From Haloarcula marismortui ATCC 43049 (GTDB lineage Archaea; Halobacteriota; Halobacteria; Halobacteriales; Haloarculaceae), in assembly GCF_000011085.1 (NCBI RefSeq), contig NC_006396.1, forward strand, positions 1,116,001 to 1,180,000: DNA of 64,000 nucleotides, read 5' to 3'. This document shows positions 1 through 64,000 of the stretch, one piece after another; the first letter of the stretch is position 1, and every line of letters starts with the position of its first letter. The notes below the pieces were generated by a model. The model was given only the letters and a program-made list of their open reading frames with translations, was not told the origin of the DNA and did not search any database. The translations under genes and the position numbers were made by a program.

Positions 1-2070
1 GTCGAGTTTTTCTTGGGTCCACCCACGGTCGAACTTGATCTCTTCAAGCGTGTTCGAGTTCCCCATCTGGATGTACTCATCCGTCTCGGCGCGCCACTCG
101 TACACGTCCCGGACGTTGATCTCATCGTTCTCCGCGGAGTACTCGTTAATTTCGGTCAGGGACTTGTTTCGGCGAACCTTGTTGCCGTCGACCCGCGTCT
201 GGGTCTGAATCGACACCAGATCAAGCGCGGTAAACAGCGTCTTCGAGACGTTGATCGGTTCGGTGGTGAACCGCTTGATGACCTCACCGACCGAGTCGGC
301 GTGGAACGTGGTGTAGGTGGTGTGCCCGGTCGACATGACCTGGAACAGCGTCCGACCTTCTTCACCGCGGATCTCACCCATGACAATGTAGTCCGGACGC
401 TGACGGAGTGCGGCTTCCAGCAGGTCGAACTCGTCGACGTCACCCTTGTCGTCTTCACCAAAGGAAGGGCGCGTAACGCTTGCCACCCAGTTTCGCTGTG
501 GCAGTTCGACCTCACGCGTGTCCTCAATGGAGACGATCTTGGAGTTCGATGGGATGAACAGCGAGACGGCGTTCAGGCTTGTCGTCTTCCCCGAGGCAGT
601 ACCGCCGGCGAAGATGAGGCTCTTGTTGTTCTCGATACAGAGCCAGAGGAACGCCATCTCGTCCAGCGAAAACGTGTTCCAGTTGATGAGGTCGATAGGG
701 GTAAAGGGGACGTCCTTGAACTGCCGGATAGTGTAGTTCGTCCCGTGGTCGGACACTTCCCTACCCAGTGTCAGCTGGGCACGCGACCCGTCCGGGAGCG
801 TCGCATCGACCTGTGGCTGGCGCTTCGAGATACCCTTCCCGGACCGCTGTGCGAGCTTCACGACGAAGTCGTCGAGTTCCCCTTTTCCGTGTTCGACGTT
901 CGAGATGATCTGCTCGTAGTCAGTGTGATAGACGAACACCCGGGAGTTGTACCCGTCACAGGAGATATCTTCCACGTTGATATCGTGTTTGACGCCGTCG
1001 ATGCGGGCGTAGCCGACGAAGTCCCGCTTGAGCATATACAGCAGCTTCTCGACCTGATACTCGTTTAGCTTCGGTTCGTCATCTTCAAGAATAGCCGGTT
1101 CGGGACGTGTCGAAATGCCGGAGAGTTGTCCCGTCGTTTCACTTTGTGTTTCCTCGTCCAGCCCGAACAGTTCCTTGACCTGTCCGAGAACGCTCTCTTC
1201 ACCACGGCTGGAAACTGAGCCGTCGTAGAGGTCATACCGCGAGAGGAGCTGTTCGGCCTCCCGCTGGATGACCTGTGCCCGGTCAGCATCAGTCCCCTGA
1301 ACGATCACGTCGTCCTCGGAGTACTTGATCGCGGTCTTGAGTTTGCCCGAGAGGAACTCTCGAAGGTCGATCTCAATATCGGTGAGATACGGCTCAATGA
1401 CGTAGTACTTCTTCTCGTTCTCTTTCCGTGAGTGGAAGATGATAACGCAGGCGTAGGGTTTGTTGACCCAGTACCGTTCCAGTTCGTTGAAATGTGATTT
1501 CTTCGACTGGGGAACAGCTTTTTCGAGGTCGTAGCGGTTGACGACGGTCGTGTGGCCGTCCCGTGTCGAGAAGAACTCGTCTTCGTCCAGCTCCGGGTTC
1601 ACGTCAACGGTGTTTTCATCGACGTACTCGTGCAGTTCACTGGCGATGTCTTCAGCGGCGGACAGTTTGTTTTCCGTGTGTTCAGAGTCGAAGTGCAGAT
1701 ACTCACTTGCATCAAACGGAATAACTTCGCCGTCACTGTCACGGGGGAGACTGCCGTCCTCGTAATAGTACTCCTGTTTGAAATGCTCCCACGTGTAGAT
1801 GTCTTTCGCGACTGGTGTCGTAGTTGGGTCGAGATACTCTTCGAACGGCGCTTGCAGTGTTTTCCCGGCACTCGCCGCGTCTTCGAGTCGCTGACTGAGT
1901 TCTCTCGGCTCGAAGCCGAGGTACACGCTCCGGTCGAACCGCCCCCCATCGTGTACCTCTCGCCGGAGATCATCCCACGTGTATTCGCCGACCCGTACAG
2001 GCTCGTCAGTCAGATTCCCCCCACTGTTGACCTGTTCTGACTCACCTCCCCCAGTATCATCGATAGCCAT
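1..2070 (-). CDS. Type IV pilus/secretion ATPase, PilB/GspE family (3' end outside window)
   Basis: The frame opens with ATG at 2070 and is still open at base 1, giving 690 residues of an incomplete protein. It is a secretion ATPase that would power filament assembly from the cytoplasmic face of the membrane. A Walker A loop (GGTASGKTT) lies near residue 488. It is followed by IEDTRE, a Walker B-like stretch (RPDYIVMGEIRGEE) and a His box (STGHTTYTTFHADS). About 480 residues precede Walker A, much more than in the archaellum ATPase ArlI/FlaI, so a PilB3-type pilus ATPase is the better fit. No archaellum genes lie upstream; a PilC-like membrane partner would be expected beyond the left edge. 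Family assignment is secure; the PilB versus ArlI choice is inference. Confidence 0.9.
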   Translation of the reverse strand, partial: MAIDDTGGGESEQVNSGGNLTDEPVRVGEYTWDDLRREVHDGGRFDRSVYLGFEPRELSQRLEDAASAGKTLQAPFEEYLDPTTTPVAKDIYTWEHFKQEYYYEDGSLPRDSDGEVIPFDASEYLHFDSEHTENKLSAAEDIASELHEYVDENTVDVNPELDEDEFFSTRDGHTTVVNRYDLEKAVPQSKKSHFNELERYWVNKPYACVIIFHSRKENEKKYYVIEPYLTDIEIDLREFLSGKLKTAIKYSEDDVIVQGTDADRAQVIQREAEQLLSRYDLYDGSVSSRGEESVLGQVKELFGLDEETQSETTGQLSGISTRPEPAILEDDEPKLNEYQVEKLLYMLKRDFVGYARIDGVKHDINVEDISCDGYNSRVFVYHTDYEQIISNVEHGKGELDDFVVKLAQRSGKGISKRQPQVDATLPDGSRAQLTLGREVSDHGTNYTIRQFKDVPFTPIDLINWNTFSLDEMAFLWLCIENNKSLIFAGGTASGKTTSLNAVSLFIPSNSKIVSIEDTREVELPQRNWVASVTRPSFGEDDKGDVDEFDLLEAALRQRPDYIVMGEIRGEEGRTLFQVMSTGHTTYTTFHADSVGEVIKRFTTEPINVSKTLFTALDLVSIQTQTRVDGNKVRRNKSLTEINEYSAENDEINVRDVYEWRAETDEYIQMGNSNTLEEIKFDRGWTQEKLD

Positions 2071-2207
2071 TGTTATTTATCTCCCGTTAGGCAGGAAAAA
2101 AGTTTATCCCCACCAAATGTCGATGAAAAAGAAGTTCCGGTTGTTCGTATCACGGTCTCCTTACGGTAGTAAGTGGACCATACTGAATGTTTCGCCGATC
2201 CTAGTTG

Positions 2208-3353
2208 TCAATTAAGGAATGACTCAATCCGGGCCATTGCTTCCTTGAGATCGTCGAGACCCGTCGCGTATGACACTCGGAGATGGCCCGACCCGCCCTC
2301 CCCGAACGCGGTTCCGGGGACAACCGCGACCCGTTTTTCCTGAAGGAGACTCTCGGCGAACTCACCGGCATCGTCCCAGGGACATTCCGGGAACGCGTAG
2401 AACGCTCCGGCCGCCGGGAAGCAGTCCAGCCCCATCTCTTCGAAGCGCGTGAGGACGTACTTCCGCCGGCGGTCGTACTGAGCGGCCATGTCCGTGACCT
2501 CGTCGCGGCAGTTGTCGAGCGCCTCGATAGCGGCGTGCTGAGCCGTCGTCGGGGCCGAAAGCATCGAGTACTGATGGATTCGGTTCATCGCCTCGACAGC
2601 CTCCGGCGGTGCCATCGCGTATCCCAGTCTGAACCCCGTCATCGCAAAGGCCTTCGAGAAGCCGTTGAACACGACGGTCCGCTCACGCATCCCGGGGAGA
2701 GTAGCAATAGACGTGTGGTCGTGTTCGTACGTGAGATCGGCGTAGATCTCGTCGGCGAACACGAGGAGGTCGTTTTCGCGGCAAAAGGCCGCAACATCCG
2801 CCATCTCCTCGGCCGTCATCGTCGCTCCGGTCGGATTGTTCGGGAAGCAATATACGAGTGCGTCGGCCTCCGCCGCACCGGACGATTCCAGCACCTCTTG
2901 GGTGAGTTTGAACTCATCTTCCGCGCGCGTCGGAACGTCGATAACGTCGATACCAGCGAACGTCGCACCGGGGACGTACGAGACGTAGCACGGCTGGGCG
3001 ATAGCGATCGAATCGCCGGGGTTTAGCAGTGCCCGAAAAGCGAGATCCAGGCCCTCGCTCGCACCCGCCGTGACGAGGATTTCCTCATCGGGGTCGTACT
3101 GCAGGTTGTGCGTCGCCGCTTCGTAGTCCGCGATGCGCTCCCGGAGCTCCCGTTTCCCGCGGTTGGCGGTGTAGGAGGTCTGGCCGCGTTCGAGCGACGC
3201 AATAGCGGCTTCACGGGCCGACCACGGGGCCGAGAAGTCCGGTTCGCCGACCCCGAGCGAGATGATGTCGTCCATCTCCTCGGCCAGTTCGAAGAACCGA
3301 CGGATGCCTGATGGCGGCACGCTGTCGACTCTGTCCGCTGCTTCGAATGTCAT
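2208..3353 (-). CDS. PLP-dependent class I/II aminotransferase (aspartate aminotransferase-like)
   Basis: This 381-residue protein is a fold-type I aminotransferase that moves amino groups between an amino acid and a 2-oxoacid in the cytoplasm. The N-terminus carries the substrate-loop motif SLGVGEPDF. FPNNPTGA lies mid-protein, then DEIYADLTY, and the PLP lysine sits in FNGFSKAFAMTGFRLGY. A C-terminal LRVSYA supplies the carboxylate-binding arginine. Length matches the AspC/AlaT branch. Its ATG overlaps the TGA of the upstream Lrp-type regulator by four bases (ATGA), so the two are probably co-transcribed and the regulator may control it. The exact substrate cannot be read from sequence. Confidence 0.92.
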   Translation of the reverse strand: MTFEAADRVDSVPPSGIRRFFELAEEMDDIISLGVGEPDFSAPWSAREAAIASLERGQTSYTANRGKRELRERIADYEAATHNLQYDPDEEILVTAGASEGLDLAFRALLNPGDSIAIAQPCYVSYVPGATFAGIDVIDVPTRAEDEFKLTQEVLESSGAAEADALVYCFPNNPTGATMTAEEMADVAAFCRENDLLVFADEIYADLTYEHDHTSIATLPGMRERTVVFNGFSKAFAMTGFRLGYAMAPPEAVEAMNRIHQYSMLSAPTTAQHAAIEALDNCRDEVTDMAAQYDRRRKYVLTRFEEMGLDCFPAAGAFYAFPECPWDDAGEFAESLLQEKRVAVVPGTAFGEGGSGHLRVSYATGLDDLKEAMARIESFLN

Positions 3354-3844
3354 GGTGAGACGGACAGGCGGTCGTCGTCGTCGTGGTCGTCGAACTCCAT
3401 CCCCTGCTCCTTGTACGACTCCATGATGTAGTGGGTTACCGTCTGCGTGATCTCGGGGATCGGCGCGATTTTGTCGCTGATGAAATGCGACACTTCGCGC
3501 ATCGAATCGCCCTCGACCTCCAGATCGAAGTCGTAGTCGCCGCTGACGAGGCGTAGCGAAGTCACTTCCGGGAACTTCGCGATCCGGTCGGAGATGTCGT
3601 CGTAGCTGGTCTCACGGTCCAGCGTGACGTTGAGTTCGACGGTAGCGCGGACGCGCTCCTCGTCGTTCTCGACCGCGTTCCAGTCGACGACTGCCTGATA
3701 GCCGCGAATGATGCCTGCCTCCTCGAATTCGTCGATAATCTCGGCTACCTCGCTCTCGGAGTAATCGGTCAACCGAGCGATGTCCTCGGTCGTGTAGCGA
3801 GCGTTCTCCCGTAGCAGGTCGAGTATCTCGCGGCGACTGCTCAT
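3350..3844 (-). CDS. Lrp/AsnC family transcriptional regulator
   Basis: This is a 164-residue feast/famine regulator. An N-terminal winged helix-turn-helix begins at MSSRREILDLLRENARYT. A RAM ligand-binding domain follows (VTSLRLVSGDYDFDLEVEG), and the tail is acidic. I start it at the ATG at 3844. The frame extends nine codons further, but that extension (MSASLCWHC) does not look like part of the family. Lrp proteins usually sense amino acids and regulate their metabolism. The four-base overlap with the following aminotransferase gene supports a two-gene unit in which the regulator controls its own operon. Confidence 0.92.
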   Translation of the reverse strand: MSSRREILDLLRENARYTTEDIARLTDYSESEVAEIIDEFEEAGIIRGYQAVVDWNAVENDEERVRATVELNVTLDRETSYDDISDRIAKFPEVTSLRLVSGDYDFDLEVEGDSMREVSHFISDKIAPIPEITQTVTHYIMESYKEQGMEFDDHDDDDRLSVSP

Positions 3845-3928
3845 ACAGTGCCAGCAGAGTGACGCGGACAAAAGCCTTGCTCAATAGTGAGAGAGCGTCA
3901 CATCATTCGGTCGGGAATGCACCAGACG

Positions 3929-3938
3929 GTTTTAATAT
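3929..3938 (+). promoter_or_regulatory. TATA box of the small winged-helix gene
   Basis: The sequence gttttaatat is centred about 28 bases before the ATG at 3962, the spacing expected for a haloarchaeal leaderless transcript. A second AT-rich patch (ttatatatcg, 3948-3957) is too close to the start to serve this gene. Confidence 0.5.
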
Positions 3939-3961
3939 CTCTGCTGGTTATATATCGCTTA

Positions 3962-4294
3962 ATGTTCGAAGAGGGTGGCCAGCGGGCTGATTCTGACACT
4001 GGATGGGCACATGTCGCGAATCACGACAAGGCGGCAACAGTTATTGACACGATACTCCGCCTGGACGTGGACAAGACGTACACGAAAACGGCCCTGAGTG
4101 AGGAAGCTGGCGTGCCGCTGAAGACGCTATACCTTGACGGGACGCTCGAAGAGCTAGTGACGGTCGGGCTGCTGGAAAAGCACGAAGCGGAGGGCGAAGA
4201 GACGTTGTTCTCGGTCGATGACGGGAGCGCAGCGTTCGAGGCAGCGAAGGCCTTCGATACTGCGGCAGCGACATCCAGCGACGTGGACAGTTGA
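3962..4294 (+). CDS. Small winged-helix protein, function unknown
   Basis: This 110-residue protein starts with MFEEGGQ. The upstream in-frame codons are promoter sequence, because a TATA box lies 28 bases before this ATG. The middle looks like a winged helix-turn-helix: a helix around VIDTILRLDVDKTYTK, a likely recognition helix in LSEEAGVPLKTLYLDGTLEEL, then a wing-like LLEKHEAEGEETLF. The tail is rich in Ala, Ser and Asp. Genes of this kind are common in haloarchaea and their targets are mostly unknown. It is divergent from the Lrp-aminotransferase unit and shares that control region. Confidence 0.75.
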   Translation: MFEEGGQRADSDTGWAHVANHDKAATVIDTILRLDVDKTYTKTALSEEAGVPLKTLYLDGTLEELVTVGLLEKHEAEGEETLFSVDDGSAAFEAAKAFDTAAATSSDVDS

Positions 4295-4367
4295 TCGAAA
4301 AACGGCTGTCACAGAAGGCAGCCTAGCGTCCGTGGACTTTTGACGGCGACAGCCGTAGTGGAAGGCG

Positions 4368-4958
4368 ATGGTTTCACTCGATTCGGAGTCCGACGTGCTC
4401 GGACGTGGGGACGAAGCACCGACGTTCGAACTGCCGGGGGCCGACGGGGCGACGTACTCACTGTCGGATTTCGCGGACAAGGACGCACTACTAATTGTAT
4501 TTACGTGCAACCACTGTCCATACGCGAAAGCGAAGATAGACGAGCTAAATCGCCTCGCGACAGAATACGACGACCTCGCTGTCGTCGGGATTAATGCCAA
4601 CGACCCCGAGGAGTACCCCGACGACTCGTTCGAGCGGATGCAGGAACTCGTCGAGCGCGGAGAGATACAGTACGACGCGTATCTATTCGACGAGTCACAA
4701 AATGTCGCAGCCGCGTACGGTGCCCGCTGTACCCCCGACCCGTTCTTGTTCCGGAACGACAATGGGGCGTTCAAACTGGCGTACCACGGCCGCCTTGACG
4801 ACGCGCCGAACCCGGACGACGAACCGAGCGAGCGGGAGATGGCTACACACGTCGAAACGTTGCTGGATGGCGACCAGATTACGGCGGTCGAGAAACCATC
4901 CAGAGGGTGCTCGATAAAGTGGAAGCCCGGTAACGAACCCGCGTACTGGGACGTTTGA
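4368..4958 (+). CDS. Thioredoxin-fold (AhpC/TSA-like) redoxin
   Basis: This 196-residue cytoplasmic protein of the peroxiredoxin/thioredoxin superfamily has the typical opening (GDEAPTFELPGADG). The redox-active CxxC is TCNHCPYAK near residue 45. The cis-proline region is CTPDPFLF. It differs from classical thioredoxin in having His and Asn between the cysteines and an extra Cys near the C-terminus (SRGCSIKWKPGN). The likely role is thiol-dependent peroxide or disulfide reduction. The partner reductase is not encoded nearby and the natural substrate is unknown. Confidence 0.88.
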   Translation: MVSLDSESDVLGRGDEAPTFELPGADGATYSLSDFADKDALLIVFTCNHCPYAKAKIDELNRLATEYDDLAVVGINANDPEEYPDDSFERMQELVERGEIQYDAYLFDESQNVAAAYGARCTPDPFLFRNDNGAFKLAYHGRLDDAPNPDDEPSEREMATHVETLLDGDQITAVEKPSRGCSIKWKPGNEPAYWDV

Positions 4959-5082
4959 TCGGGATGGCCCGGCGTGGGCAAGACAACCGAGACAAATGCG
5001 TTGCCCGTGCTGAGATGGTGACCCAGTAGACGCACTAGTTATAACTTCAATCGTATCTACGGGAACCTTAGGTAGTGGTTAG

Positions 5083-5205
5083 TTGTCAGTATACATACAG
5101 TATAAGAAACTCAGCACCGAGGTGAAGACGGTCGTCAACGAGATGCTCGACGACCAGTCAACTGAAGCCAGTTCTGGAAACCCGGGCGTCGATACCTGCT
5201 GTTAG
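5083..5205 (+). CDS. Possible 40-codon small protein or gene remnant (TTG start)
   Basis: After the redoxin gene there is a roughly 240-base stretch with no clear gene. Its only credible coding signal is this frame, running from TTG at 5083 to TAG at 5205. It reads YKKLSTEVKTVVNEMLDDQS and then a short Ser/Glu stretch ending in DTCC. The composition is amphipathic and haloarchaeal, but no family is recognised and there is no ATG. It could be a 40-residue protein or the 3' end of a decayed gene. Its stop overlaps the stop of the convergent small gene. Confidence 0.3.
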   Translation: MSVYIQYKKLSTEVKTVVNEMLDDQSTEASSGNPGVDTCC

Positions 5206-5351
5206 ATTTCGTCCAGAGATTCGAACCCGCTCCAGCACTCGCAGTCGAGGTCGTCGATGGACGTGACTTCGTCCGGAAGTGAACTTATCGGCATCCCATC
5301 ATCAAACTCATCACACTCCTCGATATGAATAGAAAAGTCGCTACTCGACAT
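5202..5351 (-). CDS. Small acidic protein with Cys pair, unknown function
   Basis: This is a 49-residue protein starting MSSSDFSIHIEECDEF. It is strongly acidic and carries single cysteines near residues 13, 39 and 41 (DCECW). The earlier in-frame Met codons give a hydrophobic, non-acidic extension that looks like promoter and non-coding sequence, so I prefer the ATG at 5351. Many haloarchaeal genomes encode such acidic mini-proteins, some of which bind zinc. There are too few ligands here to claim that. No function is assigned. Confidence 0.55.
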   Translation of the reverse strand: MSSSDFSIHIEECDEFDDGMPISSLPDEVTSIDDLDCECWSGFESLDEI

Positions 5352-5557
5352 GACTGGCATAGACACTGATACGGCATCGTACCGCAAAAATCCTCGGACT
5401 TGAGACGGTATAGAATAGGCACTAGAGGCTAGTTGTATAGAGAGAGCCGAGACGAGCACTGTCTCGTATTCGAGTGGCGCTCATCAAAAGTTACCGTATG
5501 TCAAGGGAACGCTTATTTGTTGATGGCTTTATGGTTCCAGATACGATACAGTACGCA

Positions 5558-6595
5558 ATGAACTCCGGGAGTGGGACAGTTGACCAGCCTCTGAAAGAGG
5601 CTGCGTCCGTATTGGTGTTGGCACGCAATGCAAGCGACGCCGAACGAGAGGGGTGTGCCGGGTTCCTGGCTGAGCAGGAGGTCAGTAAGTCGAAGGCGAT
5701 CTGTGTCACAGTGTCCGAATCCCCCGATTCGCGCCTCTCGCTGTGGCAGCAGCACCTCGACGACGAGATGCCCGAAGAGGCGATCATCGTCGACGCCGGC
5801 AGCGAGTTACCGGCTACCTCACAGGCAGCAGCGTCTGGTGCGTTTCCTTCATTGACGCTTGATACCCTTCCCGCAACAGTGGCGCCGATAGACATCAGCG
5901 CGACCGTCTCTCGCCATCTCGGTCGGTTGGAGCAGGAAGATACACCGCTGCTTCTGTGCCTGCATTCACTAACTGGGCTGCTCGAGTGCTGGGAGCGTGA
6001 CCGCGTCATCGCGCTGGTGACTGCGTTGAACCGACAATGTGCCGAGATGGACGTCTCGAGCCATCACCACATGGACCCCGAGGCCCATACGGAGGAGACA
6101 GTCGAGATGTTTCGGCCACTGTATGATGTCGTGTACGAGTATCTCCCGGACCACGGCTGGACCGTCACGGCGTCGCAAGACGCAGAAGAGACGCCGACGT
6201 TTCGGGACACTGTCACCCCACCTGGCGGCGTGAAGAAGGGCGACCCGGAGGAGCCCGAAACGATTCCGATACCGTACTCATTTGACCAGGTACTGGAACT
6301 GATCTCCGCTCCGCGGCGACGCAGTCTCCTGTATCACCTGAAAGACCGGTCTGAAACCGAGGTCCCACTGGACGACCTCGTCGACCGCGTCTACGAACGC
6401 GAAAAGGCTATTCCAGCCAGAACGACGCCGAAGTCCCGCGACGAGGTTGGCGTGTCGCTGGCACACAATCACCTTCCGCGGCTGGACGATCTGGGGATTC
6501 TCTCGTACGAGACAGCTGATAATACTGTTGAGTACTACGCCAATCCCGCGCTGGAGTCCGTGATTCAGTACGTCGAACGCCTCGAACTCGGCTAG
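5558..6595 (+). CDS. DUF7504-like protein with C-terminal winged-helix (DUF7344-like) domain
   Basis: The protein is 345 residues from the ATG at 5558. A TATA-like ctttatgg lies about 27 bases upstream, favouring this start over in-frame GTG 5474 and ATG 5498. Residues 1-200 resemble the haloarchaeal RecA/KaiC-like family without a functional P-loop (SVLVLARNASDAE, then LLLCLHSLTGLLE). After a charged linker, the C-terminal 100 residues form a winged helix (ISAPRRRSLLYHLKDRS, then LPRLDDLGILSYE). Fusions of this kind are usually regarded as sensory or transcriptional regulators. The target is unknown. Confidence 0.78.
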   Translation: MNSGSGTVDQPLKEAASVLVLARNASDAEREGCAGFLAEQEVSKSKAICVTVSESPDSRLSLWQQHLDDEMPEEAIIVDAGSELPATSQAAASGAFPSLTLDTLPATVAPIDISATVSRHLGRLEQEDTPLLLCLHSLTGLLECWERDRVIALVTALNRQCAEMDVSSHHHMDPEAHTEETVEMFRPLYDVVYEYLPDHGWTVTASQDAEETPTFRDTVTPPGGVKKGDPEEPETIPIPYSFDQVLELISAPRRRSLLYHLKDRSETEVPLDDLVDRVYEREKAIPARTTPKSRDEVGVSLAHNHLPRLDDLGILSYETADNTVEYYANPALESVIQYVERLELG

Positions 6596-6645
6596 TTCCG
6601 GTCCGGACCCACTCGTTTATGTTGCCGCTACCGGCATAGCCTGAC

Positions 6646-7314
6646 ATGGACGAAACCCCGCTCCCGGAAGTGACAGAGCAGTTCGCTCGCACACTGGCGC
6701 CAGCCAGCGATGCAATTATCGATGAGATGGACGCCAAAGCCGACCGAGAGGGATTCCCGACGGTCGGTCCCGCAGTCGGCGGGTGGCTCCGCCTCGTCGC
6801 CCGGATGGTCGACGCCGACCGTGTCTTCGAGTTCGGCTCCGGCTTCGGCTACTCGGCGTACTGGATGGCACCCGCTGTGTCCGACGATGGACAGATTGTC
6901 CTAACGGAGATCGACGCCGACGAACTCGAGGATGCCCGCGAGTTCCTCGACCGCGGCGGGTTCGCCGACCTAGCCGCCTTCGAGCACGGTGACGCAATCG
7001 AAATCGTCGAGAACTACGACGGCCCGTTCGACGTCGTGCTTATTGATAACGAGAAACACCGCTATGCAGAGGCCTTCGAGGCTGTCCAGGCAAAGGTGCC
7101 GGTCGGTGGGGCCGTGGTCGCTGACAACATGATCGAGGCCGGGCCGCTGGAATTTGCAGATGTACGGGCGTTGCTGGCTGGCGAGGACATCAACGCCAAC
7201 GAAACGAGTCGCGGTATCGCCGCGTATCTCAAACGCGTCGGCAGCGACCCGGCGTTCGAGACCGGGCTGCTACCGCTCGGTGAGGGCGTCGCTGTGAGCG
7301 TCCGGGTGGAGTGA
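6646..7314 (+). CDS. SAM-dependent O-methyltransferase
   Basis: This 222-residue class I methyltransferase of the O-methyltransferase family 3 (catechol/caffeoyl-CoA OMT-like) transfers a methyl group from SAM. Motif I is VFEFGSGFGYSAYWMA near residue 65. The acidic SAM-binding residue follows in VLTEIDADEL, and the metal/substrate region is FDVVLIDNEKHRY with a later VVADNMI. Length is typical. The gene stands alone between a regulator and cheC, with no pathway partners, so the substrate is unknown. Confidence 0.9.
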   Translation: MDETPLPEVTEQFARTLAPASDAIIDEMDAKADREGFPTVGPAVGGWLRLVARMVDADRVFEFGSGFGYSAYWMAPAVSDDGQIVLTEIDADELEDAREFLDRGGFADLAAFEHGDAIEIVENYDGPFDVVLIDNEKHRYAEAFEAVQAKVPVGGAVVADNMIEAGPLEFADVRALLAGEDINANETSRGIAAYLKRVGSDPAFETGLLPLGEGVAVSVRVE

Positions 7315-7414
7315 GCAAGCGGCAGCAACACGCTCCGATTCTCGCCGACGAAAATGCGGGTGCATAGCTTATGTATGAGGGCACACAACTCAGCGGCAAC
7401 GCTGGTCCTAACGA

Positions 7415-8017
7415 ATGAGTCTGATGATAGATATTCGGAAGCTCGGGTTGTTCAATCAGATGGCTAAAGAGGGCGGTAACACCGTTGCGAACCACCTTAG
7501 CCAGATGACTGGGATGGAGACGGAGATGGAGATCACGAAGATCAACTTCATCGATATCCCGGATATCAAAACACACGTCGGCGACGAGAAGCAGATCGGT
7601 ATCAGTATCGAAATGGTGGAAAAGCCCCACGGGCACATCCTGTTCCTGTTCAACGCCGCCAGTGCAAAGGACCTCGCCACCGGGATGATCGGCGATATGG
7701 GTGAGACGGACCCCAACGCGAACGGCTTCACCGACATGGAACGCTCGGCGATTCAGGAGATCGGCAACATCATGACCAGCGGCTTCATCGACGGCTGGGC
7801 AAACGTTCTCGATACCACCATCGACATCTCCACGCCGAACTTCACGTTCGGCCCGGGGAGCGGGATGGTGGACCAGCTCGTCGGCGACCGGGACAACGAG
7901 ATGGCGCTGATGTTCGACTCCCGCGTCCACGCACTGGAGTCCGACATCAACGTGAAGGTGTACACATTTCCGGAACTCGAAGAGCTGGTCGACCTGATGC
8001 AGGAAATCGAAGTGTAA
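7415..8017 (+). CDS. cheC: CheC-family chemotaxis phosphatase
   Basis: This 200-residue CheC-like protein would dephosphorylate CheY-P and aid adaptation in archaeal taxis. Both CheC active-site signatures are visible: MAKEGGNTVANHL near the N-terminus and ERSAIQEIGNIMTSGF in the middle, each with the Glu and Asn that activate water. The second is followed by the expected proline (DISTP). The C-terminal half matches the second pseudo-repeat of the fold. It lies away from any other che gene in this window. Archaea often carry several CheC paralogues, so this may be an auxiliary copy. Confidence 0.9.
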   Translation: MSLMIDIRKLGLFNQMAKEGGNTVANHLSQMTGMETEMEITKINFIDIPDIKTHVGDEKQIGISIEMVEKPHGHILFLFNAASAKDLATGMIGDMGETDPNANGFTDMERSAIQEIGNIMTSGFIDGWANVLDTTIDISTPNFTFGPGSGMVDQLVGDRDNEMALMFDSRVHALESDINVKVYTFPELEELVDLMQEIEV

Positions 8018-8119
8018 GCGGTCCGAACTTATTCTGGCGGCGGGAACTGCGGATGAACTCCTTGTCCCTCATGAAAGATTTAGCAGTGTTTCTTGTACCG
8101 TGGGCCCTTGCGTCATGAT

Positions 8120-9772
8120 ATGCCAGGAGGCAGCCCGCAAACTCTACGACCGTTCTTGTGGCGTGCAGAAACACTGTATCCGGACACAGAGGTCGTCTCT
8201 CGTACCCACGAGGGCATCGTCCGCCACGACTACGCCGAATATGCCGAACGGACGGCACAGTTAGCGAACGCGATCGAAGAAGCCGGCTACGGCGACGGTG
8301 AACGGCTCGGGACGTTCTGCTGGAACCACAGCCGTCACTTCGAGACGTACTTCGGGGTACCCGGAACCGGTGCGCAGCTACACACTATCAATCCGCTCCT
8401 GCCCGACGAACACATCCAGTATATCGTCAGCGACGCACAGGACGAACTCATTTTCGTCGACGAATCGCTCCTGCCGAAACTCGAAGGCGCTGCAACAGCG
8501 GACCCAGAGTCCTTCGAAACGGTCGAGCAGTTCATCGTAATGAGTGACTCCGTCCCGGAGACAGAGCTTGATGCCGTTGCCTACGAGTCGTTCATCGCCG
8601 ACCAGCCGACGGAGTACGACTGGCCCGAGCTGGAGGAAGACCGCGCTGCCGGCCTCTGTTACACGTCCGGCACGACCGGGCGACCAAAAGGCGTCGAGTA
8701 CACCCAGCAAATGCTGTGGAGCCACACGATGGCGATTCAATCGCCACAGGGAATTCCACTCGACGACGACGACGTGATGATGCCCGTCGTCCCGATGTTC
8801 CACGTCAACGCGTGGGGTCTCCCGTTCTCGGCAACTGCCGGCGGGGCCAAGCACGTCTACCCCGGCCCACAGCCGGAGCCTGCGGACCTTGCGAAGCTCA
8901 TCGAAGAAGAGGACGTCACCGTCACCGCCGGCGTCCCGACCGTCTGGCTGGGACTGATGGAGTACATCAAAGAGAACGACGTTGACCTCTCATCCCTTGA
9001 GCGCCTCATCGTCGGCGGAAGCGCCGCACCGGAAGCGATGATCCGGTTCTTCGACGACCGCGACGTGGAACTCGTCCACGCCTGGGGAATGACCGAGACG
9101 GCCCCGGTGGGTGCGGTGGCGTCCCTGCGGAGCGACCTAGAGGACGCTGACTACCAGACGCAACTGGACAAGCGCTCGAAACAGGGACTCATCACACCCG
9201 GGCTGGAGTTCCGTGTCATCGACGACAACGGCGACGAGGTCCCACACAACGGCGAGGACTTCGGCGAACTCCACATCCGCGGGCCGTGGGTGACGACAGA
9301 GTACTTCAAGCGGCCGGAGGCGAACGAACAGGAGTTCGAGGACGGCTATCTGAAGACTGGTGACGTGGTGTCCGTCGACGAGGACGGCTACATCAAGATC
9401 GTCGACCGAGCAAAAGACGTTATCAAGAGCGGCGGAGAGTGGATCTCCTCGCTCGAACTGGAAAACGAGCTGATAGCCCACGACGACGTGAACGAGGCGG
9501 CAGTCATCGGTGTCCCGCACGAGCGCTGGCAGGAACGCCCACTTGCGATGATCGTTCCGACGGCCGATGCCGACGAGGAGACGCTTGGTGATGAACTCCG
9601 TGAGTACATTCTCGAGTCCTACCCCAAGTGGTGGGTTCCGGACAACTTCGTCACCATCGACGAGGTTCCGAAGACGGCAACCGGAAAGTTCGACAAAAAG
9701 TCGCTCCGTGACGAGTACGCCGACGAATCGCTCGTCGAAGGTCGCGTCCCTGACGACGCCGCGCCGGAATAG
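8120..9772 (+). CDS. Long-chain acyl-CoA synthetase (AMP-forming ligase)
   Basis: This 550-residue adenylate-forming ligase activates a carboxylic acid with ATP and then forms its CoA thioester. The P-loop-like motif is [16 protein letters not shown] near residue 180. The A5 motif is [12 protein letters not shown], the A7/A8 hinge is [20 protein letters not shown], and the A10 lysine is in [13 protein letters not shown] start at ATG 8120 ([12 protein letters not shown]); the TTG nine codons earlier adds nothing family-like. The nearby acyl-CoA dehydrogenase at 10706 would act on a product of this kind of enzyme, suggesting fatty or branched acid breakdown. The chain-length preference is not readable. 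Confidence 0.92.
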
Positions 9773-9805
9773 GGGAGTTGGCGCGTTTTCAGCCGCTCAG
9801 TAGCG

Positions 9806-10579
9806 TTACTGGACGCCAGTGACGAGGTTCCGGACTTCGGTCCGATAGGTTTCGGGCTGGAGTCCGAGGTCGACATCGACGGTGACTGTGATGCCGTCGC
9901 TCAGGTCGTTTTCGACGACCTGCTCGAAGTTCTGTGCCGGGTACGCGCCCCCGGAAATGACGACGAAGTCGCCGTGGTGCCAGACGGCGAACATCGCCGA
10001 GATGTCGATGTCGCTGGCTGGTATCTCGACGGCCTCGTCCTCGGTCACGTCGAAGGAAATCCCCTCGAATGGGTACACGGCGGACAGTTCCACCGTCTCA
10101 GCTGTCTCTCCGGTGTCGATATCGATTGTCCCCTCGCCGGATTTCTCGATGTCGGTCAGCCCCTGCGCTTCCATCTGCTGTTCGAAGCTGTCGCGGGCGT
10201 TTGTTTTGACTTCCGCCAGCAGTTCCTCACGCCCCACGCCAGCCGGAAGATTGTCCAGATTGGGGCTGAAATCCACTCGGGTGGCGAAAAACACGGAGAG
10301 TGCAGTCTGAACCTGGTCAAGAGTACGGTCGGCGACACGCTCCTGTAGCTGTTCGTCGACGTACTGAACCGTACTGGAGACGGCCTCGACCGAAACCGGG
10401 CCGTAGCTCCGGTCGAATACTGTTTCCGAGGACTGGGCCGTTTGCGTCCAGCCACCGTCGTTCAGTTGCGCTGTCGGAACGTCCGGTGGCGGTGCCTCGG
10501 CTGCGGCCAGAAACGAACACCCCGCAAGCCCGGCAGTTCCAAGGGTGGCTCCGGCGAGCAAGTAGTCTCGACGATTCAT
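9806..10579 (-). CDS. Tat-exported lipoprotein, DUF6517-like
   Basis: This 257-residue protein has a twin-arginine signal (MNRRDYLLAGATLG) ending in the lipobox LAGC, so it is probably exported folded and lipid-anchored outside the membrane. The mature part has no cysteines or catalytic motif that I recognise. It alternates beta-rich segments, including FAVWHHGDFVVISGG and a C-terminal VTVDVDLGLQPETYRTEV. It resembles the haloarchaeal DUF6517 family. A Sec-type lipoprotein at 39909 may be a distant relative. It is divergent from the acyl-CoA dehydrogenase gene. Function unknown. Confidence 0.85.
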   Translation of the reverse strand: MNRRDYLLAGATLGTAGLAGCSFLAAAEAPPPDVPTAQLNDGGWTQTAQSSETVFDRSYGPVSVEAVSSTVQYVDEQLQERVADRTLDQVQTALSVFFATRVDFSPNLDNLPAGVGREELLAEVKTNARDSFEQQMEAQGLTDIEKSGEGTIDIDTGETAETVELSAVYPFEGISFDVTEDEAVEIPASDIDISAMFAVWHHGDFVVISGGAYPAQNFEQVVENDLSDGITVTVDVDLGLQPETYRTEVRNLVTGVQ

Positions 10580-10705
10580 GTCCGAGGAAGGCTACAGCCA
10601 TGGAAAAGCGTGCTGGCCGATTATCAGGAGTTTCCCAGAAACAACTACGACGGTGTTTGGCAGAGTTCCACGGAGTATATGAGTACACAAACCATGATAA
10701 TCTCT

Positions 10706-11860
10706 ATGGACCTGCTATCCGAGAAACTCGTTCCGGAGCACGCACACGAGGTCAAGGAGGAGGCTCGGGAGTTCGCCGCGGAGCACATCGAGCCAGTCGC
10801 GGGTGAGTACTACGCGTCCGGGGAGTACCCCTGGGACGTGCTTGAAGCGGCGACGGAGGCCGGGCTCGTCGCACAGGATATCGGCGAAGAGTGGGGCGGG
10901 AGCGGCTACGACCTCCAGCAGATGCTTGCGATGGCAGAGGAACTGTACAAAGCCGACGCAGGAATCGCGCTGACGATCCAGCTCGCCAGCTTCGGGGCAG
11001 AAATCGTCGAGGACCACGGCGCGGACTGGCAGAAAGAGGAGTTCCTCAAGCCCGTCGCTGCCGGCGACCAGCTTACCGGTCTCGCCGTCTCTGAACCGGA
11101 AACGGGGAGCGACCTTGCTGGGATGACGACGGCCGCTGAGAAAGATGGTGACGAGTGGGTAATTAACGGCGAAAAATACTGGATCGGCAACGGTGTCGAG
11201 GCGGACTGGGTGACGCTGTACGCCAAGACCGGTGACGACCCGAACGACCGCTACGGGAACTACTCGATGTTTATCGTCCCGACAGACGCCGACGGCTACC
11301 ACGCCGAGCACATCCCCGAGAAGATGGGCTTCCGGGCGTCCAAGCAGGCCCACATCGTGCTTGACGACTGCCGGATTCCGGAGGAGAATCTGGTCGGCGT
11401 CGAAGGGGCCGGCTTCTATATGCTCGCCGAGTTCTTCAATCACGGCCGCGTCGTCGTCGGCGGACACGGTCTCGGGCTGGCCGCCGCAGCCATCGAGGAA
11501 GCCTGGGAGTTCGTCCATGACCGCGAAGCCTTCGGCAAGACCGTCGACGAGTTCCAGGCGGTCCAGCACAAACTGGCCGATATGCAACTCAGCCTCCAGT
11601 CCGCCCGGACCCTCACCTGGCACGCGGCCGAACGCGTCGCCAATCAGGAGAACTCCGGCTACTGGGCCGCACTAGCAAAGACCAACGCGACCGAAGCCGC
11701 AATGGACTGTGCGGAGAAGGGGATGCAACTCCACGGTGGGCGGTCCGTGCTGACGGAGAACCGCATTTCCCGCGTGTATCGCGATGTTCGGATTCCGGTT
11801 ATCTACGAGGGAGCCAACGACATCCAGCGGAACCTCATCTACAAGCAGGCTCCGATGTAA
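10706..11860 (+). CDS. Acyl-CoA dehydrogenase
   Basis: This FAD-dependent dehydrogenase of 384 residues introduces the alpha-beta double bond into an acyl-CoA and passes electrons to electron-transfer flavoprotein. Family marks are the FAD/substrate motifs LTGLAVSEPETGSDLAGM and EKYWIGNG, the C-terminal signature QLHGGRSVLTENRISRVYRD, and a catalytic-Glu segment in PVIYEGANDIQRN. I start at MDLLSEKLVPEH (ATG 10706), which matches how haloarchaeal relatives begin; an in-frame ATG at 10679 is possible. The acyl-CoA ligase at 8120 is a plausible upstream enzyme. Confidence 0.93.
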   Translation: MDLLSEKLVPEHAHEVKEEAREFAAEHIEPVAGEYYASGEYPWDVLEAATEAGLVAQDIGEEWGGSGYDLQQMLAMAEELYKADAGIALTIQLASFGAEIVEDHGADWQKEEFLKPVAAGDQLTGLAVSEPETGSDLAGMTTAAEKDGDEWVINGEKYWIGNGVEADWVTLYAKTGDDPNDRYGNYSMFIVPTDADGYHAEHIPEKMGFRASKQAHIVLDDCRIPEENLVGVEGAGFYMLAEFFNHGRVVVGGHGLGLAAAAIEEAWEFVHDREAFGKTVDEFQAVQHKLADMQLSLQSARTLTWHAAERVANQENSGYWAALAKTNATEAAMDCAEKGMQLHGGRSVLTENRISRVYRDVRIPVIYEGANDIQRNLIYKQAPM

Positions 11861-11920
11861 CGGAGAGAGTAGCGGTCACTGTCGATTGATTGCGTCGCAA
11901 ACGGCGTGTTTTTCGCGGGA

Positions 11921-12663
11921 ACACCACCCTTCGAGTGTTCTTTGGAGGAGCGTGGCTGGCCAGCTATCACTCCAGCGGCTGTTCACGACTGGACAGCCTG
12001 TACAGCCCGGATATACCAACCAGACAGGGATTACGCTACTGTACGAAGTCCATGCGAGTGATACTGAGTCGGTACACCACCCTACAAGTGTTCTGACATC
12101 ACCAGACAGTTGACCCGACACCACCATACAAGTGTTCTATCACCACCCTGCGAGTGTTTCCAGTTCGACTACAGCCAGACCAGAATGGTGAACACGTGTT
12201 CACACACCACCCTGCAAGTGTTCGCACGGAAGGTGTGCAAGCGTCTGAATCTACGAAAACACCACGCTGCAAGTGTTTTTGTGGCGTTGTTCCGAGTTCC
12301 GATTCGCCCTTGCACACCACCGTGCAAGTGTTTCACGTACTGCTTGAGGTGTGTGAGAGTATGCTGAGACACCACCCTGCAAGTGTTCCAAAAGGCCGTT
12401 TTGGGCGGTTTTCCCGTCGGATCGGGTTCACACCACCCTGCAAGTGTTTTCGAAACGGAATACGTAGGGTCGTGGTGGAACCGGACGGACACACCGGTCT
12501 GCAAGTGTTCTACACACTGCAGCGGGGAACAGATACCAGATAACCGCCTGTTTGCACCCCCTTTCACTGTCTACTGTGGGGACACACACCACCCTGCAAC
12601 TGTTCTGGACGCCACAATAGTTAGACCGCCGCTGAACACACACACACCACCGTGCAAGTGTTC
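11921..12663 (+). repeat. Array of 12 direct ORB-like repeats downstream of cdc6
   Basis: Twelve same-orientation copies of a 20-mer with consensus ACACCACCCTGCAAGTGTTC begin at 11921, 12074, 12118, 12140, 12204, 12259, 12314, 12369, 12430, 12491, 12586 and 12644. Copies 5 and 8 match the consensus exactly; the others differ by one to three bases. Starts in the middle of the array are 55, 55, 55, 61 and 61 bases apart. There is no gene in this 830-base stretch. The same 20-mer flanks the AT-rich region beside cdc6, so these are almost certainly binding sites for that initiator. In Haloarcula hispanica an ORB-rich region downstream of cdc6E is reported to restrain oriC2 by titrating the protein. 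Confidence 0.9.
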
Positions 12664-12688
12664 TGCCGTGTGAGCCGACGGGGGGTGG

Positions 12689-14017
12689 CTACGTGAACTG
12701 CCAGAGGTTCTGTTGCTCGTCGTCAGTAGTGTCCGGTGCCTCGAACTCAGTCGCCTCGTCTTCCAGATAATGTTCGAGAATCCCGTTGACGTTACTCGGC
12801 ACAGCATCGCTGTAGGAGGACTGGAGTGCAGCGTTGATGATGTCGGTCGGGTCATCAGTGACTTCATAAATATACTTGCGTCCGCCCTTGCGGCCAAGGT
12901 TGCGTTCCGCAGAACGGACCAGTCCCTGCATTGAGAGCTGGTCAAGGAACTCGTATATCTTCCGCTCGGATTTCACGCGGCGACCGCTCGACTCCGCGAT
13001 AGAGGAATAGAGATTGTAGATCCGTTTTGTCGACGCCTCGTGTTTCGGCTCGATGAGTGCAAGCGTCGTGGCGAGATAGGTCAATGCTTGTTGTGAACTC
13101 AGATCGTGCTCGAAGTAATCCAGCAGTTCATCGGTTTCGATAGTGTCCGTCGCCCGCCGTGTATGTGCCTCCGTTACACCCTCTGCACCCTCCATCCGCG
13201 CGTACTCCCCGGCCTTTTCGAGGATTCGGAGTCCCTGCCGAACGTCACCGCGTTCCTGTGCAGAGAAGGCTGCTGCCAGCGGGACGACATCTTCGCCGAG
13301 CACGTCCTCCCGGAACGCGATGTCGGCGTAGTAGCCAAGAATATCTCGAAGTTCAGTCGCGTCATATGGGCCGAACTTGATCTCTCGCTCCCCCAGCGTC
13401 GATTTCACCTTGGGTTCCAGTACGTCGACGAACTTGAGGTCGTTTGAGATACCGATAAGTCCAACCTTCGCATCGGTGATCGGCGTGTTCTCGTTCGCTT
13501 CGGCCCGCGGCAGTTCGTAGAGAAAGTCGTTCCGTGCATCCGCAGGAATGTTGTCAATCTCGTCCAGAATAATAAGCACGTTCCCGCCCACAGCCTCTAT
13601 CTCTTCGTAGAGGAACTCGAAGACGCTGTCAGTGCTGTAGCCGCTCTCCGGGAGCTGGTTCTCAGGATCCCGGAACTCGTTGACGAGCGTATTTACCAGT
13701 GCATACGCCGACCGGTAGTTCCGGCAGTTAATCGGACCGACAACGGTGAGCGGGATATCCTCAGCCTCGGCTTTCTCTTCGAGTTTATCTCGTACCCACT
13801 TTGTAACAGCAGTTTTGCCGACTCCTGTTGGACCATAGACGAAGACGTTGTTGGGGTCGTGGCCGACAATGACATCCTGAAGTGCGTTGATGTAGAATTC
13901 GATTTCCTCGTCGCGGTGAAAGATCGTATCCGGCGTGAACGTGTCTTTTTTCAGCGGTTGTTTTCGTTCGAAGATCGAATCAGTCCCGTCGAACGGGTTC
14001 TCGTTCACGTCGACCAT
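12689..14017 (-). CDS. cdc6E: Orc1/Cdc6 replication initiator
   Basis: This 442-residue AAA+ protein binds origin recognition boxes and loads the MCM helicase. Walker A is YGPTGVGKTAV (residues 61-71). Walker B is VLIILDEIDN, sensor 1 lies near VGLIGISNDLKF, and a C-terminal winged-helix DNA-binding domain follows (ERKIYEFLDQLSMQGLV). I choose ATG 14017 (MVDVNENPFDG). A TATA box lies 28 bases upstream, and the longer frame would read through a binding box. It sits between the 12-box array and the AT-rich origin, the arrangement described for cdc6E of Haloarcula hispanica. The gene name rests on that resemblance, not on a sequence comparison. Confidence 0.93.
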   Translation of the reverse strand: MVDVNENPFDGTDSIFERKQPLKKDTFTPDTIFHRDEEIEFYINALQDVIVGHDPNNVFVYGPTGVGKTAVTKWVRDKLEEKAEAEDIPLTVVGPINCRNYRSAYALVNTLVNEFRDPENQLPESGYSTDSVFEFLYEEIEAVGGNVLIILDEIDNIPADARNDFLYELPRAEANENTPITDAKVGLIGISNDLKFVDVLEPKVKSTLGEREIKFGPYDATELRDILGYYADIAFREDVLGEDVVPLAAAFSAQERGDVRQGLRILEKAGEYARMEGAEGVTEAHTRRATDTIETDELLDYFEHDLSSQQALTYLATTLALIEPKHEASTKRIYNLYSSIAESSGRRVKSERKIYEFLDQLSMQGLVRSAERNLGRKGGRKYIYEVTDDPTDIINAALQSSYSDAVPSNVNGILEHYLEDEATEFEAPDTTDDEQQNLWQFT

Positions 14018-14040
14018 CGTATTCCACCTTTTGAGTGGCT

Positions 14041-14050
14041 CTATATAAAA
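14041..14050 (-). promoter_or_regulatory. TATA box of cdc6, adjoining an ORB
   Basis: On the minus strand this reads ttttatatag, centred 28 bases before the cdc6 ATG at 14017, so the transcript should be leaderless. A recognition box (14055-14074) abuts the upstream side, where TFB would contact DNA. Binding of Cdc6 there could repress its own gene. Confidence 0.65.
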
Positions 14051-14054
14051 CCAG

Positions 14055-14074
14055 TGACCACCGTTCAAGTGTTT
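14055..14074 (+). repeat. Origin recognition box, degenerate copy at the cdc6 promoter
   Basis: This copy reads TGACCACCGTTCAAGTGTTT, with four mismatches to the array consensus. A partial second unit (caagtgtttt) follows at 14075. Confidence 0.75.
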
Positions 14075-14100
14075 CAAGTGTTTTCACGCCGAACAGTCAC

Positions 14101-14120
14101 ACACCACCCTGCAAGTGTTT
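14101..14120 (+). repeat. Origin recognition box, left side of the unwinding region
   Basis: This 20-mer matches the array consensus apart from the final T, and it has the same orientation as the downstream array. Confidence 0.85.
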
Positions 14121-14200
14121 CTCCGCTCCCACTCGAAAACAGTTACGAGCGGCCTGCTACACCGATACCTGACTTAACACACTTGATTCCTGCGATTCTT

Positions 14201-14300
14201 CATTCTCTAGTCAATGACTAGATATGGAACTAGATATTATTTTTATATCTTATGGTATATGCAATATAGTCTGGTTACTGTTGAATAGCACAGTCTATAG
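14201..14300. other. AT-rich duplex unwinding element
   Basis: This stretch is far richer in A and T than anything else nearby (for example gatattatttttatatctt at 14235-14254). It contains a 7-bp inverted repeat with one central base (CTAGTCA-A-TGACTAG, 14207-14221) and a repeated ctagatat. It lies between oppositely oriented recognition boxes, the place where archaeal origins melt. Confidence 0.75.
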
Positions 14301-14453
14301 AATCTACTTCGGAAGGGGTCTGTAACGGCTAAATCTATGTATTCAGGTACAGTACCGACCACACAGTCTCGGCGAGACAGAACAATCTCCACTCTATTTA
14401 AATATAGTGACGTGGTTCCGCCACTCCCCGCCCCCACCCCCTGCAAACCCCGA

Positions 14454-14473
14454 GAACACTTGCAGGGTGGTGT
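14454..14473 (-). repeat. Inverted origin recognition box, right side of the unwinding region
   Basis: Read on the minus strand it gives the consensus 20-mer exactly. It is the only copy in this orientation, and it closes the origin opposite the box at 14101. Confidence 0.88.
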
Positions 14474-14629
14474 GTGTGGGTCCCGCTCTGTCACGAATAT
14501 TTTGGCAGAAATCTCACTCAATGTCCACACGGCATGAAACCCCATTCCACAGCGAAATGCGGCTGGTGCACCGAGCCAGCCCACTGCGCACGGCATCGTC
14601 TTTACTTTGTGACAGGCCGTAGACACTGT

Positions 14630-15427
14630 ATGGACGACCTCACAGTGACATTCATCGACCGAGGCCGCGTACAGGCTGACCGAAACTTCGTCGTTGACGG
14701 CCACAGCGTCGCGACAGCCTCTCACCGTGACCCGGAGCACGAGTACGAAACGTACGTTGTATGGAACCTCATCATCGAGACGCCCGAGCTAACCGTCCTC
14801 TGGGACACCGGCTCTCACCCAGAGGCCGGCGACGGGTACTGGCCGACGCCGCTGTACGAGGCATTCGCACACACCGATGCCGCCGAGCATGCCCTGCCGG
14901 CAGATCTCGAAGATGCGGGCTACAGCATCGACGAGATCGATGCCGTCGTGATGAGCCACCTGCATCTGGACCACGCTGGCGGCCTGCGCAATTTCGCGGG
15001 AACGGACGTGCCAATCTACGTCCACCGCGAGGAACTCCCATACGCGTACTACAGCGCCAACACGGACGACGGTTCTATCGCTTACCTCGCCAGCGATTTC
15101 GACCGCGACCTGAACTGGGAGATCGTTCACGGCGACAGCTATCACCTCACCGATGGTATCGAACTGCTTCACCTCCCTGGCCACACCCCAGGGCTCATGG
15201 GTGCATTCATCGACCGCCCGGACCAGTCGCTCCTCGTCGTCGGCGACGAAGCCTACGTTGAGGCGAACTACGCGGGCCAACCAATGGCGACAAGCCTCCT
15301 GTGGAACAACGGCGCGTGGAAGGAGAGCCTCGAACGGTGCCGCGACCGCCAGCGGGCCACGGGGGCTGAAGTCCTACTCGGCCACGACCTCGGGGTGTTT
15401 GAGGACGTAGCCGGGGCGACAGACTGA
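14630..15427 (+). CDS. Metallo-beta-lactamase-fold hydrolase, N-acyl homoserine lactonase-like
   Basis: This 265-residue protein has the dinuclear zinc motif MSHLHLDHAGG near residue 107. Further ligands are LPGHTPG and a C-terminal LLGHDLG. The opening WNLIIETPELTVLWDTGSH and overall length match the AiiA-like lactonase branch rather than glyoxalase II. I start at MDDLTVTFIDRG (ATG 14630); upstream codons run into the origin. Predicted activity is opening of a lactone or a related ester hydrolysis. A quorum-quenching role is only a possibility. Confidence 0.88.
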   Translation: MDDLTVTFIDRGRVQADRNFVVDGHSVATASHRDPEHEYETYVVWNLIIETPELTVLWDTGSHPEAGDGYWPTPLYEAFAHTDAAEHALPADLEDAGYSIDEIDAVVMSHLHLDHAGGLRNFAGTDVPIYVHREELPYAYYSANTDDGSIAYLASDFDRDLNWEIVHGDSYHLTDGIELLHLPGHTPGLMGAFIDRPDQSLLVVGDEAYVEANYAGQPMATSLLWNNGAWKESLERCRDRQRATGAEVLLGHDLGVFEDVAGATD

Positions 15428-15443
15428 GACGCGGTTCGTTGGG

Positions 15444-15626
15444 TCAGTCCGAGACAACGACGAGCGTTCGGCGCTCGCCGTTTTCAGTTGCCACGATCCA
15501 CCGGTTATCGTGCCGCTCAACGACTGCCCACACGCCGAAAAACAGGTGTAACTCCAGTTCGAGACCGTTGACGCGTTCGCCGGTCTCTTCGATACGGAAC
15601 TCCCGGGACGCAGCAACGTTCGTCAT
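15444..15626 (-). CDS. Small conserved-looking protein, unknown function
   Basis: This is a 60-residue protein starting MTNVAASREFRIEETGERV. It has an alternating hydrophobic pattern (LELELHLFFGVWAVVERHDN, then RWIVATENGERR) that suggests a small beta-rich fold. Codon use resembles its neighbours. It lies 69 bases after the stop of the DICT gene on the same strand and could be its operon partner. No family is recognised. Confidence 0.65.
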   Translation of the reverse strand: MTNVAASREFRIEETGERVNGLELELHLFFGVWAVVERHDNRWIVATENGERRTLVVVSD

Positions 15627-15695
15627 GTCACAGACGAGATGGCAGCCAACGGCGTGCCGTGGCAGTGGCCGCGTTGGCCCGTTTGCGCGCGGCTG

Positions 15696-16415
15696 TCACT
15701 GTTCGAGATAGCCGTACGTCTCCTCCAGATAGTCGATGATCCAGTCGACCGTCGACTCGTCGTAGGTCCAGAAGCCGTAGAACTCGCGCGGTTCGCGCTC
15801 CTCGGCCAACAGGGCGCATTTCTGGGTCGGGTCACCCCCGCCATCGAACACGACGAACCACGAGTCGGCGATCTCGTTCGACCGTTCCAGATGCAGCGAG
15901 AACGTACTGTACTCGGGCGGTTCGACGTCAGGGACGGCATAGGCGTGAACATCCACGTCGGTCTCACCCAGTCGTTCATAGAGGTCGAGTTCGCCCTGAA
16001 GCGTCGAGAGTGTCTGAAAGCCGGCGTGCAGGGTTCCCTGTCCCACTCGCCATGCGCGATCCTCTATTTCGCGCGATGCGGCGGTCATCCGTTGAATCGA
16101 CCACGAGGTGAACATGGTCTCATCAAGGTGGTCGAGAATCGACACGTACGGGCTGTTGTCACGCGTGATGTACTGCCGACCTTCGTTGAGCGCGTCCGTG
16201 AACGAGTTGAGGCTCGCGGCCGCGATCACCTCTGTGTCCTCGCTGAGGGTGATAAACTCGCCCGGTCGTCCGCTCTCGGTCTGCTCGGTCTGAACGTGGA
16301 CGTTACGGTCCGCGAAGCGCTCGCGAAGGTCCTCGGCCGCTGTCGGCCCGGCGTTAAAGATAGTCAGCGTCTTCTGATGGTCCTCGACGCCGGTGATGAG
16401 TTCCGTTAACGACAT
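15696..16415 (-). CDS. DICT sensory domain protein
   Basis: This 239-residue soluble protein starts MSLTELITGVEDHQKTLTIFN. An ATG eight codons earlier (16439) is possible. Most of it matches the DICT domain, a sensory module seen in bacteria and haloarchaea and associated with two-component and light or redox signalling. Visible segments include GEFITLSEDTEVIAAASL and DSWFVVFDGGGDPTQKCALL. There is no kinase or DNA-binding domain, so it would act through a partner. It is divergent from the 2-oxoacid oxidoreductase operon across a 244-base control region. Confidence 0.82.
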   Translation of the reverse strand: MSLTELITGVEDHQKTLTIFNAGPTAAEDLRERFADRNVHVQTEQTESGRPGEFITLSEDTEVIAAASLNSFTDALNEGRQYITRDNSPYVSILDHLDETMFTSWSIQRMTAASREIEDRAWRVGQGTLHAGFQTLSTLQGELDLYERLGETDVDVHAYAVPDVEPPEYSTFSLHLERSNEIADSWFVVFDGGGDPTQKCALLAEEREPREFYGFWTYDESTVDWIIDYLEETYGYLEQ

Positions 16416-16439
16416 CTTCGACTGTACATCGGTATTCAC

Positions 16440-16683
16440 CGTGTTAGTCGTTGCGGGAGGGAGTTACGCGACTTACTAGTAGCGGCTGACACGTGTGGGT
16501 TAGCTGAATATATCGACCCTATGAATCTGTCTCACTAGTGACGAACCCCCATTTCGAAAACGGCAATCTGAGGTGCCTGAGCCGAAAGATAACGATTAAT
16601 GAGTGGTGACATAGTGGAAAATCTTTAGTCATGGCCCCCCAACGGAATGATACGGCACCAGAGCTGGGGCCGAGGATTTCACC
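16440..16683. promoter_or_regulatory. Divergent control region between the DICT gene and the oxidoreductase operon
   Basis: There is no gene in these 244 bases. A minus-strand TATA candidate (gaatatat, 16504-16511) would serve the DICT gene. A plus-strand AT-rich patch (gaaaatcttta, 16618-16628) could serve the oxidoreductase genes with a leader of about 30 bases. Confidence 0.4.
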
Positions 16684-18582
16684 ATGACAGACAACGAACT
16701 AATCTGGCGAATCGCCGGTGGTTCCGGTGACGGAATCGACTCGACAAGCCAGAACTTCGCGAAGGCCTTGATGTGGTCGGGGCTGAACGTGTTCACACAC
16801 CGTCATTACCCGTCGCGTATCCGCGGCGGCCACACGTACGTGGAAGTACGTGCAAAGGACGAACCGGTACAGTCCCGTGGGGACGGCTACAACTTCCTGC
16901 TGGCACTGGGTGACTCCTTCGCCCGGAACCCACAGGAAGAGGCCTACTACGGGAAAGAAGAGCTCAAACCGCTGTACGAGAACTTCGACGACCTCCGAGA
17001 AGGCGGCGTTCTCCTCTACGACGAGGGGCTGCTCGACGACGAGGATGTCGACGAAATCGGGCTCGAAGAGGCTGCCGAGGAGAACAACTGGCACGTCGTC
17101 CCGATGGACCTCCGCGGCATCGCCAAGGAGCACGGCCGCGAGATTATGCGGAACACGGCCGGTATCGGCGCGACAGCGGCGATTCTCGATATCAGCACCG
17201 ACGAGTTCGAGAAACTCATCACACAGAATATGAGCGGCGACATGCAGGAGGCGAACCTTAACGTCCTGCACGACGCCTACGAAGCCGCCAGCGAACTCGA
17301 TGTCGACCACGACATCGAGGTCCCCGAGGGCTCCCACGACGAGGAGCAGGTCATTCTCTCGGGCTCGAACGCCATCTCCTACGGCGCAATCGACGAGGGC
17401 TGTCGTTTCATCTCGGGCTACCCCATGACTCCGTGGACCGACGTGTTCACGATCATGTCACAGCATCTGCCCGAGTTCGGCGGCATCTCCGAACAGGTCG
17501 AAGACGAGATCGCGGCCGCTGCGCTGGCGCTCGGTGCATCCCACGCCGGCGTGAAGGCCATGTCCGGGTCCTCCGGCGGTGGCTTCGCGCTGATGTCCGA
17601 ACCGCTCGGACTGGCAGAGATGACCGAGACGCCTATCGTGCTGGTCGAAGCGATGCGGGCCGGCCCCTCGACGGGGATGCCGACCAAGCCCGAGCAGGCT
17701 GATCTTGAGCACGTCCTGTACACCTCACAGGGCGACTCCGCCCGCGTCGTGTTCGCACCGGCGAACATCCGCGAGTGTTACACGCAGACCCGCTCGGCGT
17801 TCCGCATCGCCTACGAGTACCAGATCCCGGTCATCGTTATCTACGACCAGAAGATTCAGGGCGAACTCCGAAACCTCCCGGCCAGCCACTTCGACGAGGA
17901 GCCAAACGCCGATCCCGGCTCGGTCCTCACCGAAGAGGAGATTCAGGACGCCGCACACCACTCCTCCGGGAAGTTCCAGCGGTTCCTCCACGAGCCCGAG
18001 GACGGCTCGAACGTCAGCCCGCGCTCCGTGCCGGGCCAGAAGGACGGCCGCTTCCTCGCGACAGGCAACGAGCACAACCCATCGGGTCACATCAGCGAGG
18101 ACCCCGAGAACCGCATCGCCCAGATGAACCGTCGGCTCAACAAGCTCGACGACATCCGTGCTGATCTGGACGAGAACACGTCCCACCAGACTTACCACGG
18201 ACCCGAGGAAGCCGACTACGGCATCCTCGTGTGGGGCAGCCAGCAGGGGACCGTCTTCGAGGCCGTCGACCGACTCAACGAGAACGGCCACTCCGTGAAG
18301 GCGCTTGGCGTCTCCGACATGGCTCCGTACCCGAAGGAAGAAGTCTCTGAGTGGCTCGAATCAGTCGACGAGGCACTTGTCGTCGAGATGAACGCGACGG
18401 CCCAGTTCCGCGGTCTTACCCAGAAGGAACTCGGCAAGTACGGCGACAAGCTGTCGAGCTTGCTCAAGTACAACGGCAACCCCTTCGAGCCCGCCGAGAT
18501 CGTCGACGGGTTCGAATCCAGCATCGACGGCGAGGAACTCGCCGCGAGCAACATGAAGTACGTACCCGCGGCAGGTGACTAA
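16684..18582 (+). CDS. 2-oxoacid:ferredoxin oxidoreductase alpha subunit (PorA/KorA type)
   Basis: This 632-residue subunit carries a gamma domain (residues 1-190, opening WRIAGGSGDGIDSTSQNFAK) fused to the alpha pyrimidine-binding domain (from about 220, ISYGAIDEGCRFISGYPMTP). With the beta subunit it oxidatively decarboxylates a 2-oxoacid to its acyl-CoA, reducing ferredoxin. The beta gene starts three bases after its stop. Haloarchaea have pyruvate and 2-oxoglutarate versions with this layout. Proximity to methylmalonyl-CoA mutase recalls the kor locus of other haloarchaea as I remember it, while the subunit sizes also fit por. I leave the symbol blank for that reason. Confidence 0.93.
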   Translation: MTDNELIWRIAGGSGDGIDSTSQNFAKALMWSGLNVFTHRHYPSRIRGGHTYVEVRAKDEPVQSRGDGYNFLLALGDSFARNPQEEAYYGKEELKPLYENFDDLREGGVLLYDEGLLDDEDVDEIGLEEAAEENNWHVVPMDLRGIAKEHGREIMRNTAGIGATAAILDISTDEFEKLITQNMSGDMQEANLNVLHDAYEAASELDVDHDIEVPEGSHDEEQVILSGSNAISYGAIDEGCRFISGYPMTPWTDVFTIMSQHLPEFGGISEQVEDEIAAAALALGASHAGVKAMSGSSGGGFALMSEPLGLAEMTETPIVLVEAMRAGPSTGMPTKPEQADLEHVLYTSQGDSARVVFAPANIRECYTQTRSAFRIAYEYQIPVIVIYDQKIQGELRNLPASHFDEEPNADPGSVLTEEEIQDAAHHSSGKFQRFLHEPEDGSNVSPRSVPGQKDGRFLATGNEHNPSGHISEDPENRIAQMNRRLNKLDDIRADLDENTSHQTYHGPEEADYGILVWGSQQGTVFEAVDRLNENGHSVKALGVSDMAPYPKEEVSEWLESVDEALVVEMNATAQFRGLTQKELGKYGDKLSSLLKYNGNPFEPAEIVDGFESSIDGEELAASNMKYVPAAGD

Positions 18583-18585
18583 CCT

Positions 18586-19524
18586 ATGAGTGCATTCTCA
18601 GCAATCAACGAAGAACGCGAAATCGAGCGCGACGAGTTTACACCCGGCATCGAACCCCAGGCGACTTGGTGTCCGGGCTGTGGCGACTTCGGCGTCCTCA
18701 AGGCGCTCAAGCAGGCCATGCCGGAAGTCGGCAAGAACCCCGACGAAGTCGCGCTGTTCACCGGTATCGGCTGTTCGGGGAAGCTCAACAGCTACTTCAA
18801 CAGCTACGGCTTCCACACCATCCACGGCCGCTCGCTGCCCGTCGCCCGGGCCGCGAAGCTCGCCAACCCCAACCTCGAAGTCATCGCGGCCGGTGGGGAC
18901 GGCGACGGCTACGGTATCGGTGGGAACCACACCATCCACACGGCCCGTGAGAACCACGATATGACGTATATCGTGTTCAACAACGAGATCTTCGGGCTGA
19001 CAAAGGGCCAGACATCCCCGACATCGCCGAAGGGCCACAAGTCAAAGACACAGCCCCACGGCTCGGCGAAGTCGCCGATCCGCCCTCTGTCCCAGCAGCT
19101 CAACGCCGGTGCGACCTACATCGCCCGGACCGCGGCTGTCAACCCGAACCAGGCGAAGGAAATCATCGCCGAAGCCATCGAGCACGACGGCTTCGCGCAC
19201 ATCGACTTCCTGACCCAGTGTCCGACCTGGAACAAGGACGCGAAACACTACGTCCCGTACACGGACGTCCAGCAGTCCGACGAGTTCGACTTCGACGTCT
19301 CGGACCGCGCGGAAGCCGCCGAGATGATGCGAAAGACCGAAGAGCGACTGTACGAAGGCGAAGTGCTCACCGGTCGGATGTACATCGAAGACGAGCGCCC
19401 CTCCTACGGCGAGGAGAAGCGCCAGATCGGCGAAATGCCCGAGGAACCGCTCGCAGAGCGGTACTTCGACGAGGACGCGGAGTGGGAGCGGACCTACGAC
19501 AACCTCCTCGAACACCACAAATAA
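18586..19524 (+). CDS. 2-oxoacid:ferredoxin oxidoreductase beta subunit (PorB/KorB type)
   Basis: This 312-residue subunit binds thiamine diphosphate and an iron-sulfur cluster. The N-terminal TWCPGCGDFGVLKAL supplies two cluster cysteines. TGIGCSGKLNSY carries another. The TPP motif is GGDGDGYGIGGNHTIH, continued by FNNEIFGLTKGQTSPTS. A later Cys (TQCPTW) is likely the fourth ligand. It begins three bases after the alpha gene, giving stoichiometric expression. Ferredoxin is not encoded here. Confidence 0.94.
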   Translation: MSAFSAINEEREIERDEFTPGIEPQATWCPGCGDFGVLKALKQAMPEVGKNPDEVALFTGIGCSGKLNSYFNSYGFHTIHGRSLPVARAAKLANPNLEVIAAGGDGDGYGIGGNHTIHTARENHDMTYIVFNNEIFGLTKGQTSPTSPKGHKSKTQPHGSAKSPIRPLSQQLNAGATYIARTAAVNPNQAKEIIAEAIEHDGFAHIDFLTQCPTWNKDAKHYVPYTDVQQSDEFDFDVSDRAEAAEMMRKTEERLYEGEVLTGRMYIEDERPSYGEEKRQIGEMPEEPLAERYFDEDAEWERTYDNLLEHHK

Positions 19525-19586
19525 GGCTCGCTGCCGGACTGCGGATACCCCCCGAACGTGGGTTTCTGGTTCGGAAGATATTTTTT

Positions 19587-19611
19587 CATGCACCGAAAAG
19601 ATTAGTGCATG
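19587..19611. promoter_or_regulatory. Inverted repeat overlapping the lrp start, probable operator
   Basis: CATGCAC and GTGCATG form a perfect 7-bp inverted repeat separated by 11 bases; the right arm contains the ATG of the lrp gene. A TATA-like gatatttttt lies just upstream (19577-19586), 28 bases before that ATG. A dimeric regulator bound here would block a leaderless transcript, which suggests autoregulation. Confidence 0.5.
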
Positions 19612-20037
19612 AGTGCCGAGTCTACGGAGCGTCGAATCCTGTCGGTCCTTGAACAGGACGCACAGGCCTCGTACGCAGAAATCGCAGAGCGAGCGGAGGT
19701 ATCGAAGCCGACAGTCCGGAAATACATCCAGAAACTCGAAGAGGAGGGTGTCATCGTCGGCTACTCCGCCGATGTCGACCCGAAGAAGCTGGCGGGCCAG
19801 TCGATTGCGCTGGTCGGCATCGACATCGCGAGCGACTGCTACGTCGAAGCCACGCGGAACCTCAAGGAGATTCCGGAGATGGAGGAACTGTACACGTCTA
19901 GCGGCGACCATATGCTGATGGCGGAAGTCCGGGCGATGGACGGTGACTCGCTGGCGGACGTCATCGAAGACAAGATCCTCGCTCTCGACGGTGTTACCGC
20001 CGCACATCCGTCGTTTCTGCAGGAACGGCTGAAGTAA
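19609..20037 (+). CDS. Lrp/AsnC family transcriptional regulator
   Basis: This 142-residue feast/famine regulator has an N-terminal winged helix (RRILSVLEQDAQASYAEI, then VSKPTVRKYIQKLEEEGVI) and a C-terminal RAM domain (EELYTSSGDHMLMAEVRAMD). It differs clearly from the Lrp at 3350. It lies 84 bases after the oxidoreductase beta gene with its own TATA box, and a palindrome covers its start. It may control itself and perhaps the neighbouring oxidoreductase operon, but binding sites elsewhere were not identified. Confidence 0.93.
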   Translation: MSAESTERRILSVLEQDAQASYAEIAERAEVSKPTVRKYIQKLEEEGVIVGYSADVDPKKLAGQSIALVGIDIASDCYVEATRNLKEIPEMEELYTSSGDHMLMAEVRAMDGDSLADVIEDKILALDGVTAAHPSFLQERLK

Positions 20038-20072
20038 CGGGTTTTTAGACGCTCCAGTGCTGACTGCACGGT

Positions 20073-21788
20073 ATGCTTTCTCGGCTGGTGCTCGGACTCG
20101 GGCCGACGGCCGCGGACCTTCTCGACGCGATTAGCGACGACCGCGGCGAGCTGGCGGTCGTGACTCAGGACGAGCACCGTGCTGAAACGCTCCGGGCGGA
20201 CGGCATCAACGTGCTCGAAGCCGACCAGGCCGACCCATCTGTTCTCGCCGACCTCGACTTTCACCCCGAAAGCATCATCGTCGCCAGTGAGGATCCCAAA
20301 CAGAACGCCGACGCGGCAACGGCCGCGCGTGACTGCTTTCCCGATGCGTTCCTCCTCGCATACGCCGGCCACGGCGCGACAACCGACCAGCGCGACCGGC
20401 TTGACAGCGTGGCGGACCGGCTGGTCACACCGGAGACCGTCGTCACCGACTACGTTACCCAGTCGGTCGGCGACGAAGGAACGCGGGCCAGACAGCTCCA
20501 TCAGGTACTGCGTGACATCGACGACCATCTCGCTGTCGTCATGCACGACAATCCCGACCCTGACGCGATTGCCAGCGCTGTCGCCCTCGGAGCGCTCGCT
20601 GAACGAGCCGACTGCGAGGTGACGATCTGTTACTACGGGGAGATATCCCATCAGGAGAACCGGGCGTTCGTCAACCTCCTCGAGTTTGACCTCCGAAACC
20701 TTGACGCCGATTCACCAGACGAACTGGAAGCGTTCGACGCGTTTGCGCTAGTTGACCACTCCAGAGCCGGTGTCAACGACCAACTCCCGCCGGAGACCCC
20801 CATCGACATCGTCATTGACCATCATCCGCCACGCGTTCCGATCGAAGCCCGCTTCGTCGATCTCCGAAGCGGCGTCGGGGCGACGAGCACACTGCTGGTC
20901 GACTACCTCCAGCGGTTCAACGTTGACATTCCGACACCTATCGCAACGGGCCTGCTGTTCGGCATTCAGGTCGACACGAAGGACTTCCGCCGGGAGGTCG
21001 CTGCCGCGGACTTCGAGGCCGCCGCGCATCTCGTGACGAACGCCGACATGGCGACGCTCCAGCGAATCGAAGACCCAAGCGTGAGCCCGGAGACGCTGTC
21101 GGTCATCGGCCGCGCGATTACAAACCGCGATCAGGAGGGCTCAGTGCTCCTGACTGGTGTCGGTGAGATCAGTGACCGGGATGCACTCGCACAGGCGGCT
21201 GACAGGCTCCTCGACCTCGAAGGCGTCCAGACGACGATGGTGTACGGCGTCGTCGATGGGACAATATACGTCTCCGCTCGGGCACGTGGGGCAGATATCG
21301 ACCTCGGCGAGGCGCTGCGGGACGCCTTCGGACAGATCGGGTCCGCGGGCGGTCACGCCGATATGGCGGGCGCACAGATCGACGTGGGGATGATCACCGT
21401 CGACGACCGCGAGGAATCACTGGAGGAGATTGTCCGCGCTATCGTTTCCAATCGGTTCCTCGACGCTGTCCAGTCGCGGTCCCACCGGCTGCTTGGGCGC
21501 GTCTACGCCCGTGCTGACTACGACGTGGCCGCGTTCACGGAGTCGACGGCGCTTAGTCAGGACAGCGACGACACCTCAGCGACGGCCGAAGGCGCATCTG
21601 GAGAGGCTGGTGACGACGGCACAGCGGACTGGAACAGCGATGTGATGTTTCTGGAGAACGGCGACGAAGACGGTGGTGACGAGCCAGACCAAGCAGCCGA
21701 CGCGGCTGAACCGACAGACGACGAGGCAGAACAGGGAGAGGACAGCCCGGAAACGCTCGTCGAACCCGACGACGGCGAACCGCTGTAG
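20073..21788 (+). CDS. RCK-N/DHH/DHHA1 phosphoesterase
   Basis: This 571-residue protein has three parts. A Rossmann RCK/TrkA-N-like domain (residues 1-120, LVLGLGPTAADLLDAI) lacks an obvious membrane partner. A DHH phosphoesterase domain follows, with HDNPDPDAIASA, LVDHSRAG and IVIDHHPP. Then comes a DHHA1 domain (QIGSAGGHADMAGAQI). The last 85 residues are very acidic and probably disordered. Relatives cleave small nucleotides such as c-di-AMP or nano-RNA. c-di-AMP exists in haloarchaea and RCK domains can bind it, so turnover of that signal is a reasonable guess. A paralogue without the RCK domain is at 54767. A T6 run after the stop (21796-21801) may terminate transcription. Confidence 0.88.
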   Translation: MLSRLVLGLGPTAADLLDAISDDRGELAVVTQDEHRAETLRADGINVLEADQADPSVLADLDFHPESIIVASEDPKQNADAATAARDCFPDAFLLAYAGHGATTDQRDRLDSVADRLVTPETVVTDYVTQSVGDEGTRARQLHQVLRDIDDHLAVVMHDNPDPDAIASAVALGALAERADCEVTICYYGEISHQENRAFVNLLEFDLRNLDADSPDELEAFDAFALVDHSRAGVNDQLPPETPIDIVIDHHPPRVPIEARFVDLRSGVGATSTLLVDYLQRFNVDIPTPIATGLLFGIQVDTKDFRREVAAADFEAAAHLVTNADMATLQRIEDPSVSPETLSVIGRAITNRDQEGSVLLTGVGEISDRDALAQAADRLLDLEGVQTTMVYGVVDGTIYVSARARGADIDLGEALRDAFGQIGSAGGHADMAGAQIDVGMITVDDREESLEEIVRAIVSNRFLDAVQSRSHRLLGRVYARADYDVAAFTESTALSQDSDDTSATAEGASGEAGDDGTADWNSDVMFLENGDEDGGDEPDQAADAAEPTDDEAEQGEDSPETLVEPDDGEPL

Positions 21789-21826
21789 GCGAGCCTTTTT
21801 TGCTGTCGGTCGAGAACCCAGTGCCG

Positions 21827-22618
21827 ATGGAGGATTCGAATCGCCCGACGGTCGGGGACTATATGACACGCGAGGTTGCCACCGTCGAACTCGACGACAC
21901 CGTGGGAGAGGTCGCCCGACGAATCGCCGACAATGACCACTTCAGCGGGTTTCCGGTGACTGACGGCCGCCGGGTCGAGGGATTCGTTAGCGCGCGCGAC
22001 CTGCTGCTCGCAGAGGACCACGAGCCGATGTTCCGCGTGATGACCGACGATATCCTTGTGGCACATCCAGACATGGCCGTGCAGGACGCGGCGCGCGTTA
22101 TCCTGCGGTCGGGCATCCAGAAACTCCCGGTTGTCGACGACGCCGGCCATCTTGTCGGCATCATCTCGAACGCCGACGTGATCCGTTCCCAGATCGAACG
22201 GGCGACACCGGGCAAGGTAGACAAGCTCGGCCGGACGCTCGAGAATATCCACGGGATCACGACACACGAAGGCCGCCGTGAGGTGGACCTCGATGACCTG
22301 ACGCCAACACAGACAACGGTGTACGCCGACGAACTCGAAGGCCGGGTGTACGAACTGGAACGGGGACTGGCGGAACCACTCGTCGTCATCGACAACGGCG
22401 GAGACCTCCTGCTGGCGGATGGCCATCACCGCGTGAAAGCCGCTGCCAGACTCGACATCGACGAGATGGACGCCTACGTCATCGTCCTCGATGAGACGGT
22501 CGAACTGGGGATGGCCGAGACGGCTGCAGACTCCGACCTGGAGTCAATCGACGATATCGAGGTCGTCGACTACGCACACCACCCGCTCGTACAGACAACG
22601 GAACGACTCCAAGACTAG
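21827..22618 (+). CDS. CBS-pair protein with C-terminal ParB/SerK-like domain
   Basis: This 263-residue protein starts MEDSNRPTVGDYM. Two CBS motifs occupy residues 7-125 (FSGFPVTDGRRVEGFV and IQKLPVVDDAGHLVGIISNA) and would bind an adenine nucleotide. After a linker, residues 160-235 hold a ParB-like fold with DLLLADGHHRVKAAA. That DGHHR motif is also found in the archaeal free-serine kinase SerK, a ParB relative. Chromosome partitioning is unlikely because no ParA partner or helix-turn-helix is visible. A nucleotide-sensing small-molecule kinase is a better guess, not established. Confidence 0.82.
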   Translation: MEDSNRPTVGDYMTREVATVELDDTVGEVARRIADNDHFSGFPVTDGRRVEGFVSARDLLLAEDHEPMFRVMTDDILVAHPDMAVQDAARVILRSGIQKLPVVDDAGHLVGIISNADVIRSQIERATPGKVDKLGRTLENIHGITTHEGRREVDLDDLTPTQTTVYADELEGRVYELERGLAEPLVVIDNGGDLLLADGHHRVKAAARLDIDEMDAYVIVLDETVELGMAETAADSDLESIDDIEVVDYAHHPLVQTTERLQD

Positions 22619-22693
22619 TCCCTAGCGGTGTGATCGACGGTAGCACCCCGCTTTGCCCGAACCTTCTTACTAAATCATGACATACACCGGAGT

Positions 22694-24397
22694 ATGTTCG
22701 ACGAGTCAGACCTCCAACGAATCCGCGAGCAGAAAGACGAGTGGGAAGCCGAGACACTGGACCCCGTACTGGACGCTTACGGCGAACGCAAGGAGCGGTT
22801 CGCGACGGTCTCAAACCTCGATGTAGACCGGCTGTATACGCCACGCGACGTGGATGGCCTCGATTACGAGGAAGATATCGGCTTCCCCGGCGAGGAGCCG
22901 TTCACACGCGGTGTCTATCCGACAATGTACCGTGGCCGGCAGTGGACGATGCGACAGTTCGCGGGCTTCGGGACCGCTGATGAAACCAACGAGCGGTTTC
23001 ACTACCTCATCGACGAGGGCCAGACCGGGCTCTCGACGGCCTTCGATATGCCGACGCTGATGGGGATCGATTCTGATGACGTGATGGCCGACGGCGAGGT
23101 GGGCAAGGAGGGTGTCGCCGTCGACACACTGGCGGACATGGAACGGCTGTTCGACGGCATCAATCTCGGCGAGGTGTCAACCTCTTTTACTATCAACCCC
23201 AGCGCTCCCGTCATCTATGCGATGTACATCGCGCTGGCCGACCAGCAGGGCGTCCCACGCGAGGAAATCCGTGGGACGCTCCAGAACGATATGTTCAAAG
23301 AGTTCATCGCACAGAAAGAGTGGGTCATCCCGCCAGAGCCGTCGCTGAAGCTTGTGACCGACACCATCGAGTTCGCCAGTCAGGAGACGCCGAAGTTCAA
23401 GCCCATCTCTGTGTCGGGGTATCACATCCGGGAGGCCGGCTCGACAGCGGTACAGGAGCTCGCGTTTACGCTCGCGGACGGCTTCGCCTACGTCGAGGAC
23501 TGTCTGAACCGTGGGCTGGATGTCGACGAGTTCGCCCCACAACTCTCCTTTTTCTTCAATTCACACAACTCCATGTTCGAGGAGATCGCGAAGTTCCGCG
23601 CGGCCCGGCGCATCTACGCCCGGGTAATGGGCGACTGGTACGACGCGGAGGCCGACGCGAGCAAGCAACTGAAGTTCCACACCCAGACCGCTGGCCAGTC
23701 ACTGACTGCCCAGCAACCGCTGAACAACATCGTCCGCGTGACGATTCAGGCCCTCGCGGGGGTTCTCGGTGGAACCCAGAGCTTGCACACCAACAGCTTC
23801 GACGAGGCGCTGGCGCTCCCGTCCGAACAGGCGGTTCGGGTCGCCCTCCGGACACAGCAGATCATTGCGGAGGAGTCGGGGGCCGCCGACATCGTCGACC
23901 CGATGGGCGGCAGTTTCGCCATCGAGTCACTGACCGACGAGGTCGAAGAGAAGGCAATGGCCTACATCAATCACATCAGAGACGAACTTGGAGACGGGTC
24001 GGTCCGGGACGGCGTCATTCAGGGGATTCAGGACGGCTACTTCCAGCGTGAGATTCAGGACGCTGCCTACGAGTATCAGCAACGCGTCGAGAGCGAGGAA
24101 GAAGTCATGGTCGGCGTTAACAAGTACACCGTCGAGGAAGACACCGAACCCGAGATTCTCACCGTCGACGAAGACGTACAGGAACGCCAGCGGGACAAGC
24201 TTGCGACGGTCAAGGCAGAGCGCGACGACGCGGCTGTGGAAGCGGCGCTCGATGACCTACGGCAAGTGGTCACCGACGGCGGGAACGTCATGCCCATCAT
24301 CATCGACGCGGTGAAAGCCTACGCGACGATGGGCGAGATTATGGCTGTCTTCGAGGCAGAGTACGGGAGCTATCAGGAAACGGCCAGTGTCGCGTAA
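22694..24397 (+). CDS. mcmA: Methylmalonyl-CoA mutase, large (catalytic) subunit
   Basis: This 567-residue adenosylcobalamin-dependent mutase subunit interconverts (R)-methylmalonyl-CoA and succinyl-CoA. Family sequences include GVYPTMYRGRQWTMRQFAGF, the CoA-binding ISGYHIREAG-like SVSGYHIREAGSTAVQE, and TAGQSLTAQQPLNNIVRVT. The B12-binding domain (DxHxxG) is absent, so the cobalamin-binding subunit must be encoded elsewhere, the usual archaeal split. In Haloarcula this enzyme serves propionyl-CoA use and the methylaspartate cycle. The gene appears to be a single transcription unit. Confidence 0.95.
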   Translation: MFDESDLQRIREQKDEWEAETLDPVLDAYGERKERFATVSNLDVDRLYTPRDVDGLDYEEDIGFPGEEPFTRGVYPTMYRGRQWTMRQFAGFGTADETNERFHYLIDEGQTGLSTAFDMPTLMGIDSDDVMADGEVGKEGVAVDTLADMERLFDGINLGEVSTSFTINPSAPVIYAMYIALADQQGVPREEIRGTLQNDMFKEFIAQKEWVIPPEPSLKLVTDTIEFASQETPKFKPISVSGYHIREAGSTAVQELAFTLADGFAYVEDCLNRGLDVDEFAPQLSFFFNSHNSMFEEIAKFRAARRIYARVMGDWYDAEADASKQLKFHTQTAGQSLTAQQPLNNIVRVTIQALAGVLGGTQSLHTNSFDEALALPSEQAVRVALRTQQIIAEESGAADIVDPMGGSFAIESLTDEVEEKAMAYINHIRDELGDGSVRDGVIQGIQDGYFQREIQDAAYEYQQRVESEEEVMVGVNKYTVEEDTEPEILTVDEDVQERQRDKLATVKAERDDAAVEAALDDLRQVVTDGGNVMPIIIDAVKAYATMGEIMAVFEAEYGSYQETASVA

Positions 24398-24507
24398 CGG
24401 CGCTCTCGTAGCACGCTGCCCGGACCTGTCGAGTCACGATAGGCGTCTCATCGCAGTGCGTTCGTGTTGCTTCGTCGAAAACGCCGCTGATCACCGTGTC
24501 GCTCTGG

Positions 24508-24777
24508 TCACGAACTGGCCGCGTCGTCGATTCGCTCGGAGACGTATATGACGAGGCCAAGCAACACGCCAAGGACGATACCGATAGTGACAAACCCGTA
24601 GATAGCGACACCGAACGGCGTCGGCGGCAGTGCGATTACACCGAACAGTTCCGGTTCGAGGTCCTCCGGACGAATGCTTCCAAGGACGAACCCCATCACA
24701 CCGGCAAGCACAACGATAGCAACGTACAGGCGAAGGACGATTTGCTGCCCGGATCTGGCCTCGGCTGACTCGCTCAT
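24508..24777 (-). CDS. Small two-helix membrane protein
   Basis: This 89-residue protein starts MSESAEARSGQQIVL. Two hydrophobic segments, about residues 15-35 (LYVAIVVLAGVMGFVLGS) and 55-78, are joined by a short acidic, proline-rich loop. No catalytic residues are visible. It is one of several small membrane proteins flanking the terminal oxidase gene here, so a link with the oxidase is possible. The 110 bases between it and the mutase gene show nothing. Confidence 0.7.
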   Translation of the reverse strand: MSESAEARSGQQIVLRLYVAIVVLAGVMGFVLGSIRPEDLEPELFGVIALPPTPFGVAIYGFVTIGIVLGVLLGLVIYVSERIDDAASS

Positions 24778-24835
24778 GTGAGACCAACGGCTCGGAGACG
24801 ATTAGCCTTTTTCACTTCCACGCCGTAGCTATCCT

Positions 24836-24928
24836 ATGTCACAGAAAGAGCTACTGTTTCTCGTCCTGACCGGAATCGCGCTCATGATGTTCGTGACGGC
24901 TATGGTACTGGTCTCTGGCGCAAGCTAA
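24836..24928 (+). CDS. 30-residue single-span membrane peptide
   Basis: ATG at 24836 to TAA at 24928 encodes MSQKELLFLVLTGIALMMFV followed by ten more residues ending VSGAS, a single hydrophobic helix with a charged N-terminus. Small oxidase-associated peptides of this size exist in many respiratory complexes. It is divergent from the 89-residue membrane protein and convergent with the oxidase subunit I gene. That it is translated is inference from the clean frame, its composition and its location. Confidence 0.55.
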   Translation: MSQKELLFLVLTGIALMMFVTAMVLVSGAS

Positions 24929-24989
24929 CAGGCACTGTCCGTTCTGGCTGCGAACGAAAAGAAGCGGACGAAAACAGGGTTCGGGACGC

Positions 24990-26774
24990 TTACGAGTCGT
25001 CTTGTTCTTCTTGGCCGCCGTCAGCGAGTAGCGATGGGTCCTTTTCGGGTGCCTCGGCTTCGAGTTGCTCGTCGAACCACTGGAACTCGCGGTCCAGCAT
25101 CCCGTCGCTTTCGAGGTCCCACGGGTCGCCGTCCTCGACTTTCGGGCCTTCGAGCCAGGACTGGACAATGTTCCAGACGAAGAACAGCTGACCGATGAAC
25201 AGGATGAATGCGCCCACCGTCGCCGCCTGATGGAACGTCGACACCTGCGTCAGCGGTGCGATAGCGCCGTCAAACTGGTAGGTGGCGTACCGCCGTGGCA
25301 TCCCCAGGTAACCCAGTGCGAGCATCGCGAAGAACGTGATGTTGGTCCCGACCATCGAGAACCAGAAGTGGGCCTTCCCGAGGGTGCGCTGGTACATCCG
25401 ACCGGTGAAGATGGGGAACCAGTAGTAGATGCCCGCGAAGGCCGCGAAGCCGATGGCCCCCATCACGATGTAGTGGAAGTGCCCGACGACGTAGTAGGTG
25501 TCGTGCAGGATCAGGTCAACGGGGATGGAGGCGAGGAACACGCCCGTCACGCCGCCGATGATGAAGTTCGAGACGAAGCCGATACAGAACAGCATCGGCG
25601 TCGTCAGACGCAGGCGGCCGTTCCACATCGTTGTGATCCAGTTGAACGTCTTGACCGCGCTCGGTATTGCAATAGCCAACGAGACAGCCATGAACGAGGC
25701 CCGGAGCCGCGGGTCCATGCCCGTCGAGAACATGTGGTGGGCCCAGACGCCGAAGGACAGTACACCGATGGCGAGCGTCGAGTAGACGACGAACTTAAAG
25801 CCGAACAGCTTTCGCCCGGAGAACTTCGGCAGGATGAGGCTAACCAGTCCCATCGGCGGCAGGACGAGGATGTACACTTCAGGGTGGCCGAAGAACCAGA
25901 ACAGGTGTTGCCACAGCAGCGGGCCACCGCCCTCGACCGCGAAGAACGTCGTTGCAAGGTTCCGGTCCAGCAGCAGCATCACGATGGCGCTCCCCAGTAG
26001 CGGGAAGGCGAACAGGATCAGTGCGGACTGGGTGAGGATTGTCCACGAGAAAATATCGAGATTCGCCCAGTTGACCTCCTCATTGCGCTCCGTGAAGATG
26101 GTCGCAATGAAGTTGATCGCCCCCATCGTCGCTGCGACGCCCGAAAGGTGCAGCCCCAGCAGCATCAGGTCGACACCGGGGTTCGCCTGCTCGACGGACA
26201 GCGGCGTGTACATCGTCCAGGCCGTGCGGGCCGGCTCGATCATGTTGTCGGTCACCGGCGCGAGGAAGAACCCCGCCCAGATCAGCAGTGCTGCTGGTGG
26301 GAGCAGCCAGAACGCGATGGCGTTGATACGCGGGAACGCCATGTCGTCAGCCCCGATAAGCAGGGGGATGAAGTAGTTCGCGAACGCCGCGATAATGGGC
26401 GTCCCGAACAGGAACAGCATCGTAATGCCGTGACTCGTCAGGATGGAGTTGTAGGCGTTGTTGCCGAGGATGGCCCCTGCGGGCGTGACGAGCTGGATAC
26501 GAATGAGCATCGCCATGATCCCACCGACAGCCAGGGCGATGACCGCGTACACCCCGTACAACAGACCGATGTCCTTGTGATCGACAGTTGTTAGCCAGCG
26601 AATGATACCTGCGGGTTTCTCACGGTTGATGACCGCCGTCTCGTCACCCGTGACGGCCCCGCCACCCGCGAGCGGCGTATACGAACGCCAGTTCTCGACA
26701 CGGGTGAGAAGCGCGGCGACGCCGACGAGGAGGACGGCCATCAGCCCCGTCAGCACAATATCTCCTGCTACCAT
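24990..26774 (-). CDS. coxA: Haem-copper terminal oxidase subunit I
   Basis: This 594-residue membrane protein reduces oxygen to water and pumps protons. About 12 hydrophobic segments are visible. Haem and copper ligands appear in ILTSHGITMLF, WFFGHPEVYILVLPPMG (His with the cross-linked Tyr), WAHHMFSTGMD and YYVVGHFHYIVMGA. An added N-terminal helix precedes the usual start near TVDHKDIGLLYG. The last 60 residues are acidic and hydrophilic. No subunit II gene is visible in the window, though small membrane proteins follow the same strand upstream. The upstream 167 bases hold its promoter. Confidence 0.96.
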   Translation of the reverse strand: MVAGDIVLTGLMAVLLVGVAALLTRVENWRSYTPLAGGGAVTGDETAVINREKPAGIIRWLTTVDHKDIGLLYGVYAVIALAVGGIMAMLIRIQLVTPAGAILGNNAYNSILTSHGITMLFLFGTPIIAAFANYFIPLLIGADDMAFPRINAIAFWLLPPAALLIWAGFFLAPVTDNMIEPARTAWTMYTPLSVEQANPGVDLMLLGLHLSGVAATMGAINFIATIFTERNEEVNWANLDIFSWTILTQSALILFAFPLLGSAIVMLLLDRNLATTFFAVEGGGPLLWQHLFWFFGHPEVYILVLPPMGLVSLILPKFSGRKLFGFKFVVYSTLAIGVLSFGVWAHHMFSTGMDPRLRASFMAVSLAIAIPSAVKTFNWITTMWNGRLRLTTPMLFCIGFVSNFIIGGVTGVFLASIPVDLILHDTYYVVGHFHYIVMGAIGFAAFAGIYYWFPIFTGRMYQRTLGKAHFWFSMVGTNITFFAMLALGYLGMPRRYATYQFDGAIAPLTQVSTFHQAATVGAFILFIGQLFFVWNIVQSWLEGPKVEDGDPWDLESDGMLDREFQWFDEQLEAEAPEKDPSLLADGGQEEQDDS

Positions 26775-26941
26775 AGTCGTCCTTCAGGACTGGGACATTA
26801 TCAAAGGGTCGATTCCTGCAGCAACGACCATAAAATACGGCTCCCATCCAGCATTACAGCTTCAAAAATAAGGGACCACTCACACTGTCGCCCGGTACCA
26901 AGCGCGGGCGTCTTCGAAACGGTCTGTCTGCAACTGGCCGC

Positions 26942-27193
26942 TCAGCCTTCGTGGCCCAGTTCGTCGTTCTCTTTCTCGGCGTTCTCGACAGCCTTCCCCG
27001 CGTAGTACGTCAGGACAGCGAGCAACAGGAACATCGAGATAATCAACGCGAACTGCAGCCCGGAGAAAACGGGGTCCGTTCCGAACGCCGGGAACACGGC
27101 AAATGCAACGATGAAGAAGAAGAGGATCCCAAGCGGAATGATGTTCACGGTGAGGTCGAGCAGGGTGTCTTTTTCGAACCCAAACAGTGCCAT
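26942..27193 (-). CDS. Small membrane protein, DUF6684-like, oxidase-linked
   Basis: This 83-residue protein has two hydrophobic helices (VNIIPLGILFFFIVAFAVF and LQFALIISMFLLLAVLTYY) and a charged C-terminus ending ENDELGHEG. It resembles the haloarchaeal DUF6684 family, commonly found next to oxidase subunit I genes. It lies upstream of coxA on the same strand with 167 bases between. A structural or assembly role in the oxidase is inferred from position only. Confidence 0.8.
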   Translation of the reverse strand: MALFGFEKDTLLDLTVNIIPLGILFFFIVAFAVFPAFGTDPVFSGLQFALIISMFLLLAVLTYYAGKAVENAEKENDELGHEG

Positions 27194-27256
27194 GTCTGCC
27201 CGTTAGCACAGGCCAGTAAATAGATTGTTGGTTTCCGTATCGGGCAGGGACCCGTC

Positions 27257-27652
27257 TCAGACAGCGGTCTGTTCCATTATCGAGGCAACGCCACCCATTG
27301 CGATCATCACTGTGCCCGCCACGGCGACAGCCACCAGCCGAGTGAACAGCGGCCCGGTCCCGACATTCGAGAGCGCGATGTCGGCGACCGGAACCTGCCA
27401 GAGCGTAAACGCAGCAGCGAGGACAATGAGAATGACGCCCACACCCAGCATGGTCGGCCACGGCCGCCCCACGTACCCGGACTCCGTGAGGATGCCGGCG
27501 ATACTACCGCCAAACAGTATCAGCCCGAAGACAGCCACTGGAAAGAGTCCGACGAACACGCCGATCTCTGACAGTGCTAATCCCAGTGCAACGAACAGCG
27601 GCCACGGACTCGCAGTCGGATACTGGTCGCTTAGTCCCGGCTCCTCTGCCAT
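27257..27652 (-). CDS. Four-helix membrane protein, oxidase-linked
   Basis: This 131-residue protein starts MAEEPGLSDQYP. An in-frame Met 18 codons earlier gives a polar extension that overlaps the divergent promoter. Four hydrophobic segments follow, beginning PWPLFVALGLALSEIGVFVG and ending AVAVAGTVMIAMGGVAS. There are no cysteines or conserved charged residues in the helices. It is followed by the DUF6684-like gene, and the two plus coxA may form an operon. It may belong to a haloarchaeal family annotated near terminal oxidases. Function unknown. Confidence 0.78.
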   Translation of the reverse strand: MAEEPGLSDQYPTASPWPLFVALGLALSEIGVFVGLFPVAVFGLILFGGSIAGILTESGYVGRPWPTMLGVGVILIVLAAAFTLWQVPVADIALSNVGTGPLFTRLVAVAVAGTVMIAMGGVASIMEQTAV

Positions 27653-27741
27653 ACCAACACTTCGGTTCGAATCATCATATGTCCATCGGACCGCGCCCGT
27701 GGGCACAAACTATTTGTTCACCATCCGGCTTGGTGGGAGTA

Positions 27742-30270
27742 ATGAGTACACGCACGGTCGAGCGGGTCGACGGGTGGGAGTCGGTTCCGTTCGACGGCGG
27801 GTTCGCGGGCCTACAGGACCTCGCCGGGCAGGAGTTCTCCGGCGCGGTCATCACGGGTCCGACGCGCCTGTTCATGTTGAACGGGACCGTCGTCGGCGTC
27901 CTCGACGGCACCATCGAGGATTTCGAGGACGCGTCGGGAACAGCTAAGCGGTCACCGCACGAGGCCTTGCCACTGCTTGCAGTGATGCAGGAGCGCGCCG
28001 ACGAGGTGAAAGCACAGTACTACACTGAAGACACGGCGCTTGCGGAAGTCGACCAGACCCTGTCGAGTGGCAATTTTACCGGCTTTATCGAACTCTCCGA
28101 GAATGTCCTCTCGGGCGACTACTACACCGTCTACCACCAGGGCCGCTCGATGAGCGTCGCGTGGGTCGGGAACTCTGACAATCTGCTCACTGACGATGAG
28201 GCGTTCGAGACGGCCAACGACGAGGTCGGCATCTACGAGGTTATGCCGGTCGACATCGAGCCGATCGAGATTCTGAAACCGCCGGAAGACGAGACGGACG
28301 AGCAGTCAGCGGACCCGGCGGCTGCCGGCGTCGACCCGCTCGACGCTGGTGACGAGACAGCCGCTACCGACGAACCGGCTGATGCTGGTGTGGCGGACGC
28401 CGCGGCGACAGGCGAGGAAGAGCCGGACGGGGCACCGCAACGCGACGACGCTCGCAGCGACGAGTCGGTCGAGACGCCACCGGAAGCCACCAGGGACAGC
28501 GGAACCGATAGAGCCGACGACGCTGGGCAGACTCGGACCGCAGCAGAGTCGACACCGGACCGCGGCCCTGCAAGCAGCGGCCCGCCGGGGTCGAAAGCTG
28601 CCGGTGCGAATCCGGGCCGGTCCCGCCGCAGTTCCGAATCGGACGAGCAACCGAACGTGGACGAAAAGCCGAATGCGGACAGCCGGCCAGACAGCAGGGT
28701 GACCGACCGGGCGACGGCAGACACCGACACCGCGACACAGACGGAACCGACTGAACGGGAGACCGGGGTGCGTGAGACTACCGGGGAGACAGAGCCGAAA
28801 CGCCGGGGGGCCGAGCCGTCACAGACACGGGAAGCCCAGCAAGCCAGTACCCGCAGTTCACCGGCACAGACCGACCAGACGGCTTCGACAGACCGCCACC
28901 CTGAACCGACCGACTCGAAACCGAACCAGAGCACCGAGCCACAGCCGTCCAAGGCACAGCCCGGGACTGATTCGCCAACTCCGACACCCGAAGCCGGCTC
29001 TGGCGGGGCAAGTACGGACCTGGAGACGCGCTCGGTCCCGTCGCTGGACCCGAACAAGTCCGGCGGTGCGCAGGAAAGCACACCCTCCAGCGTGTCATCC
29101 ACCCAGACGCCACCAACAGGTGGGCAAGAGGTATCGACGCCACGACGTGACCAGCCAGCCCAAGACGACCCGACATCGTCAACCGAACCCAGTGTGCAGG
29201 GACCAGCACCGGCTCAGGAAGGCCGTGGCACACCTACGAAAGAACCACAGCCGGTCGATACGCCGCAGTCCCAGCCGTCGACAGGGGACCAGCGACAGTC
29301 GCCTGCCGACGAAGAGCCAACACCGCGCGAGGGGGAGCGCGTCGCAGAACTCGAATCCGAACTCGAACAGCGAGCCGAGACGGTGTCGGAGCTCGAATCC
29401 GAACTCACCGATCTGGAGGCAACAAATCAAGAGCTTCGTGACGAACGCGACCGCCTGGAGTCGGAGCTAGCCGACGCGCGGGCCAAGATCGACCAGCTGG
29501 AAGAACAACTCGACGAGCAAAACGACGACGCCGCAGGTGGTACCCGGCTCAGCGCCGGCGAGGCGATAAACGGGACGAACCTCTTCGTCAGGTACGACTC
29601 GAAGGGCAAGGCGACGCTTGAAGAGGCCAAGGACGGCGAGGCGAGCCGCGAGGAGGTCGAAGCGAACCTCAGGCTGGAGTACCACACGCAGTTCGAGGCC
29701 GAGGGCGCTGCGGTCAACGGGACGCCGTTCGAGGAGTTCCTCGAAGACAGCATCCAGTACCGCTTCGTCAACTGGCTCATCCGGAACCTCCTCTACGAGA
29801 TTCGGGACACCGGACACGCGGGAGCGATGAAGGACCTCTATGAAGGCCTTCCAGCTATCGACCGTGCCGAACTGAACGGCAACGTCACGGTAACCTACAC
29901 CGAGGATGGACAGGAGAACCGCTCGCAGGAACGGTTCGACGTGGTCGTCCGCGACCGGATGGGGAACCCGCTGGTTGTTGCAAACATCAACAACTCGCGC
30001 GAACCGGCCTCCGAGGGCCAGATGTCGGATCTCATCCGGAACGCCGAGCGGGTCGGCAACGCTTCCGGGTCGCTCGCGTCAGCGTTTCTCGTCACGAGTA
30101 GTTTCTTCGAGCCGGGCGCACTCGAAACCGCCGAAGAAGCTACCTCTAGCGGGCTGTTCAACCGGGATAAGCGGAAGAGCTTCGTGAACCTCTCGCGCAA
30201 AGAGGGCTTTCACCTCTGCCTGTTAGAAGCGAGAAACCAGGAGTTCCACCTGGCGGTCCCGGAACTCTGA
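27742..30270 (+). CDS. Large three-part protein: N-terminal domain, long disordered linker, coiled coil, nuclease-like C-terminus
   Basis: This is an 842-residue protein starting MSTRTVERVDGWESV. Residues 1-180 are a folded haloarchaeal domain. Residues 190-530 are a low-complexity linker of Asp, Glu, Thr, Pro, Ser and Gln. Residues 535-590 form a heptad-rich coiled coil (RVAELESELEQRAETVSELE). The last 240 residues fold again and resemble the core of PD-(D/E)xK nucleases (RFDVVVRDRMGNPLVVANIN). Where active enzymes have E-x-K, this has N-x-N, so it is probably not catalytic. The role is unknown; scaffold or DNA-associated functions fit. Confidence 0.8.
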   Translation: MSTRTVERVDGWESVPFDGGFAGLQDLAGQEFSGAVITGPTRLFMLNGTVVGVLDGTIEDFEDASGTAKRSPHEALPLLAVMQERADEVKAQYYTEDTALAEVDQTLSSGNFTGFIELSENVLSGDYYTVYHQGRSMSVAWVGNSDNLLTDDEAFETANDEVGIYEVMPVDIEPIEILKPPEDETDEQSADPAAAGVDPLDAGDETAATDEPADAGVADAAATGEEEPDGAPQRDDARSDESVETPPEATRDSGTDRADDAGQTRTAAESTPDRGPASSGPPGSKAAGANPGRSRRSSESDEQPNVDEKPNADSRPDSRVTDRATADTDTATQTEPTERETGVRETTGETEPKRRGAEPSQTREAQQASTRSSPAQTDQTASTDRHPEPTDSKPNQSTEPQPSKAQPGTDSPTPTPEAGSGGASTDLETRSVPSLDPNKSGGAQESTPSSVSSTQTPPTGGQEVSTPRRDQPAQDDPTSSTEPSVQGPAPAQEGRGTPTKEPQPVDTPQSQPSTGDQRQSPADEEPTPREGERVAELESELEQRAETVSELESELTDLEATNQELRDERDRLESELADARAKIDQLEEQLDEQNDDAAGGTRLSAGEAINGTNLFVRYDSKGKATLEEAKDGEASREEVEANLRLEYHTQFEAEGAAVNGTPFEEFLEDSIQYRFVNWLIRNLLYEIRDTGHAGAMKDLYEGLPAIDRAELNGNVTVTYTEDGQENRSQERFDVVVRDRMGNPLVVANINNSREPASEGQMSDLIRNAERVGNASGSLASAFLVTSSFFEPGALETAEEATSSGLFNRDKRKSFVNLSRKEGFHLCLLEARNQEFHLAVPEL

Positions 30271-30279
30271 GAAAGAAGC

Positions 30280-30585
30280 TTAGCCTTCGATTTCGGCTGC
30301 GTCTTCGATCTTCATACCTTCGAGCTTGTCGATGATTTCGTCGACCTTCTCGTCAAGGTCGTCGACGAACTCACCAGTCTGTTCGGTCGTGATCGCACCC
30401 TGGCTGGAGGGCTCGATGAGGTTCTCCTCTTCGAGAACGCGCAGGGAGTACCGCACCTTGTGGTGCGGGTAGCCGGTTTCGTTGGACATCTTCACGATAC
30501 CGATAGGCTCGTTCTCGATAACCATGCGAAGCACCTGCAAGTGGCGCTCCAGCATGTCAACTTCCTTTTCAAGCCTGTCTATCAT
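30280..30585 (-). CDS. Winged-helix transcriptional regulator with coiled-coil tail
   Basis: This 101-residue protein starts MIDRLEKEVDMLERHLQV. The N-terminal amphipathic helix could dimerise. The winged helix follows (PIGIVKMSNETGYPHHKVRY, then RVLEEENLIEPS), and the C-terminus is a charged helix. The longer frame to 30708 crosses the promoter, so I take ATG 30585, which has a TATA box 29 bases upstream. It is divergent from purA. The protein looks widely conserved in haloarchaea; its targets are unknown. Confidence 0.85.
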   Translation of the reverse strand: MIDRLEKEVDMLERHLQVLRMVIENEPIGIVKMSNETGYPHHKVRYSLRVLEEENLIEPSSQGAITTEQTGEFVDDLDEKVDEIIDKLEGMKIEDAAEIEG

Positions 30586-30610
30586 GGCAATTGTTAACTT
30601 GTGTTTGCGG

Positions 30611-30618
30611 TATTTAAA
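30611..30618 (-). promoter_or_regulatory. TATA box of the winged-helix regulator
   Basis: The minus strand reads tttaaata, centred 29 bases before the ATG at 30585, fitting a leaderless transcript. The remaining 140 bases toward purA contain no other gene. Confidence 0.55.
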
Positions 30619-30763
30619 GGTTCTCCCTCGGATAATCGCTACAACGTTGATACGTTTGAACAGGGGTGTCTTAAAACCGTCGTAACGATTCACATGGGTA
30701 CTGCTCACGAGCGTGAGTTCCGGACCGTAATCTGTTTATCACGGTGGCTGGAAGGTGCGTGCG

Positions 30764-32140
30764 ATGACCGTAACCATCGTCGGCTCACAGCTCGGCGACG
30801 AAGGGAAGGGCGGCATCGTCGACCTGTACGGCGACGACGTAGACGTCGTCGCGCGCTATCAGGGCGGCGACAACGCCGGCCACACCGTCGTCCACGAGGG
30901 CGAGGAGTACAAGCTCTCGCTGGTTCCGAGCGGAGCCATCCGCGGCAAGGTCGGCGTACTCGGCAACGGGTGCGTCGTCAATCCGCGAACGCTGTTCGAC
31001 GAGATAGACACGCTCCAGGAACGGGGCCTCGACCCGGACGTTCGCATCGCCGAACGAGCACACGTCATTCTTCCGTTCCACCGCGTGCTCGACGGTATCG
31101 AGGAGGAACTAAAAAGCGAAACGGATGACGAAGTCGGGACGACGGGCCGGGGTATCGGCCCGACCTACGAGGACAAGGCCGGTCGCCGCGGCGTCCGCGT
31201 CGGCGACCTGCTCGACCCGGACGTGCTCCGGGAGCGCCTCGAATACGTCGTTCCGCAGAAGCGGGCCGTCGTCGAGGACGTGTACGACCTCGATGTCGAC
31301 GAGCTTGACGATCCGGACGCCTTCGACGTGGACGCCATCTTCGAGGAGTTCCGCGAGTTCGGCCGCCGCTTCGAGGCCGAAGACATGACCGTCAACGCTG
31401 GGGCCTTCCTCAGCGCGACCATCGACGAGGGCCAGAACGTCATGCTGGAGGGCGCACAGGGGACAATCATCGACATCGACCACGGGAACTACCCCTACGT
31501 CACGTCATCGAACCCGACGGCCGGCGGCGCGGCGACCGGGACCGGACTCAGTCCCGGTGTCGTCGGCGACGGCGAAGTCATCGGGATTGTGAAGGCGTAC
31601 CTCACCCGCGTCGGCAGTGGCCCGCTGCCGACCGAACTCGGCGGTGTCGTCGGCGATACGCCCGGCTACGACGAGCAGGGCGAGGGCGAAAACGAGGAGC
31701 TGGCGAACTACATCCGCGAGGAAGGCGGCGAGTACGGCACTGTTACCGGCCGTCCGCGGCGCGTCGGCTGGCTCGACCTGCCAATGTTGCGCCACTCCAC
31801 GCGCGTGTCCGGCTTTACCGGCATCGCCATCAACCACCTCGACGTGCTCGCCGGCCTCGACGAAGTGAAGGTCGGCCACACCTACACGCTCGACGGCGAG
31901 GAGCTGGCATCGATGCCTGCGACCACCGAACAGTGGGCCAAGTGCGAGGCGAACTTCCGGTCGTTCGACGGCTGGCCCGAGGTCGACTGGGCGGACGCCG
32001 CCGAAGAGGGGTACGACGCACTCCCCGAGAACGCGAAAGCCTACGTCGAATACATCGAATCAGAACTCGACACACCGGCCTACGCCATCGGCGTTGGTCC
32101 CGGCCGCGGCGAAACTATCGTCCGCGAACAGCCGTTCTGA
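30764..32140 (+). CDS. purA: Adenylosuccinate synthetase
   Basis: This 458-residue enzyme joins IMP and aspartate using GTP, the first committed step to AMP. The N-terminal P-loop is VGSQLGDEGKGGIVDLYGDD. The IMP loop is GGDNAGHTVV, with TTGRGIGPTYEDKAGRRGVR and the signature LEGAQGTIIDIDHGNYPYVT downstream. I start at MTVTIVGSQ (ATG 30764), three codons inside the longest frame, because family members begin there. It stands alone, divergent from a small regulator. Confidence 0.97.
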   Translation: MTVTIVGSQLGDEGKGGIVDLYGDDVDVVARYQGGDNAGHTVVHEGEEYKLSLVPSGAIRGKVGVLGNGCVVNPRTLFDEIDTLQERGLDPDVRIAERAHVILPFHRVLDGIEEELKSETDDEVGTTGRGIGPTYEDKAGRRGVRVGDLLDPDVLRERLEYVVPQKRAVVEDVYDLDVDELDDPDAFDVDAIFEEFREFGRRFEAEDMTVNAGAFLSATIDEGQNVMLEGAQGTIIDIDHGNYPYVTSSNPTAGGAATGTGLSPGVVGDGEVIGIVKAYLTRVGSGPLPTELGGVVGDTPGYDEQGEGENEELANYIREEGGEYGTVTGRPRRVGWLDLPMLRHSTRVSGFTGIAINHLDVLAGLDEVKVGHTYTLDGEELASMPATTEQWAKCEANFRSFDGWPEVDWADAAEEGYDALPENAKAYVEYIESELDTPAYAIGVGPGRGETIVREQPF

Positions 32141-32253
32141 GCGCCCTTCCTCTCGGGTTCGGCGTTTGAGTGCCCACTTACCTTCGCCCAGCGGTGGGGC
32201 GGTATCACTGAGAGAGCGGCAGACTTTTGCGACCGCCGGTCTTGGTCGAATGT

Positions 32254-32448
32254 ATGAAAGAGGACCTGATGGAAATTATTTGCTGCCCTCTGGACAAGCA
32301 CGACCTTGACCTCGAAGTGACGGAGCGCGACGATGGCGAGATTCTGTCGGGCGAACTCACCTGTACCGAGTGTAGCGAGACGTTCCCCATCGAGGACGGC
32401 ATTCCGAACCTGCTCCCGCCGGACATGCGCGACGAGGCACCGGCCTGA
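32254..32448 (+). CDS. Trm112-like methyltransferase activator
   Basis: This 64-residue protein starts MKEDLMEIICCPLDKHDL. Two cysteine pairs (CC near residue 10 and CTEC near 46) mark the Trm112/UPF0434 zinc ribbon. The C-terminus ends FPIEDGIPNLLPPDMRDE, the family signature. Archaeal Trm112 binds and activates several RNA and protein methyltransferases. Here the zinc site looks reduced to three or four cysteines. It follows purA by about 110 bases and has a T-rich tract after its stop. Confidence 0.9.
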   Translation: MKEDLMEIICCPLDKHDLDLEVTERDDGEILSGELTCTECSETFPIEDGIPNLLPPDMRDEAPA

Positions 32449-32451
32449 ACC

Positions 32452-32458
32452 TTTTTTT
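32452..32458 (+). terminator. Oligo-T terminator after the Trm112 gene
   Basis: A run of seven T lies four bases after the stop codon. Haloarchaeal transcripts often end at such T-tracts without a hairpin. The next gene begins 23 bases further on. Confidence 0.4.
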
Positions 32459-32481
32459 CCTCGCCACGCGGAGTCACATCC

Positions 32482-33045
32482 GTGCCTGACTCCCTGCCCG
32501 TGCACCTCAACCGGACGGACATCCACAGCCTGGACGTTCCAAAGGAGTTCGACGCGACAGGGAGCTTCGATGTACAGCTAGTCAATCACGGCGAGGCGCT
32601 GCACGTCCATCTCCACCTCAGCGATTCGCTCTCTTCTGTCGCCTCGCTTAACGCCACAAATCACCACGTGCGGGCCGAAACCGACCGATTGGCCAGAGTG
32701 ACCGTCGACGGTGACGGACCAGTCCGTGGCAAGCTAAAGGTCGTGACTGGATACGGCGCTGAGACTCGATACATCGACATTTACATCCCGGAAGGCGGGA
32801 CGGAGAACGAACCGGTCATCGTCGACGAGGAACTGTCAAAGCCACAGCCGAAACCGGCGACGGACTCAGAACCCAGCCTCGAAGACCTGTCGGCTGGACC
32901 GATACTGGCGGCTGGCGGTTTCACAGCCCTGATTGCGGGGCTCATCACGCTGGTACTCACCGAAAGCGTGCTGTTGACCGTTGCCGCCGTATTTGCGGTC
33001 GCAATCGTGTTGGGACTCCTGTCCGTGACTCTTCGCTCGTCCTGA
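32482..33045 (+). CDS. Membrane-anchored protein with extracytoplasmic-like N-domain
   Basis: This 187-residue protein uses a GTG start (VPDSLPVHLNRTD). Residues 1-125 form a beta-rich domain reminiscent of an Ig-like fold (SFDVQLVNHGEALHVHLHLS). A Pro-rich linker follows, then two transmembrane helices (ILAAGGFTALIAGLITLVL and LLTVAAVFAVAIVLGLLSV). The two helices make a hairpin with both ends on one side. It is convergent with the DR2241-like gene seven bases away. Function unknown. Confidence 0.75.
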   Translation: MPDSLPVHLNRTDIHSLDVPKEFDATGSFDVQLVNHGEALHVHLHLSDSLSSVASLNATNHHVRAETDRLARVTVDGDGPVRGKLKVVTGYGAETRYIDIYIPEGGTENEPVIVDEELSKPQPKPATDSEPSLEDLSAGPILAAGGFTALIAGLITLVLTESVLLTVAAVFAVAIVLGLLSVTLRSS

Positions 33046-33052
33046 AACCCGG

Positions 33053-34132
33053 TTACTGCTCCGTCTCGACGCCGCCGAGGTTCTCCTCGTCGTCGAACAG
33101 CTTCGCCCGCAGGAACCGTGCGCGGTACCGGTTGGCTCCCTCGTAGATGTCCGCCTCGCGGATGTCGTCTGCCTCGCCGTCGGCGACAGCATCAATGATG
33201 GCTTCCAACTGTTCTTTCTCGCTTGGCGTGAGTTCGAACTCGTAGGTCTGGGACTGCTCGCCTTCGAGTTTCGTCCACTTGCGTGCGCCAGCGATGACGA
33301 GGGAACAGGGTTCACGGCAGGGGAATTTCCCCGACCCACCGTCGACGTCAAGTTCCGTTTCGTCGTCGTACTGCCACTCCCGGCGCTTGAGACACTGGGA
33401 ATCGTCACAGCAAGCCTCGGCGACCCAGTTGACGTGTTCGTAGCCGTCGCCGCGGTCCCAGGTCTTGACGACGCCGTAAATCCCGGTCTGGCGGTCGACG
33501 GTGTCGCGCCAGTGGCTCACGTCCAACTCGCCCTCGCGCTCACGGTGCCAGTTCGAAATCGTGGCCGGATAGAAGAAGTCCACCGCCTGGACTAGCTCCG
33601 TCGGTCCGAGTTCGGGAAACACCCAGCCTGACTGGAGAGTGGGGGCTGTTTTCAGCGGGCGGTAGCGGTCACGGTCGTCGTGTTTGGCGAGGGTACGGGC
33701 GTCCAGTGGGTCGTCGTACGCGTCCAGCGAATCGGCGTCTGTCCCCGTGTCGTCGACGTGGCGGAGGTCGTACACCCGCTCGTCGTCCTCGTCCAGTGTC
33801 ACGGTAATCGAGAGCTCACCCCACGTCGTCGTCAGCCCCTCTCGTAACTGGTCGTATCGGTCCGGAATCGGCGTCGACTCAGCGTTTTCGAGCCACCGGA
33901 GATACGCCCAGCGAGGCTCCGCCTGAGGCGCTTTTGCGTGCCAGAAGTACCAGTTCGAGATGTACTCGGGGTACGACGCGGCCAGGCCATCGAGGTCCGC
34001 GATACTCGTACTCTCTGCTTCCGCTGTCGTCTCGACGGCGTAGCGTCCACCCTCGACCGCTGCCTCGATACCGTCGAACGCGATACCGTCCGACGCTGCC
34101 TCGGCGAACGCCTCGACATGGGTGTCGTCCAT
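33053..34132 (-). CDS. DR2241-family protein with cysteine cluster
   Basis: This 359-residue protein resembles DR2241, a family that occurs beside or fused to CbiX chelatases and is thought to carry an iron-sulfur cluster. A Cys-rich patch lies at residues 235-275: EACCDDSQCLKRREWQYDD, then KFPCREPCSLVIAG, giving enough thiols for a 4Fe-4S cluster. The rest is acidic, with conserved Trp and Tyr (YISNWYFWHAKA). The CbiX gene lies 2.3 kb away on the same strand, separated by two plus-strand genes. A redox role in cobalamin or siroheme metabolism is inferred from that association. Confidence 0.88.
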   Translation of the reverse strand: MDDTHVEAFAEAASDGIAFDGIEAAVEGGRYAVETTAEAESTSIADLDGLAASYPEYISNWYFWHAKAPQAEPRWAYLRWLENAESTPIPDRYDQLREGLTTTWGELSITVTLDEDDERVYDLRHVDDTGTDADSLDAYDDPLDARTLAKHDDRDRYRPLKTAPTLQSGWVFPELGPTELVQAVDFFYPATISNWHREREGELDVSHWRDTVDRQTGIYGVVKTWDRGDGYEHVNWVAEACCDDSQCLKRREWQYDDETELDVDGGSGKFPCREPCSLVIAGARKWTKLEGEQSQTYEFELTPSEKEQLEAIIDAVADGEADDIREADIYEGANRYRARFLRAKLFDDEENLGGVETEQ

Positions 34133-34274
34133 ACCGCCGCCGTAGGTGTCGCACCGGGAAAAGTCGCCTGTTCTGGCAATCGGAGTGGAGATAGTTCCAA
34201 ATTCGATAAAATTATATTTTACAAGAATCGTAGATGATTTATGACATCTTGGTGGGGGCGGTCCGTGTCCGGAG

Positions 34275-35313
34275 GTGGACGCTGTGGACTGGCCGACTGA
34301 CCGGGGGTTACAGGTCCGAATGGCGACTGCTGTCGTCCTTGTGGGACTCCTCCCGGTGGGGTTCGTCTACGCGGGCCTTGCACTCGTGAACACGGCCGGA
34401 ATATGGCTGGCGAAGCTAGCCACCGACTGGGTGCTGGCCGGCGAGTTCTACATCGAGCCGTGGCTGGTCGCTGGCGGCGTCGTGCTCGGGTTCGCCGCCC
34501 AGTTGGCCGTTGGTGACACCATCGCCCTGCGGGCGCTGGACGCTCGCCCCGTGGGCCCCGACGACGAACCCGGTCTGGTTGAAAACGTGACACGGCTAGC
34601 GCAATCAGTGAACCTTCCGGCACCGGCAGTCGCCATTGCAGACAGCGACGCGCCGAACGCATTCACTGTTGGCCGGAGTCCCCGACAGCGCCACGCTGGT
34701 GCTCACGACCGGACTGCTCGACGCACTCGACGACGACGAGCGCGACGCCGTCATCGCCCACGAACTCGCTCACATCAAGAACCGCGACGCCACCGTGATG
34801 TCGCTTTCCTACGTGCTCCCGACGCTAACCTACAGCCTCGCAGCCAGCACCCTCGGGCTTCTTCAGGCCATCCCCGGTGCTTTCACCGGCTTCCGACACA
34901 CCGATAGCGACAGCGCCCGGGGCCTCCTACTCGGCATCTTTATTTTGACAGTCAGTGCCTTACTGACGCTCGCTGTCTCAGCCGTGTTCTGGCTCGCCAG
35001 TTTCACGCTGTTTCGCGTGCTCTCGCGGTACCGCGAGTACGCCGCAGACCGCGGGGCCGTCGCTATCACCGGCGACCCTGCGGCGCTCGCCAGCGCGCTG
35101 GCGACCATCGATGACGAGATGGCGGCGGCCCCGGACCACGACCTCCGGGCGCAAGACGGTGGTCTCGACGCGCTCTATATCGCACCCATCGACGAGACAC
35201 AGTTCAAAGACGCGCCTGATTTCGTTGCCAACGACGTGTTCCCCCAGACCCATCCCCCAACCGAGGCCCGCATCGAACGACTGGAGGCGATGGCCACGGA
35301 GGGACCGACGTGA
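34275..35313 (+). pseudogene. htpX: HtpX-like membrane zinc protease, frameshifted
   Basis: The two halves of an M48-family protease lie in different frames. The first (GTG 34275 or 34284) gives two membrane helices and runs to NAFTVGRSP. The second gives DSATLVLTTGLLDALDDDER, the zinc site VIAHELAHIKNRD, two more helices and RYREYAADRGAVAITG. Removing one C from the CCCC run at 34680-34683 joins them exactly at the family sequence. HtpX degrades damaged membrane proteins. Either this is a real inactivating frameshift or a sequencing error in a homopolymer; everything else is intact. Confidence 0.85.
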
Positions 35314-36425
35314 CGGAGTACAGCCGCCGAACGGTTCTTACGGGCCTGACCGGCGTTGTCGGGTCGCTCGCCGGGTGTGGCTATCGCCCCGGCCCGGGCG
35401 ATAAGAAGTGGGAAACCGCCGACGACGGCGGCCGGCTGGTCACGTTGGTTGACGGGACGCTGTTCGAAGTGACGTTCGATGCGACGCGCTTCGTTGACGA
35501 CTACCCGGTAGGCGCTGTTGCTCGATACACACTCGCTGATGGGACCAGATTGGGTCGCTTCGAGTTCAAGGGCGTAGCTACGGACTGGGCCAGCGACGGA
35601 GCCCACCTATACGTGGGAACGGAAGCCAGCCACGTCGTCGCGGTGGCCGGCGACGGACGAGCCTGGACGGAAACCGTCGACCACCCAGTAGCCAGTGTCG
35701 CCGCCGCTGACGGCCGTGTGTACGTCGGGACCGACGGCGGACGCATCGTTGCCTTCGACGGCGAGAGCGGCGCAGAGCGGTGGTCGAAGTCGCTTCCGGT
35801 CCCCACTGACCCATCCAAGAGCGACCTGCCGACAGTCGGTGCGGGACACGGCAGCCTCGCTGTCGACTGGGGGACCAGCGAGGAGTCCCAACTCGACGTG
35901 TACGCCCCGGATGGTTCGGTTCTGTGGGACCAGCCCCTACAGCGGAGCCTCAACGGCCGGCCGCACGTGCGCGGTGACACGGTTTACGCCCGCTCGGAAT
36001 TCCTCCGGGCGTTCAACCGCGACTCGGGGGCACCCCGCTGGGTGAACAGGGGCACCACTATTCCGGATGGACCGTTGCGGTTCAGCCGTGACGGCGAAAT
36101 CGTCTATATTCCGGAGCGTCACGCCCTGATAGCGATTGCCACCGCCGATGGCGAAGAACTGTGGCGGTTCAATGATGAGCGGTTGGCGGCCATGGAACGA
36201 GGGCGAAGCGAATTCGAGATAGATCTCGGGGCAACGGGCGCGGTCCCGGCCCCAGACGGCGCGTCAGTGTTTCTCAACACGAAGCACCACGGGCTGTTTC
36301 AGTTTGGGACCGACGGCACTCTCCGCTGGCACGAGCCTCGTCTCGACTTCAGTTTTCTCTACGCAGTTACCGAGGACATCATAGTCCACTCGGGGACCGA
36401 AGCAATCGTCGCTCGCTACCGCTAG
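35310..36425 (+). CDS. Tat lipoprotein with PQQ-like beta-propeller
   Basis: This 371-residue protein uses a GTG start that overlaps the htpX stop by four bases. A twin-arginine signal (YSRRTVLTGLTGVVGSLAGC) ends in a lipobox. The mature part is a WD/PQQ-like propeller with repeated blades, for example GRVYVGTDGGRIVAFDGESG and ERHALIAIATADGEELWRF. No PQQ ligands are evident, so it is more likely a binding or assembly platform, as in BamB, than a dehydrogenase. Translational overlap suggests it was coupled to htpX. Confidence 0.85.
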   Translation: MTEYSRRTVLTGLTGVVGSLAGCGYRPGPGDKKWETADDGGRLVTLVDGTLFEVTFDATRFVDDYPVGAVARYTLADGTRLGRFEFKGVATDWASDGAHLYVGTEASHVVAVAGDGRAWTETVDHPVASVAAADGRVYVGTDGGRIVAFDGESGAERWSKSLPVPTDPSKSDLPTVGAGHGSLAVDWGTSEESQLDVYAPDGSVLWDQPLQRSLNGRPHVRGDTVYARSEFLRAFNRDSGAPRWVNRGTTIPDGPLRFSRDGEIVYIPERHALIAIATADGEELWRFNDERLAAMERGRSEFEIDLGATGAVPAPDGASVFLNTKHHGLFQFGTDGTLRWHEPRLDFSFLYAVTEDIIVHSGTEAIVARYR

Positions 36426-37303
36426 TCCCCAGCGGCCGTGGTGCCCCCGCCAGTCTCCTCACGCACCTGCTCGATGGCGCTGCTCACATCGGCCCCCGCG
36501 TCGGCGGCCCGTTCGAGCACCACGTCAGCCATTAGCGGCTCCGTCCCGACCGCGCCGGCGTACCAGATGTCGTGGCCCTCGACGGTGGTCGGCACGTCGT
36601 AGCCCGTCCGGTAGTCGTCGGTCAGGCCCATGTCTTCGGGAATATCCTCCTGCGTGTGGAAGCCGTCGGCGATGAACAGCGGCACGACGACAATGTCGTC
36701 GCTCTCGAAGTAATCCGCGACATCATCGACCTCGGGGTCCTCGTCCATGAACAGCGACTGCACCTCATCAAAGCGGTCCCGCTCGCGGATGCGGTCAGCG
36801 TGGTACTGGATGGCCTTCGCGGAGTTCTCGTTGCGCTCCGTACCGTGACCGACGACTGCGAGGCCGAACCCGTCGCCGACATCGGGGTCACCGGTGACGG
36901 ACTCGGCCCGCTGGACGATGACATCGCTCATCGAATCGTGCGTTCCGACCGGGCCGCAGTAGTGGACCGTCTGGTCCGTGTCCTCGGCGGCTAGCGTCGC
37001 GTTGGTCGCGCTCGTCCCGTCGGAGTCCCACAGCTCAGGGTCCCAGTCCTCCAGCCGGAACTCCCGTGGAATGACCTGCTCGGTGAAGTAGCCCTCAGAG
37101 ATGAACAACGGAACCAGATACACCTCGTCGGCGTCGACGGTCCGCAGTGCCTCCCGGAACGACGGCTCCTCCTTCCAGAAGGATTCACGGACCTCGGCGA
37201 ACGCGCCGGTCGCTCGAATCGTGTCCGCGTGGTCGTAGGTGGGCGTACTCGACTCGGCGTTCAGGTGGGAGCCGTGGGCCGCGATAACGAGTGCTTCGTC
37301 CAT
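36422..37303 (-). CDS. cbiX: CbiX-type sirohydrochlorin chelatase, two domains
   Basis: This 293-residue protein starts MDEALVIAAHGSHLN. CbiX inserts cobalt into sirohydrochlorin for cobalamin, or iron for siroheme. Two chelatase domains are visible. The first has AAHGSHLNAESS but GYFTEQVIP at the second His site. The second has VGHGTERNENS and the full GFHTQEDIP. So only the C-terminal half keeps both metal-site histidines in motif form. The tail is Gly/Thr-rich. Its stop overlaps the stop of the convergent lipoprotein gene. The DR2241 partner lies 2.3 kb away on the same strand. Confidence 0.92.
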   Translation of the reverse strand: MDEALVIAAHGSHLNAESSTPTYDHADTIRATGAFAEVRESFWKEEPSFREALRTVDADEVYLVPLFISEGYFTEQVIPREFRLEDWDPELWDSDGTSATNATLAAEDTDQTVHYCGPVGTHDSMSDVIVQRAESVTGDPDVGDGFGLAVVGHGTERNENSAKAIQYHADRIRERDRFDEVQSLFMDEDPEVDDVADYFESDDIVVVPLFIADGFHTQEDIPEDMGLTDDYRTGYDVPTTVEGHDIWYAGAVGTEPLMADVVLERAADAGADVSSAIEQVREETGGGTTAAGD

Positions 37304-37417
37304 ATCCACTGGTTGGTGCGAGCCGTCCTTAGGGCCTTCGTTGACCTGCTCGGGTAGCCGGCGAGCTGTGTAGTGTTGCGTGCCGAAAGTGTGTCGTTGC
37401 CGACTGATTCTACTTAG

Positions 37418-37576
37418 TCACAGCCCGAACAGGAGGACGTAGAACAACAGTCCGGCGGCTGCCAGCAGTGCGGCGTGTCCCAGCGCGCCGGCGACCACGA
37501 CGAGGCCACCAATGACTCGTTCCGCCGTTTTCAGGGGCTGTCCGAACACTTGCCGTTCACGTTGTGCAATAGCCAT
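37418..37576 (-). CDS. 52-residue membrane protein
   Basis: ATG 37576 to TGA 37418 encodes a 52-residue protein starting MAIAQRERQVFGQPL. After a basic amphipathic N-terminus come one or two hydrophobic segments, IIGGLVVVAGALGHAALLAA and LLFYVLLFGL. Length, composition and codon use look genuine. No known family is recognised and it has none of the His-rich marks of the cobalt transporter subunit CbtB. The 215 bases between it and the next gene show nothing beyond a 7-bp inverted repeat. Confidence 0.55.
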   Translation of the reverse strand: MAIAQRERQVFGQPLKTAERVIGGLVVVAGALGHAALLAAAGLLFYVLLFGL

Positions 37577-37791
37577 TGTCCTTCCCTCATGTAGAGAGTG
37601 AGCGTCCAGAGGGACAATCCCCCCTGACTGTTCTCACTTGCTGGGAGCAGTCCACAATTCTGCGGGTTCAACACGTCCGTAGAGTGGGTATCACGGGGTG
37701 ATGTGAGGCTTGCAGCTAACTGTCCAGTCGCACCGCGTTCCCTCGCGCCTGATAGAACCGCTTTTGCCCGCGCCGTTCGTGCCTGCCGCCA

Positions 37792-38277
37792 ATGTCACTC
37801 GCAGCCGCGACCAGAGACGCCGTCCGCGAGCGCCCGTTCCTCTATGATGCACTTCGGGCCGGCGTCGTCAACTACACGGCCGCCGCACGCACGCTCGACA
37901 TCGAGGGTGAGGAAGAAGCGATCGCGACTGCGCTCCGTCGGTTCGCCGAGGAATTGCCTGCCGACTCGCCACACGACAGCGACGCCAGAGTCTCGATGCA
38001 GAGCGGGCTTGGGCGGGTCGAATCATCCGACGCGGAGTCAGCTATTGTCCTCGAAGTCGCGGACACCGCCTTCGCCGAGGACGCTGGCTCGCTGACAGGC
38101 ATCATCGCCAGCGGTGCTCTTGCTCCGGAAGCCCTCGGCGAGGTGCTAGGACGCCTGCGAGCGGCGGACGTCTCCGTCGACGCTGCCGGTGTCACCGACG
38201 CCGCGCTCGTCGTGGTAGTGAGCCGCCGCGCGGGGCCTGACGTACTCCGAACAGTTGAAGCTGCAGTTCAAAAGTGA
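37792..38277 (+). CDS. Conserved haloarchaeal protein with N-terminal helical domain
   Basis: This 161-residue protein starts MSLAAATRDAVRERPFLYDA. Residues 1-60 look like a small helical, possibly DNA-binding, domain (LRAGVVNYTAAARTLDIEG). Residues 75-160 alternate strands and helices like an ACT-type domain (SAIVLEVADTAFAEDAG and DAALVVVVSRRAGPDVLRTV). It precedes cysS by 47 bases on the same strand and may share its transcript. Function unknown. Confidence 0.8.
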   Translation: MSLAAATRDAVRERPFLYDALRAGVVNYTAAARTLDIEGEEEAIATALRRFAEELPADSPHDSDARVSMQSGLGRVESSDAESAIVLEVADTAFAEDAGSLTGIIASGALAPEALGEVLGRLRAADVSVDAAGVTDAALVVVVSRRAGPDVLRTVEAAVQK

Positions 38278-38324
38278 GCCGCCTTCCGACGGCTTAAAGC
38301 GGGCGGACACAGTTCTCCCGGGTA

Positions 38325-39803
38325 ATGACGCTTCGCGTGACGAACACGTTGACCGGTGAGAAAGAGCCCTTCGAGCCGCGCGACCCCGACTCCGTGTTGC
38401 TGTACTACTGTGGGCTGACGACCTCCGACCCGCCCCATCTCGGCCACGCGCGCGGCTGGGTCCACGTTGACGTGATGGCCCGCTGGCTCGACTATCTGGG
38501 CTATGACGTCCACCACGTCGAGAACCTCACCGACGTCAACGAGAAGATCGTCGCTCGCGTCGGCGAGGACGGCGACAGCGAGGCCGACGTGGCCCGCCAC
38601 TACGTCCAGCAGGCCATCGACGATATGCGCTCGCTCAACCTCGGCCGCGCGGAGGTGTACCCCCGCGTCTCAGAGCACGTCCCGGAAATCATCGACCTCG
38701 TTGAGCGACTCATCGAGCAGGGCCACGCCTACGAGCAGAACGGCTCCGTCTACTTCGATGTGACGAGCTTCGAGGACTACGGGAAACTCTCGAACCAGTC
38801 CGTCGACGACATCGAATCACAGGGCGCGGACACCGAAGGGGAGAAGCGGCACCCCGCAGACTTCGCGCTCTGGAAGGCTGGCGGCGTCGATCCGGCAGAC
38901 ATCGCCGAACATCAACATCCCGAGGCCGCACCCGCCGAGGAAGCCTGCCAGACCGCTCAGATATGGGACTCGCCGTGGGGCGAGGGGCGACCCGGCTGGC
39001 ACATCGAGTGCTCGGCGATGTCGATGACCCACCTCGACGAGTCCATCGACATCCACGTCGGTGGGCAGGACCTTGTCTTTCCCCACCACGAGAACGAGGT
39101 AGCCCAGAGCGAGGCCGCGACCGGAAAGCAGTTCGCGAACTACTGGCTCCACGTCCGCCTGCTGGAAACCGAGGAGGAGAAGATGTCATCCTCACTTGGC
39201 AACTACTTCACCGTCGCCGACGCTGTAGAGGAATTCGGCCCCGACGTACTCCGAACCTTCCTGCTGTCGACGGCCTACACTTCGCGGGCAACATACAGCG
39301 ATGAGACCATTGCGGAGGCCAAAGAACGCTGGGACCGCCTCTCCCGTGGCTACGAGCGGGCGGTCGAAGCCTGCGACGACGTGGACGCCCACACGAAGGT
39401 GACCGACGAGACGCTTCGCGACGCTGTTGAGGATGCTCGCTCGGCGTTCGAGGCGGCACTGAACGACGATTTCAACACGCGGGAAGCGATGACCGCGCTG
39501 CTTGACCTGACGGCCGCGGTCAATACGCACGTTGACGGCCACGACGAGTACGACTACCAGGGGCTCCGCCGCGCCGTCGAGACGTTCGAGGAATTCGGCG
39601 GCGGCATCCTCGGACTGGCCTTCGGCGACGACGACAGCGGCGACGTGTCGCTGGCCGGTGACGTCGTCGACCTCGTTCTGACCGTCCGTCAACAGGAACG
39701 GGAGGCCGGTAACTACGAGCGCGCCGACGAACTCCGAGACGAACTCGAAGCGCTCGGTGTTGAGGTGCAGGACACCGACGACGGGCCGACCTATCGCCTC
39801 TGA
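38325..39803 (+). CDS. cysS: Cysteinyl-tRNA synthetase
   Basis: This 492-residue class I synthetase charges tRNA-Cys. The HIGH motif is PPHLGHARGWVHVD, the KMSKS motif is EEKMSSSLGNYF. Zinc ligands are visible in YYCGLTTSD, WHIECSAMS and FPHHENE. The C-terminal DALR-like domain ends DTDDGPTYRL. Length and start (MTLRVTNTLTGEKEPF) match the family. An acidic stretch around residues 165-185 is a haloarchaeal adaptation. Confidence 0.97.
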   Translation: MTLRVTNTLTGEKEPFEPRDPDSVLLYYCGLTTSDPPHLGHARGWVHVDVMARWLDYLGYDVHHVENLTDVNEKIVARVGEDGDSEADVARHYVQQAIDDMRSLNLGRAEVYPRVSEHVPEIIDLVERLIEQGHAYEQNGSVYFDVTSFEDYGKLSNQSVDDIESQGADTEGEKRHPADFALWKAGGVDPADIAEHQHPEAAPAEEACQTAQIWDSPWGEGRPGWHIECSAMSMTHLDESIDIHVGGQDLVFPHHENEVAQSEAATGKQFANYWLHVRLLETEEEKMSSSLGNYFTVADAVEEFGPDVLRTFLLSTAYTSRATYSDETIAEAKERWDRLSRGYERAVEACDDVDAHTKVTDETLRDAVEDARSAFEAALNDDFNTREAMTALLDLTAAVNTHVDGHDEYDYQGLRRAVETFEEFGGGILGLAFGDDDSGDVSLAGDVVDLVLTVRQQEREAGNYERADELRDELEALGVEVQDTDDGPTYRL

Positions 39804-39876
39804 AGGGACGATATACCGGCTCTAAACGCGTATCGGTGAATTCTGTAGTCCGGCAGATACCTTGAACGGCCATGTA

Positions 39877-39886
39877 CTTTATATAC
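39877..39886 (+). promoter_or_regulatory. TATA box of the Sec lipoprotein gene
   Basis: ctttatatac is centred 28 bases before the ATG at 39909, one of the clearest leaderless promoters in the window. Confidence 0.6.
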
Positions 39887-39908
39887 TGGACACAGTGTAA
39901 GGACAACA

Positions 39909-40550
39909 ATGCGAAAGGGGATACTCACGCTTCTTGTCGGGGTACTCGTCGTCTCATCGGGCTGTACCGGCCTGATAACCGGGGAGACGGTAGCGTTCGA
40001 CTCCGCACCGGCGACAGTCAGCGACAGTGCGCTCGATGAAACCGGCTACGAGCAGTCGATGGCGGACGAACAAACAATCGAGCGGACGGTCACCGTCGCC
40101 GGCCAAGAGCGAACCATCCGTGTCACGAACCACGTCCGACAGTACCAGCGTGGCATCGATCTCGGACCAGTCGGTGAGGTCAACGCCGGTCGATTCATCG
40201 TCTTCTCGACGCCCAGCGCCAGTGTGGCGGGACAGACGCTGAACCCCGCCGCGAGCTGGTCCAATGAACGCCTCGTCGAGGAAGTCGCCAGTCGAAACGA
40301 CCAGATCAACGACGTCCAGTTCGAGCGTAACCGCACAGTGGAAGCGCTGGGTGAGTCCCGTGAGGTGGCTGTGTTCTCCGGGACGACGACCATTGAGGGT
40401 CAGAGTGTCGATGTCCTGATCCACCTCACGAGCTTCGAACACGAGGGCGACGTGGTCGTCGCCGTCGCCGTCTACCCTGAGCGGCTTGACGACAGCGAAG
40501 GGCCGCGCGTCGATACGCTGCTTGGCGGCCTCTCGCACTCGGGCAACTGA
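39909..40550 (+). CDS. Sec lipoprotein, possibly DUF6517-like
   Basis: This 213-residue protein has a short Sec signal with lipobox (MRKGILTLLVGVLVVSSGC), so it is lipid-anchored outside the membrane. The mature part includes SAPATVSDSALDETGYEQSM, a two-strand TVTVAGQERTIRVTNHV and a later VDVLIHLTSFEHEGDVVVAV. The design parallels the lipoprotein at 9806, and both may belong to one haloarchaeal family. No enzymatic motif is present. It has its own strong promoter. Confidence 0.85.
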   Translation: MRKGILTLLVGVLVVSSGCTGLITGETVAFDSAPATVSDSALDETGYEQSMADEQTIERTVTVAGQERTIRVTNHVRQYQRGIDLGPVGEVNAGRFIVFSTPSASVAGQTLNPAASWSNERLVEEVASRNDQINDVQFERNRTVEALGESREVAVFSGTTTIEGQSVDVLIHLTSFEHEGDVVVAVAVYPERLDDSEGPRVDTLLGGLSHSGN

Positions 40551-40593
40551 TTGCGGGGACACTGTTTTCTTTCGGGCCAGTGATAACGGAGGC

Positions 40594-40764
40594 ATGAATC
40601 GGCTGTCTGTCGCCGGTGTGGTGCTCACGCTTGTCGGTATCGCCGGCTACGCCGTCGGGACGAGCGTCGCCTATCCCGGCCGGTCTGTGTCAGTAACGGC
40701 GGTGATGGTCGGGCTGACTGTGGCGGCCGTCGGCCACGCCACGCCGACGGAGGACACGCCGTGA
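40594..40764 (+). CDS. 56-residue membrane protein upstream of corA
   Basis: This protein starts MNRLSVAGVVLTLVGIAGYA and has a second hydrophobic segment (VSVTAVMVGLTVAAVGHA). It ends in a short polar tail. Its stop overlaps the GTG start of the magnesium transporter gene by four bases (GTGA), so the two are translationally coupled. A role as an accessory to the transporter is inferred from that coupling only. Confidence 0.65.
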   Translation: MNRLSVAGVVLTLVGIAGYAVGTSVAYPGRSVSVTAVMVGLTVAAVGHATPTEDTP

Positions 40765-41738
40765 TTTCCGCAGTGGTGTACGCTGACGGGCAGGCGATAG
40801 AGTACGAGGATCTGACGACCGCCCGAACGGCTGCCGGAACGACGTGGGTTCACGTCACCGACGTGACAGCCGATGAGGTCGACGCCGTCAGTTCCGCCTT
40901 CGACCTTCATTCGCTGGCTATCGATGACATCAAGAACGACGTCCGGGCGAACGTTCAGGAGTTCAACGCCTACACGTTCGTGCTCGTCAAATCTGCGTCG
41001 CTTACGCCCGGCGATACGACCTTCGACAAGGAGGTGAAAACGACGCCGCTCGGCCTGTTTGTCGGCTCCGACTGGGTTGTCACGCTGTCGACGGGCGCCG
41101 TCCCATCCATCCAGCGCGTGATGGACGCTGTCGGCCGTGGGGACGAGCGACTCCTTCACCGCGGCCCGGATTTTACTGCCTACCGGGTCATCGACGTCAT
41201 CGTCGACGCGTACTTCGACTTGCTGGACGAGATCGAGACCGATATCGAACAGATCGAAGAGGAGGTGACTACCTCCACCGATATCGAGACGCTCGAACGG
41301 ATAAACGACGTTCGGCGTGACCTGTTGTCTTTCCGCAAACAGGTCTGGCCGGCACGGGAGGCAATTGGCGTGCTCGCCCGTGGCGACCCCAAACAGATCC
41401 AGCCACAGACGGAGAAATACTTCCGGGACGTGTACGACCATCTGGTCCAGATTGTCGACCTGACTGAGACTTACCGCGACCTCGTCTCGGGGGCGCGGGA
41501 TATCTACCTGAATACGGTGTCCCAGTCGACAAACGAGGTGATGAAGATGCTGACCGTCGTTGCGACGATCTTCATCCCACTGACATTCGTGGTCGGCGTC
41601 TACGGGATGAATTTCACCGACAGCCCGTACAATATGCCGGAACTGGGCTGGGCGTTCGGGTATCCCGCGGTGATGATTGGGATGGTGATCGTCGTCGGAG
41701 TCTTGCTCGCTCATTTCCGCCAGCGGGGCTACCTATAA
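40761..41738 (+). CDS. corA: CorA-family magnesium transporter
   Basis: This 325-residue divalent-cation channel uses a GTG start that overlaps the upstream small membrane gene. The large cytoplasmic funnel domain includes DDIKNDVRANVQEFNAYTFV and a long helix (DEIETDIEQIEEEV). Two C-terminal membrane helices carry the selectivity motif VYGMNFTDSPYN. The C-terminus ends in basic residues (FRQRGYL), as usual. Magnesium or cobalt uptake is the known family function. Its stop overlaps the stop of the convergent permease gene by six bases. Confidence 0.94.
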   Translation: MISAVVYADGQAIEYEDLTTARTAAGTTWVHVTDVTADEVDAVSSAFDLHSLAIDDIKNDVRANVQEFNAYTFVLVKSASLTPGDTTFDKEVKTTPLGLFVGSDWVVTLSTGAVPSIQRVMDAVGRGDERLLHRGPDFTAYRVIDVIVDAYFDLLDEIETDIEQIEEEVTTSTDIETLERINDVRRDLLSFRKQVWPAREAIGVLARGDPKQIQPQTEKYFRDVYDHLVQIVDLTETYRDLVSGARDIYLNTVSQSTNEVMKMLTVVATIFIPLTFVVGVYGMNFTDSPYNMPELGWAFGYPAVMIGMVIVVGVLLAHFRQRGYL

Positions 41739-42959
41739 CGCCAGCGGGACGAGTAAGACCCCCATCAGGGTTGCTCGCCGGGCTCCGAACTTCGGGGGCA
41801 GGTGGCCCACTGCAGTCGCGGCCCCGAACGCGCCCACGCCGACGAGGCCGGCGAAGAGCGCGGAGAGACAGACGAGTACTGCAATCACCGACAGCGAGAG
41901 GTATGTCGGGTCCAGTCGGCCGACAATTCGGAGGTACCGGTCGCCCAGCGTCGGGACGAGTATCGCGCCGGCGACGGCAGCGATAGCGACTGCCGCAAGC
42001 AGCGCTGGAAGCACCAGCGGGACTTCCGCCCGGTCCAGCGCGACGAGGACCCCGGTCCGGGGCGTCCCGAGCGAGATGAGCGCGAACAGGGCAAACACCG
42101 CTGTCGCCGTGTTGACCCCACTCGTCGTGACGATGAACGCCCGAGGTCCCTGGTCGGAGACCAGACCCAACGCTAGCGTCGCCGCGATAGCACTCGAGAT
42201 TCCCGGGATGTAGCCGACTGCACCCCCACAGAGCGTGCCGATGCCTGCTAAGACGCCGACTGTTCGCCGCGGCGTCGTCACCGCCGCGTCGGACTGTGGC
42301 GGGACGCCATCCCCCTCGATAGCGGCCAAGAGCACCGGCGCGCCGAACAGCCCCGAAAACAGCGGGACCAGCACGTCCGACACAGGCAACGCGCCGGTCA
42401 CTGGCGCATCGAGCAGACTGACTCCGAGCAGCCCGCTCGCGGCGAGCGAACACGCAGCGCCGACCTGCTGGCGGCGGCCGTGCTCCGTGACCACGAGCAG
42501 GACGGCGACCCCGACGAGTAGCACCGACAGCCACGGCCGGAGGAGCGGGTACACACGCTTCATTACCAGAGTGAGCGGAACCGCGAGCGGGACGGCAAAC
42601 ACCACGGCGAGTCCGCTCCCCAGCGCAGACAGGCGAAGCGCCTCCCGACCGCGGCCCTCTATCACCAGCTGGTGGCTCGGCAGCGCGCTGGCCGCCATCG
42701 CCGGGTCCGGCACGCCCAGTGCCAGCGCCGGAATCACATCGAGAAAGGTGTGTGTCACCCCGGCCGAAAGCATCGCGACGCCGACGTAGAGCCGCGGCCC
42801 GGGCAAACTGCTCGCCGCAGCAGCGAGCAAGAGCGCGAACGTGTTGGCGTGTAGCCCCGGAACGAGTCCGCTGAGCGTTCCCAGTCCGACCCCTGCCCCG
42901 ATCGCTGTGAGGAGCGCGAGCGTCGCTGTCGGGTCGGCGGCAGGAAGCCCCGGAAGCAC
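41733..42959 (-). CDS. TctA-like (DUF112) membrane permease
   Basis: This 408-residue protein has about 10-11 hydrophobic segments and the family signature LGTLSGLVPGLHANTFALLL near the N-terminus. A related repeat lies mid-protein (LCGGAVGYIPGISSAIAAT). I choose GTG 42959; the longer frame adds a basic, non-membrane extension that overlaps the zinc-protein gene. Bacterial TctA works with TctB and a binding protein in citrate-like uptake, none of which is seen here. The substrate is unknown. Confidence 0.85.
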   Translation of the reverse strand: MLPGLPAADPTATLALLTAIGAGVGLGTLSGLVPGLHANTFALLLAAAASSLPGPRLYVGVAMLSAGVTHTFLDVIPALALGVPDPAMAASALPSHQLVIEGRGREALRLSALGSGLAVVFAVPLAVPLTLVMKRVYPLLRPWLSVLLVGVAVLLVVTEHGRRQQVGAACSLAASGLLGVSLLDAPVTGALPVSDVLVPLFSGLFGAPVLLAAIEGDGVPPQSDAAVTTPRRTVGVLAGIGTLCGGAVGYIPGISSAIAATLALGLVSDQGPRAFIVTTSGVNTATAVFALFALISLGTPRTGVLVALDRAEVPLVLPALLAAVAIAAVAGAILVPTLGDRYLRIVGRLDPTYLSLSVIAVLVCLSALFAGLVGVGAFGAATAVGHLPPKFGARRATLMGVLLVPLAL

Positions 42960-43011
42960 ACTGAGGCGTGGCCCCGTTCCCGTACTTGAACCTCCGCGAC
43001 GCGCAGCCCGG

Positions 43012-43170
43012 CTAGTCCTCCACAGCGTGATGCGGGCCGACCGGACCGTGTTCGGGGCAGGTCCCGGCGATAGGGGTGGCATTGAGACAGCAGTGCCGGC
43101 TGTCGGTTGCGACCAGTCCTTTCGAGAGCTCGTTCCCACAGAGCCGACAGCGAAGGTCCAACTCAGCCAT
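43012..43170 (-). CDS. 52-residue zinc-ribbon-like protein
   Basis: This protein starts MAELDLRCRLCGNELSKGL. It has a CxxC pair (CRLC), a CC pair (RHCCLN) and one more Cys (GTCPEHGPVGPHH), with several His, giving a plausible zinc site. ATG 43170 is preferred over the longer frame, which lacks family features. It is divergent from moeA and 52 bases upstream of the permease gene. Such small zinc proteins are common and mostly uncharacterised. Confidence 0.65.
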   Translation of the reverse strand: MAELDLRCRLCGNELSKGLVATDSRHCCLNATPIAGTCPEHGPVGPHHAVED

Positions 43171-43238
43171 ACGTTCTTGTTTGCCCGAAGCCTCCTGAAT
43201 CTGGCGAGCTTTTTGATGTGCCGGCCATTCGTACACGT

Positions 43239-44462
43239 ATGAGCAACGAGTCCCGGAAGTCAGCCGGGTTCAAGGACCGAACGCCGGTGACGACGGCCAG
43301 GGAGACGCTGCTGGACGCAGTGTCCCCACACGAGCGGACGGAGCGTGTCCCGCTGCGTGACGCCGACGAACGCGTCGTCGCGGGTGAAATCACGGCCGAG
43401 CGAGCGGTGCCCCACTACCGCCGTGCGGCGATGGACGGCTTCGCTGTCAGAGCAGAGGACACGTTTAGCGCGAGCCAGCGGTCGCCGGCATCGCTCCGGG
43501 TCGATGAGGCGGTGACAACGGGAACAGCGGCTCGCGTGCACACGGGGAGCGAACTCCCCGAGGGCGCCGACGCCGTCGTGATGGTTGAGGAGACCGAGGT
43601 AACCGGCGACAGCGTCACAGTGTTCGATGCGGTCGCTGGCGGGGAGAACGTCGCCCCTGTCGGCGAGGACGTGGAGCAAGGGCAGACGCTGTACGAGGAT
43701 GGCCACAGGCTCCGACCGTCGGACCTCGGGCTGTTAAAATCGGTCGGCAACGACGTGGTCGAGGTGTACGAGCGGCCCACGGTCAGCGTCATCCCGACCG
43801 GCGAGGAGCTGGTCCAAAATGACCCAGAACCGGGGCAGGTAATCGAGACGAATGGCCAGACCGTCACCCAGTACGTCGAGCGCTGGGGCGGCGACGCGAC
43901 CTACCGCGACATCGTCACCGACGACGTGGACGCACTCCGGGCGGCCATCAGTGACGACCTTGACCACGACCTCGTCGTGACGACCGGCGGGTCCTCTGTC
44001 GGCGAGCGTGACCTGCTCCCGGAGGTCGTCAGCGAGATTGGCGAGGTGCTGGTCCACGGGGTCGCACTGAAGCCGGGCCACCCGGTCGCGCTCGGCGTGG
44101 CTGAGGGGACGCCGATTCTCATGCTTCCGGGGTATCCGGTCGCTTGTATCGTCAACGCCGTCCAGTTCCTCCGGCCAGCGCTCCGGCAGGCCGGCCATCT
44201 CCGGTCGACCGACCCGCCGACGACCAAGGCCGAACTCACGCGGAAGATCGCCAGCGAGCCGGGGACCCGAACCTACGCGCGGGTGGAACTGCACGATGAA
44301 GACGCGGACGAACAAACGACCGCGACGCCGACGCGGGCCAGCGGCTCCGGTGTCCTCTCAAGCGTCGCGCTCGCTGACGGCTGGGTTGTCGTTCCGGAGT
44401 CCGTTGAGGGGTACGACGCCGGTGACACCGTGACCGTCGAGGACTGGGAGTGGTCACAGTGA
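43239..44462 (+). CDS. moeA: Molybdopterin molybdenumtransferase (MoeA)
   Basis: This 407-residue enzyme ligates molybdenum or tungsten into adenylylated molybdopterin. Family motifs are YRRAAMDGFAVRAEDTF, LPEGADAVVMVEETE, PTVSVIPTGEELV, VTTGGSSVGERDL and ALKPGHPVALGVAEG, with PGYPVACIVN. I start at MSNESRKSAGFKD (ATG 43239). The next gene is a second MoeA and overlaps its stop by four bases (GTGA). Two paralogues suggest one for Mo and one for W, or a heteromer; the sequence does not decide. Confidence 0.94.
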   Translation: MSNESRKSAGFKDRTPVTTARETLLDAVSPHERTERVPLRDADERVVAGEITAERAVPHYRRAAMDGFAVRAEDTFSASQRSPASLRVDEAVTTGTAARVHTGSELPEGADAVVMVEETEVTGDSVTVFDAVAGGENVAPVGEDVEQGQTLYEDGHRLRPSDLGLLKSVGNDVVEVYERPTVSVIPTGEELVQNDPEPGQVIETNGQTVTQYVERWGGDATYRDIVTDDVDALRAAISDDLDHDLVVTTGGSSVGERDLLPEVVSEIGEVLVHGVALKPGHPVALGVAEGTPILMLPGYPVACIVNAVQFLRPALRQAGHLRSTDPPTTKAELTRKIASEPGTRTYARVELHDEDADEQTTATPTRASGSGVLSSVALADGWVVVPESVEGYDAGDTVTVEDWEWSQ

Positions 44463-46339
44463 GCGACCGCCGCGAGTTCCGCGACCTGGCGTCACCCGAA
44501 GAGGCCCACGAAGTCGTCGCTGGCCTCGACATTGAACCCGAACCTGAGAGCGTTCCCCTTGCGGACGCCCGCGACCGTGTCCTTGCGGAGCGGATCGACG
44601 CCGACATCGACGTGCCGGGGTTCGACCGCGCAAGCATGGACGGCTACGCTGTACACGCCAGAGACACATTCGGCGCTGACGAGGCTGACCCGGTGACGCT
44701 GTCGGTCGTTGGGGAGGTCCACGCGGGCGAGGAGCCCGACGTAACCGTCGAACCGGGTTCACTCGCCGAAATCTCGACCGGCGCGGTGATGCCGGCCGGC
44801 GCGGACGCCGTCGTGATGGTCGAACGAACGACTGAGACTGACGATGGCATCGAGATACGCACGTCCGTTGCGCCCGGCGACAACGTGATGCTCGCCGGCG
44901 CGGACATCGCGGCCGGGGCGCGCGCGCTCGGCCCCGGAACGCGAATCACGCCCCGGGAAATCGGACTCCTGTCCGCGCTGGGCGTCGACGAGGTTCCGGT
45001 GCGTGGCCGGCCCCAGGTTGGAATCCTCTCAACCGGGGACGAACTCGTCCGACCCGGGAATCCCCTCGACAGCGCTGCCGGCCAGATATACGACGTAAAC
45101 AGCTACACGCTGGCGGGCGCGGTCGCGGAGGCCGGCGGCGACCCTGTGATGTACCCCCACGCCGGCGACGACTACGAGGAGATGGAGCGGTTACTTCACG
45201 AGGCAGCCAACGAGTGCGACCTCGTCCTCTCGTCGGGGTCGACGAGCGCCAGCGCGGTCGATGTCATCTACCGCGTCATCGAGGAGCGGGGCGAACTCAG
45301 GCTCCACGGCGTCGCCGTCAAGCCCGGCAAGCCGATGCTCGTCGGCACTATCGGCGACTCGGCGTACGTCGGTTTGCCGGGGTACCCGGTGTCGGCGCTG
45401 ACCATCTTCCAGACGTTTGTCGCGCCGGCAGTCCGGGACGCCGCCGGACGGGACCCGCCACGGACAGCAACGGTCTCTGGCACGATGGCAGTTCAGGAAC
45501 GCTACGGCGAGGGGCGCAGACGCCTCATGCCGGCGGGTCTGGTTGAGGACGAAACGGGGTCGCTGCTGGTCTACCCCGTCGACAAGGGCAGCGGCGCGAC
45601 GACAAGCCTCGTCGACGCCGACGGGTTCGTCGACGTCCCGCCGGGGACGGACTACCTGGCAGAGGGGGAGGCAGTCGACGTGACGCTGTTCTCTCCGGCA
45701 GTCAGGCCGCCGACGCTTCTGGGGATGGGCGAGGACGACCCGCTGCTCTCGCGCCTGCTCGACACGATTGGCCGGCCGCGGTATCTCCCGCTTGGATCTA
45801 CTGAGGGGCTCCGCCGCCTCGACAACGGCGTGCCCGACGTCGCCGTCGTTGCGGGGCCGGCCGCCGATGACCACGACGCGGCCGACATTGGCGGCTGGGA
45901 GCGCGAATGGGGGCTTGTCGTTGGTCCTGATACCGACGTATCCGACTTGGGCGACCTCGTCGACGGTGACTACCGCTTTGTCAACCGCGACACTGCCTCC
46001 GGACTGCGACGGAGCTTCGACGACGCGCTCGACGCCCTCGGCGAGGACCGGGGCGTCGGCCGCGCGGAGGTCGTCGATGCCATCGAAGGCTACGAACTCA
46101 CGACAAAAGCCCACGAGAGTCCCGCTCGAAAGGTCATGGCGGGCGGTGCGGATGCGGGGCTCGGGCTTCACGCTACAGCGGCGAAACTTGACCTCGGGTT
46201 CGTCTCATTGGGAACACAGCAGGTCCGGGTACTCGCGAACCCGGACCGACGGGAGAAACACAGCGTCGGTGCGCTTGAGGAGGCGCTCGACGACCTCGAC
46301 TCGCTGGCCGACGGGATAGCTGGTATGGAACCGCAGTAA
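44459..46339 (+). CDS. moeA: MoeA fused to a C-terminal periplasmic-binding-protein-like domain
   Basis: This 626-residue protein uses a GTG start overlapping the first moeA. Residues 1-400 form a complete MoeA (FDRASMDGYAVHARDTF, LSSGSTSASAVDVIYRV, AVKPGKPMLVGTIGD). Residues 415-626 resemble the PBP-like sensor domain of LysR-type or molybdate-binding proteins (PRYLPLGSTEGLRRLDNG, KVMAGGADAGLGLHATAAKL). The domain has no signal peptide, so it acts in the cytoplasm and could bind oxyanion or cofactor. This fusion is known in archaea, but its ligand is not settled as far as I know. Confidence 0.92.
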   Translation: MSDRREFRDLASPEEAHEVVAGLDIEPEPESVPLADARDRVLAERIDADIDVPGFDRASMDGYAVHARDTFGADEADPVTLSVVGEVHAGEEPDVTVEPGSLAEISTGAVMPAGADAVVMVERTTETDDGIEIRTSVAPGDNVMLAGADIAAGARALGPGTRITPREIGLLSALGVDEVPVRGRPQVGILSTGDELVRPGNPLDSAAGQIYDVNSYTLAGAVAEAGGDPVMYPHAGDDYEEMERLLHEAANECDLVLSSGSTSASAVDVIYRVIEERGELRLHGVAVKPGKPMLVGTIGDSAYVGLPGYPVSALTIFQTFVAPAVRDAAGRDPPRTATVSGTMAVQERYGEGRRRLMPAGLVEDETGSLLVYPVDKGSGATTSLVDADGFVDVPPGTDYLAEGEAVDVTLFSPAVRPPTLLGMGEDDPLLSRLLDTIGRPRYLPLGSTEGLRRLDNGVPDVAVVAGPAADDHDAADIGGWEREWGLVVGPDTDVSDLGDLVDGDYRFVNRDTASGLRRSFDDALDALGEDRGVGRAEVVDAIEGYELTTKAHESPARKVMAGGADAGLGLHATAAKLDLGFVSLGTQQVRVLANPDRREKHSVGALEEALDDLDSLADGIAGMEPQ

Positions 46340-46502
46340 CGGCGTTTACCCGAACGCGGGGACTTCAGCCGAGAATACGCTGCCGTCCTGCAAGGGACCG
46401 TCACGTGTCCGCGTTGCAGTCATCGAAAGCGCAAGTCGTGGCGATTGACGGCTCTGGCGACCTGAAGGCCTAAAGACGAGCGGGGCCGAATGCGTCACAC
46501 CG

Positions 46503-47726
46503 ATGGCCGACACACCGGTTGCCGGCGACCTTGAGGCCCCGTTTCGGTTCGAGTACGACCCCGCGACGCTCCGATACGCCCCTGACGCCGTGCGGTCGCT
46601 GGGTACGGAGTTAGACGAGCAGGGCTACGACCGTGCACTGGTCGTCTGTGGCACTACCGTCGGTGAGACGCCGGCCGTGATGGACCCTGTTCGGGACGGA
46701 CTCGGTGACCGACTTGCCGGCGTCTTCGCGGAGACAACGCCAGCCAAGCGGCTCGGCACTGCGTACGACGGGCTCGAACGCTTCCGCGAGGCTGACGCCG
46801 ATTGTCTTGTGGCCGTCGGCGGCGGGAGCAGCCTCGACGTGGCAAAAATCATCAGTATTCTCGCGGCGACCGACCGCGACCCAACCGCTGTCGGCACGGC
46901 GTTCGCTGATTCCGGAACGATAGCTGTCCCCGAAGCAGCACTGCCACCGATTATCGCCGTCCCGACGACGCTGGCCGGCGCTGACCTCTCTATCGTTGCT
47001 GGCGTCACAGCCGCACCAGACACCTGTCCTGTGGACGAACCGGCCAGCGGCGGTGTCAGTGACCCGGAACTGATGCCCGCGGCCGCCTGTTACGACCCCG
47101 AACTGATTGCGACGACGCCCCGGTCGGTCCTCGCGGCGTCGGCGATGAACGGCTTCGACAAAGGTATCGAGACGCTGTACGCGGCCAACGCAACTCCGAT
47201 AACCGACGCCACAGCGTCGCACGGCCTCGGCCTTCTCACAGAAGGCCTGCTCGCGTTCGGTAACGGTGACGACGACCCATGGGTGTACCAGTCGGTCACG
47301 CAGGGACTCATGCTCGTCCAGTACGGTATCTCGCGGGCCAACGGGACGACGCTCTCGCTGATCCACGCCCTCGGCCACGGACTAACCCGGACCGACGACG
47401 TCCAGCAGGGCGCGGCTCACGGAATCATTGCTCCGCACGCGCTCTCGTACCTCTTCGAGCAGGTCGACGGCCGGCGGTCACTTCTGGCCGACGCACTCGG
47501 GGTCGGCGACGCTGACAACCCTGGGACGGCGGTCGTTGACCGAGTCAGTGAGGTAGTGACGACGCTGGGACTGCCAACACAACTCCGGGACGTAGCCGGC
47601 CCCGACCGGGCGGAGTTTCCCGAAGTCGCCGACGCCGTCCTTGAAGACGCCTTCATGATGAACGTCCCGTCGGGGCTGGAGCCAACCCGGGACGATATTG
47701 TCGGCGTGTTAGAGTCTGCTTGGTAG
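46503..47726 (+). CDS. Iron-type alcohol dehydrogenase family protein, altered metal site
   Basis: This 407-residue protein has the NAD(P)-binding VAVGGGSSLDVAKIISI and the type III dehydrogenase layout. Canonical members bind iron through D-x3-H and H-x3-H plus one more His. Here IHALGHGL and AAHGIIAPH keep the last three ligands, but the first pair is replaced (SAMNGFDKGIETLYA, reading Asn and Lys where Asp and His are expected). Asn at the first position recalls maleylacetate reductases, which work without iron. A reductase for an oxoacid or enone is therefore as likely as an alcohol dehydrogenase. Confidence 0.85.
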   Translation: MADTPVAGDLEAPFRFEYDPATLRYAPDAVRSLGTELDEQGYDRALVVCGTTVGETPAVMDPVRDGLGDRLAGVFAETTPAKRLGTAYDGLERFREADADCLVAVGGGSSLDVAKIISILAATDRDPTAVGTAFADSGTIAVPEAALPPIIAVPTTLAGADLSIVAGVTAAPDTCPVDEPASGGVSDPELMPAAACYDPELIATTPRSVLAASAMNGFDKGIETLYAANATPITDATASHGLGLLTEGLLAFGNGDDDPWVYQSVTQGLMLVQYGISRANGTTLSLIHALGHGLTRTDDVQQGAAHGIIAPHALSYLFEQVDGRRSLLADALGVGDADNPGTAVVDRVSEVVTTLGLPTQLRDVAGPDRAEFPEVADAVLEDAFMMNVPSGLEPTRDDIVGVLESAW

Positions 47727-47784
47727 CGACCTACAGACGGCGGCATATATCAATAGCTACTGGGGAAGGTGGCAGACACGGCAT

Positions 47785-47913
47785 ACCGCGCGAGCGGAGC
47801 GAACGCGGTTTCACTCCGAGCGCGTTCGCAGAACGCGACTCGGAGGTCGTTTTTAGCGTAGATTTTTGCGAACCCACTCCCCGCAGCGCCGGAGGCGCGA
47901 GGAGAGGGGGTGA
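47785..47913. repeat. Cluster of three intergenic inverted repeats
   Basis: The 200-base gap between two convergent genes holds three hairpins: accgcg/cgcggt (47785-47809), a 14-bp stem with one bulged A (47814-47845, loop GCA), and gcgcc/ggcgc (47886-47898) inside an imperfect longer stem. The middle one is followed by a T-run (47850-47854). They may be convergent terminators or a mobile palindromic element. No protein frame fits. Confidence 0.6.
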
Positions 47914-47929
47914 CGTAAAAAGGGACTCG

Positions 47930-49099
47930 CTACATGTCAGGCCAGGCCTTGGCGGCCCGACCGACACCGGTCATGTCGTTGATCCAGCGGGCGGCAATCG
48001 CTTTCTTCAGCAGTTTCGCGGGCATCCCGCCGAACGTCTCGATAGGCATGTTCACCACGTCGTGGGCGACGGCTTTCTCGCCGACCGAAACGACCGTGCC
48101 CTTGTCCTTGTGGGTCCACGTCTTCAGCGGCTGGCCTCGCACGGCGCGAGCGAGGTTCTCGCCCGCGACTTCGGCGGCCTGCCAGGCGGCCTGCGCGGTC
48201 GGCGGGGCGGGCTGGTCGCCCGGCTGGTCGATCAGCGCCGAGTCGCCGATTGCGAAGACGTGTTCGTCCTCGGTCTGGAAGTTCCCTTCTGCGTGGACGC
48301 GGTGGTTGCGCTCGTCCTTGTCCAGATCGACGTCTTGCATACAATCGCGGCCGGTGATGCCGCCCGTCCAGACCAGTACGTCGTACTCCAGTTCGTCCTC
48401 GTCGCCGATGTAGACCGTCTCCTCGTCGACTTCGCCGATGAACTCCCCGCACTTGATGTTCACGTCGGCGGCTTCCAGACGCTTGCGCAGGGCACCCTGC
48501 AGTTCCGGGTCGCTGTTGGGCAAGACCTGGTCGAGGCCTTCGACGAGGTGGATGTCGATTGGCGCGTTGTGTTCGTCGCGGAACTCGGCAACCTCGCCGG
48601 CGGTCTGAATGCCGGAGAGGCCAGCGCCGCCGATGACGACCTGTGCTGGGTCGTTTGTGGAGGCTTCGCGGGCCGCTTGCTGAATCTTGTCGTGGATTTC
48701 AAGCGCGTCGTCGAGGCTCTTGAGCGTCAGAGCGTGCTCTTTGAGGCCCTCGATGCCAAAGAAGGCCGTCTGGGAGCCCAGCCCAACGAGCAAGTAGTCG
48801 TACTCGACGGTGTCGGAGTCGGCGAGGGCCACTTCTTGGGCGTCGGTGTCGATGCCGACGACCTCGTCCTGAATAAATGACGTCGACGGCTGCTTGATTT
48901 CGTGGACAGGGATGGCGATGTTCTCCTGCACGCTCGGGTCCCGGATGCAGCGGTGAGACTCGTGCAAGACCAGATGATAGTCCGTCTCAGAAATCCAGGT
49001 CACATCAACGTCCGTCTGGCCATCTAACTCGTCCTCGAAACTCTTTATTGCCCCCGCGCCGGCGTACCCCGAACCAAGCACCACTACGTTCTCTGTCAT
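47930..49099 (-). CDS. Type II NADH dehydrogenase-like FAD oxidoreductase
   Basis: This 389-residue flavoprotein starts MTENVVVLGSGYAGAGAIKS. FAD-binding GxGxxG is at the N-terminus; the NAD motif is VVIGGAGLSGIQTAGEVAEF near residue 150. The second FAD motif HVFAIGDSALID lies near 280. The C-terminal region has an amphipathic helix (GGMPAKLLKKAIAARW) that could touch the membrane, as in NDH-2. It would pass electrons from NADH to quinone without pumping protons. The longer frame to 49237 is non-coding in character. The 271 bases upstream show no gene. Confidence 0.9.
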   Translation of the reverse strand: MTENVVVLGSGYAGAGAIKSFEDELDGQTDVDVTWISETDYHLVLHESHRCIRDPSVQENIAIPVHEIKQPSTSFIQDEVVGIDTDAQEVALADSDTVEYDYLLVGLGSQTAFFGIEGLKEHALTLKSLDDALEIHDKIQQAAREASTNDPAQVVIGGAGLSGIQTAGEVAEFRDEHNAPIDIHLVEGLDQVLPNSDPELQGALRKRLEAADVNIKCGEFIGEVDEETVYIGDEDELEYDVLVWTGGITGRDCMQDVDLDKDERNHRVHAEGNFQTEDEHVFAIGDSALIDQPGDQPAPPTAQAAWQAAEVAGENLARAVRGQPLKTWTHKDKGTVVSVGEKAVAHDVVNMPIETFGGMPAKLLKKAIAARWINDMTGVGRAAKAWPDM

Positions 49100-49370
49100 A
49101 GGCCACTCTCCGGAGTCATTAGATACAAACCCTTTGGAATCGGTCCACGGCTTTGCTGTTGTCCTCGCATGCTGGCTCGCGGTTGTGACCCAGCCCCCTA
49201 AGTTTGCAGTCACCTTCGCTCCCCCTCCTGAGCGCAAACAGTTCCTACTGTTCCTGAAAACCCCTCCTAATCACCTACGTGCGGATTCAGGCCGCCGTTT
49301 CCAGCCAGTCAATTGAACAGGAGACGGGTCATCCGGGGGCCAATGGCCAGCATAACAATTGTGCTGCTTG

Positions 49371-50066
49371 TCAGGACTGTCCGGCGCAGGGGCGGTCGGG
49401 CTCATTCGGCGCGGCCCACGTAACGGCGTTGTGCAAGAGCTTCTGGACGACCGGCCGGTGGTACACTGGAAACGTCTCGTGGCCGGGCTGAAAGTAGAAT
49501 ATTCTTCCTGCATCACGGTAGTAACAACACCCGCTGGGAAACACCGTGCCGTCGTCACACCAACTTACAGTCACTAGCGTGTCCGGTGTCGGCAGGTCGA
49601 ACCCCTTTCCGTAGATCTCGGCACGTTCGAGTTCGAACTCCTCGGGTAGTCCATCGGTAATAGGATGGCTCGCTTCGACGACCCAGACGTGCTCACGCTC
49701 GCCCTCCTCGCGCCAGCGCAGGGTGCCAGTCCCCCCCATGAGTGCCTCGAACGGCTTCGACTCGTGACTGGAATGGAGCGGGATGAACCCCATCCCGTCA
49801 CGGACGGCCTGCTCGACGCGGTTCGCAGTCGCATCGCTAACAACATCGTGGGCGATATCGCTCCACCACAGTAACACATCAGTTTCGGCGAGCACCGTCT
49901 CGGTCAGTCCGTGGGCTGGGTCATCGAGTGTCGCTGTCTGAACGGTGTGGCCGTACGAAGTAAGCGTCTCAGCCAACGTCGTGTGGATCCCGTCGGGGTA
50001 CATCGCATTGGCCGGGCCTGTCGCCCGTTCATGCTGATTTTCGTTCCACACGGTGACTGCAACCAT
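49371..50066 (-). CDS. ThuA-domain protein
   Basis: This 231-residue protein starts MVAVTVWNENQHER. Its ThuA-like fold belongs to the class I glutamine amidotransferase superfamily: DVLLWWSDIAHDVV, GFIPLHSSHESKPFEALMG and ASHPITDGLP are typical, and the catalytic triad Cys is absent. The C-terminus GRIFYFQPGHETFPVYHRP fits sugar-related family members. ThuA proteins occur in trehalose or other sugar catabolism; no sugar genes are nearby. Substrate unknown. Confidence 0.87.
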   Translation of the reverse strand: MVAVTVWNENQHERATGPANAMYPDGIHTTLAETLTSYGHTVQTATLDDPAHGLTETVLAETDVLLWWSDIAHDVVSDATANRVEQAVRDGMGFIPLHSSHESKPFEALMGGTGTLRWREEGEREHVWVVEASHPITDGLPEEFELERAEIYGKGFDLPTPDTLVTVSWCDDGTVFPSGCCYYRDAGRIFYFQPGHETFPVYHRPVVQKLLHNAVTWAAPNEPDRPCAGQS

Positions 50067-50296
50067 ACAAGAATACACTGAATAACCGGAGAAAAATATG
50101 GCTACTCTCTCCCAGCGTAACCGCGCCGCAGGAAATAGCGGAGAGGGGCACACTCGGGTATAATAGCTCATAGCTCTGGGTAGGCCTCAGTGTGCGATGT
50201 CCTGCTGAGTCTCTCGATGTGGTTCCCAAACGATGGAGTCCGGCTACTTGCACAGGGGTAGTTATTAGCCGACCGCGGCCGAAATCCCGACAAGAT

Positions 50297-50671
50297 ATGA
50301 GCGATTCACCCGAGAAGCTCTCCGTCTGGTGTGCTGGCGAGGACTGGTGCCCCATAACCACGACGGCGTCCCTTATCGGGAAGAAGTGGCACCCCGTTAT
50401 CATCCACCGATTGCTTGATAACGGCCCATCAGGCTTTAACGAACTCAAAGAGAACGTCGATGGGATTTCTTCTAAAGTCCTCTCTGACAGCCTTGAAGAC
50501 CTGCAGGAGAAAGGGCTCGTCGACCGGGAAGTAATCAACGAACAGCCGTTTCGCGTCAATTATTCGCTCACCGAACACGGGGAGTCGCTGGAGTCCGTAA
50601 TCACCGAAATGGCGGCGTGGGGCGAGACGTACCTGCAGGAACCGACAGAGGCCGACGAGCCCGCGGAGTAG
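50297..50671 (+). CDS. HxlR-family transcriptional regulator
   Basis: This 124-residue winged-helix protein starts MSDSPEKLSVWCAGEDWCP. HxlR hallmarks are the Cys near the N-terminus, LIGKKWHPVIIHRLL, GFNELKENVDGISSKVLSDS and LVDREVINEQPFRVNYSLTE. The Cys residues may sense redox or electrophiles, as in bacterial HypR and HxlR relatives. It is divergent from the ThuA gene across about 230 bases that contain the promoters. Target genes are unknown. Confidence 0.92.
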   Translation: MSDSPEKLSVWCAGEDWCPITTTASLIGKKWHPVIIHRLLDNGPSGFNELKENVDGISSKVLSDSLEDLQEKGLVDREVINEQPFRVNYSLTEHGESLESVITEMAAWGETYLQEPTEADEPAE

Positions 50672-50717
50672 GTCCAGCAGGCAATCCCTTTTGTTGCTGC
50701 CCGACGAACCTTCGTGT

Positions 50718-51128
50718 ATGCCTGTTACTTCGGACGACGAACTCCGGGAGATTCTCGAACATGACCGTGTCGCCGTCGTCGGGTGCTCGACCAGCCCCGG
50801 CAAGGACGCCCACGAGATTCCGAAGTATCTTAGCGAACAGGGGTACGAGGTAATTCCGGTCAACCCCTTCGCTGACGAGATATTCGGGCAGAAGGCCTAC
50901 GACTCACTGGCAGAGGTTCCGGGTGAAATAGACATCGTTGACGTGTTCAGGCCCAGCGATGAGGTCCGCGACATCGTTGACGCGGCCCTAGAACGCGACG
51001 ACGACGCCGTCATCTGGCTCCAGCTTGGTATCCACGACGACGACGCCGTCGAACGCGCTGAGGCGGCTGGCCGCCGCGTCGTTCAGGACCGCTGTATGAA
51101 GCCGACCCACCAGCAACTGATGAGGTGA
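50718..51128 (+). CDS. CoA-binding domain protein (YccU-like)
   Basis: This 136-residue Rossmann-fold protein starts MPVTSDDELREILEHD. The CoA-binding signature is VAVVGCSTSPGKDAHEIPKY, followed by YEVIPVNPFADEIFGQKAY and VDVFRPSDEVRDIVDAAL. It ends DRCMKPTHQQLMR. It matches the small stand-alone family related to succinyl-CoA synthetase alpha domains, and its role is not well defined. It starts 46 bases after the HxlR gene and may be co-transcribed. Confidence 0.9.
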   Translation: MPVTSDDELREILEHDRVAVVGCSTSPGKDAHEIPKYLSEQGYEVIPVNPFADEIFGQKAYDSLAEVPGEIDIVDVFRPSDEVRDIVDAALERDDDAVIWLQLGIHDDDAVERAEAAGRRVVQDRCMKPTHQQLMR

Positions 51129-51201
51129 GTGGACGGGCGACTGTCGCGGACTACCGCTGACTGATGTGTGAACGTCGTCCAGCAGTTTTGGGAATGTGGC
51201 G

Positions 51202-51585
51202 TCAGTCCGAGTTATCCCTGCGCGCTGGCGGCGTCTTTGACATGACCTTCCCCCACTTCGAACGGTTATCCGCGACCTGTCGATAGGCCCGCTCGCGGAA
51301 CCGCTCGTAGTCCTCGAACTGCCGGAGGAACGAGACCAGCGGTCGTGCTGGCTTGCCGAGTTCGGTGTATGTAAGCGCGGTTTCGATGGATTTCCCGCAG
51401 GAATACACGTCCTCCTCGGTCACCAGATGCGAACAGGACTCGTAGTCGTCTGGGAGTCGCTCTAGCAGGTCGTCGCCGAGCGCAGAGAAGCCAACGATTT
51501 CGAGATCAGACCGTTCGCCGATGAAGTCCGCCCACCATGTACAGAAGCCACAGTCGTCGTCGTAGACGAGCGTTGCGTCGCTCAT
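51202..51585 (-). CDS. DCC1-like thiol-disulfide oxidoreductase
   Basis: This 127-residue protein starts MSDATLVYDDDCGFCTWWAD. The DxDCGFC motif is the DCC family signature and holds a redox CxxC. A further Cys pair is in YESCSHLV and VYSCGKSIE. The thioredoxin-like fold is predicted. Upstream codons of the same frame are not family-like, so ATG 51585 is preferred. The 224 bases between this gene and bolA contain no gene that I accept. Confidence 0.88.
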   Translation of the reverse strand: MSDATLVYDDDCGFCTWWADFIGERSDLEIVGFSALGDDLLERLPDDYESCSHLVTEEDVYSCGKSIETALTYTELGKPARPLVSFLRQFEDYERFRERAYRQVADNRSKWGKVMSKTPPARRDNSD

Positions 51586-51809
51586 ATGCGGTCTACGCAT
51601 CCGGGGCACAAACACCTGTGGTTCAGCCGGCAGGGATTCACAGCCGGTCACCACAGACGCGGACGTGAATCGGTTGGTCAAACCGGTCGTGACTGGCGGG
51701 CTTGTACCCCTGTGACTGGCCGCCTTCGACCGGGCACTGTCGCTCAGTTGGTGCCCACGACGCGACTGTGACGCCAACTGTTTTGCCCGCCGCTCTCTTC
51801 AGAACGCGT

Positions 51810-52052
51810 ATGGACGAGGATGCGGTCGCCGAACTCATCGAGGAAGCGCTTCCGGAAGCACAGGCGACGGTCACCACACCGCGGGACCCTGACGACGACA
51901 AACACTACGCCGTACGCGTGGTTTCGCCGGTGTTCGAAGGGGAGTCGCTAGTTGACCAGCACCAGCTCGTCCACGACGCGCTGGGGGACCATCTCACTCG
52001 CGACATTCACGCCATCGAGCTGACGACGCTGACACCTGCGGAAGCAGAGTAG
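51810..52052 (+). CDS. BolA-family protein
   Basis: This 80-residue protein starts MDEDAVAELIEEALPEA. The BolA fold is marked by YAVRVVSPVFEGESLVDQHQ (the usual FxGKSxVxRHR-like stretch) and VHDALGDHLTRDIHAIELTT. The conserved His in VDQHQLVHDAL is available to co-ligate a 2Fe-2S cluster with a monothiol glutaredoxin. The next gene encodes such a glutaredoxin, so the two probably act as a pair in iron-sulfur trafficking or iron sensing. Confidence 0.88.
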   Translation: MDEDAVAELIEEALPEAQATVTTPRDPDDDKHYAVRVVSPVFEGESLVDQHQLVHDALGDHLTRDIHAIELTTLTPAEAE

Positions 52053-52122
52053 CCGGGTCTCGATGATGGGGCCTCACTCGCCCCGTCGGTACGCCTTTAT
52101 TGCCGACGCCGTTAGTGGCGGT

Positions 52123-52461
52123 ATGGCATTCGAGCCCGAAGAACTTTCCCCGGAAGAGGTCACGGAGCAGGTAGACAGTGTCATCGAGGACAACGAGGTC
52201 GTGCTGTTCATGAAAGGCAACGAGCTGATGCCACAGTGTGGCTACTCGAAGAAGGCACTCGCACTACTGCAACAACACCGCGACGACATCGAGACAGTGG
52301 ACGTACTCAAAGCGACCGACGCCTATCGGGAAGCTCTGGAGCGCCACAGCGGGCGCGAAACAATCCCACAGACGTTCGTCGACGGGGAGTTCATCGGTGG
52401 CAGTGATATCCTCGAACAGCTCGACGAGCGCGGCGAACTTGCACAAAAAGTCGGTCAGTAA
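52123..52461 (+). CDS. Monothiol glutaredoxin (Grx4/GrxD-like)
   Basis: This 112-residue protein starts MAFEPEELSPEEVTEQV. The core is VVLFMKGNELMPQCGYSKKA, with the single active Cys in CGYS instead of the usual CGFS. Glutathione-site residues follow in ETIPQTFVDGEFIGGSDIL. Haloarchaea use gamma-glutamylcysteine rather than glutathione, so that thiol would be the co-ligand of a 2Fe-2S cluster. It is 70 bases downstream of bolA on the same strand. Confidence 0.93.
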   Translation: MAFEPEELSPEEVTEQVDSVIEDNEVVLFMKGNELMPQCGYSKKALALLQQHRDDIETVDVLKATDAYREALERHSGRETIPQTFVDGEFIGGSDILEQLDERGELAQKVGQ

Positions 52462-52482
52462 GCGCGGTCGGGAGTGGCGGCG

Positions 52483-52662
52483 TTACTCTTCGTCTTCGTC
52501 TTTCATGTCGCCGAGCTTGTCGACGAGGTCGCTCGTGGTCGCCTCCGTCTCGAAGGAGACCGACCCGTCGTGGTCGTTCTCGTGGACCGCAACGCCCTCG
52601 CTGTCGTCCGCGTCTACGTCGTTGTCCTTCTGTTCGGATTCATCGTAGCTACCAAAGCCCAT
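52483..52662 (-). CDS. Small acidic protein, DUF5786-like
   Basis: This 59-residue protein starts MGFGSYDESEQKDNDVDADD and is almost wholly acidic, ending LVDKLGDMKDEDEE. The opening GFGSYDESEQ is a recognisable signature of a conserved haloarchaeal family (DUF5786). It runs opposite the glutaredoxin gene, whose stop is 22 bases away. It is a clear gene that is easily missed because of its length. Function unknown. Confidence 0.85.
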   Translation of the reverse strand: MGFGSYDESEQKDNDVDADDSEGVAVHENDHDGSVSFETEATTSDLVDKLGDMKDEDEE

Positions 52663-52835
52663 ATAGATACAACTCGGAGTCCAACACTAAAATTCGCCGG
52701 TTCCTGCCGAGACACGACCACGCGATGACATAACGAGACAAGCAAAGGTTCTTTACCGTGCTTGCACTCCCGCTAGATAACGGCAGTCGAGAGCCGTGGT
52801 TTTCCGACGGCTATCGGGCCTCCATCTCCAAACTT

Positions 52836-54758
52836 ATGAGTTCCGCAGACGAGACACTTGATCGAATCAAAGCACAGGTCGAAGAAGAGACACCAGACGA
52901 CATCGAAATCGAATCGGTCGCGTTCGAGGGGCCGGAACTAGTTATTTACACGCCGGACGCGCAGACGGTCGCCAACCGCGACGGCATCGTCAGAAATCTC
53001 GCACAGACGCTCCGCAAACGTATCAACGTTCGCCCCACGCAGGAAGCCCTCGTGCCGCCGAACGAAGCCCGGGCCCAAATCACGCAGACGATTCCCGAGG
53101 ACGCCGGCGTCCAGAATCTGGATTTCGACCGCCAGACGGGCGAGGTATTTATTGAGGCCGAAAAGCCCGGTCGCGTCATCGGCCGCCACGGGGCAACACT
53201 GGACGAGATTTCTGCATCCGTCGGCTGGACCCCCGAGGTCGTCCGGACGCCGCCGATGGAGTCCTCGACTGTCTCGAACGTCCGGAACTACCTCAAACAG
53301 GAACGCGAAGAACGCCGAGATATCCTCCAGCGCGTCGGTCGACAGATCAACCGCCCAACCACGAGCGACGAGGACTGGGTTCGACTCACCACGCTCGGCT
53401 GCTGTCGTGAGGTCGGGCGCGCCGCCTTCATCCTCTCGACGCCGGAGTCCCGCATCCTCATCGACTGTGGCGACAAACCCGGCGCTGAGGGCGAGGTTCC
53501 GTATCTCCAGGCTCCCGAAGCGCTCGCTGCGGGGCCGAACTCCCTCGATGCCGTCGTCCTGACACACGCCCACCTCGACCACTCCGCGCTCATTCCTATT
53601 CTGTTCAAATACGGTTACGACGGGCCGATTTACACGACTGCACCGACGCGGGACCTGATGGGCTTGCTCCAGCTGGATTACCTCGACGTGGCCTCAAAAG
53701 AAGGGCGGACACCGCCCTACGAGAGCCAGCAGGTCCGGGACGCACTGAAACACACGATTCCGCTGGAGTTCGGCAACGTCACCGACATTGCGCCGGATAT
53801 CAAGCTCACGATGCACAACGCCGGCCACATTCTTGGGTCGGCAGTGTGTCACTTCCATATCGGCGAGGGCCGCTACAACGTCGCCTTCTCCGGGGACATC
53901 CATTACAAAGACACCCGCCTGCTCGACGGGGCCGTCAACGACTTCCCCCGCGTCGAGACGCTCGTGCTGGAGTCGACCTACGGCGGCAAGAACGACTACC
54001 AGACCGACCAGTCCGACTCCGAACGGGTTCTCAGAGACGTTATCAACGAGTCTTACGAGAACGACGGCAAGGTACTGATTCCGGCATTCGCCGTGGGGCG
54101 GTCGCAGGAACTCATGCTTGTCCTCGAAGAAGCGATGCGGAAGGGCGATATTCCGACGATGCCGGTGTACCTCGACGGGATGATTCGGGAGGCGACGGCT
54201 ATCCACACCGCGTACCCGGAGTACCTCCGGGACGACCTCCGCCAGCGAATCCTCTACGAAGACGAGAACCCGTTCCTCGCCGAGCAGTTCGAGCAGGTCG
54301 ACGGCGGCGACGAGATGCGACAGGACATCGCCGACGACGAACCGGCTATTATCCTGACTACCTCCGGAATGGTCACCGGCGGCCCCGTGATGTCCTGGCT
54401 CCGATTGCTGGGCAGCGACCCGGACAGCACGATGGCGTTCGTCGGCTATCAGGCCGAAGGCACCCTCGGTCGCCAGATTCAGCGCGGACAGGACGAAATC
54501 ACCCTTGGCGACACGAGCGGGCCACGCGCCGAGCGGGTGAGCCTCAGACTCAACGTGGAGACGGTCGATGGCTTCTCCGGCCACGCCGACCGACAGGGGC
54601 TTGAGTCGTTCGTCGAGACAATGCACCCGCGGCCGGAGAAGATCCTCTGTGTCCACGGCGACGCGTCCACGACGAACCAGCTCTCTTCGGCGCTGTACCA
54701 GAAGTTCAACATGCGGACGCACAACCCGAAGAACCTCGAAACGTTCCGGCTGTCCTGA
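52836..54758 (+). CDS. fttA: aCPSF1/FttA beta-CASP ribonuclease, transcription termination factor
   Basis: This 640-residue protein starts MSSADETLDRIKAQVEEE. Residues 1-175 contain tandem KH-like RNA-binding domains (GRVIGRHGATLDEISASV). A metallo-beta-lactamase domain follows with zinc ligands in VLTHAHLDHSALIP and NAGHILGSAV. The beta-CASP insert has TSGMVTGGPVMSW, and the final His is in DGFSGHADRQGL. Archaeal aCPSF1 cleaves nascent RNA at T-rich sites and terminates transcription. The longer frame to 52758 is not needed. It is a near-universal archaeal gene. Confidence 0.95.
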   Translation: MSSADETLDRIKAQVEEETPDDIEIESVAFEGPELVIYTPDAQTVANRDGIVRNLAQTLRKRINVRPTQEALVPPNEARAQITQTIPEDAGVQNLDFDRQTGEVFIEAEKPGRVIGRHGATLDEISASVGWTPEVVRTPPMESSTVSNVRNYLKQEREERRDILQRVGRQINRPTTSDEDWVRLTTLGCCREVGRAAFILSTPESRILIDCGDKPGAEGEVPYLQAPEALAAGPNSLDAVVLTHAHLDHSALIPILFKYGYDGPIYTTAPTRDLMGLLQLDYLDVASKEGRTPPYESQQVRDALKHTIPLEFGNVTDIAPDIKLTMHNAGHILGSAVCHFHIGEGRYNVAFSGDIHYKDTRLLDGAVNDFPRVETLVLESTYGGKNDYQTDQSDSERVLRDVINESYENDGKVLIPAFAVGRSQELMLVLEEAMRKGDIPTMPVYLDGMIREATAIHTAYPEYLRDDLRQRILYEDENPFLAEQFEQVDGGDEMRQDIADDEPAIILTTSGMVTGGPVMSWLRLLGSDPDSTMAFVGYQAEGTLGRQIQRGQDEITLGDTSGPRAERVSLRLNVETVDGFSGHADRQGLESFVETMHPRPEKILCVHGDASTTNQLSSALYQKFNMRTHNPKNLETFRLS

Positions 54759-54766
54759 ACAGCGGC

Positions 54767-55780
54767 TTAGCTGTCTTCCGAGAGATTTAACCCGGCAAAG
54801 AGCCGCGCCGAAATCACCTGCTCGACAATATCGACAAGCACGGTGTCGTCGCTCGTGTAATCGGCGAAGATGCCAAGCGGGATTTCGCCGCCGGCCATCT
54901 CGCGGTGTCCCCCTGCGCTCCCCACATCGCTCAGGGACTCACTCAGAATGTCACCGATGTTGACCCGGGAGTCCGTCGAGCGGGCGCTGAGCTGAATCGT
55001 GTCCTCGACAATGCCAAAGACGATGGCCGTCTCGACGCCCTCAAGCGTCGCCAGATAGTCAGCCGACTGCGGCAGGGCGTCCCGCTCGGGCGTCCGGCCG
55101 ACGTGTGAAATCAGCACCGACCCGCGGACTGTCCGGTTTCCGATTGCGTCCGCGATAGCGTCGACGGTTGCACCGCTGATCGACGGCGAAGAGAGCTGTC
55201 GCAACAGGTCCGAATCGGCCGTGTCCGTCAGAAAGCCGGCCGCCCCGTACTCATCCGGCGTCACGCCGCGCAGGAATCCCAGCGTCTCCCGGCGGATGGC
55301 AAACAGCAACGCTGTCGCCAGACGGTCATCGAATTCGATTTTGAGGTCTCGGAGGTACTCGGTCAGTATCGTCGCCGTCGCGCCGATCTCAACACGGTGG
55401 TCGACGAACCTGGCTGTAATATCCTCGGCGGGGTGATGGTCGACAACGATATCGACCGAGACATCATCGGGAACCCGGTTGTTCGCCCCTGGAATCGAGT
55501 GGTCGACGAAGGCGAGTAGTTCCGAAGGGTCCCGGTCAATCACGTCGGCTCTATCGAACTCCTGAATGTCCATCTCCAGCAGATTGACGAACGAGCGGTT
55601 CTGCTGGTGTGATATCTCGCCGCTGTAGAGGATGCGTCGTTCGTCGATGCCGACGGCGGCCGCAATGCGACCGAGCGCGAGCGCGCTGGCCAGACAGTCG
55701 GGGTCAGGGTTGTTGTGACAGACAATCGTGAGCGACTCCGCCTCTCCGAGTAGATTTTCAAGTTCTGTTGCGGGGCGCAT
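54767..55780 (-). CDS. DHH/DHHA1 phosphoesterase without RCK domain
   Basis: This 337-residue protein has DHH motifs HNNPDPDCLASA, AFVDHSIPG and IVVDHHPAED, and a DHHA1 motif (DVGSAGGHREMAGGEI). It aligns by eye with the middle of the protein at 20073, sharing SGEISHQ-like GEISHQQNRSFVNLLE, but lacks the N-terminal Rossmann domain and the acidic tail. Likely activity is hydrolysis of small nucleotides or of a signalling dinucleotide. It is the last of three minus-strand genes after moaA and the MOT1-like gene and may share their transcript. Confidence 0.9.
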   Translation of the reverse strand: MRPATELENLLGEAESLTIVCHNNPDPDCLASALALGRIAAAVGIDERRILYSGEISHQQNRSFVNLLEMDIQEFDRADVIDRDPSELLAFVDHSIPGANNRVPDDVSVDIVVDHHPAEDITARFVDHRVEIGATATILTEYLRDLKIEFDDRLATALLFAIRRETLGFLRGVTPDEYGAAGFLTDTADSDLLRQLSSPSISGATVDAIADAIGNRTVRGSVLISHVGRTPERDALPQSADYLATLEGVETAIVFGIVEDTIQLSARSTDSRVNIGDILSESLSDVGSAGGHREMAGGEIPLGIFADYTSDDTVLVDIVEQVISARLFAGLNLSEDS

Positions 55781-55835
55781 TTATTCGTCGACCCTTCGGG
55801 CTCCTGCTACAAGCGTGTGGGGGCCAGCCGCTGAG

Positions 55836-56921
55836 TTACAGTCGGGCACGCAGTTGCTGGACGAGGACGCCGAGGACGAGCGCGAGGCCGAGGTTGACGA
55901 GCACGCCGACGACACCGATTGCAGCGACAACTGCCAAGTCATCCGTGCTGGAAACCCCGGTCCAGCCCAGTTGGAATGCGATCAGTACCAGAATGACCCC
56001 GAGTAGCGCCGTCGGATAGGCCGAGATGACGCCGACGGCGAGGAACGCAGTCAGCACGTAGCCCGCACCGAGTAGCAGATTCGCGCCGGGCGTTCTGGCC
56101 CCGAATGCGTACTTCCCGGCGACGCCGCCACTCCCGTGACACATCGGGAACGCGCCGAAAGGGACCGCGACCAGATTCATCAGCCCCATGCTGTTCGAGA
56201 GCTGGTCTGCAGATACGTCCCGGTCGAAATAATCGGCGAGCAGGACCGACGTGGCGAGGGCTGCGTTGCCGACCGTGACCGCGATCTGTGCGAGGACGGC
56301 CTCCCCCGTTTGCAACGATAGCGTCATTGTCGGAAGCATAAACATGGCGTCAACCGCTGGGACGGCCGGCGTCGGAACCCCGGTCTCCGCGAGGGCGATG
56401 GCGGCTCCAAGGACAAAAACGGCGAAGGCGCTCTGCCCGCTGTGGCCCAGAAGCGCGAGGACGGCAACAATGCCAACGGCGACAGTCACGAGTCTTGGGT
56501 CGTTGAGCCCAAGACCGATGCCGGTTTCGAGCAGGACCAGCGCGACGCCGAGTTGCACCCCGCGGACAACGGTATCGTCGACGTACTGATTGACCACTTC
56601 GAGCGACTGTGTGGTTCCAAGCACGAGCAGGATGCCGGCCAGCAAAAGCCCTGCAACGACGAGTTCGCCAGTCGAGATGGTCCCGGCGATGACCAGCGCG
56701 GCGAACGCCTTCATCGGCTCGACTGATATGGGGACACCGTAGTACAGCCCCCAGACGACCTGAAAAACGCCGAACCAGACGAGCATGACCGGGAGCGAGA
56801 GCTTCGTCAGCACGGCGACGGCGACAACAACTGGGAGTACCGTCGCCGAGTCCCCGATTGCGCCGGTCAGTTCATTCCACGACAGCGAAACTGTCGTCTG
56901 GTCGCGGAACGTGAAACTCAT
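55836..56921 (-). CDS. MOT1-like molybdate/sulfate transporter
   Basis: This 361-residue membrane protein has about ten helices. MOT1 marks are ISVEPMKAFAALVIAG and AVPFGAFPMCHGSGGVAGKY followed by AFGARTPG, typical of high-affinity molybdate uptake proteins of the SulP superfamily. There is no STAS domain, which also fits MOT1 rather than sulfate permeases. It is 51 bases downstream of moaA on the same strand, so molybdate (or tungstate) uptake and cofactor synthesis are probably co-expressed. Confidence 0.88.
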   Translation of the reverse strand: MSFTFRDQTTVSLSWNELTGAIGDSATVLPVVVAVAVLTKLSLPVMLVWFGVFQVVWGLYYGVPISVEPMKAFAALVIAGTISTGELVVAGLLLAGILLVLGTTQSLEVVNQYVDDTVVRGVQLGVALVLLETGIGLGLNDPRLVTVAVGIVAVLALLGHSGQSAFAVFVLGAAIALAETGVPTPAVPAVDAMFMLPTMTLSLQTGEAVLAQIAVTVGNAALATSVLLADYFDRDVSADQLSNSMGLMNLVAVPFGAFPMCHGSGGVAGKYAFGARTPGANLLLGAGYVLTAFLAVGVISAYPTALLGVILVLIAFQLGWTGVSSTDDLAVVAAIGVVGVLVNLGLALVLGVLVQQLRARL

Positions 56922-56972
56922 GACGGTCGTGTCAGACGGCGAAACAGTGAGCGAACCCCTCCGCGGCGGCCG

Positions 56973-58055
56973 CTACTCCGAGTACTCGTAGGGCGCACGG
57001 TCCCCGTCGGTGTCGATGTACTCCTCGTTTATCTCCCACTCGCCGTCCTCGGTTTCAATCATGTACTCGCCGTAGTAGGGGACGCGAGTGTCGACCGTCT
57101 CGCGGAACGCGGCGCGCATCGACTCTTTGGTCGTGCCGATGTCACGCAGGTCATCGTTGCGGTTCAGACAGCCCTTGAGGTAGCCGTCGTGGGTGAGCCG
57201 CACGCGATGACAGTTCGCACAGAAGTTCTCGTTGCCGACGGGGTCGACGATTTCGACCATCCCGCTGTTGTGGTTGTTGACCGGCTCCGTTCGTATCCCG
57301 CCGTCGGACGCGGCCAGCGAGGTGGAGGCACTATCACCTTCGACCGCCGCCTCGCCGCTGTGCATCCAGTAGCGCTTGCGGTCGTGCATCTCGCGGTGTT
57401 CGACCTTGTCGGCGCGGTCTTCGAGCCAGTCGTGGACGCGGTCGATGTCGATGGCCCACTCCGGATGGCCCGCCAGTTCCGGCATGTACTCGATAAGCTG
57501 GAGCTGGAGACCGGGGTTCTCGGCGACGTGGTCGACCATCTTCGGGACGTAGCCCGCGGTCGGCTCGAAGACGACCATGTTGAGCTTTACCGGCTCGAGG
57601 CCAGCGTCCAGCGCCGCTTCGACCCCTTCGAGGACGCGGTCGTAGGCCCCGCTCTGGGTCAGTTCGGCGAAGGCCTCGCTGTCGAGAGCGTCCTGCGAGA
57701 CGTTGACCCGCTCGAGGCCCGCGTCGACGAGGTCCGGGGCGCGGCCGGGGAGGAAGGTGCCGTTGGTCGTCATCGACACCTCCATCTCGTCGGGGGCGCG
57801 CCGGACGATTTCCTCCAGGTCCTCCCGGAGCATCGGCTCCCCGCCGGTGAACTTCACCGAGTCGACGCCGAACTCGGCGGCGACTTCGAGGAAGGCCACG
57901 ATGGTGTCAGCAGTGAGTTCATCGTCCTGTGCCTCCATCGGGCCCCGTGTGTCGCCCAGCCCCTCGTTGTGACAGTAGACGCAGTCGAAGTTACACCGGT
58001 CGGTGAGGGAGACGCGGACACCGGAGACCTCGCGACCGAAGTCGTCTTCGAGCAT
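56973..58055 (-). CDS. moaA: GTP 3',8-cyclase MoaA
   Basis: This 360-residue radical-SAM enzyme makes the first intermediate of molybdopterin from GTP. The SAM cluster motif is [15 protein letters not shown] and the SAM-binding motif is [14 protein letters not shown]. The C-terminal cluster is held by [19 protein letters not shown]. The GG near the C-terminus seen in bacteria is replaced by acidic residues. An insert of about 30 residues near 235-265 (from GDSAS to PVNN) separates the barrel from the second cluster. It lies upstream of the MOT1-like gene and is divergent from yqeC. Confidence 0.95.
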
Positions 58056-58161
58056 ATCCTTGCTAACTGTTCACAGCACAGCCTATTAAATGGCGTGACT
58101 GGTCCGGTTCCGCTATCGGACACGGGGTAACGATTAATCAGGCGACCGCCGTGTACTGCGT

Positions 58162-58881
58162 ATGGACATCGTCGACGCGCTAGACGCACGACATGGGACC
58201 ATCTGCTTTGTCGGCGCTGGGGGCAAGAAAACGACGATGGCGACGCTCGCAGCGCGACTAGAACACGCCGTCGTCACCGCGACGGTTCGGATTCCGATTT
58301 TCGACGGGTGGGTCGAGGACGTTGTCGTGACGGAAACCCCACGGACAGCCATTGACGAGGCGTCTGCGTGGCCGCTAGGCGTCGTCCCGGCACAGGAGCG
58401 ACCGGACCGCTACCGCGGCTACGACCCGGGGACTGTTGCCGACCTGGCTGATATCGACCATCCGATTCTGGTGAAAGCCGACGGCGCACGGATGCGAGAG
58501 TTCAAAGCGCCGAGCGACCGCGAGCCACAGCTCCCCACGTCGGCCTCGACCGTCGTCCCGATTGCCAGCGCCCACGTCGTCGGCGAACCCTTGACCGACG
58601 ACATCGTCCACCGGGTCGACGAAGTTACCGCGATTACCGGGCTCGCTCGCGGTGACGAGATTCGACCGCAAGACGTCGCTGCGGTCCTCGCCCACGAGCA
58701 GGGCGGGCTGAAAGACTTGCCAGCCAACGCGACCGCGGTTCCGCTACTCAATATGGTCGATGACGCGGGACTCGAAACAAGCGCGCGGGCCGTTGCCGAG
58801 GCGATTCACGACCAAGCCGACGTGTCGCGTGTCGTCCTTGCTGAGATGCGGAGCGACGACCCGCTGGTGGCAGTCGTCTGA
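58162..58881 (+). CDS. yqeC: YqeC-like selenium/molybdenum cofactor accessory protein
   Basis: This 239-residue protein has a P-loop-like N-terminus (ICFVGAGGKKTTMATLA) and later VLVKADGARMREFKAPSDRE, as in YqeC. YqeC is associated with selenium-dependent molybdenum hydroxylases in bacteria, but its reaction is not settled. Here it stands beside moaA, mobA and an aldehyde oxidoreductase homologue and not beside a hydroxylase. Tail-to-tail with mobA (27 bases apart). A general role in maturing a Mo or W enzyme is inferred. Confidence 0.85.
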   Translation: MDIVDALDARHGTICFVGAGGKKTTMATLAARLEHAVVTATVRIPIFDGWVEDVVVTETPRTAIDEASAWPLGVVPAQERPDRYRGYDPGTVADLADIDHPILVKADGARMREFKAPSDREPQLPTSASTVVPIASAHVVGEPLTDDIVHRVDEVTAITGLARGDEIRPQDVAAVLAHEQGGLKDLPANATAVPLLNMVDDAGLETSARAVAEAIHDQADVSRVVLAEMRSDDPLVAVV

Positions 58882-58908
58882 GAGTGAGGCGACACCGGCC
58901 CCGCTCGT

Positions 58909-59514
58909 TCAGAACCGCTCGGCCGCGGCCTCGAACTCCTCACGGGTGTTGAGGTTCTTGAACGTATCCAGTGAGGTGTGTGCGAGTACGTCTTCGCGCT
59001 CAACGACAACGTACTCAAGGTCGAACAACGGTTCGACGATTTTGTGCTCACCGCGCTCCAGTGCTCGCTGACAGGCGTCATGCATTGCGTCGGCGTGGTA
59101 CACCGCCTGTGTCGTCTGAAACCACTCGTCCGGACGTGGAACTGCGGCCTCGTGGGACGCCGCTCGCTCGAACAGGTAGTCGACGAACGTTGGGTCGACA
59201 AAGGGCATATCGCAGGCCACCACCGCAGCGTATTCGCTGTCGACGGCCCCCAGCCCGGTCGCGATGCCAGCCATCGGTCCCTGGTCGGGGTCCTCATCGA
59301 GCGCGAACGTCGGCTCAAGCGTGTGGTCCGATAGCGCCGTGTCGATGGCCTCGACCTGGTCCTCGCGGCAGTTCACGACGAGTTCGTCGACGGCTTCGCC
59401 AAGGCGGTCGGCGACGCGGCGGACCATCGGTGTCCCAGCGAGGTCGGCGACGGCTTTGTCGCTGTCGCCGAACCGCGTCGACCGACCGCCCGCAACGATG
59501 ACACCTGCGCGCAT
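58909..59514 (-). CDS. mobA: Molybdenum cofactor guanylyltransferase MobA
   Basis: This 201-residue nucleotidyltransferase starts MRAGVIVAGGRSTRFGDSDK, the GTP-binding signature. ACDMPFVDPTFVDYL carries the metal-binding Asp, and the C-terminus FKNLNTREEFEAA matches MobA. It attaches GMP to Mo-molybdopterin. Codons upstream of ATG 59514 belong to the promoter region. It is divergent, by 78 bases, from the aldehyde oxidoreductase-like gene. Classical AORs use the plain bis-pterin cofactor, so MobA here may serve other enzymes. Confidence 0.92.
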   Translation of the reverse strand: MRAGVIVAGGRSTRFGDSDKAVADLAGTPMVRRVADRLGEAVDELVVNCREDQVEAIDTALSDHTLEPTFALDEDPDQGPMAGIATGLGAVDSEYAAVVACDMPFVDPTFVDYLFERAASHEAAVPRPDEWFQTTQAVYHADAMHDACQRALERGEHKIVEPLFDLEYVVVEREDVLAHTSLDTFKNLNTREEFEAAAERF

Positions 59515-59592
59515 ACCCTGCCTTCTCGGGTCTGGCAGAAAGGTGCTTGGTGCTGTGGGTAATCCTTTAGTCGACAGACGGAAGAGTGAGGT

Positions 59593-61365
59593 ATGATGAC
59601 AGTAGCCAATCGGGACCGGATGCTCCACGTCGACCTGTCGTCGGCATCGGTCGAGAGCTGTCCGGTTCCGGAGGCCTGGCGTCGCCAGTTTGTGGGCGGC
59701 AAGGGACTCGGCGCTCGGTACCTGTACGACAAACTCGACGCCGGCACCGACCCGCTAGGCCCCGAGAACATCCTGTTGTTCATGCTCGGGCCGGTCTCCG
59801 GGCTGCTCCCCGGCGAGACACGCTACGCGGCGGTCACGAAGTCGCCCCTGACTGGCGGCTTCCTCGACTCCTATGCGGGCGGGACGTTCCCGGACACGCT
59901 GGCCGGCGCGTTGCAGGACCACACCGGGATTCTTGTCACCGGGCGCGCTTCGGAGCCGGTCAAACTCGTCGTCGAGGCCGACGGCGCGACGGTCGAACCC
60001 GCCGAGACGTGGGGGCAGGATACAGCCGAAACCGACGCAGCGTTCCCCGAGGCTGCGGTGGCGTGTATCGGCCCGGCGGGCGAGCAGGGCGTCGCGTTCG
60101 CGACTATCGCTTCTGACGGCGGCGAACACCACGCGGGGCGGGGCGGTGCCGGAACAGTGATGGGCGCAAAACGGCTGAAAGCCGTCGTCGTCCGCGGTGA
60201 GCCGCCGACGGACCTCGCGGAGCTACGGGAGCAGTACGCCAAGCGGTACCGCGAGGGCGACACCGGACAGTGGCTCAACGCCAGCGGGACCGTCGAGACA
60301 GTTGATTTCGCCAACGCGATTGGCGCGCTCTCGACGCGCGGCTGGGAAGACGGCCAGTTCGAGGGGGCCGACAGCGTCGGTATCGAGGCCGTACAGGAAC
60401 TTGCCGCGGGCCGAGAGTACGACGACGCGGACAGTCCCGGCGGCTTTCGCGTCCAGACTGAAGATGGCGAGACCGTGCCCCGCGGGGCGACGGCGATGAG
60501 CCTTGGGGCCGGGCTTGGCATCAACGACTTCGACGCCGTGGCGACGCTGGGCGAGACATGCAACCGACTGGGGCTCGACCTCATCAGCGCCGGAAGCGCC
60601 GTCGCGTGGGCTATCAAAGCCGGCGACGCCGGCCTGCTTGCGGAATCGCTCGATTACGGGAGTCCTGACGACGCGCGAGCGCTCCTCGAAGAAATCGTCG
60701 CGCGGGAGTCGACGCTCGGCGACGCTCTTGCCGACGGCGTTGACGCGGCCTCGGCCCGTCTAGGCGGGGACGACCTCCTGCCGACGGTCAAGGCCATGGA
60801 ACTGCCCGCGTACGACCCCCGCGGCGCACGGAGCATGGCACTGGCGTACGCGACCAGCGACCGCGGGGCCTGTCATCGGCGGGCGCTCCCCATCGAGCGG
60901 GAGGGGTTCGACGGCAACTGGGGCCCCGAGCGGGCGGCCGCGGCCGTCATCTGCGAACAGGACCAGCGTTCGGTGCTGTGGTGTCTCGTCGTGGACGACT
61001 TCGTCGGCGACGCGTTCGACGACCTCGGCGCTGAGTGGCTTGATGCAGTCGGACTGGACACGGACGGCGACCTTGCGACAGTTGGCGAGCGGGTCTGGAC
61101 ACTCACGCGCCTGTTCAACGTCCGCGAGGGTATTTCCCGGGCCGACGACGAACTGCCGGCAAAATTACAGGAACCGCTCGACTCGGGCCCGAACGCGGGC
61201 GCGGCAATCGACACCGAATCCTTCGACGCGATGCTCGACGAGTACTACAGGCAACGGGGCTGGGACGCCGATGGCCACCCCACTCCCGAGACAATCGAAC
61301 GACTCGGCCTCGCGGACGCCGTCGACCAGTCGACACTACCAGCGGACACAGCACTCGGAGAATGA
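59593..61365 (+). CDS. Aldehyde:ferredoxin oxidoreductase family protein lacking three cluster cysteines
   Basis: This 590-residue AOR homologue keeps the pterin-binding landmarks: FVGGKGLGARYLYD, DPLGPENILLFMLGPVSG, VTKSPLTGGFLDSYAGG, HHAGRGGAGTVMGAK, LGLDLISAGSAVAWA and TSDRGACHRRALP. Canonical AORs have CxxCxxxC near residue 290, before a PEYE motif. Here that stretch reads GGFRVQTEDGETVPRGAT and has no cysteine. The fourth ligand region keeps one Cys (VLWCLVVDDF). So a W or Mo bis-pterin site is plausible but the 4Fe-4S cluster is doubtful. Its stop overlaps the next start (ATGA). Confidence 0.88.
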   Translation: MMTVANRDRMLHVDLSSASVESCPVPEAWRRQFVGGKGLGARYLYDKLDAGTDPLGPENILLFMLGPVSGLLPGETRYAAVTKSPLTGGFLDSYAGGTFPDTLAGALQDHTGILVTGRASEPVKLVVEADGATVEPAETWGQDTAETDAAFPEAAVACIGPAGEQGVAFATIASDGGEHHAGRGGAGTVMGAKRLKAVVVRGEPPTDLAELREQYAKRYREGDTGQWLNASGTVETVDFANAIGALSTRGWEDGQFEGADSVGIEAVQELAAGREYDDADSPGGFRVQTEDGETVPRGATAMSLGAGLGINDFDAVATLGETCNRLGLDLISAGSAVAWAIKAGDAGLLAESLDYGSPDDARALLEEIVARESTLGDALADGVDAASARLGGDDLLPTVKAMELPAYDPRGARSMALAYATSDRGACHRRALPIEREGFDGNWGPERAAAAVICEQDQRSVLWCLVVDDFVGDAFDDLGAEWLDAVGLDTDGDLATVGERVWTLTRLFNVREGISRADDELPAKLQEPLDSGPNAGAAIDTESFDAMLDEYYRQRGWDADGHPTPETIERLGLADAVDQSTLPADTALGE

Positions 61366-62150
61366 CAGACGAAATAGACCTCGATGAACTCGACGTACAG
61401 GACGACGAAGAGACGCCGAACCGGGGCGACTGGTTCTGGAGCGATGAAGGCGACCCCGTGGATGAACCCGACACCGGAGCAACTGGGACTGAATCGGTAC
61501 GGCCCGACAGCGACGCCGAGGCTGGCAGTCCCGCTGCAGCCATAAATACGAGTCCCGACGCGGCCACTGATGCCGAGAGGAACAGCGGAGAGACGGCCAG
61601 CGCAGACCCCGGGGGACAGGCGGTCCCCCACGTCCCGCGGGAGAACAAGGACAAGCCGGTCGGCATTCCGACGGACAGCGGCGGCGCGGGCGGCGCAGCC
61701 GCGACTGACACTGACCCGGCCTCGAACGTCGCCGAGGACCCCGCTGCTGGCGAGGCGTCTGTCGAAGCGAGCGGTCCGCACGGCGGCGGTATCGACGACA
61801 TGACGATGGCCGTGACCTACGACGCGGCCCGGCAGTTCGCCGACCCGCAACTGGTGTTCCGTGAGGCGCGGGGATGGGCCGACTGGGTCGGTATCGTCGG
61901 CGACGTGGAGGCGTTCGTCATCAACAAGTTCCAGCGCGACCATGGCATCGACGCCGATTTCTTCAGCGGCGCGGGCCAGGAGCCAGCCGAGCGACTTGCC
62001 GACATCGACAAGCACTCTATGTTCTACGCCGAGCGGATGGTCCTCGTCGGCCGCCCGGACGATGAGCCGATTGCAGAGCGGACCGGCTGGGAGTTCATCC
62101 CACTCGCCGACGCCGCCGAGAAAGCGGACTGGGACCTCGCTGATGAGTGA
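61362..62150 (+). CDS. Companion of the AOR-like protein: disordered N-half with folded C-domain
   Basis: This 262-residue protein starts MTDEIDLDELDVQDDEETPN. Residues 1-140 are low-complexity Asp, Glu, Ala, Gly and Ser with GDWFWSDEGD, and residues 143-262 form a compact domain (MTMAVTYDAARQFADPQLVF, then GWADWVGIVGDVEAFVINKF). The ATG overlaps the AOR-like stop by four bases, implying coupled translation. There are no cysteines or redox motifs. It may be a haloarchaeal family (DUF7124-like). A chaperone or anchoring role for its partner is a guess. Confidence 0.8.
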   Translation: MTDEIDLDELDVQDDEETPNRGDWFWSDEGDPVDEPDTGATGTESVRPDSDAEAGSPAAAINTSPDAATDAERNSGETASADPGGQAVPHVPRENKDKPVGIPTDSGGAGGAAATDTDPASNVAEDPAAGEASVEASGPHGGGIDDMTMAVTYDAARQFADPQLVFREARGWADWVGIVGDVEAFVINKFQRDHGIDADFFSGAGQEPAERLADIDKHSMFYAERMVLVGRPDDEPIAERTGWEFIPLADAAEKADWDLADE

Positions 62151-62155
62151 CGCCG

Positions 62156-62167
62156 TATATTTATAAT
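62156..62167 (+). promoter_or_regulatory. TATA box of the small-protein operon
   Basis: tatatttataat lies about 37 bases before the ATG at 62199, giving a transcript with a very short leader for the run of small genes that follows. Confidence 0.55.
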
Positions 62168-62198
62168 GCTTGCTGGTCATTGTCATACACGAACGACA

Positions 62199-62465
62199 AT
62201 GACACTCCGAACCGCGGTCCGACAGTCGAAGATACTCACGTTCGTGGTACTGGGTGCCTTCGTCTGGCTGTTACTGACGCTGTTCGAAGTACTGTCGACC
62301 ATCGACCTCGCGACCGGCACAGCAACGTATGTCGGCCAGAACGCGCTGGGCGGCATCGCCGGGGTGCTGGTGTTGACCATCGTGCTCGGAGCGCTCGTGG
62401 TCCTGTACTCCGAGATAACCGAGTCGGACCCGGCCCCACAGTCGTGGCCGCCATCCGAAGAATGA
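62199..62465 (+). CDS. 88-residue two-helix membrane protein
   Basis: This protein starts MTLRTAVRQSKILTFVVLGA. Two membrane helices (VVLGAFVWLLLTLFEVLSTI and GGIAGVLVLTIVLGALVVLY) are joined by a short loop with VGQNALG. The C-terminus is polar. Its stop overlaps the start of a zinc-ribbon gene by four bases (ATGA). It is the first gene of a tight run of small proteins. Function unknown. Confidence 0.75.
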   Translation: MTLRTAVRQSKILTFVVLGAFVWLLLTLFEVLSTIDLATGTATYVGQNALGGIAGVLVLTIVLGALVVLYSEITESDPAPQSWPPSEE

Positions 62466-62605
62466 CCTACTACAGTTGCGAGGAATGCGGCCAGATGATA
62501 GACCTCTCGGCGTTCGAGGGACAGCCGCGCCGACAGGACTGTCCAGTGTGTGAGGAGACGACGCTGTGGACGCCCGAGTTCGAGGGTGAGGGGGTGTCGT
62601 TTTGA
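62462..62605 (+). CDS. 47-residue zinc-ribbon protein
   Basis: This protein starts MTYYSCEECGQMIDLSAFEG and has two CxxC knuckles (CEEC and CPVC) 23 residues apart, a rubredoxin or zinc-ribbon design that binds one zinc or iron. Its ATG overlaps the previous stop, and its TGA overlaps the TTG start of the next gene. Such an arrangement implies strictly coupled translation of three small proteins. Confidence 0.75.
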   Translation: MTYYSCEECGQMIDLSAFEGQPRRQDCPVCEETTLWTPEFEGEGVSF

Positions 62606-62946
62606 CGCTCGCCTTCGAGGTGAGTGACCGACTGTATGCGGCCGCCGAGGAGTGGGCTGACCGGCGATTAGAGGACATTGACGAGGCGATGGAGACGAAA
62701 GTCGAGCAGGCGTTACTGGAGGTCGAGCACCTCGTCTCACAGTCCCACGACGTGGCGTTTGAGGTCGACGGTCGCGAGGTACGGTACGAACCAACAGCCG
62801 AACTGGCCGCGTTGCTCCGTCGACAGGCCGAAGAGAGTGGCATCGACGAGAGCGCGGTCCTGAAGATGCACGTCGACCTCTACGCCAACGCGTTCCTTGA
62901 TGAAGTTACGGACGAGCAGAAACCGCCGGGAACGCCGTCTGAGTGA
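62602..62946 (+). CDS. 114-residue helical protein, TTG start
   Basis: The start is TTG at 62602, overlapping the zinc-ribbon stop (TTGA). The next in-frame ATG lies 28 codons in and would remove the conserved-looking opening LTLAFEVSDRLYAAAEEWAD. The protein is acidic and largely helical, with one beta segment (VAFEVDGREVRYEPTAEL). No family or active site is recognised. Coupling to the zinc ribbon suggests a complex. Confidence 0.7.
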   Translation: MTLAFEVSDRLYAAAEEWADRRLEDIDEAMETKVEQALLEVEHLVSQSHDVAFEVDGREVRYEPTAELAALLRRQAEESGIDESAVLKMHVDLYANAFLDEVTDEQKPPGTPSE

Positions 62947-62990
62947 CGGCACCAAAGCTTAAGCCCGACCACTGAGACAGATGATACACA

Positions 62991-63125
62991 ATGGCACACG
63001 AAAAAAGCGAGTGGAAACCCAAGGGCGCGACAGAGACATTCAACGACTTCGAGGTCTGGGACCACGGCGTCTGGCCGGGTGACGTGAACCAGAACGACAC
63101 GACATCGGACGACGACGAGGAGTGA
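62991..63125 (+). CDS. 44-residue small acidic protein
   Basis: ATG 62991 to TGA 63125 encodes a protein starting MAHEKSEWKPKGATETFNDF, with two Trp in the middle (VWDHGVWPGDVN) and an acidic end (DDDEE). An AT-rich box (aaagcttaag, 62954-62963) is 33 bases upstream. It is a typical orphan haloarchaeal mini-protein; the Trp-rich centre suggests binding to a partner. Confidence 0.6.
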   Translation: MAHEKSEWKPKGATETFNDFEVWDHGVWPGDVNQNDTTSDDDEE

Positions 63126-63185
63126 ACCGCTATCGGCGGCAGGTCTTGTCCTATTTTTGTGGCCCACCCTGCACGCGAGCGACAG

Positions 63186-64000
63186 CTATGGGGCCGGAAA
63201 GGCCCGTCTGTCACGCGGCGGGACGTAGAAGTTCGAGCGTGACGCGACTTCGATAAATTCCAGCAGGCCGTTGTTCTGCCGGTCCCGGAGTTCTTCGTGT
63301 TCTTCCCGGAGCCACCAGCCGTTCATCGCGTCCCGGACTTCCTCGAAATCACGCGGGCGTTCCTGGAGCGAGAGGAAGTGAATCCCGGCTTGGCCGCCGT
63401 CAATCGTGTTGAAGTCGCGCCGGAGGAGAAGCGGCTCCCCATCCTTGCGGGCGCGGGCCACTTTCTCGAAGTGGCCGACCGTTCCCTCGCTGCTCGCGTG
63501 CTCACGGACCATCTCGGCGAAGGGGAGGCTCCCTCTGTCGATGTCTTCAGGGGAGAACTCCGCCGAGAACAGTCGCTTGACGCGGTCGGACTGGGCGAGT
63601 TCCCACCAGTTGTCGAAGGCCTCGTTGATTCGTGAGAGGTGTATTGTCGTCCCGCCGGCGTAGGGGCCGTCGTCGATGGTGACGCGGTCCTCGCTGGCCT
63701 GCGTGCCGGCCCGGCCGGCAAAAAAGCCAGAGAACATATGTGACTCTTCGGGGATATCGGCGGGGACGCCTTCCGCGTCGGCGTGGGCCGCTGGAAGCCC
63801 TTCGCCGACGAACCCGCCGCGGCGGTCTGCGACAGAGAACACGTCGCCGAGTCGACCCTGCACCTCCGCATCCGCAAGCCTCGGCCGCGTGTCGAACATC
63901 GCCGACTCGGCGGCGGCGAGGTTCGACGGAACGTCGCTCGCAAGGACGAGCATCGCGTCGAAAGACTGCAAGTCGGGGTCGTCGGTCCGAGAGAGGACCC
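63186..64000 (-). CDS. DyP-peroxidase-like protein, N-terminus outside window
   Basis: The frame is open at base 64000, so only the C-terminal 271 residues are seen. The ending RRDFNTIDGGQAGIHFLSLQ, then ERPRDFEEVRDAMNG, matches the C-terminal ferredoxin-like half of DyP haem peroxidases. A conserved Asp/Arg/His active site cannot be checked fully because the N-terminus is missing; VGEGLPAAHADAEG and EESHMFSGFFAGR are present. Haloarchaea have Tat-exported relatives, some possibly not haem enzymes. Confidence 0.7.
   Translation of the reverse strand, partial: VLSRTDDPDLQSFDAMLVLASDVPSNLAAAESAMFDTRPRLADAEVQGRLGDVFSVADRRGGFVGEGLPAAHADAEGVPADIPEESHMFSGFFAGRAGTQASEDRVTIDDGPYAGGTTIHLSRINEAFDNWWELAQSDRVKRLFSAEFSPEDIDRGSLPFAEMVREHASSEGTVGHFEKVARARKDGEPLLLRRDFNTIDGGQAGIHFLSLQERPRDFEEVRDAMNGWWLREEHEELRDRQNNGLLEFIEVASRSNFYVPPRDRRAFPAP

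Follow-up and report, generated by a model that had tools for sequence, protein, structure and literature searches.

What is the function of a row of origin recognition boxes (ORBs) that lies behind an initiator gene, on the side opposite the origin? Haloarcula marismortui ATCC 43049, with its nine replicons (AY596290-98), has an origin, oriC2-cdc6h, in common with Haloarcula hispanica; according to the main text of PMC3528665, ORBs occur in both intergenic regions flanking cdc6h. The main-text passages on the locus do not give how many boxes lie downstream, how they are oriented or how well they are conserved. The locus treated there is identical to the one described here, which lies in a window of 64,000 nucleotides, the whole stretch of DNA that was analysed (contig NC_006396.1, positions 1,116,001 to 1,180,000). 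Its features are listed in Table 1.

The array is placed between two convergent genes. The preliminary description had reported twelve copies in one orientation in a stretch free of genes; a repeat search and a pattern search agree on the same twelve, all on the + strand, and the spacings given then (55, 55, 55, 61 and 61 bp, and 22 bp between copies 3 and 4) are correct. The start-to-start distances from box 1 to box 12 are 153, 44, 22, 64, 55, 55, 55, 61, 61, 95 and 58 bp. The boxes are 20-mers with the consensus ACACCACCCTGCAAGTGTTC/T and are not identical: the 18-base core is exact in three copies and the remaining copies are 1–3 positions off. With up to three mismatches allowed, the window contains 15 matches, versus 0.02 expected from shuffled sequences; the three outside the array, absent from the preliminary description, are situated upstream of cdc6h and are oriC2's own boxes. 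Across the whole genome (4,274,642 bp, nine contigs), all non-coding matches with at most two mismatches belong to the oriC2 locus. The four other matches at this threshold, one on each of four plasmids, were rejected as extra origin boxes because they lie within reading frames of a plasmid segment that is present in several paralogous copies, 85–91% identical to each other.

The array does not have the structure of an origin. No inverted box pair flanks an A+T-rich stretch, and the A+T content is 45%, compared with 56% in the origin interior. Local GC skew, which has only a weak sign change near 12–14 kb, was not used as support for the origin. A coding gene inside the array was rejected, since only the boxes are conserved and many of the spacer indels have lengths not divisible by three; an RNA gene was rejected as well, the array having no family match in Rfam and conservation only in the boxes. 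The spacer between boxes 4 and 5 (12160–12203) is the only long spacer of constant length, 44 bp in 13/13 Haloarcula arrays, and is about 80% identical among them; its palindrome occurs in H. marismortui and some other Haloarcula species.

Table 1. Features of the oriC2 locus in the window (positions within the 64,000 nucleotides).
Feature	Position	Strand	Remarks
Array + cdc6h + oriC2 cassette	11861..14629		flanked by the genes for acyl-CoA dehydrogenase (end at 11860) and a metallo-beta-lactamase-fold protein (start at about 14630)
Array of 12 origin recognition boxes	11921..12663	+ (antisense to cdc6h)	corresponds to H. hispanica oriC2D (PMC3936714)
Box 1 (ACACCACCCTTCGAGTGTTC), variant with G in CGAGTG	11921..11940	+	one deviant base shared by 13/13 Haloarcula and a second by 10/13
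Box 2	12074..12093	+	
Box 3	12118..12137	+	
Box 4, 22 bp from box 3	12140..12159	+	
16-bp palindrome GTGAACACGTGTTCAC, abuts box 5	12188..12203		inside 44-bp spacer; partly conserved
Box 5	12204..12223	+	
Box 6	12259..12278	+	
Box 7	12314..12333	+	
Box 8	12369..12388	+	
Box 9	12430..12449	+	
Box 10, low-scoring variant ACACCGGTCTGCAAGTGTTC (GGTCTG)	12491..12510	+	deviations kept in 12–13/13 Haloarcula
Box 11, variant with AACTGTTC (AACTGTT)	12586..12605	+	kept in 13/13 Haloarcula
Box 12, 26 bp past cdc6h stop codon	12644..12663	+	
cdc6h, Orc1/Cdc6 initiator, 442 aa	12689..14017	-	ortholog of H. hispanica cdc6E
cdc6h TATA element (TTTATATA)	14042..14049	-	starts 32 bp before ATG
Promoter-proximal box, then second half-box (CAAGTGTTTCAAGTGTTTT)	14055..14074	+	abuts TATA/BRE position; candidate autoregulatory operator
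oriC2 inner origin box	14101..14120	+	
A+T-richer oriC2 interior, presumed duplex-unwinding region, between inverted boxes	14121..14453		56% A+T
oriC2 outer origin box, inverted relative to the others	14454..14473	-	

Initiator Cdc6h comprises an AAA+ domain with intact Walker A and B motifs, a Cdc6 lid and a C-terminal winged helix (PF22703, PF09079, PF13401); the nearest solved structures include the crenarchaeal Orc1/Cdc6 proteins 2qby and 2v1u. The protein is 99% identical to its ortholog in genome G007. Across 14 Haloarcula genomes its identity is 99–100% (97% in H. salina), and that of the neighbouring acyl-CoA dehydrogenase is lower, 94–99% (89% in H. salina). The promoter-proximal box and the following half-box together span 14055–14085. 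A half-box and box directly upstream of a TTTAT(A) element were found by pattern at 28 of 30 Cdc6E-type loci, and in most cases the element lies 30–33 bp before the cdc6 ATG. Since an initiator bound beside the TATA element should hinder TFB/TBP, this geometry suggests that cdc6h is repressed by its own product through the box and half-box. No discussion of a promoter operator is found in the passages of the cited papers that deal with the locus.

At the 30 Cdc6E-type loci (67–100% identity), each oriented by its cdc6 gene, boxes were sought with a matrix built from those of the window; this matrix favours window-like boxes, but no orientation. A downstream array is present at 30/30 loci, with 2–12 boxes each, and 228/228 downstream boxes are antisense to cdc6; as the loci are related, these are not 228 independent observations. 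The upstream pattern, too, is present at all loci: a box near -100, a weaker box near -57 and, except at one locus ended by a contig edge, a box of inverted orientation between about -376 and -554. Most Haloarcula arrays have 12, 11 or 10 boxes, and that of H. salina has 8; Halorubrum, Halobellus, Haloparvum, Natrinema, Natribaculum, Saliphagus and others have 2–10. The scan gives 11 boxes in G007 (L058), equal to the published H. hispanica count, and three in G199, equal to the published count for Halorubrum lacusprofundi. We take G007 to be H. hispanica, and the 525,943-bp contig of G199 is presumably chromosome II of Halorubrum lacusprofundi.

Among 391 genomes of the class, boxes are found in 26/26 of those having Cdc6E and in 8/365 of those lacking it (at most one mismatch), five with a single match and three with three or more. 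In G305 (L111:4000-5869), a 106-residue C-terminal fragment of cdc6E lies beside three downstream boxes, and no upstream boxes were found; judging by these remains, the locus is a decayed oriC2 relic. In G404 and G318, the boxes are accompanied, at a distance of no more than about 1 kb, by another Cdc6 that shares about 30% identity with Cdc6h. Loci of this kind occur in two genomes of another genus, where about 0.9 kb separates the Cdc6E-type boxes from the divergent Cdc6: five boxes in a single orientation at one (L149:4845-5067 and 5994-7364), and an origin-like box arrangement at the other (L150:2891-3312 and 4220-5599). These boxes may reflect a shared box specificity or may be orphans.

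Within Haloarcula, the pairwise identity of 13 arrays is 95.2% for boxes, compared with 67.4% for spacers; spacers vary in length and boxes hardly do. The boxes are evidently under selection in these alignments and the spacers are not. The columns in which a box deviates from the family consensus are invariant across Haloarcula in 8/17 cases, versus 77/465 spacer columns (Fisher p = 0.004), and the retention of such deviant columns suggests that the variant boxes are graded sites. An array of this kind might also be the functionless remnant of tandem duplication, as the Halobellus array (L095:5445-5794) could lead one to think: its eight boxes form an almost perfect 46–47 bp tandem repeat, visibly an independent and recent expansion. 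However, boxes are far more conserved than spacers in 13 species, and the spacers of H. marismortui are mutually dissimilar, for which reason recent tandem duplication was rejected as the source of its array. Moreover, the H. hispanica array cannot be deleted while oriC2 is present, according to the passages of PMC3936714 on the locus. A neutral remnant is already contradicted by these data and is extremely unlikely.

Counting copies and spacings in other Haloarcula genomes had been proposed as a check on the array; it is present there, with 10–12 boxes in most and 8 in H. salina, and its spacings shift between species by 1–3 bp to several bases or more. Across lineages, the distance between neighbours is 22–168 bp for most box pairs. 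The boxes in the window have no helical phasing (Rayleigh p about 0.3); that in other lineages is weak, with a p of about 0.02 that includes the non-independent 46–47 bp tandem copies of Halobellus. Given spacings that differ between lineages and the lack of helical phase, the earlier suggestion of ordered or cooperative filament binding finds no support. The same measurements bear on a switch of the datA or RIDA type, in which Cdc6h assembled on the array would hydrolyse ATP faster or be removed after initiation, so that the initiator is inactivated. Such a switch would explain the fixed orientation, kept in all lineages, and the close spacing; the 64/22/44 bp block is constant in length in most Haloarcula, and the Walker motifs of Cdc6h are intact. 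An ordered assembly, however, is not what would be expected where spacing and box number (2–12) vary freely and the window is without helical phase, and a switch of this type is quite improbable.

Genetic data on the corresponding region of H. hispanica, oriC2D, are available in PMC3936714. According to the passages of that paper on the locus, oriC2D, which follows cdc6E, has 11 ORBs within 722 bp, lacks origin activity and can be deleted only once oriC2 is also gone. An oriC2 plasmid has fewer copies in its presence, a two-box fragment having an intermediate effect, and an oriC2 plasmid is incompatible with wild-type cells. The negative regulation of oriC2 that the preliminary description cited from H. 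hispanica agrees with these genetics. The authors of PMC3936714 consider in the same passages that the ORB region probably titrates Cdc6E; a binding assay, whether EMSA or footprint, is not found in the paper. The H. marismortui array is already known in kind and place, because PMC3528665 places ORBs on both sides of cdc6h and PMC3936714 shows the restraint of oriC2 in H. hispanica; the additions made here by comparison are computational.

The conservation of the array together with its cognate Cdc6 at 30 loci and the H. hispanica genetics (PMC3936714) support the reading of the array as a cluster of Cdc6h-binding sites that restrains oriC2 by titration, and this is very probably its function, the genetics coming from H. 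hispanica. The titration sink put forward from the window is retained in this form; the ordered binding attached to it is not. The restraint could, nevertheless, come from contact between array and origin, or from turnover of the nucleotide bound to Cdc6, instead of sequestration. The boxes of a pure sink would also not need to share an orientation, a pattern that tandem duplication could nonetheless yield. Contact is what the handcuffing of iteron plasmids would involve: Cdc6h molecules bound to the array and to the origin pair and sterically block oriC2 locally. The array is always within about 2 kb of the initiator gene and the origin, relatives of the module are plasmid-borne, and the incompatibility of the oriC2 plasmid with wild-type cells (passages of PMC3936714 on the locus) could be read in the same way. 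The H. hispanica chromosomal array, however, acted in trans on an oriC2 plasmid and lowered its copy number, which titration explains simply, and the effect of box number is graded; although handcuffing could also act in trans, it is an unlikely basis for the restraint.

According to the titration reading, Cdc6h would bind the boxes directly and the 12 array sites would take up free initiator, the three origin boxes being filled only after enough of it has accumulated. Located within 2.6 kb of the origin, the array would be doubled upon firing, and free initiator would fall at once. The fixed orientation would mean that the array never presents an inverted box pair around an A+T-rich stretch, that is, an origin. 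The variant boxes would contribute graded affinities, the promoter box and half-box beside the TATA element would repress cdc6h, and array size and autorepression would jointly determine the firing rate.

The array, cdc6h and oriC2 occupy a gap of 2.77 kb between the acyl-CoA dehydrogenase and metallo-beta-lactamase-fold genes. Six Haloarcula species that lack chromosomal oriC2 have about 75–120 bp between the same two genes; in a seventh the distance is 1.25 kb, without cdc6. In H. pelagica the chromosomal site is empty, and a 75% identical cdc6E with an array is carried by a 258-kb plasmid. Plasmid-borne relatives are also found in Natrinema and Natribaculum, and a near-identical copy of the Natribaculum plasmid locus (about 96–97% in DNA) is present on a 3.66-Mb contig. 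In the protein tree, Haloarcula chromosomal copies form one group, of which the H. pelagica plasmid copy is not the direct sister; elsewhere, haloarchaeal families are intermixed. The simplest reading is that the whole module was inserted once into the ancestor of these Haloarcula, though it may instead have been lost from the species with an empty site; an insertion of oriC2 into the Haloarcula ancestor is proposed on other grounds in a passage of PMC4441112. Array, gene and origin apparently make up one portable cassette of plasmid derivation, which is new here, and the unit as a whole would behave as a mobile replicon module with a single entry into the chromosome of Haloarcula. A plasmid origin raises the thought of a centromere-like partition site, marked by Cdc6h or another protein for segregation, and tandem sites in the same orientation with plasmid-borne relatives would suit one. 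The cassette, however, comprises array, cdc6h and origin only, with no gene for a partition ATPase; the array sites do not differ in sequence from the adjacent initiator's origin boxes; and where oriC2 has been removed the published deletion is tolerated, as the passages of PMC3936714 on the locus describe. A partition site is accordingly very unlikely. More tentatively, the titration array could belong to a portable copy-control module that evolved on plasmids, had its own promoter operator and was inserted into the chromosome once, with orientation selected since a flipped box would create an origin, and with variant boxes of lower affinity filling in sequence; this fuller version is possible, though doubtful.

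An initiator-binding array at the origin is indicated as a trait of the whole Cdc6E-type replicon family of archaea, on chromosomes and plasmids. With the natural series of 2–12 boxes and the empty site in sister species, it becomes directly testable how titration depends on dose and how a chromosome captures a second origin. Among the closest known systems is H. hispanica oriC2D. It is the orthologous locus, with the same gene order, boxes and position and an initiator protein 99% identical; like it, the H. marismortui array lies directly downstream of the cdc6E ortholog, and its 12 downstream and three upstream boxes fit one matrix. The two arrays can be aligned box by box, apart from small losses and gains; they differ in number (11 boxes in H. 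hispanica versus 12) and slightly in spacing, and function is known from H. hispanica. E. coli datA is an analogous system only: it is likewise a cluster of initiator boxes that lacks origin activity and restrains initiation, but its boxes are bound by DnaA, whereas those of H. marismortui are Orc1/Cdc6 origin boxes. The datA locus is far from oriC and has few boxes and an IHF site, in contrast to the many boxes beside the origin in H. marismortui, for which, to our knowledge, no cofactor is known. The iteron incompatibility arrays of bacterial plasmids are also tandem direct repeats of initiator sites, through which copy number is kept down and incompatibility arises, and the plasmid-borne relatives of the H. 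marismortui module add to the likeness; these arrays employ a RepA-type initiator, whereas the H. marismortui array is irregularly spaced and employs Orc1/Cdc6.

Follow-up and report, generated by a model that had tools for sequence, protein, structure and literature searches.

Organization of the locus

The window, the 64-kb stretch of contig NC_006396.1 of Haloarcula marismortui ATCC 43049 that was analysed here, contains an orc1/cdc6 initiator gene with repeated boxes on both of its sides. The product of the gene matches TIGR02928 (E=1.8e-109) and carries the Pfam Cdc6_lid and Cdc6_C winged-helix domains, its best solved relatives are 2qby_A (Cdc6 homolog 1) and 2v1u_A, and its nearest relatives, with 97–100% identity, are found in named Haloarcula species. 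The 15-base core of the box, CACCCTGCAAGTGTT, has 16 matches with at most three mismatches across the window. Fifteen of them lie at 11.7–14.6 kb (span 11925–14469), 14 in the + orientation and one in the − orientation, whereas the same 2.9 kb randomised under a first-order Markov model gives 0.05 boxes on average. The features of the locus, with all boxes located by core matches, are as follows:

11861–12688, no strand: region 3' of cdc6, 828 bp, with 12 codirectional boxes, counterpart of oriC2D
11925–11939, +: array box, 2 mismatches
12078–12092, +: array box, 1 mismatch
12122–12136, +: array box, 2 mismatches
12144–12158, +: array box, 1 mismatch
12208–12222, +: array box, exact
12263–12277, +: array box, 1 mismatch
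12318–12332, +: array box, 1 mismatch
12373–12387, +: array box, exact
12434–12448, +: array box, exact
12495–12509, +: array box, 3 mismatches, with a AACACTTGCA half that is invariant across 14 aligned Haloarcula loci
12590–12604, +: array box, 1 mismatch
12648–12662, +: array box, 1 mismatch
12689–14017, −: orc1/cdc6 initiator gene of the Cdc6E/cdc6h type, 442 codons (ATG at 14017, TAG at 12691–12689)
14018–14475, no strand: oriC2 origin region, from the cdc6 start codon to the far box, with inverted boxes around an AT-rich stretch
14040–14049, −: TATA-like element (TTTAW) of cdc6, directly downstream of the composite box, with a putative promoter role
14054–14082, −: gene-proximal composite of a box (core 14059–14073, +) and an extra half-site, with AACACTTGAAACACTTG at 14066–14082
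14098–14119, +: second origin box (core 14105–14119), also an arm of the inverted repeat
14180–14410, no strand: AT-rich putative unwinding element of low GC content
14455–14476, −: far box (core 14455–14469), the only inverted copy and the other arm of the inverted repeat

Within 14041–14475, a 20-bp box, CACACCACCCTGCAAGTGTT, occurs three times, twice in direct orientation (cores 14059–14073 and 14105–14119) and once inverted (core 14455–14469), and the outermost exact box pair forms a 22-bp perfect inverted repeat with arms 335 bp apart. The AT-rich stretch sits within these 335 bp; the GC content is 0.375 at 14200–14399, compared with about 0.49–0.67 in the non-overlapping neighbouring 200-bp windows. 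All 15 boxes turn their CAAGTGTT end to the AT-rich stretch and point their G-string end outward, and short CACACA runs flank them. Inverted boxes around an AT-rich stretch, an adjacent orc1/cdc6 gene and a G-string at the outer box end, as in haloarchaeal origins of the ORB type, occur together at this locus, and the core matches, the inverted repeat, the GC content and the gene families bear out the sequence-only reading of an AT-rich stretch between inverted boxes, upstream of an orc1/cdc6 gene. The same reading saw an extreme asymmetry of one inverted against fourteen direct boxes. The count is exact but does not describe the origin itself, which has two direct boxes and one inverted box; the other 12 direct boxes lie beyond the cdc6 3' end, outside 14041–14475, and the asymmetry arises because this array holds only boxes of the gene-side orientation.

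No Rfam family reaches its gathering score in the window. An open reading frame with motifs resembling those of metallo-beta-lactamases (SHLHLDHAGG, recognised by eye) at 14474–15427 (+) adjoins the far box, with transcription running away from the origin, and two neighbouring open reading frames at 16684–19524 (+) resemble, again by eye, subunits of 2-oxoacid:ferredoxin oxidoreductases.

Relationship to oriC2 of Haloarcula hispanica

The locus is almost certainly the Haloarcula oriC2-cdc6E, which goes by the name oriC2-cdc6h in H. marismortui, and thus the second chromosomal origin, bound by Cdc6E and limited in its firing by the array. In the available portions of PMC3528665, H. marismortui oriC2-cdc6h is named as the counterpart of H. 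hispanica oriC2-cdc6E, and cdc6h is among the genes flanked by ORBs on both sides; this predicted origin, given there without an experiment, is probably the very locus described here. The H. hispanica locus has the same box, a Cdc6 of 99.3% identity and the same order of far box, AT-rich stretch, two near boxes, cdc6 and codirectional array. PMC4441112 describes oriC2 as conserved across Haloarcula and as situated about 20 kb from an rRNA operon that points away from it. In agreement with this, a 16S gene (C8:1106973–1108444, −) lies 20.2 kb to the left of the present locus, where the cdc6 match starts at 1128692, and points away from it, and H. hispanica oriC2 is likewise about 20 kb from a 16S gene.

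The experiments described in PMC3936714 have shown that H. hispanica oriC2 gives a marker-frequency peak that is gone in oriC2 and cdc6E deletions, that its ARS activity requires cdc6E, which can work in trans, that origins and initiators are specifically paired, and that wild-type cells show incompatibility with oriC2 plasmids. A replication peak and autonomous replication with and without cdc6, the two tests that the sequence-only reading had proposed, are therefore already published for the H. hispanica ortholog, and they support that reading in its view of an origin that has a box and a Cdc6 of its own. The stretch can be regarded as a real replication origin with its own initiator and binding sites, already described in the literature; oriC2 as an origin is settled ground, and no new discovery is claimed for it.

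The same source describes oriC2D, a 722-bp region with 11 ORBs downstream of H. hispanica cdc6E, which has no ARS activity, is not deletable alone and lowers the plasmid level, two downstream boxes giving an intermediate plasmid level. Titration of Cdc6E by oriC2D is the inference of its authors, who liken the region to datA of E. coli (PMC3936714), a cluster of DnaA boxes that likewise keeps the initiator from the origin; datA is unrelated in sequence and protein, and the array adjoins the initiator gene here. The array has 12 boxes in 828 bp in the window, compared with 11 in 722 bp in H. hispanica, and the oriC2 homolog of Halorubrum lacusprofundi also has a downstream cluster, but with three boxes reported (PMC3936714). 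In one of the loci compared below (L057), the gap downstream of cdc6 measures 722 bp and contains 11 boxes, and the encoded Cdc6 shares 99.3% identity with that of the window. Since these figures match those of H. hispanica, we take the array of the window to restrain its origin in the way that oriC2D does, by analogy with the ortholog. As such it would be a negative control region of a kind already known from H. hispanica, separate from the origin.

A box private to the oriC2 locus

The claim that the box differs from the widespread haloarchaeal ORB also holds. The oriC1-type locus of the same genome, a label that is inferred, has the box CCCCTTCGTTTCAAGTGG, and the oriC2 box is absent, at up to three mismatches, from 17 of the 18 other cdc6-family loci examined. 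The 15-base pattern with at most two mismatches has 37 matches in the genome, 14 at the locus and 23 elsewhere, and the same pattern written backwards as a control also has 23, indicating that the box is private to the oriC2 locus. The oriC2 box is nevertheless a dialect of the haloarchaeal ORB, with its G-string end away from the AT-rich stretch, and not an unrelated sequence; at other cdc6 loci, 75 of the 87 origins that could be classified have a distal G-string, a further 17 being ambiguous or not classifiable. In viral_contigs, no stretch with two exact cores 15–45 bases apart, as a viral decoy array might have, was found.

Two other loci of the same kind of gene carry related boxes. A 39.5-kb replicon has a single oriC2 box with one mismatch (L037, G000:C3:11508–11522) about 1.45 kb past the end of a divergent cdc6-like gene, and this copy is compatible with a chance occurrence. 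A chromosomal cdc6 locus of the same genome as the window (L024, G000:C8:1399941–1404038) has a near dialect of the oriC2 box, CACCCCACTnTGTCAAGTGTT, at positions 1099–1384 and 2736–2843 of the locus; upstream there is a 104-bp tandem duplication with two boxes per unit (51–57 bp spacing), and inverted copies lie downstream of the gene.

Conservation and polarity among oriC2-type loci

Forty loci with a Cdc6E homolog (L009–L021 and L047–L073) were reduced to 30 distinct loci, 15 from the genus of the window and 15 others, by setting aside nine same-genome duplicates and L072, a homolog of about 43–44% identity without boxes. The Cdc6 proteins of the 30 loci are 67–100% identical, and boxes were counted within 700 bp upstream and 1000 bp downstream of cdc6. 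Of the 30 loci, 29 have two near boxes and a far box that runs the opposite way, the 30th being clipped by a contig end; L063 is clipped on the far side, and L053, also clipped by a contig end, contributes two counted boxes. The number (1–12) and spacing of the downstream boxes vary by lineage, but all 223 of them point towards the origin. Some boxes lie outside the counting windows: one each at −1372 in L065 and L066, three at −795 to −866 in L067, two at +1877 and +1956 in L016 and two more in L021. On a 55.9-kb contig (L062), four more oriC2-type boxes lie about 1.4 kb upstream of cdc6 (−1384 to −1472), outside the origin.

An alignment of 14 Haloarcula loci, with L053 omitted, has shown that the boxes are conserved beyond their surroundings. 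The mean pairwise identity of the three upstream boxes is 0.974, compared with 0.610 for the rest of the 600 bp, and none of 599 circular shifts is as good; for the 12 array boxes the values are 0.854 and 0.542, with 2 of 839 circular shifts as good.

Of 392 genomes of the order, 26 have a Cdc6E homolog at E 1e-100 or better, the box-less L072 included, and within the genus of the window the homolog is found in 15 of 26 genomes and absent from 11. Natrinema, Natribaculum and Haloarcula pelagica have plasmid copies with about 75% identity, which agrees with the published view of oriC2 as an element acquired by integration. The downstream boxes on these plasmids number 2, 4 and 5, compared with 7–12 in Haloarcula (the clipped L053 aside), in a small sample of related loci.

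The array itself has a GC content of 0.51–0.57 without an AT-rich stretch, contains no inverted box pair in a core search at up to three mismatches, and has box spacings in which helical phasing is not evident by inspection. The box flanks in the Haloarcula array are no more alike than shuffled ones (0.27 compared with 0.26 in L047), so that tandem duplication as a visible source of the Haloarcula array was rejected. Elsewhere, clear tandem units of 46–47 bp show that tandem duplication plainly built some arrays, such as that of L064, and single highly similar pairs are seen in L062 and L021.

Polarity in other cdc6 families

The comparison was extended to other cdc6 families with 148 loci, sampled among the matches listed and including a minority of the partial oriC1-type matches; 147 had a match, corresponding to 137 distinct genes, and 136 remained when the locus of the window was set aside. 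At least three boxes with an inverted pair upstream are found in 104 of the 136 loci, and 63 of these have a downstream box. The downstream boxes wholly follow the direction of the gene-proximal box in 46 of the 63 loci, wholly oppose it in 7 and are mixed in 10; box by box, 146 of 182 follow and 36 oppose, in counts that come from a greedy search without a shuffled control and in which the direction of near-palindromic boxes is uncertain. When the loci are clustered by Cdc6 identity, the polarity is seen in 30 of 38 clusters at 90%, 19 of 24 at 70%, 12 of 13 at 55% and 3 of 4 at 45%. A universal law of polarity is rejected by the 7 opposing and 10 mixed loci, leaving a tendency only. Three haloarchaeal cdc6 loci (L128, L134 and L150) have downstream boxes all directed away from the origin, and such exceptions indicate that the polarity is not indispensable in general.

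The gene-proximal composite box

The gene-proximal box of oriC2 differs from all other boxes in carrying an extra half-site, AACACTTG-N, that stands one turn ahead of it. The extra half-site, at six or more of eight bases, is present at all 30 gene-proximal boxes of the oriC2-type loci and at none of the 30 second, 30 far and 223 downstream boxes, and the 17-base composite has one match in the whole genome at up to one mismatch. A TTTAW element within 22 nt after the core likewise follows 30 of 30 gene-proximal boxes, compared with 2 of 283 others (1 of 30 second, 1 of 30 far and 0 of 223 downstream). Other cdc6 families show a weaker association than oriC2: the last upstream box is followed by TTTAW at a distance of up to 25 nt in 28 of 104 loci, compared with 11 of 383 other upstream boxes.

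The TATA-like element of the window lies about 25 bp before the cdc6 ATG, a spacing as in a leaderless haloarchaeal transcript. Since the composite box abuts this element, bound Cdc6E should hinder the start of transcription, and the position of the box suggests that Cdc6E may repress its own gene through it. A search of titles and abstracts, with limited coverage of subscription papers, found no published report of cdc6E autorepression; PMC3936714 speaks of autoregulation for DnaA only, and neither "promoter" nor "autoregulat" occurs in PMC3528665. The origin and the array being already known, the present comparison adds the fixed downstream polarity and the composite promoter box, for both of which a function can be proposed from the sequence.

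A model for the control of oriC2 firing

In the general archaeal model, an initiator bound at boxes of this kind opens the DNA and loads the helicase. At oriC2, Cdc6E, the product of the adjacent gene, would bind its own ORB dialect on both sides of the AT-rich stretch, open the DNA there and load the helicase. Cdc6E would also bind the 12 boxes beyond the cdc6 3' end, and this array, which does not act as an origin, would soak up initiator and limit firing, while the composite box at the TATA-like element would let Cdc6E repress its own gene. Restraint by the array has been shown genetically for the 11-box version of H. hispanica (PMC3936714).

Plain titration predicts no fixed orientation of the boxes, yet all 223 downstream boxes share one. 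Inheritance or tandem duplication can explain the shared orientation, although the spacers of Haloarcula retain no trace of the latter. A tentative alternative, put forward with rather low confidence, is a three-part circuit of fixed geometry, in which Cdc6E fires oriC2, represses its own gene through a dedicated operator, the composite box fused to the TATA-like element, and is held by the array through handcuffing besides titration; polar Cdc6 assemblies would pair array and origin and thereby oblige every array box to face the origin. All 30 loci, with Cdc6 identities as low as about 67%, retain the operator and the polarity of this circuit, while the number and spacing of the array boxes vary freely. 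The natural series of one-polarity arrays of 1 to 12 boxes, together with the operator-like box, offers a test bed for the rationing of initiator in archaea and turns "Cdc6E titration" into an answerable choice among titration, pairing and autorepression.

The stronger proposal that the array restrains the origin chiefly by pairing with it, through Cdc6E handcuffing or looping in the style of iteron plasmids and not by simple titration, seems rather unlikely. The iteron plasmids P1 and F have an origin, an initiator gene and, downstream of these, a group of iterons with the same sequence. The layout and the incompatibility are alike here; the initiator is unrelated, and handcuffing is a proposed mechanism at oriC2. 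Pairing would account for the strict polarity common to the array and the gene-side origin boxes in all 30 loci, a feature that plain titration does not require, and would agree with the incompatibility of oriC2 plasmids with wild-type H. hispanica. However, the polarity may be mere descent, and other cdc6 families include loci of opposite or mixed polarity. The chromosomal array in trans lowered the level of an oriC2 plasmid with an effect that scaled with box number, which titration explains too, and the words "handcuff" and "iteron" are absent from the text of PMC3936714.

It is very improbable that the array represents a dormant second origin or a remnant of such an origin, as its many initiator boxes adjoining cdc6 might suggest: it has neither an inverted pair nor an AT-rich stretch, its boxes and those of the other loci (223 of 223 in 30 loci) run one way, and the H. 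hispanica array on its own lacks ARS activity, so that this candidate was rejected, having already been refuted for H. hispanica (PMC3936714). A chance or low-complexity, CA-rich nature of the repeats, for which the short CACACA runs beside the boxes could be quoted, is practically inconceivable and is refuted by the finding of 15 boxes where 0.05 are expected, by the retention of the box across Cdc6 homologs down to 67% identity and by the higher conservation of the box columns than of the spacers.
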